Shown: one piece after another, positions 1 to 24,715 of the stretch | Layout of the letters: each line of letters begins with the position of its first letter | How positions within the stretch are numbered: position 1 is the stretch's first letter | The notes under the pieces: model-generated | What the model was told of the DNA's origin: nothing | Database searches by the model: none | What the model saw: only the letters and a program-made list of their open reading frames with translations | Program-made: the position numbers and the translations under genes | Origin: a virus | IMG/VR virus record: IMGVR_UViG_3300040801_002272 | Location: 1-24,715 of that record | Direction: 5' to 3' (one strand) | Length of the DNA stretch: 24,715 bases

Positions 1-99
1 AGAAACTCCCGCCGGTCCGGGTGCCTTTGTACAGCACCCGGCCAGCAGCAGTATTAAACTTACCTCAACAACTACCTTAACCAAATTATATATTTTCAT
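1..99 (-). CDS. Lipoprotein, partial (possible outer-membrane spanin)
   Basis: The ATG at 99 overlaps the TGA stop of the endolysin gene as ATGA. The frame stays open to the left edge, so only 33 residues are visible. They begin MKIYNLVKVV, continue with a hydrophobic stretch, and reach a lipobox LLLAGC at about residues 17-22. This is a type II signal peptide with the Cys as the likely lipidated residue, so the protein should sit in a membrane facing the periplasm. A small lipoprotein directly after an endolysin is typical of the Rz1-type outer-membrane spanin of Gram-negative phages. That role is inferred from position, because the rest of the protein lies outside the window. It could also be an unrelated phage lipoprotein. 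Confidence 0.7.
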   Translation of the reverse strand, partial: MKIYNLVKVVVEVSLILLLAGCCTKAPGPAGVS

Positions 100-638
100 G
101 TCCAGCGGCTTACTTTGTAAATACCTCGTTTTAACCTGCGCTTTCTGTACACTCCGTCGCCCTCGCGGCTTCCTTCGCCGTTGGTATTGCCTTCAATGGT
201 TATACACCAATCGCCCGCTGGCCAGCTTTCGATAAAACCTACATGGGCTATGCGTTTTCGGCTTTGGTAGTACAGCCCGAATACATCGCCCGGGCGGGGG
301 GTGGTATTGTCAGCCCTGCCCCGCGTGTAAATGGTATTAGCGGCCGGGAACCAGGCGGGCGACCACGCGCTAAGCGGGCTTTCAATTCCGCAAAGGGCGT
401 GTGTCCACCCGACAAAGGCCGCGCACCACGGCACAGGCTGGTTAAAGCCAACGGCCCATAAGTATCCGCGTATTTCGTAACTGTCGTTAGGGTGCGCTTC
501 CCGTACCCCAATTTGGCTAGCTGCTAATCCCGTTAAGCAGTCCGGTTTAGTGTCTTTAGCCTCTACGCCATGCAGTACAAAGCCCCAGCTAAGTAAGCTA
601 AGAAGTACCACGTAGAGAATTTTATTCTTGATTCCCAT
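96..638 (-). CDS. CHAP-domain endolysin with N-terminal signal/anchor
   Basis: This 180-residue protein is a probable peptidoglycan hydrolase. Residues 1-27 form a hydrophobic signal or signal-anchor segment after MGIKNK, so export may be Sec-dependent. Residues 34-155 resemble a CHAP (NlpC/P60-like) amidase/peptidase: the nucleophile Cys is in PWCAAFVGW (C72), the His in AHVGFIE (H132), and a polar third residue lies in IEGNTN (around E149-N151). PGDVF at 116-120 is the usual CHAP motif before the His strand. It lies between a holin-like gene and a lipoprotein gene, as in a lysis cassette. The start overlaps the upstream gene by 76 bases, so the signal peptide and the last membrane helix of the upstream protein use the same DNA. 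A tail-associated hydrolase is less likely because of the signal peptide. Confidence 0.82.
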   Translation of the reverse strand: MGIKNKILYVVLLSLLSWGFVLHGVEAKDTKPDCLTGLAASQIGVREAHPNDSYEIRGYLWAVGFNQPVPWCAAFVGWTHALCGIESPLSAWSPAWFPAANTIYTRGRADNTTPRPGDVFGLYYQSRKRIAHVGFIESWPAGDWCITIEGNTNGEGSREGDGVYRKRRLKRGIYKVSRWT

Positions 639-973
639 GATTGCGAATGATGTCTTTTAAGTTCGTCCTCGAGTTCGTCATCTAGGTATTTGTAAAGCTT
701 AGGGAATTGAAGCCGTAGAGCGACCCAGGCAAAGCCGGTAGCCAGTAGAAATTTGCATATGCCTAGTACTAAAAGCTGGTATACCCCGGCATCCATTACT
801 GCCGCCGTTGGGTCAATGATGAGTACCCAAGTGTTATAGCCGGCCAACAGCCAGAGGGCGGCCAGAATAACTACAAACTCACTAAAGCGGCGTAAGTATT
901 TCAGGGTAAGGGCGGCCGCCTCCTGACGGTGGCCCCAAAGCTTTTGTATAAAGTTTTCGATTGCGTTAATCAT
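563..973 (-). CDS. Small three-helix membrane protein, holin candidate
   Basis: The protein has 136 residues and three predicted membrane segments: about 33-53, 64-86 and 119-135, the last running to the C-terminus. A charged, acidic stretch (YLDDELEDELKR) separates helices 2 and 3. I recognise no family. Size, topology and position just upstream of the endolysin fit a class I-like holin. The start at 973 overlaps the upstream gene by 8 bases. The 3' end overlaps the endolysin by 76 bases in another frame. An antiholin or another inner-membrane phage protein is possible. Confidence 0.65.
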   Translation of the reverse strand: MINAIENFIQKLWGHRQEAAALTLKYLRRFSEFVVILAALWLLAGYNTWVLIIDPTAAVMDAGVYQLLVLGICKFLLATGFAWVALRLQFPKLYKYLDDELEDELKRHHSQSWESRIKFSTWYFLAYLAGALYCMA

Positions 974-1379
974 CGTTAGCGGCAGGTCTTAAGGTTGGGT
1001 TAGTGGTAAAGGTTCTCGGGTTGCTTGTGCTTCCGCCTTCGTGGCGGCTAATATTGAAGCGGATTATTTCTCGGTCTACTATTTCGCGCACCCGTTCATC
1101 TCGCTCTTTGCTATACTGTGGTATCCACTCCTTGTAGAAGCGGCTTATTCCCTCGTCAAAGCTTTTACATTTAGCTTCGGTTTCCTCCAATCGGGCCTCC
1201 AGTCGCTTAATGCGCTCTTCGCTGGTAGCCTGGTAGCGGTTCAATCGTTCCACCGCATCAGTCAGGCGGTCTACGCCGTTGTGAAAGCGGCGCAAGTAGT
1301 AGCCTATGACGGCTAACCCTAAAGCTCCGATGAAGCCAACAAGTGAAACAATAATAGCCGTAGCGTCTAGGGTTACCAT
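966..1379 (-). CDS. Membrane-anchored coiled-coil protein of the lysis cassette
   Basis: The protein has 137 residues. One membrane helix lies near the N-terminus (about 8-29, IIVSLVGFIGALGLAVIGYY). A probable coiled coil follows at about 33-80, rich in Glu, Arg and Leu, and then a polar tail. It is the first gene after the terminator that follows the capsid gene and overlaps the next gene by 8 bases. An N-terminal anchor plus a coiled coil recalls inner-membrane spanins (Rz type) and small DUF-type holin partners, but no family motif is visible. The exact role within lysis is inferred from context only. Confidence 0.6.
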   Translation of the reverse strand: MVTLDATAIIVSLVGFIGALGLAVIGYYLRRFHNGVDRLTDAVERLNRYQATSEERIKRLEARLEETEAKCKSFDEGISRFYKEWIPQYSKERDERVREIVDREIIRFNISRHEGGSTSNPRTFTTNPTLRPAANDD

Positions 1380-1404
1380 TAAACAGATAGGTGGTTAGGA
1401 GAGA

Positions 1405-1434
1405 GAAAAAAGGCCGGCCTTACACCGGCCTTTT
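1405..1434 (-). terminator. Rho-independent terminator after the capsid gene
   Basis: A perfect 10-bp stem AAAAGGCCGG / CCGGCCTTTT has a 7-base loop. On the minus strand it is followed by a run of about six U. It lies 27 bases past the capsid stop and 26 bases before the next start, so it should limit transcription from the capsid gene into the lysis genes. The A-rich left arm also gives the plus strand a short T run, so it may act in both directions. Confidence 0.85.
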
Positions 1435-1460
1435 AGGTATTTATAGTATGCGGTGGTTAA

Positions 1461-2411
1461 TTACGCTTGGTAGAACACTACATCGTCGCCCCACACTACT
1501 TGCGTGTCGGCTTTCATTAGCATTTTAATGAAGTAGCGTTCCCCGGCTTTTTCCCACTTATCAATTTGCAGGGCTTCGGCATCACGGCTGTAGTCAAAAC
1601 CTAACCACAGGTTAGAGCTTAGGCTATTGCCCACCAGCGTAAGGATAACCGTATTTTCAGGCAGCGCACTAAGCACCTCAATGCCTATACCGTTATAGCG
1701 CATAGGGCCTACCTCGGTATACTCTATACCTTTATAGGTTTGCTCCCGTAGATGGCTAGTATACTTATCATGGTCTACCGGGCTCATCAGGTAGCGTAGC
1801 ATTGGGCTGCGGCGAATAGCCAAGCGCGTTAAGCTGCGCATTTGCTCCAGTTTGGTAACGATGTTGCCGGACTGGCCGCCGGTAAGGGCTACCGGGGTAG
1901 GTACGTCGATAGTTGCCGGGTTGGCAGCAATACGCTTAGTAAGGCCGTCGAACAGGTCTAAGCGGGTACCGGTACTGCCTGCACTATCACCATTTACTAA
2001 TACGTCGTATACTTCAAAATCAACCGTTTCGGCAATGCGCGCTAACAGGTCGCTTTGGATTTCCGGTGCCAGCTCATGGAACAACAGCGGGCCTCTAGGC
2101 TGGTACCTGCGCCAGAACTTCTCAAAGCTGCGCGGATTAAAGTCGCCCAGTACCATAGCATCTTTAGGCTCCAGGTACAGCTCGTCAATTTCGTAGCTGC
2201 CCTGCGCATTGGCACGGGTGGGCTGTTCAACGCGGGCTTGTAGCATATTACCGGCGCGGCTGCGCGGGATTGCTAGTTTAGGTGCCCCGTCCAGGAACTC
2301 GGTATGGCACAGCCCACGCTGTACCAATTCATTGCCCAGCGTAGCTTGGCTAAGCAGGGTTTCGAGTACCTCACTGTCGTAAACAGTGGTTACTGTGGTG
2401 GTCATTGCCAT
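1461..2411 (-). CDS. Probable major capsid protein (HK97-fold type)
   Basis: This 316-residue protein follows the head protease/scaffold gene, the usual place of the major capsid protein in HK97-like head modules. Its length and composition fit a shell protein: few Cys, mixed alpha/beta, a charged N-terminal region, and a middle segment (SFEKFWRRYQP, then LLARIAETVDFEVYDVLVNGD) like the spine-helix region of such proteins. The last stretch, DTQVVWGDDVVFYQA, resembles the strand that ends many capsid proteins. No catalytic motif is visible. The start overlaps the protease stop by one base (TAATG), suggesting translational coupling. A second ATG two codons later (MTTT) is possible. The family is inferred from context more than from motifs. 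Confidence 0.72.
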   Translation of the reverse strand: MAMTTTVTTVYDSEVLETLLSQATLGNELVQRGLCHTEFLDGAPKLAIPRSRAGNMLQARVEQPTRANAQGSYEIDELYLEPKDAMVLGDFNPRSFEKFWRRYQPRGPLLFHELAPEIQSDLLARIAETVDFEVYDVLVNGDSAGSTGTRLDLFDGLTKRIAANPATIDVPTPVALTGGQSGNIVTKLEQMRSLTRLAIRRSPMLRYLMSPVDHDKYTSHLREQTYKGIEYTEVGPMRYNGIGIEVLSALPENTVILTLVGNSLSSNLWLGFDYSRDAEALQIDKWEKAGERYFIKMLMKADTQVVWGDDVVFYQA

Positions 2412-2863
2412 TATTTCTCGTTTTTGGCTTCTAGTTGTGCCAAGCGCTTATTAAAGGGGCTTAGCTCATCCTTTTCGGGGTCGTTTTTGTCGCTACCGGT
2501 TTCCGGCACACCGCTTAGCTTCGGCGCGGGCGTAATCCCGGCCAGTTGCTTGGCGGTACGCTCCGGGGCCTGTAGGTAGGCTTCCAGCCAGTCGGCTCGG
2601 TCGTCGGCCGGGATGCGGCGTTCGCTTACTGCCGCGTCTACTGCCGCCTCGGCATCGGCTTTAACCTTAGCCTGCTCTTTCTGCTGGTAGGCGGAGAGCT
2701 TATCTTCTGCATCTTTCAGGGCGGCCTTGGTATTGGTCAAATCCTGCTTAGCGGCCTTCAATTCGGTTCGCTGGCTGGTAGATTCTTCCAGCAAGGCAGC
2801 AACGCGGCCGTCTACTTCGTTTTCTTTGCAGCCCAGTTTGGCCGCGATTGCTTGTACACTCAT
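2411..2863 (-). CDS. Possible internal start giving free scaffold protein
   Basis: An in-frame ATG at 2863 follows the Ala/Pro linker of the protease gene and would make a 150-residue protein (MSVQAIAAKLG onward) holding the whole helical, coiled-coil scaffold part. The bases just upstream on the coding strand are A-rich (AAAATCACTAATGACGATAAC), which favours initiation in Bacteroidota. Nested protease/scaffold genes are known in other phages, for example lambda C/Nu3. Nothing proves that this start is used, and proteolysis in the linker could give the same product. Confidence 0.35.
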   Translation of the reverse strand: MSVQAIAAKLGCKENEVDGRVAALLEESTSQRTELKAAKQDLTNTKAALKDAEDKLSAYQQKEQAKVKADAEAAVDAAVSERRIPADDRADWLEAYLQAPERTAKQLAGITPAPKLSGVPETGSDKNDPEKDELSPFNKRLAQLEAKNEK

Positions 2864-3568
2864 GTTATCGTCATTAGTGATTTTAAGAGGGTCGTTACTT
2901 GGTTGGCGGGGGGTACTCGCTTCCGGCGTGGCGACGCCCGGTGCGGCGGCACCCGGCCCTGTAGAGGCCGGTGCGGCAGGCGTATAGCCCGCTTTGGTGG
3001 CATTGTCGCGCATAGCAGCGTACACCTGTACGGACTGCATAGCGGTAAATTCCTGCTTGTTGGTGGCGGCAATGCCGGGCGTTTCAATGATTTTAGTAGC
3101 CAGCCCTAATTCTTTAGCCTCGCTGGCGTCAAACCAGGTTTCTTTGTCCATATCATCCAGTACACTTTGTAGCTCCCGGCCGGTACGCTTCTGGTAGATA
3201 GTAGCAATACCGGCGCGGAACTTATCCAGCACCTCGGCATCCTTACGCATCTGGTTGCTATCCCCCACCGAAAGGTTCCAGGGGTTGTGCCACATAATGA
3301 GCGCGTAATCGTGCATTTCGATTTCATGACCGGCCAGCAGTAGGAAGCTGGCGGCAGAAGCGCATATACCCACGTTACGCGTGGTAATGGTAGCCTTAGC
3401 GGCTAACAACTCACTAAACAGCGAATACGCGGCCACTACACTGCCGCCGGGGCTGTTAATATTGATTGTTAAATGCTGGCCGGGGCCGTCATGGCGGCGC
3501 AGCCACTCCCGCGCTACGTATACGCTATACTCGTTTATTTCACTGTCAAGAAGGAAAACCTGCCCCAT
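2411..3568 (-). CDS. ClpP/S49-like head maturation protease fused to scaffold domain
   Basis: The protein has 385 residues. Residues 1-170 form a ClpP-like serine protease: INSPGGSV at 37-44 (oxyanion region), GICASAAS around S71 as nucleophile, and MWHNPW with H94. Residues 175-235 are an Ala/Pro/Gly-rich linker. Residues 236-385 are charged and helical, with a coiled coil (KAAKQDLTNTKAALKDAEDKL), and resemble phage scaffold. The expected role is to assemble the prohead and then cleave scaffold and capsid inside it. The gene is the first of the leftward head unit and is coupled to the capsid gene by TAATG. An internal Met at residue 236 could start a separate scaffold product. Mu itself uses a different protease gene arrangement. 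Confidence 0.85.
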   Translation of the reverse strand: MGQVFLLDSEINEYSVYVAREWLRRHDGPGQHLTININSPGGSVVAAYSLFSELLAAKATITTRNVGICASAASFLLLAGHEIEMHDYALIMWHNPWNLSVGDSNQMRKDAEVLDKFRAGIATIYQKRTGRELQSVLDDMDKETWFDASEAKELGLATKIIETPGIAATNKQEFTAMQSVQVYAAMRDNATKAGYTPAAPASTGPGAAAPGVATPEASTPRQPSNDPLKITNDDNMSVQAIAAKLGCKENEVDGRVAALLEESTSQRTELKAAKQDLTNTKAALKDAEDKLSAYQQKEQAKVKADAEAAVDAAVSERRIPADDRADWLEAYLQAPERTAKQLAGITPAPKLSGVPETGSDKNDPEKDELSPFNKRLAQLEAKNEK

Positions 3569-3578
3569 AATTGGGAGG

Positions 3579-3601
3579 TAATATCAAAAATTACGATATT
3601 A
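3579..3601. promoter_or_regulatory. 7-bp perfect dyad beside the protease start
   Basis: TAATATC and GATATTA are perfect inverted copies separated by 9 bases, ending 11 bases before the protease ATG on the minus strand. Size and spacing suit a dimeric repressor or activator site. It lies in the 144-base region between the divergent leftward and rightward units. The small HTH protein encoded at 3713 is a natural candidate binder, but that is a guess. Confidence 0.45.
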
Positions 3602-3625
3602 GATAAGGAACGGAGTGCCTATAGG

Positions 3626-3662
3626 AAGCGTTAGTACGTCGATAGCGGACTAACAAACGCTT
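3626..3662. promoter_or_regulatory. Interrupted inverted repeat in the divergent control region
   Basis: AAGCGTTAGT at 3626-3635 faces ACTAACAAACGCTT at 3649-3662. The arms are complementary except for a 4-base insertion in the right arm. It could be an operator or an RNA hairpin in a 5' leader. I see no convincing Bacteroidota promoter (TTTG then TAnnTTTG) on either strand of 3569-3712. Confidence 0.35.
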
Positions 3663-3699
3663 ATACCGTATAAAAAGGGTTTAAATTAGAAAAATTTAT

Positions 3700-3712
3700 A
3701 ACGTAAATACCG
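3700..3712 (+). promoter_or_regulatory. Leader motif AACGTAAATACCG abutting a start codon
   Basis: The 13 bases immediately before the ATG at 3713 are AACGTAAATACCG. The same 13 bases occur on the minus strand one base before the ATG at 24380, and a shortened form (ATAACGTAAAGGC) precedes the ATG at 7821. Shared bases this close to the start suggest a translation-initiation or operator element rather than chance. Confidence 0.4.
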
Positions 3713-3970
3713 ATGAAATCAACAGTCCTAACCCCCCGACCTATGCCCCCCAGCCCCTACACGGTAGCCCGGCACAAAAAAGTAAAAAGCCTGTTCAATG
3801 AGCTTTATGATGAGGCCAGAAAAAAAGCCGGCCGCTTTTGTGACGTGAGCTACGAAAGTATTTACCGGGAGATAGCCGATGAGGTGTTCTTACACCCCAA
3901 TACGGTGCGCGGAATAGTAAAGGGATACATTAACCTTATTCCAAATGAAGAACCTAACACGGAAGCTTAA
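3713..3970 (+). CDS. Small helix-turn-helix-like DNA-binding protein
   Basis: The protein has 85 residues. After a Pro-rich N-terminus there is a basic helix (ARHKKVKSLFNELYDEARKKAG). A second part (SYESIYREIADEVFLHPNTVRGIVKGYI, about residues 46-74) has the spacing of a helix-turn-helix: a helix ending IADEVF, a turn at LHP, then a recognition helix NTVRGIVKGY. It is the first gene of the rightward unit beside a region with two dyads, so an autoregulator or switch protein is plausible. No named family is recognised. The start is supported by the shared leader motif directly in front of it. Its end overlaps the next gene by 26 bases. Confidence 0.65.
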   Translation: MKSTVLTPRPMPPSPYTVARHKKVKSLFNELYDEARKKAGRFCDVSYESIYREIADEVFLHPNTVRGIVKGYINLIPNEEPNTEA

Positions 3971-4157
3971 GGGCGCGCTCAACATGGCATTCAGCCCGAT
4001 AGGGGCCGCCGGCCTGTCTACGTTCCTAGGCGACGGCATACAGTCGCTTTATATAAGCGGCACCGCGCAAAGCACTTGGCCGCTCTATACCGGCATGATA
4101 GTAAGCGCAGCCTACGTGGTGGCAGCGGTCAGTTACCACCAAAATAAGGGCAAATGA
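3945..4157 (+). CDS. Small membrane protein
   Basis: The protein has 70 residues with a basic N-terminus (MKNLTRKLKGALN), a Gly/Ala-rich middle, and one probable membrane helix at about 46-64 (WPLYTGMIVSAAYVVAAVSY). A later ATG at 3984 would remove 13 residues and avoid the 26-base overlap with the previous gene. I cannot decide between the two. The stop overlaps the next start as ATGA. Function is unknown. It begins a run of small proteins between the control region and the methyltransferase. Confidence 0.6.
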   Translation: MKNLTRKLKGALNMAFSPIGAAGLSTFLGDGIQSLYISGTAQSTWPLYTGMIVSAAYVVAAVSYHQNKGK

Positions 4158-4750
4158 TATACCGCATCAAAGAGGGCAGGCACCGCCCGGCGGGCTGTAT
4201 ACTACCGCGCCGTAGCGATGGATTGGAGGCATTTAGGGCGGTTCTGTTTGATACATGCCTGTACGAGCCACTAGACCGGGAAAACGACACCAACAAGCTT
4301 TGCGGCATTAGCACGGTACTACTCCCTAAACTGGTAAAGTACTACGGCCCTAAAACCCAAAGCCCGCAAAAAGACTGGCTGAACAACCTTCTAAGGGAGC
4401 GTTGGTCGGTACAGGTACTTAAGCCGTGGCATTACAACAGCTTACGGGTAGGGTGGGTGCCAGGTCAGGGCAAGAACTCCGGAAAGATTCAGCTAACGGC
4501 CTACCAGTACCATAAGGGCTTACGCACTATTACACCGCTGGCGGTAGTGGAGCCGGGACAGGAATTTTACATCCTGTTAGGGCCTATGCCGAACAGCCGT
4601 AAAGTCCAGGTGAGTATAGTAGCCGATGGAATGAAATTAGGTCAGCATACCGCCCCTTTTGAGAGGGGCGAAGGCTGGGTGTTAGGCGGGTACTTTGGCG
4701 GCGATAAGCCCGCCCCGCACACCCTACACTATTATCTGGAAAGAACATGA
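4154..4750 (+). CDS. Conserved Bacteroidota phage protein with YFGGDK-APH motif
   Basis: The protein has 198 residues, with no signal peptide or membrane segment. It matches a pattern I recall from many uncharacterised proteins of Bacteroidota phages and genomes: TNKLCGIS in the first third, a central NSLRVGWVP with a beta-rich stretch (KIQLTAYQYHKGLRTI), and a C-terminal YFGGDKPAPHTLHYYL (about 180-195). The family has no function known to me. Its beta-rich makeup would suit a small structural or binding protein. The start overlaps the previous stop as ATGA, and its own stop overlaps the next start the same way, so it is part of a coupled operon. Confidence 0.65.
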   Translation: MIYRIKEGRHRPAGCILPRRSDGLEAFRAVLFDTCLYEPLDRENDTNKLCGISTVLLPKLVKYYGPKTQSPQKDWLNNLLRERWSVQVLKPWHYNSLRVGWVPGQGKNSGKIQLTAYQYHKGLRTITPLAVVEPGQEFYILLGPMPNSRKVQVSIVADGMKLGQHTAPFERGEGWVLGGYFGGDKPAPHTLHYYLERT

Positions 4751-4941
4751 ACCTGGCACGGCGGCGCAAGATAAACTACTACCCAATGCTACGGCGGCTA
4801 AAGTATGACCAGCCCGCCCCCCGGGAGCTACGGTTAGTAGACACGCGCACGCTGGAATACCAATATCAGGAACACCTACGGGCTACGGCCCACAAATTTA
4901 CAATAGCTAAATACCTTAAATTAAAATGCAAAATTTCCTAA
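4747..4941 (+). CDS. Small basic protein of unknown function
   Basis: The protein has 64 residues, is strongly basic, and has Arg/Lys clusters at the start (MNLARRRK) and the end (KYLKLKCK). No membrane segment or known motif is seen. The ATGA junction with the previous gene and the 16-base overlap with the next support it as a real coupled gene. The charge would suit nucleic-acid contact, but that is speculation. Confidence 0.55.
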   Translation: MNLARRRKINYYPMLRRLKYDQPAPRELRLVDTRTLEYQYQEHLRATAHKFTIAKYLKLKCKIS

Positions 4942-5234
4942 CCCCTTTACTTCTTATAGCCTGTGCGGTCATGTACAGCCTGTACGTACACGAACGCCGC
5001 AAAGCTAAGGCGGCAACCCAGTGGGCCGAGCGTTCGGCCGAATCTTGCGACCAGTGGCGCAAAACTGCTATTGATGCCCGCAAGAAGCTTTCCCTCTTAG
5101 CCTTTCAAATGCGCAACCCGGCGTGTCGCAACCATGAGGACATGGGTAATTTCTGGAACGGTAACAATTTTGAGCCGGTCGGCAGCGCGGAAGCCTTTAT
5201 GAATGCGGATAGTATCAAACCGGTAAATCAGTAG
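4926..5234 (+). CDS. Small N-terminally anchored membrane protein
   Basis: The protein has 102 residues. A membrane helix at about 4-20 (FLTPLLLIACAVMYSLYV) is followed by basic residues (HERRKAKA) and a helical polar region with two further Cys. This gives an N-terminal anchor with a probable cytoplasmic tail, or a signal peptide. It overlaps the previous gene by 16 bases and is two bases from the next start. No family is recognised. With the genes at 3945 and 5572 it forms a set of membrane-linked proteins upstream of the packaging genes, an unusual place for a lysis function. Confidence 0.58.
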   Translation: MQNFLTPLLLIACAVMYSLYVHERRKAKAATQWAERSAESCDQWRKTAIDARKKLSLLAFQMRNPACRNHEDMGNFWNGNNFEPVGSAEAFMNADSIKPVNQ

Positions 5235-5236
5235 CT

Positions 5237-5569
5237 ATGGAAATCTCACACAATAACATAAACGTTGGCGGCGACCTGCTGAAAAACATAGGCCCTACCG
5301 GTGAAGCATACGTCTGTGAATATACTGGCATGCTGTTGGCCGATATTCCCAACGGAACTGACCCCAAAGCCTATACCGGCCACATAAGAGTAAAGCAACC
5401 GGGCAGCAAACCTTACCACAAACCTATCGTCATCTTGTACCCGGAAGGGGTGGGCAGCACGCCCTACTGGAGAGAAGGCTATTTGACTGACCGGCAACCT
5501 AGAGAATGGAATAGCTTCGGTAAGCTGCGGGTGGTAGATGAAATCAAACGAATTTTTAAAGTGAAGTAA
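5237..5569 (+). CDS. Hypothetical protein
   Basis: The protein has 110 residues, is soluble, and looks beta-rich with a Gly/Pro-rich middle (KQPGSKPYHKPIVILYPEG). No motif is recognised. It is packed between two genes with two-base gaps and the same strand, so it is likely translated. The unrelated sequence of its neighbours gives no hint of function. Confidence 0.58.
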   Translation: MEISHNNINVGGDLLKNIGPTGEAYVCEYTGMLLADIPNGTDPKAYTGHIRVKQPGSKPYHKPIVILYPEGVGSTPYWREGYLTDRQPREWNSFGKLRVVDEIKRIFKVK

Positions 5570-5571
5570 TT

Positions 5572-6444
5572 ATGATAGCGATAGCAATAGCGGGTTCAAT
5601 TATATTAGGGCTTATTGGCCTATGGGTTGGGCTAGACGCTCATAAAGAAGTAGCCGCATTAAAAAAGCAGGTAGAAGGGCTTACGGCCGGAATAATGACT
5701 AACGATATTTGCCTGAATGATACGTTATTAAACCATAGTTCGCGTTTAGAGTATAACGAAGCCGTTGTCAAAAAGGCAACAGAAATTCAAAAAGCTATAA
5801 CTGATATTCTGGAAGATGTTATATCTAAGGTAAATCAACAGCGCCCCCCAGGTAACCCCCCTGAACCCCCGCAAAAGGACGTAACAATTAACGTAAACAA
5901 GTTAGTTGACAAGGTAGAGGTATGCACCCCGGCTAATGCGGTGAAAGCCGAGATGGAAGCTATTTTACACCAAGCGTCTGAAAAGAAACGCAAGGCGGCT
6001 AAAGAGGTGCCTAAATGGGTTGACCCCAGCACCGCCCCGGCTAATGAACTGCCCCGCGAAAGCGTAAGGGTTAATACGGTAACTGAGAATCCGGCGGCCG
6101 GGGTTCCGGTAAGCGAAAGTAAGGGGGCCTGCGAACCCCTAACCGAACCGTGTGTAAGCAACCACACGGCCAGCAACGGCCGCAAAGTTATGATGTTGGC
6201 CGGGTACCGTAATAGCCAGGGCGAATGGAATAAAACGGAAAGCTACCCGGTAGGGGGCGACTTTATCCGCTGCCCGTTTCAGTGTAGCATTGTCGGCAAA
6301 GAAGCCTTAATCCAGTCTACCTCTATTGAAGGCGAGGTAATTAAATCTACCTGCCAACTAAGCGGCTCATTCGTAGACCAAGCCGACCAACTACGCCGCG
6401 CCGAATACCGCCTTGTTAAACCCTTTCTAACGCCTAATGAGTAA
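5572..6444 (+). CDS. Membrane-anchored coiled-coil protein with Cys-rich C-terminal half
   Basis: The protein has 290 residues. Residues 1-21 are a membrane helix (IAIAIAGSIILGLIGLWVGL). A predicted coiled coil (about 24-90) leads to a Pro-rich linker (PPGNPPEPPQ) and an Ala/Lys/Glu-rich helix. The C-terminal 100 residues contain six Cys (for example SKGACEPLTEPC and FIRCPFQC), which could form disulphides or bind metal. Anchor plus coiled coil plus compact end domain suggests an envelope-spanning protein. No family is known to me. It overlaps the methyltransferase start by 8 bases. A host-surface or superinfection role is conceivable but unsupported. Confidence 0.6.
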   Translation: MIAIAIAGSIILGLIGLWVGLDAHKEVAALKKQVEGLTAGIMTNDICLNDTLLNHSSRLEYNEAVVKKATEIQKAITDILEDVISKVNQQRPPGNPPEPPQKDVTINVNKLVDKVEVCTPANAVKAEMEAILHQASEKKRKAAKEVPKWVDPSTAPANELPRESVRVNTVTENPAAGVPVSESKGACEPLTEPCVSNHTASNGRKVMMLAGYRNSQGEWNKTESYPVGGDFIRCPFQCSIVGKEALIQSTSIEGEVIKSTCQLSGSFVDQADQLRRAEYRLVKPFLTPNE

Positions 6445-7756
6445 GGAACAGCTAACCGTTAAGCACTGGCCGGTAGAACAGCTAAAACCGGCAGCCTATA
6501 ACCCGCGCGAGCTTACCCAACTGCAATACGAGCAGTTGCGGCAAAGCATGGAAAAGTACGGCTTTATTGACCCCTGTATAGTCAACGTGAACCCGGAACG
6601 CTTCGGCGTACTGGTAGGGGGCCACCAGCGGCTGCGTGTAGCTACGCAGTCGCTGAGCCTTACACACGTGCCGGTCGTAGAGGTGAACCTGGATATAGAG
6701 GATGAGCGCGAGCTTAACGTACGGCTTAACCGCAATACCGGTCAGTGGGATTGGGAAAAGCTGGCTAACGAGTTTGATGAAGAAGATTTATTAGAATGGG
6801 GTTTTAGTGAACGCGAGTTAGGGTTTGCTGAACAGGAGTTACCAGAGCGTAGCACCGAAGAATTAGAGGACGAAGATTACCAAAGCGAGCGCGGCAGGCT
6901 GGCTAAAGTATTTATAGCCCCACCCTTAAGCGTACTGGATAGCCGTCAGGGCTACTGGCAGGAGCGTAAACGCTATTGGTTAGAGGAAATAGGCATAACC
7001 AGCCACGCCGGACGGGAACTGCCTAATACCACTACTAAAAATGAGGATAATGAGGTAGGCGAAAAGTCAGGCGGCAGCATCTTTGACCCGGTACTAGCGG
7101 AAGTGTGCTATAAGTGGTTTTGCCCGCCTAATGGCCATATAGCCGACCCGTTCGCCGGGGGTTCGGTGCGTGGTCTGGTTGCCGCCTACCAGGGCCATAC
7201 CTACAGCGGTACTGATATTCGCAAAGAACAGGTAATAGCCAATAAGGAACAGCTAGAAAGCCATACCCTGCCGGAGCTGCCGGTTTGGGCGTGCGACGAT
7301 GGGGCCAATTTAGCCAAATACAGCCCGGCGGCTGACCTTATATTCAGTTGCCCACCTTACTACAACCTGGAACGCTACAGCGACCTTGCAGGCGACCTAA
7401 GTACGATGCTGTACAGCGATTTCCTGACCGCTTACCGGCAGATTATTGCCAATGCCTGCCAGCTGCTTAAACCTAACCGATTTGCGGTGTTCGTAGTGGG
7501 AGAGGTGCGCGAGGGTGGCTTCTACGTGGGGTTGGTAAAAGATACTATAGCCGCCTTCGAGCAAGCCGGTTGCTACCTGTATAACGACCTGGTATTCCTT
7601 ACCCCGGTGGGAAGCCTAACCCTACGGGCAGGTAAGCAAATGAATGCCAGCCGCAAAGTAGCCAAAGCCCACCAGAATGTACTGGTATTCTATAAAGGTG
7701 ACCCCAGTCAAATACCCGACAACTTCCCGGCCTTAGAACTGGAAACCGAAGATTAA
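6437..7756 (+). CDS. ParB-domain DNA methyltransferase (amino-group type)
   Basis: The protein has 439 residues. Residues 8-100 are a ParB/Spo0J-like domain with NPR near 22-24 and the GGHQR box at 61-65. Residues 210-420 are an S-adenosylmethionine-dependent DNA methyltransferase: motif I DPFAGGS at 237-243 and catalytic motif IV SCPPYYN at 304-310. Motif I precedes motif IV, as in alpha/gamma-type enzymes, and the reaction is N6-adenine or N4-cytosine methylation. ParB-methyltransferase fusions are frequent in phages and lack a paired nuclease, so they usually protect phage DNA. It lies directly upstream of the terminase genes. Target sequence and m6A versus m4C cannot be read from the motifs. 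Confidence 0.88.
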   Translation: MSKEQLTVKHWPVEQLKPAAYNPRELTQLQYEQLRQSMEKYGFIDPCIVNVNPERFGVLVGGHQRLRVATQSLSLTHVPVVEVNLDIEDERELNVRLNRNTGQWDWEKLANEFDEEDLLEWGFSERELGFAEQELPERSTEELEDEDYQSERGRLAKVFIAPPLSVLDSRQGYWQERKRYWLEEIGITSHAGRELPNTTTKNEDNEVGEKSGGSIFDPVLAEVCYKWFCPPNGHIADPFAGGSVRGLVAAYQGHTYSGTDIRKEQVIANKEQLESHTLPELPVWACDDGANLAKYSPAADLIFSCPPYYNLERYSDLAGDLSTMLYSDFLTAYRQIIANACQLLKPNRFAVFVVGEVREGGFYVGLVKDTIAAFEQAGCYLYNDLVFLTPVGSLTLRAGKQMNASRKVAKAHQNVLVFYKGDPSQIPDNFPALELETED

Positions 7757-7820
7757 CCCATACCCACCGTGCGCCCCTGTAGGGGGTCGCCCGGCTGTCA
7801 AACCCATATAACGTAAAGGC

Positions 7821-8414
7821 ATGGCAAGTAACAAGCGCAATAAGCAACAACGGGAAAAGGATTTAGCCTACATAAGCGAGCTATACTTACAGGGGTATAG
7901 CTATAGGGCTATGGCGGAGCAGTTGAACCTGCATAATTCCGGCCTTTATACCCTTAGCCACCAGCAGGTAAGCCTAGACGTAAGGGAACTGCTAAAACGC
8001 TGGCACGACCGGCAGGAGGAGCTAACCGACCGCTATATAGTGCGGGAGTTGGAAAAGCTGGATAAGGTGGAGCATGAGTATTGGCTGGCCTGGGAACGAA
8101 GCAAGCAGGAAAAGACCAAGCGAACGATTAAAGACCGCAAGCAGGCCCCTAAGCCGGGCAGTGAGGACAGGAAAGCAGTAGCCGTCGTAGGGGGTATGCA
8201 GGAACGTACGGTAACTAAAGAACAGCTACTAGGCGACGCTACGTACTTGCAGGGCGTGGAGCGGTGTATAGAAAAGCGGTGCAAGCTGTTAGGGCTTAAT
8301 AAAGAAATTACGGTTAACGCGGTGGGCAGCTTCAATTTTAATTACGTGGTGCCTAGCGGGGGTAATGTTCCCGGCGGGGCAGGTGGTAGCAATACAATAG
8401 AACTAAGTGAATAG
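7821..8414 (+). CDS. Probable terminase small subunit
   Basis: The protein has 197 residues. An N-terminal helix-turn-helix (about 14-55: a LYLQGYSYRAMAEQLNL helix pair, then SHQQVSLDVRELLKRW) is followed by a long charged helical region and a Gly-rich tail. Position directly before the large terminase, an overlap of 8 bases, and a DNA-binding head with a helical oligomerisation part all match small terminase subunits, which pick the DNA to be packaged. The family is inferred from this pattern rather than one diagnostic motif. The ATG follows ATAACGTAAAGGC, related to the leader motif at 3700. Confidence 0.75.
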   Translation: MASNKRNKQQREKDLAYISELYLQGYSYRAMAEQLNLHNSGLYTLSHQQVSLDVRELLKRWHDRQEELTDRYIVRELEKLDKVEHEYWLAWERSKQEKTKRTIKDRKQAPKPGSEDRKAVAVVGGMQERTVTKEQLLGDATYLQGVERCIEKRCKLLGLNKEITVNAVGSFNFNYVVPSGGNVPGGAGGSNTIELSE

Positions 8415-9843
8415 GGGCGGGCCAAATATAACCTTTGAGCCTAGTTTGCGCCAGCATGAGGCGTGGCTTCGGCTGGAAGATAAGACCACGCGCGACGTAT
8501 TCTACGGGGGGGCGGCCGGTGGGGGTAAGAGCTTCTTAGGCGTATGCTGGAAGTTGCGCCGGCGGTTGCAGTACCCCGGCACGCGGGGGCTTACGGCGCG
8601 TAAGAACTTGACAGATATTCGGGAAAGCACCTTGGTTACCTTCTTTAAGGTATTGCGGGCGTGGGGGCTTAGGAAAGGCCGGGATTATACCTACAACGCC
8701 AGCCACATGTACTTTCAGTTTGCCAACGGAAGCCGGGAAGTATTTAAGGGCTTAGGCTGGGAGCCGAGCGACCCGGACTACCAGCGCTTAGGGTCGGCTG
8801 AATTTACGGACTTCTGGTTGGAGGAAGCCGGCGACGGCGTACCGCATAAGGGCTATGATGTGGCGATGAGCCGGGTGCGCTGGATGCTTAAGGAACACGG
8901 CTTAACCCAAAAGGGACTAATTACTGGCAACCCCGGATTTTATTGGTGCCGGGATTACTTTGTAATGGACAGGGAGGGCCGCCCGGTAGAGCTGCCGGAA
9001 AGCAAGGCCTATATTCAGGCGTTTGTAGACGATAACCCGGATAAGGGGTTCGTAGACCTGTATAAGGGCAACCTGCGGAATATGGAGAGCGACTACGATA
9101 GGGCACGCCTACTGCACGGGGATTGGAACGCGGTTGAACGGAGCGGGGCGGAGATGTACCCGGCCTATGAAGGCCGGAAACACGTAGCCGACCTGGAGGC
9201 TGACCCGGAGGCACCGCTACACCTGAGCTTTGACTTTAACCGCGCGCCGCACATGACCTTAATAATTGCCCAGCTAGAGGGGCCAGCGGTGTACATAGTA
9301 GATGAGGTATGCCCCGCGCCGCCCAACACGAACACCCCCTATACGACTAAGGAGTTTTGCCGGCGGTGGGAAAAGCACCAGAATAAGACGGTGTACCTGT
9401 ACGGCGATAGTACGGGGGCCAACCCCGGCACGGTGAGCGAGGATAGCGCGGGCAACTTTGCCGCCGCCGCGCAGGTGCTTAGAGCTAACGGCTGGAGGGT
9501 ACACAACCGGGTACTACAGGAAATACCAAGCCCGGCCAAGCGGTGCGAGTGGGTAAATAGTATACTGGCCGGTAGGCAGGGGGAAATGAGTATTACCGTG
9601 CACCAGAGCTGTACGGAATTACAGCAGGATCTGCTGTGCGTGAAGAAGGGGCCAGACGGGAAGAAGAATAAAAAGCGGGTAGCCGATGCTGGCTTGGGGA
9701 TAACCTACGAGCCGCACGGACACGAAACCGACGCGCTGGAATACCTGCTGTGCAGCGCGTACCACGCAGACTGGTACAGGTATAAGAACGCCGGGAAGTA
9801 TACCCAGGTACACGCCCCGGCCTATAAACAAAAAGCATTTTAA
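8407..9843 (+). CDS. terL: Terminase large subunit (packaging ATPase and nuclease)
   Basis: The protein has 478 residues. The ATPase part has Walker A YGGAAGGGKS at 33-42, Walker B TDFWLEEAGD at 134-143, and a coupling-type motif near GLITGNPG (170-177). The nuclease part has the acidic residues of an RNase H-like fold in LSFDFNRA (D276), LYGDSTG (D334) and HETDALEYL (D442). It drives DNA into the prohead and cuts the concatemer. The start is GTG at 8407, directly after an in-frame stop at 8404-8406. No ATG precedes the Walker A motif, so GTG (or an internal TTG) must be used. It overlaps the small subunit gene by 8 bases. Confidence 0.93.
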   Translation: MNRGGPNITFEPSLRQHEAWLRLEDKTTRDVFYGGAAGGGKSFLGVCWKLRRRLQYPGTRGLTARKNLTDIRESTLVTFFKVLRAWGLRKGRDYTYNASHMYFQFANGSREVFKGLGWEPSDPDYQRLGSAEFTDFWLEEAGDGVPHKGYDVAMSRVRWMLKEHGLTQKGLITGNPGFYWCRDYFVMDREGRPVELPESKAYIQAFVDDNPDKGFVDLYKGNLRNMESDYDRARLLHGDWNAVERSGAEMYPAYEGRKHVADLEADPEAPLHLSFDFNRAPHMTLIIAQLEGPAVYIVDEVCPAPPNTNTPYTTKEFCRRWEKHQNKTVYLYGDSTGANPGTVSEDSAGNFAAAAQVLRANGWRVHNRVLQEIPSPAKRCEWVNSILAGRQGEMSITVHQSCTELQQDLLCVKKGPDGKKNKKRVADAGLGITYEPHGHETDALEYLLCSAYHADWYRYKNAGKYTQVHAPAYKQKAF

Positions 9844-9860
9844 CCACTATAGGGTAAATT

Positions 9861-10412
9861 ATGGGATTTATAATTAACAGCGACTACGACACGCATATTG
9901 AGCGCGAAACGCTGCTGGGTATGGTAGAAGAACAGGGCGAGGTACTGGACCAGGCCGAACGGGCAGCCGTGGAGCAAGTACGTAGCGCCTTGGCGGGGCG
10001 CTACGATATGCAGGCCGCCTTTAGTGTACCGGAGCTTTGGAAAAGCGGCACCACCTACGTAGAAGAAACCAGAGCGCGCACCGCCGACGGATTCTACATT
10101 GCTACCGAGGATAGTACCGGCGTGGAGCCGGGCGTTACGGCGGGCTGGGAAAGTAGCTGGCGGCTAGATGACCCGCGCAATGTACTGTTGGTAGAGCTGG
10201 TTATGCGGCTGGCCCTGTGCCGGGTTGTGCGGCGGGTTGTGCCGGCCAAGCTGCCCGAAATAATGGGCGACGATTGCAAGCAAGCCGCCGACGATTTAAA
10301 GGCCTTGCGCGACGGGCTGAATACGATTGATTTGCCGCAAAAGCCGGCCGAAGAAACCCAATTCGGGGGCATGAAAATAAGTAGCCAACCTAAAATAAAC
10401 TGGGGGTATTAA
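9861..10412 (+). CDS. Mu gp36-like (DUF1320) head-tail connector with W-rich insert
   Basis: The protein has 183 residues. The N-terminal helices (residues 15-55, ending VEQVRSALAGRYDM) and C-terminal helices (105-155, LLVELVMRLALCRVVRR then KALRDGLNTIDLP) match the pattern of DUF1320/Mu gp36 proteins, a probable connector between head and tail. Between them, residues 56-103 form a segment with WKSGTTYVEET, GFYIATEDS and GWESSWRLDD. This looks like a small carbohydrate-binding-like beta module (W..G..Y, Y.A, W) placed in the loop. The gene lies between large terminase and portal, not after the capsid gene as in Mu. Confidence 0.72.
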   Translation: MGFIINSDYDTHIERETLLGMVEEQGEVLDQAERAAVEQVRSALAGRYDMQAAFSVPELWKSGTTYVEETRARTADGFYIATEDSTGVEPGVTAGWESSWRLDDPRNVLLVELVMRLALCRVVRRVVPAKLPEIMGDDCKQAADDLKALRDGLNTIDLPQKPAEETQFGGMKISSQPKINWGY

Positions 10413-10415
10413 CCT

Positions 10416-11654
10416 ATGTACGGAGAATTAAAAGAAAAGGCGTTAAGCGGCAAAACGGATATACACTGGGATAGCCGCCAAAAGCTTATAGAGGACTGGA
10501 TAGTAGCGTACGCCGCCGCCCAACCCCGGCGCAGTAGCGGGGTGGAAGTGCCAGTACGCTACAAGAAAATGATTGACCTGTTTGACAGCATGGCCTTGGA
10601 TAGCGAGCTTAGTAGCGCGTGGAACAACCGAAAGGCTAAGGGCATACTAGGGGAAGATTTCGCGGTTTTTAACGCCGACGGCAGCCTGAACGAAGAAGAT
10701 ACCCGGCTACTGGAAGACCCCTGGTTTACCGACAGCCAAAGCGGGTTTATTAGTCAGGGGGCTGACGGGCTTATCTACTATCCGTTCGGGCTACTGGAAC
10801 TGGAAGCCGACGGGCCGAACGGGGAAATTAAGCTGCCTACGCTGGTAGAGCGCCGGTGCGTTGACCCGCGCCGCCGGTTGGTTTTACAGCGGCCCTACGA
10901 TTTGAACGGCTACAGCATAGATGACCCGGTGTACCGCAACAATTATATTCTGGTTGGCGGGCGCGGCTTTGGACTGATGCTTAAGGCTTCGGTAAACGTT
11001 ATTTACAAGCGTTGGGCACTGCAGTACTGGGCCGAACATGCCGAGGTATTCAGCATGGATATGATAATAGGCACCACCGACACCGAAGACCAGAAAAAGG
11101 TACTGGATTTACAGGAGCGGTTAATGAACGGCGGAAGGAAGCGGGTAATTATTAAAAATGCTATGGAGAACGTTGCCAGCGAACGGCAGGCAGCTACCGA
11201 CAGCTACCGCATTTACAAGGAGCTGGCCGACTATTGCGACGCGCAGAACCGCAAGCTTATCCAAGGGGCCGAGGGTTTAAGTGATATAGGCACCAATTAT
11301 AAAGAGGCCGGGAACCACCAGCAAACCGCGCTGGAGATTGCCGAAAGCGACATGCAGTCTATTGCCGATCTGGTGAATAAGGAACTGCTGCCGCGCCTGC
11401 CGTTTATTAGCCGCCGTTATGCCAGCTTAGGGCAACCCGGTAAGTATTTTGCCTACCAGGTGAACCGGAAAGCCCCGCTGAACGACCGCCGGGAGCTGTA
11501 TAAAATGCTTATGGAGAAATACGATATAAGCCCCGAGATTATTATGGAAGAATTTGGGGTTGAGGTAACCGAAAAGGTTATGCCCGCCGGGGCGCCGGCC
11601 GCCGCCTTGGAGGGCGACGGCAACCCTTTTCAGACAGCCCCCGGCCTAGAATAG
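10416..11654 (+). CDS. Portal protein, Mu gp29-like (DUF935)
   Basis: The protein has 412 residues. The N-terminal part carries the portal-like segment RYKKMIDLFDSMALDSELSS. The C-terminal third fits the DUF935 pattern: FAYQVNRKAPLNDRRELYK, then LMEKYDISPEIIMEEFGV. The middle has the expected QKKVLDLQERLMNGG and GNHQQTALEIAESDMQ helices. The portal forms the dodecameric ring at one vertex through which terminase pumps DNA and to which the tail attaches. The gene is between the gp36-like and F-like genes, and portal followed by F-like matches Mu order. Confidence 0.85.
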   Translation: MYGELKEKALSGKTDIHWDSRQKLIEDWIVAYAAAQPRRSSGVEVPVRYKKMIDLFDSMALDSELSSAWNNRKAKGILGEDFAVFNADGSLNEEDTRLLEDPWFTDSQSGFISQGADGLIYYPFGLLELEADGPNGEIKLPTLVERRCVDPRRRLVLQRPYDLNGYSIDDPVYRNNYILVGGRGFGLMLKASVNVIYKRWALQYWAEHAEVFSMDMIIGTTDTEDQKKVLDLQERLMNGGRKRVIIKNAMENVASERQAATDSYRIYKELADYCDAQNRKLIQGAEGLSDIGTNYKEAGNHQQTALEIAESDMQSIADLVNKELLPRLPFISRRYASLGQPGKYFAYQVNRKAPLNDRRELYKMLMEKYDISPEIIMEEFGVEVTEKVMPAGAPAAALEGDGNPFQTAPGLE

Positions 11655-11662
11655 CGGCGCGG

Positions 11663-11735
11663 GGGGGAGATAGGAAAGTTTTCCTGCCTGCTAAACCGTC
11701 AGGGGCGGCTAACATGGGGGAGATAGGAAAGTTTT
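11663..11735 (+). repeat. 20-bp direct repeat at the portal/F junction
   Basis: GGGGGAGATAGGAAAGTTTT occurs at 11663-11682 and again at 11716-11735, offset by 53 bases. The second copy overlaps the start codon region of the F-like gene (ATG at 11714). It looks like a short tandem duplication. The frame remains open upstream of the ATG, so the start of the F-like protein is less certain than usual. Confidence 0.8.
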
Positions 11736-12583
11736 ATCAGGTTGAAGGGTGCTGCCCGCACGAAACCGGCGGTAAAGGGGCAACTGTAAACCCGCAGGCC
11801 TCGGCTAGTGATGAGCAGCTTAACGAGCTTGAACAGGTGGCAGAACGGCTGGCGGCTATGCTGTGGGCCGGAGAGGAAATTTTTATTGATGACGACCTAT
11901 TAAGGGCCGGGGCTGAATTTCTAATGCAGGCCCTAAGCGCGGGTACCGGCAAAGAGTTGATAGGCATTGATTGGAAACAACCGGATTGGGGCCTATATCG
12001 CCAGCTTAGGGATAACGTATGGCGGGTAAGCGGCTATAAGGCGTGGCACCAGATTAGGGATTTAAGCGCGCTGCTGATTGATAAACGGGGGCGTAAAATT
12101 CGCACCTTTGGCGAGTACCTGCAAGAGTTCCGGAAAGTAAATGCAACCTATAGCCGGCAGTGGGCCGAGGCTGAATACCTACACGCCATGCACAGCGGTA
12201 GGAACGCCGACCGCTGGCAGGAGATGTGGCAGGATAGGGCGCATTATAACGTAAGGTACAATGCGGTTAACGACGGTCGTACTACGGACTTTTGCCGGGG
12301 GCTGAACGGGGTAACCCTGCCGATGGAAAGCGATTTTTGGGCAACTAACGCCCCGCCGAACCACTGGCGCTGCCGTTCCCTGCTGGAACAGGTGCCGAAG
12401 GAACAAGGCGAAGTGGCGTACAAGGGCGGCCCGGCTAAAGACGATAGCTTCTTTGACCACAACAGCGGCCTAACCGGGATAGTGTTCCCGGCTAAGCACC
12501 CGTATTTCAAAGTGCCGCAGGGCGTTCAGTTGGATATAGACCAGAAAGTGAATGAAACTATACAACGCATCTACGGAGGGTAA
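11714..12583 (+). CDS. Mu F-like minor head protein (head morphogenesis)
   Basis: The protein has 289 residues. The diagnostic C-terminal region runs NVRYNAVNDGRTTDFC, then LNGVTLPMESDFWATNAPPNHWRCRSLLEQV (about 175-236). This is the Mu F / SPP1 gp7-like pattern with conserved His, Asp and Cys/Trp residues. Such proteins enter the prohead with the portal and may be ejected with DNA. The N-terminal 100 residues are variable. The start at 11714 is the only ATG before residue 49, but the frame is open further upstream and the start lies in a duplicated 20-bp stretch. The 3' end overlaps a newly noted 50-codon gene by 32 bases. Confidence 0.83.
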   Translation: MGEIGKFYQVEGCCPHETGGKGATVNPQASASDEQLNELEQVAERLAAMLWAGEEIFIDDDLLRAGAEFLMQALSAGTGKELIGIDWKQPDWGLYRQLRDNVWRVSGYKAWHQIRDLSALLIDKRGRKIRTFGEYLQEFRKVNATYSRQWAEAEYLHAMHSGRNADRWQEMWQDRAHYNVRYNAVNDGRTTDFCRGLNGVTLPMESDFWATNAPPNHWRCRSLLEQVPKEQGEVAYKGGPAKDDSFFDHNSGLTGIVFPAKHPYFKVPQGVQLDIDQKVNETIQRIYGG

Positions 12584-12704
12584 CGAAAAGCCGCCTACTA
12601 ATAGTATAAACAATATACGTAAAGAACCAACGGTTGCCCGGCTGGTATTGGCAAAGCTGCAAAGGTATTGGCTTAAACGCGAGGCAAATAAACGAGGTAA
12701 CTAA
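12552..12704 (+). CDS. Small basic protein, 50 residues, between F-like and G-like genes
   Basis: An ATG at 12552 inside the end of the F-like gene opens a 50-codon frame ending with TAA at 12702-12704. That stop overlaps the ATG of the G-like gene by one base (TAATG). The protein starts MKLYNASTEGNEK and ends in a basic helix (VARLVLAKLQRYWLKREANK). It exactly fills an otherwise empty 120-base gap and has the same coupling seen elsewhere in the window, which supports it as real. No family is recognised. It may be a small assembly cofactor or only a translational link to the next gene. Confidence 0.65.
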   Translation: MKLYNASTEGNEKPPTNSINNIRKEPTVARLVLAKLQRYWLKREANKRGN

Positions 12705-13162
12705 TGAAGGATTGGCGACCAGGTTTTTTCCAGCAGTACGAAAAGCGGTTAGAAGAAGAAATACCGCAAATGCTAAGGGGCATGCGCGTTAGGGCGCGCA
12801 GCCACTACCTGCGGAATTTTGCGTTGGAGGCGTTCGTAGATGACGTGCCGCAGCGGTGGGCACCGCGTAAAACCACTACCAGCCGCTACCAGAGCTTAAG
12901 CCGCAAGAACGGCCGCCGCAATATACTGGTTAAAACCGGGGCCTACCGGGGTAGTATACGGGCGCGGGTATTTGCCGCCCGGCATGAAGTTAGGGTATAC
13001 AGCCACGTACGGGGCGCGGGCGGCTTTAACTACCCGCGCGCCCACAATGAGGGCTGGGGTAAGCTGCCGGCCCGGCGGGTATTCGGCAATAGTAGAAAGT
13101 TAAACAACCAGGTTAAGCGGCACGAAATTGCGCCGCGATTTAAACGAGTATTCAGAAAATGA
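12704..13162 (+). CDS. Mu G-like virion morphogenesis / tail completion protein
   Basis: The protein has 152 residues. The pattern matches the phage virion morphogenesis family that contains Mu G and P2 gpS: basic helices at the N-terminus, LSRKNGRRNILVKTGAYRGSI in the middle, and the C-terminal signature HNEGWGKLPARRVFG, where the Arg-Pro region is replaced by PARRVFG. These proteins act at the head-tail junction. It follows the F-like gene as in Mu. The start is coupled to the 50-residue gene by TAATG, and the stop overlaps the next start as ATGA. Confidence 0.8.
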   Translation: MKDWRPGFFQQYEKRLEEEIPQMLRGMRVRARSHYLRNFALEAFVDDVPQRWAPRKTTTSRYQSLSRKNGRRNILVKTGAYRGSIRARVFAARHEVRVYSHVRGAGGFNYPRAHNEGWGKLPARRVFGNSRKLNNQVKRHEIAPRFKRVFRK

Positions 13163-13638
13163 CACCGGAAGAACAGGTATTGGAATTGATTCAAGCCGAA
13201 TTAGTGGCGGCCTCTGTAGTAGAGGACGGCCAGCGGCAGGTAAGGTTATTTGCCGACCAGATAAGCCAACTTATGAACGGCGGACGTGTGGGCCACGGCT
13301 GGCCGCTTGTGCTGGTTGAGTACATCTATAACGACGTAGAGCAGGGGGTACAGGGGCAATACATTATGAACGTAAATGTTCGGCTGCATATAGCCGACTT
13401 CACGCTTAAGGATAAGCCCGGCCACCTGCTACCGCTTAAGGCGCAGGTACACCGGGCTATTAATGGGCTGTCTGCCGAGGAGGTAGTAGAATTTAGCCTG
13501 GTAAGGCAGGCGCATGATGTGGCCGGTAACGTGCCGGTTTGGGAGCTGGAGTACGCCACGCGCTGGGTTGATAACAGCGCGGTACAGGAACTGGAGTTAG
13601 TGCCGCCGCCGGTTGAAGGGGAAGTAGTTAGGGCTTAG
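13159..13638 (+). CDS. Probable gp37-like minor structural protein / tail terminator
   Basis: The protein has 159 residues. The N-terminal helix (PEEQVLELIQAELVAA), a central strand WPLVLVEYIYNDVEQG and the following YIMNVNVRLHIADF are of the kind seen in Mu gp37-like proteins and tail terminators, which follow the G-like gene in many phages. It lies at the end of the head/connector series, and tail genes would be expected next but are absent. The final codons and stop sit inside a 14-bp tandem repeat, so the C-terminus may have been altered by repeat expansion. Confidence 0.6.
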   Translation: MTPEEQVLELIQAELVAASVVEDGQRQVRLFADQISQLMNGGRVGHGWPLVLVEYIYNDVEQGVQGQYIMNVNVRLHIADFTLKDKPGHLLPLKAQVHRAINGLSAEEVVEFSLVRQAHDVAGNVPVWELEYATRWVDNSAVQELELVPPPVEGEVVRA

Positions 13639-13667
13639 ACCTAAGGGCTTAGACCTAAGGGCTTAGG
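13631..13667 (+). repeat. 14-bp tandem repeat with dyads after the structural genes
   Basis: GGGCTTAGACCTAA occurs twice in tandem at 13631-13658, followed by a partial third copy to 13667. Each unit contains CTTAG and CTAAG arms, so the array can fold into hairpins, with an AT-rich stretch (TGTTTATTTTAAA) right after it. It could be a weak terminator. The stop codon of the gp37-like gene lies in the first unit. Confidence 0.75.
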
Positions 13668-13698
13668 TGTTTATTTTAAATTCTACTAATTGCAAATT

Positions 13699-13719
13699 GC
13701 CTCTATAATAAACAGAGGC
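13699..13719 (+). promoter_or_regulatory. 6-bp hairpin directly in front of the HTH gene start
   Basis: GCCTCT and AGAGGC are perfect inverted copies with a 9-base AT-rich loop (ATAATAAAC), ending at the base before the ATG at 13720. It may be an operator for the HTH protein itself or an RNA hairpin that limits initiation. Confidence 0.4.
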
Positions 13720-14169
13720 ATGGAAAACCCATTTGAAGCACTTCACCAGAAAATTGATTACGTAAGCAAAGGCCTAGCCGCGCTTCATCATTCTTTAAAC
13801 AAATTAGAAGAGCGAATAGCGAATAGCAAAGCCCCCAGAATAGACCCTCATCAATGCGCATGTTCTAATGCACACAGACCTAGAAAGGACACTGTATCGC
13901 TTAACCCCAACTTACCAGTAGCGGCTCTTACCCAAGCGGAGTTTCAGGATATGCTACGAGGGTTTATAGAGCAGTTCCCTAGCCCCCAACCCAATCCCAC
14001 CGTCGCAGAAACGAAATTACTTTCAGTGGCTGAGATGTGCGCTCTGGCTAAAATCTCGCGCGGTACCTTATACACCGCGCGCAAAGAAGGCCGAATCCCC
14101 TTTAAACGAATTGGCAAGAGAATTCTATTTAGCCCAAGTGAAGTACTTGAAGCCCTAAAGCAGGGTTAA
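13720..14169 (+). CDS. MerR/excisionase-type HTH protein (possible moron gene)
   Basis: Taking the ATG at 13720 gives 149 residues. An upstream TTG at 13690 is in frame but sits before a hairpin and adds residues unlike the family, so ATG is preferred. Residues 1-35 (MENPFEALHQKIDYV) are helical, probably a coiled coil, as in many Bacteroidota element-borne regulators. Residues 99-147 are a helix_turn_helix_17/excisionase-like domain: LLSVAEMCALAKISRGTLYT, then FKRIGKRILFSPSEVLEALK. It has its own upstream gap with a hairpin and is followed by a terminator. By eye its codons are more A/T-rich than those of its neighbours, which suggests separate acquisition. An excisionase or a transcription regulator is possible. 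Confidence 0.78.
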   Translation: MENPFEALHQKIDYVSKGLAALHHSLNKLEERIANSKAPRIDPHQCACSNAHRPRKDTVSLNPNLPVAALTQAEFQDMLRGFIEQFPSPQPNPTVAETKLLSVAEMCALAKISRGTLYTARKEGRIPFKRIGKRILFSPSEVLEALKQG

Positions 14170-14181
14170 CCCCTAACCTTT

Positions 14182-14209
14182 TTAGCCGCCCTACGTTAAA
14201 ACCGGCTAA
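14182..14209 (+). other. Hairpin downstream of the HTH gene
   Basis: TTAGCCG and CGGCTAA form a perfect 7-bp stem with a 14-base loop. No U run follows, so it is more likely an RNA 3'-end stabiliser or part of a double terminator with the stem at 14246. Confidence 0.5.
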
Positions 14210-14245
14210 GGTATTTACTCTCCCGCGAGGGGGTTAGGAAAACAG

Positions 14246-14277
14246 ACGGGGCTTTATTGGCCCCGTTTGTTTTTTAC
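14246..14277 (+). terminator. Rho-independent terminator of the rightward block
   Basis: The stem ACGGGGC / GCCCCGT (7 bp, 7-base loop) is followed by TTGTTTTTT. It ends the long rightward transcript just before the convergent leftward small genes. Confidence 0.88.
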
Positions 14278-14280
14278 ACC

Positions 14281-14400
14281 TTATACCCCGATTACGCCAA
14301 AGTACTGCAACAACTTAACCAGCAAAGCAGCTACTAATACTATACCGATAGCGATAGGCAGGTTTCTAGGGTCTCTGGTAGGGGGTGGGGTGTAGTTCAT
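14281..14400 (-). CDS. 39-residue membrane peptide
   Basis: An ATG at 14400 overlaps the stop of the upstream 59-codon gene as ATGA, and the frame ends at TAA 14281-14283. The protein has a polar, Pro-rich N-terminus (MNYTPPPTRDPRN) and one membrane helix to the end (LPIAIGIVLVAALLVKLLQY). Coupling and a clean transmembrane profile support it. It is the last gene of the leftward block, right beside the opposite-strand terminator. Function is unknown. Single-helix phage peptides often target host membrane proteins. Confidence 0.6.
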   Translation of the reverse strand: MNYTPPPTRDPRNLPIAIGIVLVAALLVKLLQYFGVIGV

Positions 14401-14576
14401 GGCTTAGTTGTTTTTTCCTTTAGCTTGGAGATAGCTAAACTTAAAGTTCTTTTATTTGCCTCATATACACCCTCTAAACTTTTAACATATTGCTGCACTT
14501 CAATAGGGCATGCTTTCAAAAGTTCTTTAACTAGCTTTGTGTCTATTTGTCTTACTTGAGGTTGTTTGTTGGTCAT
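14397..14576 (-). CDS. Small helical protein, 59 residues
   Basis: The ATG at 14576 lies 6 bases after the stop of the 83-residue gene upstream, and the frame ends with TGA in the ATGA junction with the next gene. The protein starts MTNKQPQVRQIDTKL and is almost all charged helix, ending KLKEKTTKP. No family is recognised. Spacing, coupling and strand agree with its neighbours. Confidence 0.6.
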   Translation of the reverse strand: MTNKQPQVRQIDTKLVKELLKACPIEVQQYVKSLEGVYEANKRTLSLAISKLKEKTTKP

Positions 14577-14582
14577 ATCTAA

Positions 14583-14834
14583 TTAGTTATTACAGTTATA
14601 CTCTTGGTTATTAAAAAGCCCATTAAGGCCGGTATAGTCAGGCTGTCCTTCAAACCGTTGGGTTTCGGGGTTATAATACCTAAAGCCTTGCATTAAAGAT
14701 TTGTTTAGGGTGCCGGCCGCAATACGGCGGTTTACTTCGGCTTGTATTTGCTGGCAGGTTTCGTAATCCTCAGCCGCTAAAGCTTCCCGGTGATTTATAG
14801 CCAGTAGCCATTCGTGCATTTTAGTTACGTCCAT
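14583..14834 (-). CDS. Small hypothetical protein
   Basis: The protein has 83 residues and is soluble. A helical N-terminal half (MHEWLLAINHREALAAEDYETCQQIQAEVNRRI) is followed by an Asn/Tyr-rich end (FRYYNPETQRFEGQPDY). The first half resembles a UvrB/UvrC-like helical hairpin pattern (AAEDYETCQQIQAEV), but that likeness is weak. The start at 14834 overlaps the previous gene by 14 bases. An alternative Met at residue 6 would lose almost nothing. Confidence 0.6.
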   Translation of the reverse strand: MDVTKMHEWLLAINHREALAAEDYETCQQIQAEVNRRIAAGTLNKSLMQGFRYYNPETQRFEGQPDYTGLNGLFNNQEYNCNN

Positions 14835-15123
14835 CTAGGTTACAAGTTTTAACTCCTGCAAATACCTCACCTTTAAATTCTTCCAGGCAAGGGGTTAAGA
14901 GGCGTTCAAAGTGTGCTTGAGCGGCGGCTTTGACTTCATCGGGCGTTAATGTATCTGAGTAATCATATATTAAATTACCTCCCATTTTAGTAACACGCAA
15001 AGAATAACCGTGTATGCCGCCCATATTTAACCATATCTCCATTCTTACTAAAGGAGTTTCAAACACCCAAAGCCTATCTTTGTCCTGCATGGCCTCTAAC
15101 TGCTTTATACTGTATAGTTTCAT
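14821..15123 (-). CDS. Small hypothetical protein
   Basis: The protein has 100 residues, with a mixed alpha/beta profile and no membrane segment or motif. It is the first gene after the structured intergenic region and overlaps the next gene by 14 bases. On the minus strand upstream there is a weak promoter match (TTG, 18 bases, then TATCTTGA). Confidence 0.6.
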   Translation of the reverse strand: MKLYSIKQLEAMQDKDRLWVFETPLVRMEIWLNMGGIHGYSLRVTKMGGNLIYDYSDTLTPDEVKAAAQAHFERLLTPCLEEFKGEVFAGVKTCNLDGRN

Positions 15124-15130
15124 AATCTTA

Positions 15131-15163
15131 TTTGATAGTTATTTGATAATCAAGATAATTTTA
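15131..15163 (+). promoter_or_regulatory. Candidate rightward Bacteroidota-type promoter
   Basis: TTTG at 15131-15134 and TAATTTTA at 15156-15163 are spaced 21 bases apart. The latter differs from the Bacteroidota -7 consensus TAnnTTTG only in the last base. The predicted start near 15170 lies just before two hairpins, the second of which has a T run. No coding frame lies downstream on that strand. Confidence 0.4.
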
Positions 15164-15169
15164 GTAAAT

Positions 15170-15304
15170 TAGCCTCAACTTATTTTAAACCTCCAAGGTT
15201 GAGGTGTAAACTAGATTCAATCTACGATTCATTTTGCTTTGACCGTCTTGGTATTTCAACCATGTACATTTAGTGCGGGAACACTAATTAGTACATGGTT
15301 TTTT
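15170..15304 (+). ncRNA. Candidate structured small RNA between convergent/leftward genes
   Basis: The 280-base gap 15124-15404 has no good open frame. Read rightward it holds a promoter candidate, a first hairpin (CCTCAACTT at 15173-15181 with AAGGTTGAGG at 15195-15204, one bulged G), an unpaired stretch, and a strong second hairpin followed by six T. All genes around it are leftward, so a rightward transcript here would be a free-standing RNA of about 135 bases. It might instead be a structured 3' end or a chance arrangement. No known RNA family is recognised. Confidence 0.42.
15258..15304 (+). terminator. Strong rightward terminator hairpin
   Basis: The outer stem AACCATGTAC / GTACATGGTT (10 bp) encloses an inner stem TTAGTG / CACTAA (6 bp) with a loop CGGGAA. 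A run of six T follows on the plus strand only. On the minus strand no U run follows, so it is directional. Confidence 0.75.
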
Positions 15305-15351
15305 ATGTTTATTTGAGTTGATTTGTAGTTCTTAATTGGGATAACAGCGAA

Positions 15352-15388
15352 TAAACCTAACCCTCCGGGTCGCTAAAGCTTAGGTTTA
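15352..15388 (-). other. Hairpin just past the helicase-methyltransferase gene
   Basis: TAAACCTAA and TTAGGTTTA form a perfect 9-bp stem whose loop contains a small CCC/GGG stem. It begins 16 bases after the stop on the minus strand. The minus-strand 3' flank (TTTATTCGC) has only a short U tract, so it is a weak terminator or an RNA end stabiliser. Confidence 0.5.
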
Positions 15389-15404
15389 CTCGCGCGTTAC
15401 TGAT

Positions 15405-17930
15405 TTACGCACTTTTCGGCGCAGGTTGATTAAATAAAGTAGGTACATTATGCTGCTTATACTCCGCCTCCCGGCAGTACATTACCCCGTCTTTCCAATA
15501 TAGCGGATTTAACTCAATTCCTATGCCGTAGCGGTTAGCCGGAATGCAACGGTACGGAACGCTCATTAGGCCGCCGAAGGGGTCAAGAACTACATCCCCC
15601 TCATTGCTGTAGCGGGTAATAGCCCGGTCAATTATATCGAACTGTAGCGGGCAAACGTGCTTTTCCTTCTTCTTACCGGCCTGGTTAGCATTTAGCGTAC
15701 GCATCCGGTTTACGTACCAAACCCATTCGCTTTTACTTTTTGGCTGTAGGGTCATAAACTTAGCACTTAGCTTGCCCATTTCGTCTAATTGCTCACTAAT
15801 CGCTAAATGTTGCTGGTAGTCGTAGCGCGTAGTTTCGCAATGCTTGCCCCAGGCTTTGCCTATCTGGCTCAAGTCCAGCTTACGCAGCTCCTCGGGTTTA
15901 AGTAGCCGTTCGCCGCTGGTCAGCCATTCGGCGTGGGCATCCAACTGCCACCGGCCGCGTGTGTAGGTTTCTTTACTTTTTACGACCGGCACGTCGGCGT
16001 AAGCGTTGCTTTGGTCAGTCGGTGCCTTACGGAATACTAACAGGTATTCCGGGGAGCCGCACCCCATCTTAGTACCATCCTTGCATTGCTCAGTCCACCC
16101 CAGGCGGTAGGTCTGGTTATTTTCAGCCACCACGTCGGTAGGGATAAAGTGTTTACCTAGCAGGTGAAAGCCGTGCTTTTCAAAGGCCGCCACCGTTTGG
16201 CCGCTGAAGTCAATCAGGCTGGTAAATCCTACCCCGTTCTGGTAGCTAAACCGGATCCTGTCTTTAACGTGGATAGCCGCCACCCGGCCGGGCTGTAGTA
16301 CTCGCAGTAGTTCAGGTATAAGAAAGCCTAGCTGTTCAAAAAACCCTTCGTTACCGTCGTTGTGGCCCATGTCGTTATAACTCTCGCAGTATTCGTACTG
16401 GTCTGAAAACGGAATACTGGTTAGCACCATCCCTACGGAATTATCCGCCATGTCCATAACTTCCGGCACGCAATCATTATGCACGGCTTTCCAGCCCTGG
16501 CCGCTTTGCTGCTGACGTTCCACGCCAATACTTCGTTTAAGTTCAGTAGTTGAGGCGGCCGAGCTTAGGCCGTACTTTTTAATAATTTCGCTCATTTGAT
16601 TAGTCATTTCGTTATGTCGCGCCCACTTCGCTAGGAGAACTTTTAGTATTTCATCTTCCGCGTCGCTGTAGATTATATCAATCTCCACCTGTTCGGGCTG
16701 CAAGAACCGGTATATGCGGTGCACCGCCTGTATGAAGTCTTTGAACCGGTAATCTATCCCTACAAATACAGCCCGGTGGCAATGGCGCTGGAAGTTACAG
16801 CCGCTGCCGGCTATCTCCGGTTTAGTACTTAAGTACTGAAAATCGCCCACCTTAAAGCCTACCATATTACGTTCGCGCTCTAGCCAGTTCTGGCTACCAA
16901 ATACGCTAACTGATTTGGGTACCAGTTTGGAAATAGCCTTGCGCTCATCTTCCAGGTGGTGCCACAGTAAAAAGTGCTTTTCCGGTTCAGCCTGTATAAT
17001 TTCCTGCATTTTGGCTAAACGCGCGCCCATAGAGGCGCGCTTTTCCTTAGCCGCCGCCGGTAGGCTCTTGCTGGGGTCGCTGAACATCTTAACATTTCCG
17101 TCGCGGTCGTAACCAATCGGCCTTTCCTCTACCGTTACGCGGTGGTAATTTACTTTCAGGGGCGGCAGGTCGTAGCCTTCGTCGGAGTACCCTAAATCAG
17201 AAGGTTTCTGAATAATCAGCATCCAGCTACGTACCCAAAGCCAGAACTCTTTCTCTTTATGGGGGTATAGGGTAAGCTCACCGGCCTTCTGGCTGTTACG
17301 CTGGAAGAAGCGCGTAAGGGCCTGCCCCCGGTCCATTACGCCTAAGAACTGGGCGTAGTTCAGCAGTTCGGTGTACTCGTTCGGGGCCGGGGTGGCAGTG
17401 GCAATGTAGCGGTACGGCACGGCCGCAAACGCGCTTAGTATGTAGTCGGTGGTTTGGGTGTCCAGGTTGCGGATAATGTCGCCCTCGTCAAAACTCACAC
17501 CGCCGAAGTAGGAGGGGTCAAACTTACCCATCCGGATGCGCTCGTAATTGGTCAGGAATATAACGCCCTCGTTAAGGTTATAAATCTGCTTCACCTCGGC
17601 CATTTCCTGCACGTAGTGTACCTGTCTGATTAAGCCTAACAGCTCGGCATCGTCTTGGAACTCGTCAGCCACCGAAAGCGGTAGGCCTATAAGGAAGGGC
17701 TTACCGGTTTCAGCCCATACGTGGCGGGCTATTTCAAGCTGCATAACAGTTTTGCCTAAACCGAAGCTTGCGCCTATAGCGCGGCGGCCGCCCTCTAAGC
17801 ACCACTGCACTATATCGCGCTGGTGGGGCTTTAAAATAGGGTTTATTTCACCCTTAAAATTAAACCCGTAAGCCGGGGTTTGTATAATTTTGGACTCTAA
17901 AAAAGCTTGGTATTTATCTTGCTTAGTCAT
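15405..17930 (-). CDS. SF2 helicase fused to DNA methyltransferase
   Basis: The protein has 841 residues. Residues 30-430 are an SF2/SNF2-like helicase: Walker A SFGLGKT at 55-61, motif II SFDEGD at 146-151 (DEGD rather than DEAH), motif III TATPAPNEY at 178-186, and motif VI QAVHRIYR at 401-408. Residues 475-825 are an amino-methyltransferase: motif IV TSIPFSDQY at 504-512 and motif I VVLDPFGG at 780-787, so the order is beta-type. The core SIPF departs from the usual (D/N/S)PP(Y/F). Long single-chain helicase-methyltransferases are known in phages and are thought to modify DNA while moving along it. The start overlaps the m5C methyltransferase stop by 8 bases. A type I-like restriction role is unlikely because no nuclease motif is seen. 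Confidence 0.85.
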   Translation of the reverse strand: MTKQDKYQAFLESKIIQTPAYGFNFKGEINPILKPHQRDIVQWCLEGGRRAIGASFGLGKTVMQLEIARHVWAETGKPFLIGLPLSVADEFQDDAELLGLIRQVHYVQEMAEVKQIYNLNEGVIFLTNYERIRMGKFDPSYFGGVSFDEGDIIRNLDTQTTDYILSAFAAVPYRYIATATPAPNEYTELLNYAQFLGVMDRGQALTRFFQRNSQKAGELTLYPHKEKEFWLWVRSWMLIIQKPSDLGYSDEGYDLPPLKVNYHRVTVEERPIGYDRDGNVKMFSDPSKSLPAAAKEKRASMGARLAKMQEIIQAEPEKHFLLWHHLEDERKAISKLVPKSVSVFGSQNWLERERNMVGFKVGDFQYLSTKPEIAGSGCNFQRHCHRAVFVGIDYRFKDFIQAVHRIYRFLQPEQVEIDIIYSDAEDEILKVLLAKWARHNEMTNQMSEIIKKYGLSSAASTTELKRSIGVERQQQSGQGWKAVHNDCVPEVMDMADNSVGMVLTSIPFSDQYEYCESYNDMGHNDGNEGFFEQLGFLIPELLRVLQPGRVAAIHVKDRIRFSYQNGVGFTSLIDFSGQTVAAFEKHGFHLLGKHFIPTDVVAENNQTYRLGWTEQCKDGTKMGCGSPEYLLVFRKAPTDQSNAYADVPVVKSKETYTRGRWQLDAHAEWLTSGERLLKPEELRKLDLSQIGKAWGKHCETTRYDYQQHLAISEQLDEMGKLSAKFMTLQPKSKSEWVWYVNRMRTLNANQAGKKKEKHVCPLQFDIIDRAITRYSNEGDVVLDPFGGLMSVPYRCIPANRYGIGIELNPLYWKDGVMYCREAEYKQHNVPTLFNQPAPKSA

Positions 17931-18909
17931 TGGGTTTTTGGTTAAAAAGTTGGGTTAATTCGTATTGGTTAATAGCTTGGAATATCTGGTAAGCTACTTG
18001 GGGAACTATGGCGTTACCGTACCCTTTCAGGCTTTCGTTTCGCCACTTTGAAAAGGTAATTCCGTCCAATTCGGCGGAAACCCCATCATTTCCGCCACAA
18101 ACCGGGGGTTGAGTTGGCCAGTTTTGCCATTGTCTACCAGAAAACCCGGCACTGAACCTCTGCCCTTCCGGCTTGCCGGTAGCGTAGCATTCTTGCCGTC
18201 CTGTGCTGTCGGCGTTGGAATAAGACCGTATTCCGGCCTTTTGCTGCTGTGGTACTTTGCCTGTACAAAATCCTGATAGGTTACCATGCTGCTGGTTGGC
18301 GTGGGTGCTAATCCCGACGCTACCACATCGCTCAGTTTTGGATAATAAGTTTTTCCACTTTTTCGTCTGATTCGCCTGTTCTCGTCCAGCTTTTTGGCGC
18401 CGCTCTTGACGTCGGAACTTATAGGCGTGGGCAACAAACCAGACCCTTTCCCTTTTGTGCGGGGCGTTGAGGCCGCAAGCTGGAAGTACAAACGGTTGTA
18501 CCTCGTACCCTTCAACCTCCAGATCAGCCTGCACCTGCTCGAATACCAAGCCCCTGTTCCAACTAAGTATTCCAGAAACGTTTTCACCCACAACCCACGC
18601 CGGTTGAACTTCGCGAATTGCTCTAAGCATTTCCGGCCAGAGGTGGCGGTCATCTTCCGTTCCTTTTCGTTGCCCGGCAACGCTGTAGGGCTGGCAGGGG
18701 AAACCTCCGGAAATAACGTCAACGGTTCCCCAGTATGGTGTGAAGTCTGTTTTTTTGATATCGTCATGGCTGATAGCATTAGGCCAGTAGTAGGCTAGTA
18801 TTTGGCGGCAGAATTGATTTATTTCGCAGTGGGCTACATTGTTCCACCCGGCGGCTTCGGCGGCTAAATCAAAGCCTCCTATACCACTGAATAGGCTTAG
18901 GTGATTCAT
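17923..18909 (-). CDS. dcm: Cytosine-C5 DNA methyltransferase
   Basis: The protein has 328 residues and all core m5C motifs: I LFSGIGGFD (6-14), IV GGFPCQPYS with catalytic C72, VI ENVSG (109-113), VIII KRERVWFVA (152-160), and X GYGNAIVPQVAYQIFQAI (296-313). The target-recognition region (165-265) is short and Gln/Ser-rich, with repeated HAN/NAD-type steps. A typical motif IX is not evident in this frame. The enzyme transfers a methyl group to cytosine C5 in a target that cannot be read from sequence. It has no cognate nuclease beside it, although a PD-(D/E)XK nuclease gene is two genes away. A second 250-codon frame lies wholly inside it. It overlaps the helicase-methyltransferase by 8 bases. 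Confidence 0.92.
   Translation of the reverse strand: MNHLSLFSGIGGFDLAAEAAGWNNVAHCEINQFCRQILAYYWPNAISHDDIKKTDFTPYWGTVDVISGGFPCQPYSVAGQRKGTEDDRHLWPEMLRAIREVQPAWVVGENVSGILSWNRGLVFEQVQADLEVEGYEVQPFVLPACGLNAPHKRERVWFVAHAYKFRRQERRQKAGREQANQTKKWKNLLSKTERCGSVGISTHANQQHGNLSGFCTGKVPQQQKAGIRSYSNADSTGRQECYATGKPEGQRFSAGFSGRQWQNWPTQPPVCGGNDGVSAELDGITFSKWRNESLKGYGNAIVPQVAYQIFQAINQYELTQLFNQKPND
18027..18779 (-). CDS. Overlapping ORF inside dcm (LPTP-repeat protein)
   Basis: A 250-codon frame, in another frame of the same strand, lies entirely inside the m5C methyltransferase gene. Its product has SGRKCLEQF near 47-55, LPTPISSD (116-123), APTPTSS (158-164) and IPTPTAQD (187-194) repeats, and ends LNPRFVAEMMGFPPNWTELPF (223-243). 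I recall many phage and prophage proteins with LPTPTxxD repeats and this ending. They are usually called hypothetical or methyltransferase-like. The ending resembles the m5C motif IX pattern (L..RE...LMGFP). The dcm frame is intact from motif I to X, so this is not a frameshift remnant. Whether it is translated is unknown. Starts at 18779, 18767 or 18653 are possible. Confidence 0.45.
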   Translation of the reverse strand: MLSAMTISKKQTSHHTGEPLTLFPEVSPASPTALPGNEKERKMTATSGRKCLEQFAKFNRRGLWVKTFLEYLVGTGAWYSSRCRLIWRLKGTRYNRLYFQLAASTPRTKGKGSGLLPTPISSDVKSGAKKLDENRRIRRKSGKTYYPKLSDVVASGLAPTPTSSMVTYQDFVQAKYHSSKRPEYGLIPTPTAQDGKNATLPASRKGRGSVPGFLVDNGKTGQLNPRFVAEMMGFPPNWTELPFQSGETKA

Positions 18910-18913
18910 AAGG

Positions 18914-19402
18914 TTAGATCCTCGCGGCCTGATCGTATGGGTTGCGGATGCGGATGCGCTGACCGGTTAGCTTATGCTCAAAATAAGCCCATTTGCTGGT
19001 TTCGCTGAACGCGGCCAGCGTCCATTCGTTCGGGTTCTGGTTTACCGGGTCCAGCCCCGCAGGCGGCGGGTTTCCGTCTTGTTGCCCGCTATGGTTTGGG
19101 CTACTAACGGCCCGGTCATAAGTAGGGGGATTTCCTTTAATTTTGGTTGTAATTTGGTGTTCATGGTAGTTATGTTTGGGGTTAATTCTTACTTGTAAAT
19201 AATCGCTGCTTAATTCTATCCAGGGCGTAAAGCCGTTACCAAGTAGCCAGCGTAGGGCAGATATAAATTTTCCAGGGTCCTTACTGGTTTCGTCTATCCA
19301 GTGGGTACGGGGGCGGCGGGCGGTTTCCGCTAAATCTCGTTCGTCTAGTAGCCAGCCGCACACCCGGTTCAGGTAATCGTAATTCAGGTTGGGGCTTTCC
19401 AT
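18914..19402 (-). CDS. Hypothetical protein
   Basis: The protein has 162 residues. The N-terminal half is helical (LNRVCGWLLDERDLAETAR, then KFISALRWLLGNGF). A Pro/Gly/Asn-rich linker (GNPPPAGLDPVNQNPN) leads to a short beta-rich end (KWAYFEHKLTGQRIRIRNP). No family is recognised. It overlaps the nuclease gene by 19 bases and is 4 bases from the m5C methyltransferase start, so it belongs to the DNA-processing operon. A role as partner of either neighbour is possible but not supported by motifs. Confidence 0.6.
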   Translation of the reverse strand: MESPNLNYDYLNRVCGWLLDERDLAETARRPRTHWIDETSKDPGKFISALRWLLGNGFTPWIELSSDYLQVRINPKHNYHEHQITTKIKGNPPTYDRAVSSPNHSGQQDGNPPPAGLDPVNQNPNEWTLAAFSETSKWAYFEHKLTGQRIRIRNPYDQAARI

Positions 19403-20025
19403 ATCGCATCCTCAAGAAGTTGCATTACGCGCGTGGTCTGCTTGTTAATCTGCCGGGGCGTGCAGCGTAGCACCCGCCAGCCTAAGAGCGTGGCGGTGTT
19501 GTACTTTTCCATGTCAGCCAAGAACCCTTTAGGCTGGGTATGCCGCCCGCCGCTGTGTACGCCGCCTTCTACCTCCAGGGCTATTCGGTGTTCCGGGATA
19601 GCCAGGTCAAGCTTCCAGCGGCGCGTAGGGTGAAACCGGTGCTCGGCTACGACCGCTACACCCAGCTCCTGGCTGAACAGCTTGGCGTAGTAGCGGGTAT
19701 TGGTTTCAGGTTGGGGTAGCTTGGTTTTAGCGACCTTGCCTTTACCAGCCTTAGCCCTACCACCACCGGCGGTACGCTTACCGGCCTTACCAGCCTTACC
19801 CCCCTTAGCCGGTAATTTACCACTACCCCCGTATAGGGGGTTAGGGGGGTGGGTTGTATACCCCCCTTTAGGGGGGGATATACAAACCCCCCCACCGTTG
19901 TACCCCTTAGTAGGGTTATTAGGGGTAGTACGGAAATCTATTTCCGTAGCAGGGGTAAAATAGCCCGTTAGCGGGGCGATGCTTTCAGGTAAGGTGTTTG
20001 TACTATATAGGGTATTAAAGTTCAT
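19384..20025 (-). CDS. PD-(D/E)XK endonuclease with low-complexity linker
   Basis: The protein has 213 residues. The C-terminal half (about 105-213) fits a small phage endonuclease type: YYAKLFSQELG, then EHRFHPTRRWKLDLAIP with D140, ALEVEGG with E151 and E153, a following GGRHTQPKGF, and KYNTATLLGWRVLRCTP. Residues D140 and E151-V-E153 are the likely PD-(D/E)XK metal site. Proteins of this type are usually found in phage replication or recombination modules and may cut branched DNA. Residues 41-100 are a Gly/Lys/Pro-rich linker encoded by a palindromic G/C-run element (19844-19893). Vsr-like repair linked to the nearby dcm is an alternative. Confidence 0.75.
   Translation of the reverse strand: MNFNTLYSTNTLPESIAPLTGYFTPATEIDFRTTPNNPTKGYNGGGVCISPPKGGYTTHPPNPLYGGSGKLPAKGGKAGKAGKRTAGGGRAKAGKGKVAKTKLPQPETNTRYYAKLFSQELGVAVVAEHRFHPTRRWKLDLAIPEHRIALEVEGGVHSGGRHTQPKGFLADMEKYNTATLLGWRVLRCTPRQINKQTTRVMQLLEDAIWKAPT
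19844..19893. repeat. 50-bp imperfect palindrome of G and C runs inside the nuclease gene
   Basis: The left arm at 19844-19866 (six G, TGGG, TTGTATA, six C) and the right arm at 19871-19893 (seven G, ATATACAAA, seven C) are nearly inverted copies around TTTA. Flanking G-runs at 19836-19853 also suit a quadruplex. It codes for ISPPKGGYTTHPPN in the nuclease linker, like in-frame insertions of REP-type repeats seen in other bacteria. Confidence 0.8.
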
Positions 20026-20043
20026 TACAATTAATGTTAATAG

Positions 20044-21177
20044 TTAAAATGGGGTATATTTATTGATGTTCGACCCTAACCAGTAGCGCACATCGGCACT
20101 GTTGGTTCCCGGCCCCCGGTTAGTCCGTAGCAGGGCGGCCCCTAGTAGCCGGTTGCTGGCATCCTGCCGCAGGCTGTCGTAGGCTACCTCCGGTTTTAGC
20201 GTGTCGCGTAAGCCGTCCAGTACCTGCTGCCACTTGAAGGGCTTTTGGCCGTTGTGGGCGTAGAGGGTTTTAAGGGCGCGGGTTAGTTCCTCATCGTTGA
20301 CATCGTCCAACCCCCGTTTCTTAGGCCGCCCGGCCTTACCCTTTTTAGGGTCGGGGATTTCGTACTCGCTGTCAATTTCCAGGCTTAAATCGCCGCGCTG
20401 CCGAATGCCGAAAGCGGCAAAGGGTTTATCTCGCATATCACCGGGGCTTACCAGGCTCCATTCCGGCGCGTGTTCCGGCTTTTCCGTCCTGAATACGCTC
20501 TCTACCTTGTTTACCAGTTCGGTGCCTATATGACCGCGCGCGCTGGCGTTGTGCTTGTTTTCGTGCAGTACCAGGCTTATATGGCAGTCGTATTCGGTAC
20601 TCCAGCGCATCAGCTTGGTTATTACCTCGCTGCATTCGCCCATGTCGTTAATGTCGGTTAGCAGGTCGCGGACCCCGTCCACCAAAGCCCAGCCGGGGCG
20701 GTGTTCTTTCAGCCCGGCCTCTACCATTTGCAGTCGTTCCTGCGGCCCCCACTCCCGCAGGCGGTAGGCTTCCAGTCCGGGCGGGTTGGTCTTTAAACCA
20801 AACCCGGCCAATGCCACGGCCCTTTCTAAAAACTTCTGGTTATGCCAGGCCCCCTGTTCAGTGTCAAAAGCTACTACCGGACGGGTGCGGGGAAGGTGGC
20901 ACTGTACGCCGAATACGTCGGCTCCTTCCTCTACCAAAGCCGCCGCCAGCATCAGGCAGCAAACCAGGCTTTTCCGGCTTTTAGCCTTACCTAGCATTAG
21001 GCTTAGGTTGCCCCGCGTGGCCACGTTCACCGGGCGGCCATCAACGGCAAAACTGAACGCTACCGGCGGGGCCTCGATAGGCTGGCTTAAATCAACCCGG
21101 CTATCTTTTAGGGCCTGTAGCGGGTCAAACTTAGGTCGCAGGGGGCTTACTTCAAGGTTAAATCTAGGTTCTATCAT
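20044..21177 (-). CDS. RecA-fold (AAA_25/RepA-like) replication ATPase
   Basis: The protein has 377 residues. The RecA-like core has Walker A GKAKSRKS at 63-70, FDTEQ at 104-108, Walker B ALVDGVRDL at 164-172 and a sensor strand LVLHENK at 202-208. This matches the RepA/AAA_25 family of hexameric replicative helicase-like ATPases. The C-terminal 100 residues include KKGKAGRPKKRG and a winged-helix-like end. It sits between the nuclease and the primase, as expected for a replication module, and probably unwinds DNA or loads other proteins. It starts 2 bases after the primase stop. Confidence 0.83.
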   Translation of the reverse strand: MIEPRFNLEVSPLRPKFDPLQALKDSRVDLSQPIEAPPVAFSFAVDGRPVNVATRGNLSLMLGKAKSRKSLVCCLMLAAALVEEGADVFGVQCHLPRTRPVVAFDTEQGAWHNQKFLERAVALAGFGLKTNPPGLEAYRLREWGPQERLQMVEAGLKEHRPGWALVDGVRDLLTDINDMGECSEVITKLMRWSTEYDCHISLVLHENKHNASARGHIGTELVNKVESVFRTEKPEHAPEWSLVSPGDMRDKPFAAFGIRQRGDLSLEIDSEYEIPDPKKGKAGRPKKRGLDDVNDEELTRALKTLYAHNGQKPFKWQQVLDGLRDTLKPEVAYDSLRQDASNRLLGAALLRTNRGPGTNSADVRYWLGSNINKYTPF

Positions 21178-21179
21178 GG

Positions 21180-22484
21180 CTACCCCTCCCCGTTAGTTAG
21201 TAGCCCAATTGTAGCCTTTAGGGCCGCAACTCTAGCTCTTAGTTCGGAAGCCGCCCTGTTAGCATCTTGCTGTGATTTAAGGGCAAAGGATACCACTTGC
21301 GCACTGGCGTGGGTAAACTTATCTATCTGCTCAATTAGCTCGTTTATGCTGCGTAGTTCTTCTAGTTTGGCGGCGGTGGGATTGCTTAATCGTCTCAAAT
21401 AATTAGCGCGTCGCTCCAGGTAATTTATGTTCTGCCTAATAGCATCATACGCCAGCCTATATTTGGCTTCGTACCTTTTAACATCATCGGCGGCGGCGGT
21501 TACTACTTCCGGGCAGTTACGGTAAACAGGTTTAGCAACTTTTAAAGCTTGGTTGAAACCTTGTTTGGCAAAATCAGGGTTAGCTAATAGTTCATCGGCT
21601 ATATCCCAACCGGTAGGGCGGTGCTTAAATAAATTTAGGCTGGCGATTGAGGTAGTATCCTCGCGCATTTCGGCCAAGCGGTGCAGCCACTGCACTGTTT
21701 TGCTTTTTTCGTAGCCGGCCTCATCATTATCAACTAAGTTATAAATCCGGCCCCGGTACCCGGTAAATAAACTAAACTGGCTGAATGTAAGGCCGCTGTT
21801 GCCGCCGGTGGCAAGCCAATTCCACTGCGGCAAAAAGAAGGCCCCAATTACGGCTGACTTTTCGCTTTCAACTACTAGCGTATCTTTTGAGGGCTCAAAC
21901 AGATGTTCACCAAAAAAGCAGCGCTCGAATTTGTAGTAATCCTGCCAGTCATCTAATTCAGAACCTTTTAACAGCCCTTCACTTTGGATATAAGATTTCC
22001 CCAGGTAAAAAGGGTAATCGTACTTGCCTTTAAGGCGCTTAAGTTCAGTGTTATAGGGTATGAATTTAGCATTAATAGGGCCGGTCCCGTCTTGAATTAT
22101 AAATACAGTATACCGGTTCATTGAGCCAACGCCCCAAGAGTTTAAGAAACCAGGCTCGGCTCCTATTTTTCTTAACCCTCTTGAAAAATTATCCTGCGGG
22201 CTGAAAAGCCAACCGCTAACGTAGCTTTCATTTGGTTTAATTACTGCAGGTTCTATTACAGGGGCAGGCGTTGTCGGGGTTACAACTGTATCATAACTGC
22301 TATTATCTGACCACGGGGAAAGAAAGTAGACACAGTTATTATCCCTATCGCACCGACCGTAGCGGGTTTCGTCTACGTATTCTTTGGTCGCGCTCACCTG
22401 AAATGCTACAAATGTTTTTCTTCCGCAGCCGGGGCATAAATGTTTCTTGCTACTTTTATCTAATTGGTATTTATACTCGCTCAT
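21180..22484 (-). CDS. Toprim DNA primase-like protein with zinc finger
   Basis: The protein has 434 residues. Residues 15-52 hold a zinc-finger pattern CPGCG...C....C with C17, C20, C45 and C51. Residues 200-260 form a Toprim domain: LVVESEKS with E206, ATGGNSG at 225-231, and the DND pair at 252-254 in LVDNDEAG. The protein resembles Bacteroidota phage primase-like proteins with a short zinc-binding head. The C-terminal 100 residues are coiled coil (KLEELRSINELIEQIDK). It likely makes primers or handles DNA ends during replication. Its start overlaps the helicase stop as ATGA, and the ATPase follows. Confidence 0.82.
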   Translation of the reverse strand: MSEYKYQLDKSSKKHLCPGCGRKTFVAFQVSATKEYVDETRYGRCDRDNNCVYFLSPWSDNSSYDTVVTPTTPAPVIEPAVIKPNESYVSGWLFSPQDNFSRGLRKIGAEPGFLNSWGVGSMNRYTVFIIQDGTGPINAKFIPYNTELKRLKGKYDYPFYLGKSYIQSEGLLKGSELDDWQDYYKFERCFFGEHLFEPSKDTLVVESEKSAVIGAFFLPQWNWLATGGNSGLTFSQFSLFTGYRGRIYNLVDNDEAGYEKSKTVQWLHRLAEMREDTTSIASLNLFKHRPTGWDIADELLANPDFAKQGFNQALKVAKPVYRNCPEVVTAAADDVKRYEAKYRLAYDAIRQNINYLERRANYLRRLSNPTAAKLEELRSINELIEQIDKFTHASAQVVSFALKSQQDANRAASELRARVAALKATIGLLTNGEG

Positions 22485-23965
22485 ACTTCCTCCTTTGCTA
22501 ATACATGGTTGACCCAGCCGGGGCGGTAGCCTTTTAGCTTGGCGTATTCTTCCAGGGCCTCTCGGCCTCGTTCTTTTAGTTTATGCTCCACCCACTTAGG
22601 GCGGTACCCCCTGGCGCGCTGTGCGAACATTAATTCACGCACGCTCATGCGCTCGTAAGGCTTAAATAAATCGTACTGTAACAGGTCGTCGGTTATCTCC
22701 AGCAGTTGCGTTGCGGGGCCTTCATCGAAAGGTTTCGGGGTGGTTGTTTTAGGCTCCGGTTCCGGGAATACGTGTCCGCACTCCGGGCAAACAGGTAGCC
22801 CCGGGGTTATGACCGCCCAGCATTCACCGCACATACTAAGCCGCTCCTCTTTTTCGCTTTCTTCGCGGTCGCGGTCGCGCCCTAAACCCGGCGGGTTATG
22901 GAACATATCCGTCCATGGGTGGTCAGCCTGCCAGCGGCCGTGCTCGTTGAAATTGCCGCCCATGTCCAGTATGATAAAATCTTCTTTGCCGGGGTAGGGG
23001 CGGCTGCCGCGACCGCATATTTGCAGGTACAGCGGTAGGCTTTTAGTGGCGCGGTTTAGAATTATGCAGCTAATGCTAGGCTCATCAAAACCGGTCGTAA
23101 ATACCCCTACATTGCACAGGATTTGAAACTGCCCACTGCGGAAGTCGCTAAGAATCTTTTTGCGTTCATCGGCCGGCGTTTCGCCGTCCACGTGCGCCGC
23201 CGTAATGCCTGCCGCCCGTAAAGCCTCTACCGTTGCCAGGCTATGGGCCACGTTCACGTTAAAGCACATGGCGCGCCGACCGCTGGCTAACTTTTTATAG
23301 TTATCAATCAGGCCGCTATAGACTTTATTTTGCCCGAAGTGCTCAAGCTGGCTTTCGTCGGTATACTCGCCACGCTTAGTTTTTAGCTGCTTTACCGTAT
23401 GTTCCGGGCCGAACGTGCGCGCTTTGACCAGGTAGCCCTCCTGAATTAATTGGCCAATGCTAACCGGCTCTACAATATCCTCATAGAGTGTATTTAGGGG
23501 GTTAGTCTTACTACTGGCTAAGGGCGTGGCGGTGGCACCGACTATAAAGGAATCAGGAAACCGCTCAATTACTTTTCTAAAATTCCCTTTGTGCGCCTCG
23601 TCTACAATTATTAGCGAGATATGCCCTAACGCCTGGGTAAAGCTTGGTTTGTTCAGGCGGCGGTTTATGGTTTCCACCATCGCCACGTAACAGCGGCTAT
23701 GAGTAAAGCGGCGGTTCTTTGGGTTTATTAGGGCGGGTTCTAAGCCCGCCCTAACTAAAGCCCCGCCAGCCTGGCTAAGCAATTCCGTGCGGTCGGTAAG
23801 GATTAGCACTTTCCCGCCTTTCGCCACCGTACGGGCGGCTAAGGCCGAAAAGGTAACGGTTTTACCGCTTCCGGTGGGCTTACAAAGTACTATGCGCTTT
23901 ACGCCCGCCGCGAATTTTACGCGCAATGCTTCAATAGCTTGTTCTTGGTACCAGCGTAGTTGCAT
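22481..23965 (-). CDS. DEAH-box SF2 helicase with zinc ribbon and C-terminal repeats
   Basis: The protein has 494 residues. Motif I PTGSGKT at 30-36, motif II DEAH at 122-125, motif III TATP at 145-148 and motif VI QICGRGSR at 315-322 give an SF2 helicase of the type III restriction/UvrB-like (ResIII) class, common in phages. A CxxC...CxxC zinc ribbon lies at 379-396. The C-terminal end carries two copies of GYRPxWVxHxL (about residues 450-490). It is the first gene of the primase-ATPase-nuclease set, so it is more likely for replication or recombination than restriction. The stop overlaps the primase start as ATGA. Confidence 0.88.
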   Translation of the reverse strand: MQLRWYQEQAIEALRVKFAAGVKRIVLCKPTGSGKTVTFSALAARTVAKGGKVLILTDRTELLSQAGGALVRAGLEPALINPKNRRFTHSRCYVAMVETINRRLNKPSFTQALGHISLIIVDEAHKGNFRKVIERFPDSFIVGATATPLASSKTNPLNTLYEDIVEPVSIGQLIQEGYLVKARTFGPEHTVKQLKTKRGEYTDESQLEHFGQNKVYSGLIDNYKKLASGRRAMCFNVNVAHSLATVEALRAAGITAAHVDGETPADERKKILSDFRSGQFQILCNVGVFTTGFDEPSISCIILNRATKSLPLYLQICGRGSRPYPGKEDFIILDMGGNFNEHGRWQADHPWTDMFHNPPGLGRDRDREESEKEERLSMCGECWAVITPGLPVCPECGHVFPEPEPKTTTPKPFDEGPATQLLEITDDLLQYDLFKPYERMSVRELMFAQRARGYRPKWVEHKLKERGREALEEYAKLKGYRPGWVNHVLAKEEV

Positions 23966-23973
23966 AGTATAGA

Positions 23974-24183
23974 TTAGTTATAAACCCCGGCTTCTAACAG
24001 GGCGGCGTAGAGTTTGCCGGTTAATTGGTCGGCTTCATCCTTAGCCTCGCGGTACCATTGCCAATGTTGCGGGGTATTGGTTTTTTGTGCCTTATCCCGC
24101 GCCCGCAAAGCCATGTAGTTAAGGCGCGCGCTTTCTTTCAGCGCCTCGAGTACGCTTTCTGGTTGGTTTATATCAAATTGCAT
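23974..24183 (-). CDS. Small helical protein
   Basis: The protein has 69 residues and is a charged all-helical protein (SVLEALKESARLNYMALRARDKAQ). No motif is recognised. Its start overlaps the previous stop by one base (TAATG), and its stop lies 8 bases before the helicase start, so it belongs to the replication operon. Confidence 0.6.
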   Translation of the reverse strand: MQFDINQPESVLEALKESARLNYMALRARDKAQKTNTPQHWQWYREAKDEADQLTGKLYAALLEAGVYN

Positions 24184-24380
24184 TAGGCGGCTGATTTAGG
24201 GGCGTTTTGGGTAGGTTCTAATTCCAGGTAAGGGGTCAGGCGGTTACGCCCTAAGTACTGCACGGTTTCGGCTACCGAATCAGGGCGACTAAAAAGCTCC
24301 TCAATCAAGGCGGTAGTGTCTATTTCCTTAATAATATCGCTAATTTCAATATCAACGGTAGTTGTTATAATATGGCTCAT
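24183..24380 (-). CDS. Small acidic protein
   Basis: The protein has 65 residues and is acidic, with a strand-helix start (SHIITTTVDIEISDIIKEI) and a Pro/Ala tail. Function is unknown. It is coupled to the next gene by TAATG. The ATG follows one base after AACGTAAATACCG, the same leader seen at 3700, so this is probably the first gene of an operon. Confidence 0.6.
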   Translation of the reverse strand: MSHIITTTVDIEISDIIKEIDTTALIEELFSRPDSVAETVQYLGRNRLTPYLELEPTQNAPKSAA

Positions 24381-24381
24381 A

Positions 24382-24394
24382 CGGTATTTACGTT
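24382..24394 (-). promoter_or_regulatory. Second copy of the AACGTAAATACCG leader motif
   Basis: On the minus strand AACGTAAATACCG, then T, precedes the ATG at 24380. It matches the 13 bases before the ATG at 3713 exactly. The A/T-run stretch just beyond (24407-24422) may be part of a promoter, but I see no clear -33/-7 boxes. Confidence 0.4.
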
Positions 24395-24427
24395 AGGGTT
24401 AGGCAAATTTTTTTTAAAAAAATCACA

Positions 24428-24715
24428 CTAGGGTTTCAATTGCTCATACATTATATCAATGGCTTTCGCGTAGGTAGATTCTTCACCATACTTTTTGACC
24501 ACCGCTTCTTTAGTTTCTTCGTAAGCACCCCAATGGCATCCGGCCTGGAACATTACCTTTTTTTCGTGCTGTATAGCATATACAATTCGTTTTTCATTAC
24601 CGATAGGGCCGATTCCTATTATTTTGTTGCAGCCGCGTAGGTCGCAGCCGCTTAGGTTGCAGCCGCGTAGGTTGCTGCCGCTTAGGTTGCTGCCGCGTAG
24701 GTTGCTGCCGCGTAG
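24428..24715 (-). CDS. Pentapeptide-repeat protein, partial
   Basis: The visible C-terminal 95 codons run from the right edge to TAG at 24428-24430. The first 30 residues are six pentapeptide repeats (LRGSN, LRGSN, LSGSN, LRGCN, LSGCD, LRGCN), which would form part of a right-handed beta-helix. A short end domain follows: KIIGIGPIGNEKRIVYAIQ, GCHWGAYEE, KYGEEST, ending MYEQLKP. I recall this end domain after pentapeptide repeats in other phage proteins. The start lies outside the window. Pentapeptide proteins can mimic DNA or act as structural parts, and the function here is unknown. Confidence 0.8.
   Translation of the reverse strand, partial: LRGSNLRGSNLSGSNLRGCNLSGCDLRGCNKIIGIGPIGNEKRIVYAIQHEKKVMFQAGCHWGAYEETKEAVVKKYGEESTYAKAIDIMYEQLKP
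24626..24715 (-). repeat. 15-bp repeat array coding for pentapeptides
   Basis: Six units of 15 bases (GTTGCNGCCGCKTAG-like on the plus strand) run to the window edge. They differ mainly at one base that switches Arg and Ser codons. They code for the pentapeptide repeats and are not a CRISPR array, since there are no spacers. Confidence 0.9.

Follow-up and report, generated by a model that had tools for sequence, protein, structure and literature searches.

The window analyzed here is the whole 24,715-base stretch of a virus record. It is a phage fragment, encoding a Clp-type head protease, a Mu-type portal, and a terminase. A DUF6371 protein, together with many Bacteroidota relatives of the nested gene, suggests by inference a host among the Bacteroidota. 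On the minus strand, the dcm gene encodes the catalytic chain of an m5C DNA methyltransferase (α). A second frame (β) lies wholly within it at +1. The first-pass annotation had placed a 250-codon frame at 18027-18779 inside the methyltransferase, and this position is exact. The locus presents the following features:

17923-18909 (-): α subunit gene (dcm), m5C DNA methyltransferase catalytic chain, 328 aa, motifs I-VIII and X (PF00145, 2e-45; phrog_363, 6e-78)
18027-18779 (-): β subunit gene, 250 aa, ATG start, wholly within α in the +1 frame
18780-18909 (-): α-only N-terminal segment (motif I), internal control
18447-18779 (-): overlap segment 1, α motifs IV-VIII and β N-terminal domain
18135-18446 (-): overlap segment 2, LPTP-repeat region, probable target recognition domain in the β frame; the α frame is an open, unconstrained linker
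18423-18437 (-): β LPTP repeat 1, LLPTP, β residues 115-119
18294-18308 (-): β LPTP repeat 2, APTPT (within LAPTPT), β residues 158-162
18207-18221 (-): β LPTP repeat 3, IPTPT (within LIPTPT), β residues 187-191
18051-18113 (-): motif IX-like LNPRFVAEMMGFPPNWTELPF in the β frame, β residues 223-243
18001-18024 (-): α motif X (GYGNAIVP), right after the β stop codon

Other genes of the window are also worth recording. Directly downstream of the nested gene, at 15405-17930 (-), an 841-aa phage helicase (phrog_16) is fused to an N4/N6 DNA methyltransferase domain (PF01555). Another N4/N6 DNA methyltransferase domain, at 6437-7756 (+), is fused to a ParB N-terminal domain. The 213-aa ORF at 19384-20025 (-) has a low-complexity N-terminal third (PPKGGYTTHPPNPLYGG, then K/G-rich), followed by the conserved phage domain phrog_503. 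Translation through a repeat element may account for its first part.

The α chain carries motifs I (LFSGIGGF), IV (GGFPCQPYS), VI (GENV), VIII (HKRERVW), and X, the latter with residues G298, N299, and P303 invariant. The presence of I, IV (PCQ), VI (ENV), VIII, and X together qualifies it as a C5-cytosine DNA methyltransferase (PF00145). The match to this family is limited to residues 1-239. By sequence inspection, a motif IX of the LTPRE..RLxGFP type is absent from the α frame, as had been reported for a frame otherwise running from motif I to X. So, α does not qualify as a complete single-chain enzyme: the target recognition domain and motif IX are not in the catalytic chain. We class it as one chain, the catalytic one, of a split enzyme because it is without motif IX, and because its LPTP region is neutral in α and unstructured in the model. 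More precisely, the AF2 model of α superposes on M.HhaI with Z 21 (196 residues, 3.1 Å). Residues 192-258 and 266-299 are mostly below a pLDDT of 50, and the motif X helix is confident. A HhaI-like catalytic fold, a disordered linker, and a confident motif X helix agree with the linker reading obtained from selection.

The β frame belongs to phrog_1008 (1.5e-30, profile positions 24-283 of 329). It means that the family of phage proteins mentioned in the first-pass annotation exists. The family is annotated 'DNA methyltransferase'; its window member lacks catalytic motifs and is read in another frame than the catalytic chain. The three (L/A/I)PTP repeats and the motif IX-like end that had been noticed in this frame are all found, the repeats as LLPTP, LAPTPT, and LIPTPT. 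In repeat 3, L187, P188, T189, and P190 are each at least 90% conserved (52 sequences). The motif IX-like segment has L223, F227, M231, M232, P235, W238, P242, and F243 invariant in the same set. It also gives a weak, unprompted phmmer match to M.HhaI 262-294 (E 0.38). The assignment as motif IX remains putative. It rests on the motif, on its position ahead of motif X in single-chain relatives, and on this weak match. A search of the β profile against the PDB found no C5 methyltransferase and nothing relevant. The AF2 model of β alone is poor (pLDDT 57), with most of residues 41-110 at pLDDT 56-81. Two helices and a hairpin are predicted for the N-terminal domain (residues 46-108), and the structural search with the β model gave no match above Z 2.9 and no clear fold match.

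The longest open run of the +1 frame in dcm reaches 255 codons. Synonymous shuffles, which retain the protein and its codons, have a mean of 90 and a maximum of 238, so none of 20,000 reproduces it. The eight other long genes of the window have open runs as in their own shuffles. We then counted stops in 80 IMG/VR relatives picked by dcm similarity only (62 clusters at 80% α identity). In the β-homologous part, delimited by the dcm alignment, the +1 frame has 20 stops against 346 expected. Outside this part, the same relatives have 398 against 383 expected. Stop codons in close relatives had been named as the result that would refute a second coding frame; these relatives keep the frame open. 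One of the counts gave zero stops in the α frame, partly by construction, since the ORFs were taken stop to stop. The second frame is also kept in named phages of Paenibacillus, Lacticaseibacillus, Bacteroides, and Synechococcus at approximately 30-40% identity. The same holds for plasmids of Bacteroides, Leptospira, and an archaeon.

All 81 loci examined have an in-frame ATG for β, mostly near the same position. A Shine-Dalgarno sequence precedes the β ATG in only 1 of 81 relatives, against a background of 21%. This signal is uninformative in these hosts: in the same genomes, it precedes 19 of 71 α starts, little above background. At a second ATG site, where α has Tyr/His followed by a codon starting with G, the codon that makes the ATG is used in 48 of 58 cases. 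This is only weakly above its use elsewhere.

We estimated ω in both frames at once from 52 close pairs. Single-base differences were classed by their effect in the two frames, with the opportunities as denominator. Intervals were obtained by bootstrap over pairs, with kappa 2; results were similar at 1 and 4. The α-only N-terminus shows purifying selection in α (ω = 0.07) and none in frame 2 (ω = 1.14), as expected because there is no β there. In the β N-terminal segment, α is constrained (ω = 0.086) and β less so (ω = 0.33). Changes creating a β stop occur there at 0.003 per site, compared with 0.059 for other changes silent in α. The LPTP segment presents the opposite pattern, with ω = 0.09 [0.06-0.12] in β and 1.02 [0.69-1.46] in α. 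The recognition region is therefore read in β, and α in this segment is an open, free linker to motif X. Both frames are constrained in the motif IX segment (α 0.10, β 0.10). Past the β stop, α has ω = 0.087 and frame 2 does not depart from neutrality. Amino-acid selection thus acts on both frames, and switches from one to the other segment by segment. An absence of constraint beyond that of the dcm frame had been given as a second ground for refutation; the frame-2 constraint is in fact large.

The same analysis was made in more distant relatives. In the enterobacterial clade of E. coli PT62 prophage type, the +1 frame has 0 stops against 98 expected from the start to motif IX. Its LPTP region shows ω = 0.72 [0.31-1.74] in α and 0.09 in β, with 0.07 for β in motif IX. 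The locus L277 of the PT62 prophage itself holds two different nested α/β methyltransferase genes within 3 kb (1-926 and 2898-3654). In the second, the β frame covers nearly all of α and continues beyond its stop.

Other phages carry the recognition-plus-IX module as part of the catalytic chain. The actinophages Wachhund and PFR1 have motifs I-VIII, LPTP/IX, and X all in a single chain. In Vash, Samy, and ArV1, the first ORF has motifs I-VIII and the second has LPTP, IX, and X; the two ORFs are consecutive or partly overlapping. In the single-chain actinophage clade, α is constrained throughout, including the LPTP region (ω = 0.13) and motif IX (ω = 0.00). The +1 frame of this clade has approximately as many stops as expected from motifs I-VIII through motif IX, with ω not different from 1. 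The module is thus fused, split, or nested in different loci, and selection follows the module and not the frame.

Some members present particular arrangements. In Mycobacterium phage Wachhund (L282, 1126-1659), the +1 frame keeps a 178-codon open stretch that matches the β N-terminal profile (E 9e-24); the clade as a whole has no stop depletion there. Gordonia phage CheeseTouch (L010, 2771-3851) and Streptomyces phage Raleigh (L283, 980-2539) have motifs IX and X in the α frame. Beta-like sequence is still in their +1 frame, with clear LPTP repeats in CheeseTouch, which is an intermediate architecture.

Outside phages, phrog_1008 matches appear in 13 of 369 Gammaproteobacteria genomes. A β-pattern scan with one genome per species gave 133 relatives, mostly Bacteroidota. 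Of these, 80 bacterial genome loci were examined: 75 have the full +1 overlap with a complete α, and the remaining five are cut or frame-shifted copies, also overlapping at +1. We found no β without α among the phage, plasmid, E. coli, 80 bacterial-genome, and Gammaproteobacteria loci. We considered that β might be a separate, unrelated gene and rejected this, because it never stands without α in any locus set examined. Public records label α only, β only, or both as 'DNA methyltransferase'.

We consider it very probable that a single stretch of DNA encodes a two-subunit m5C methyltransferase. Catalysis (motifs I-VIII and X) would belong to α, and target recognition with motif IX to β. Expression, complex formation, and methylation are inferred. 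The first-pass annotation had proposed that a partner protein, encoded within the methyltransferase gene itself, may act together with the enzyme. This proposal is now strongly supported by the open frame and the large constraint beyond dcm; the production of both proteins and their assembly into a complex are inferred. The α chain would provide AdoMet binding, the catalytic PCQ loop, ENV, and motif VIII, then a long, open, sequence-neutral linker, and finally motif X. We infer that β is translated from its own ATG, about 43 codons into α. It would contribute its N-terminal domain, the LPTP-repeat region, and motif IX. The LPTP-repeat region is the most likely target recognition domain, although DNA reading by the repeats is an inference. 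Both chains may assemble into one enzyme of M.HhaI-like plan, where β would give the DNA-recognition lobe missing from α. Without proteomic data, we infer that full-length α is made because the window-type linker is kept open and motif X is conserved.

The second frame could merely result from dcm codon use and from the HAN/NAD codons repeated in the recognition region, with α the only protein made. At +1, conserved α residues by themselves make frame 2 appear conserved. Likewise, with the codons that α uses, fewer stops are expected at +1 than at +2 (approximately 320 against 1,520 for the same codons, figures that come from a count taken inside the β match and are partly circular). However, the shuffles retain the dcm protein and its codons and never yield the open frame. 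In the LPTP region it is α that is neutral (ω about 1.0) and frame 2 that is conserved (about 0.09). This is repeated in the PT62-type clade and is the opposite in the single-chain relatives. Stop counts, two-frame ω, shuffles, and independent clades lead us to reject this explanation, to which we give practically no credence. The relationship first suggested is in fact reversed: the HAN/NAD repeats are a by-product of the LPTP repeats, because the dcm amino acids are neutral there and those of frame 2 are conserved.

Two other explanations accept that the second frame is read. Programmed ribosomal frameshifting might join α motifs I-VIII to LPTP/IX as one polypeptide, without separate initiation of β. 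Single-chain relatives exist, and the module order is that of a normal C5 methyltransferase, both in its favour. Nevertheless, we regard it as improbable. The β frame is already constrained ahead of the LPTP region, with β stops avoided, which a downstream shift would not require. A +1 shift would also lose motif X, which α keeps conserved beyond its open linker, so two shifts would be required, and the β ATG is found in every locus examined, mostly near the same place. Alternatively, β could be made for another role, for example to block host restriction or to act as a regulator, and not be part of the methyltransferase. Its N-terminal domain, with no clear fold match or evident counterpart in standard C5 methyltransferases, leaves room for this. 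Still, motif IX is in β and missing from α, Wachhund and PFR1 fuse the LPTP/IX module to the catalytic chain, and three locus sets have no β without α. We judge such a role very unlikely.

The two-subunit methyltransferase has known counterparts. In M.EcoHK31I (YGGCCR, E. coli), the gene of the large polypeptide also encodes the small one, in an alternative frame, and both are needed for activity. M.EaeI is similar. Of the two M.EcoHK31I polypeptides, motifs I-VIII and X belong to the large one and motif IX to the small one; the target recognition domain was predicted to lie in the large subunit (PMC3404938). The window presents the same division: a large chain with I-VIII and X but not IX, and a small chain with IX. 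As in M.EcoHK31I, the small chain is nested in the large gene in another frame. Because the motif split matches, we take the window to hold a natural two-subunit methyltransferase working like M.EcoHK31I, with expression, complex, and methylation inferred. In contrast to the published placement for M.EcoHK31I, selection on the recognition region acts on the small nested chain, both in the window and in the PT62-type clade. A further difference is the window β itself, of 250 aa with LPTP repeats. Searches of E. coli genomes found other nested pairs, and nothing identifiable as EcoHK31I.

M.AquI (CYCGRG) is likewise a C5 methyltransferase divided into two chains, naturally split after motif VIII (PMC3404938). 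Its second chain comprises part of the variable region, IX, and X, whereas motif X remains in α in the window. The M.AquI-like placement of motif X is found in Streptomyces phages Vash and Samy, and in a Streptomyces plasmid (L177). M.HhaI and M.HaeIII have the catalytic fold and motif order in common with α; unlike the window enzyme, they combine catalysis, the recognition domain, and motif IX in one chain. In the open-access papers searched, we found no description of the phenomenon beyond M.EcoHK31I and M.AquI.

Compared with the known split enzyme of E. coli, our results show that the pattern is widespread, and the evolutionary evidence assigns a job to each frame. It is likely that a large class of phage and bacterial C5 methyltransferases has the recognition domain in a frame other than the catalytic one. 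The recognition/motif IX module would have moved between frames, giving nested, split, and single-chain forms. Where the module is nested, the catalytic frame is an unconstrained linker across the recognition region. Specificity could then diversify while the constrained parts of the catalytic chain stay as they are. Among the dcm-type genes of phages, prophages, and plasmids, many are probably only half-annotated, and the nested frame is where to look for their sequence specificity. Cloning α alone, or codon-optimising it, would destroy β, and the enzyme could be wrongly scored as inactive. With constraint divided along the sequence, the selection map is also an unusually clear example from nature of how two proteins share the same DNA, and the single-chain relatives are a built-in control.

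Finally, a few loci depart from the general pattern. L043-L046 (near 3088) and L174 (near 3497) have a stop in the α linker, and L043-L046 also have MMS in place of MMG in the β motif IX. Both frames are broken in L278 (near 3239). These are probably decaying copies, or loci where the α pieces are made separately. In a Paludibacter MAG (L209, 2583-3800), the α N-terminus is in the β frame, as after a single-base indel. This join is either a real fusion or an assembly error.
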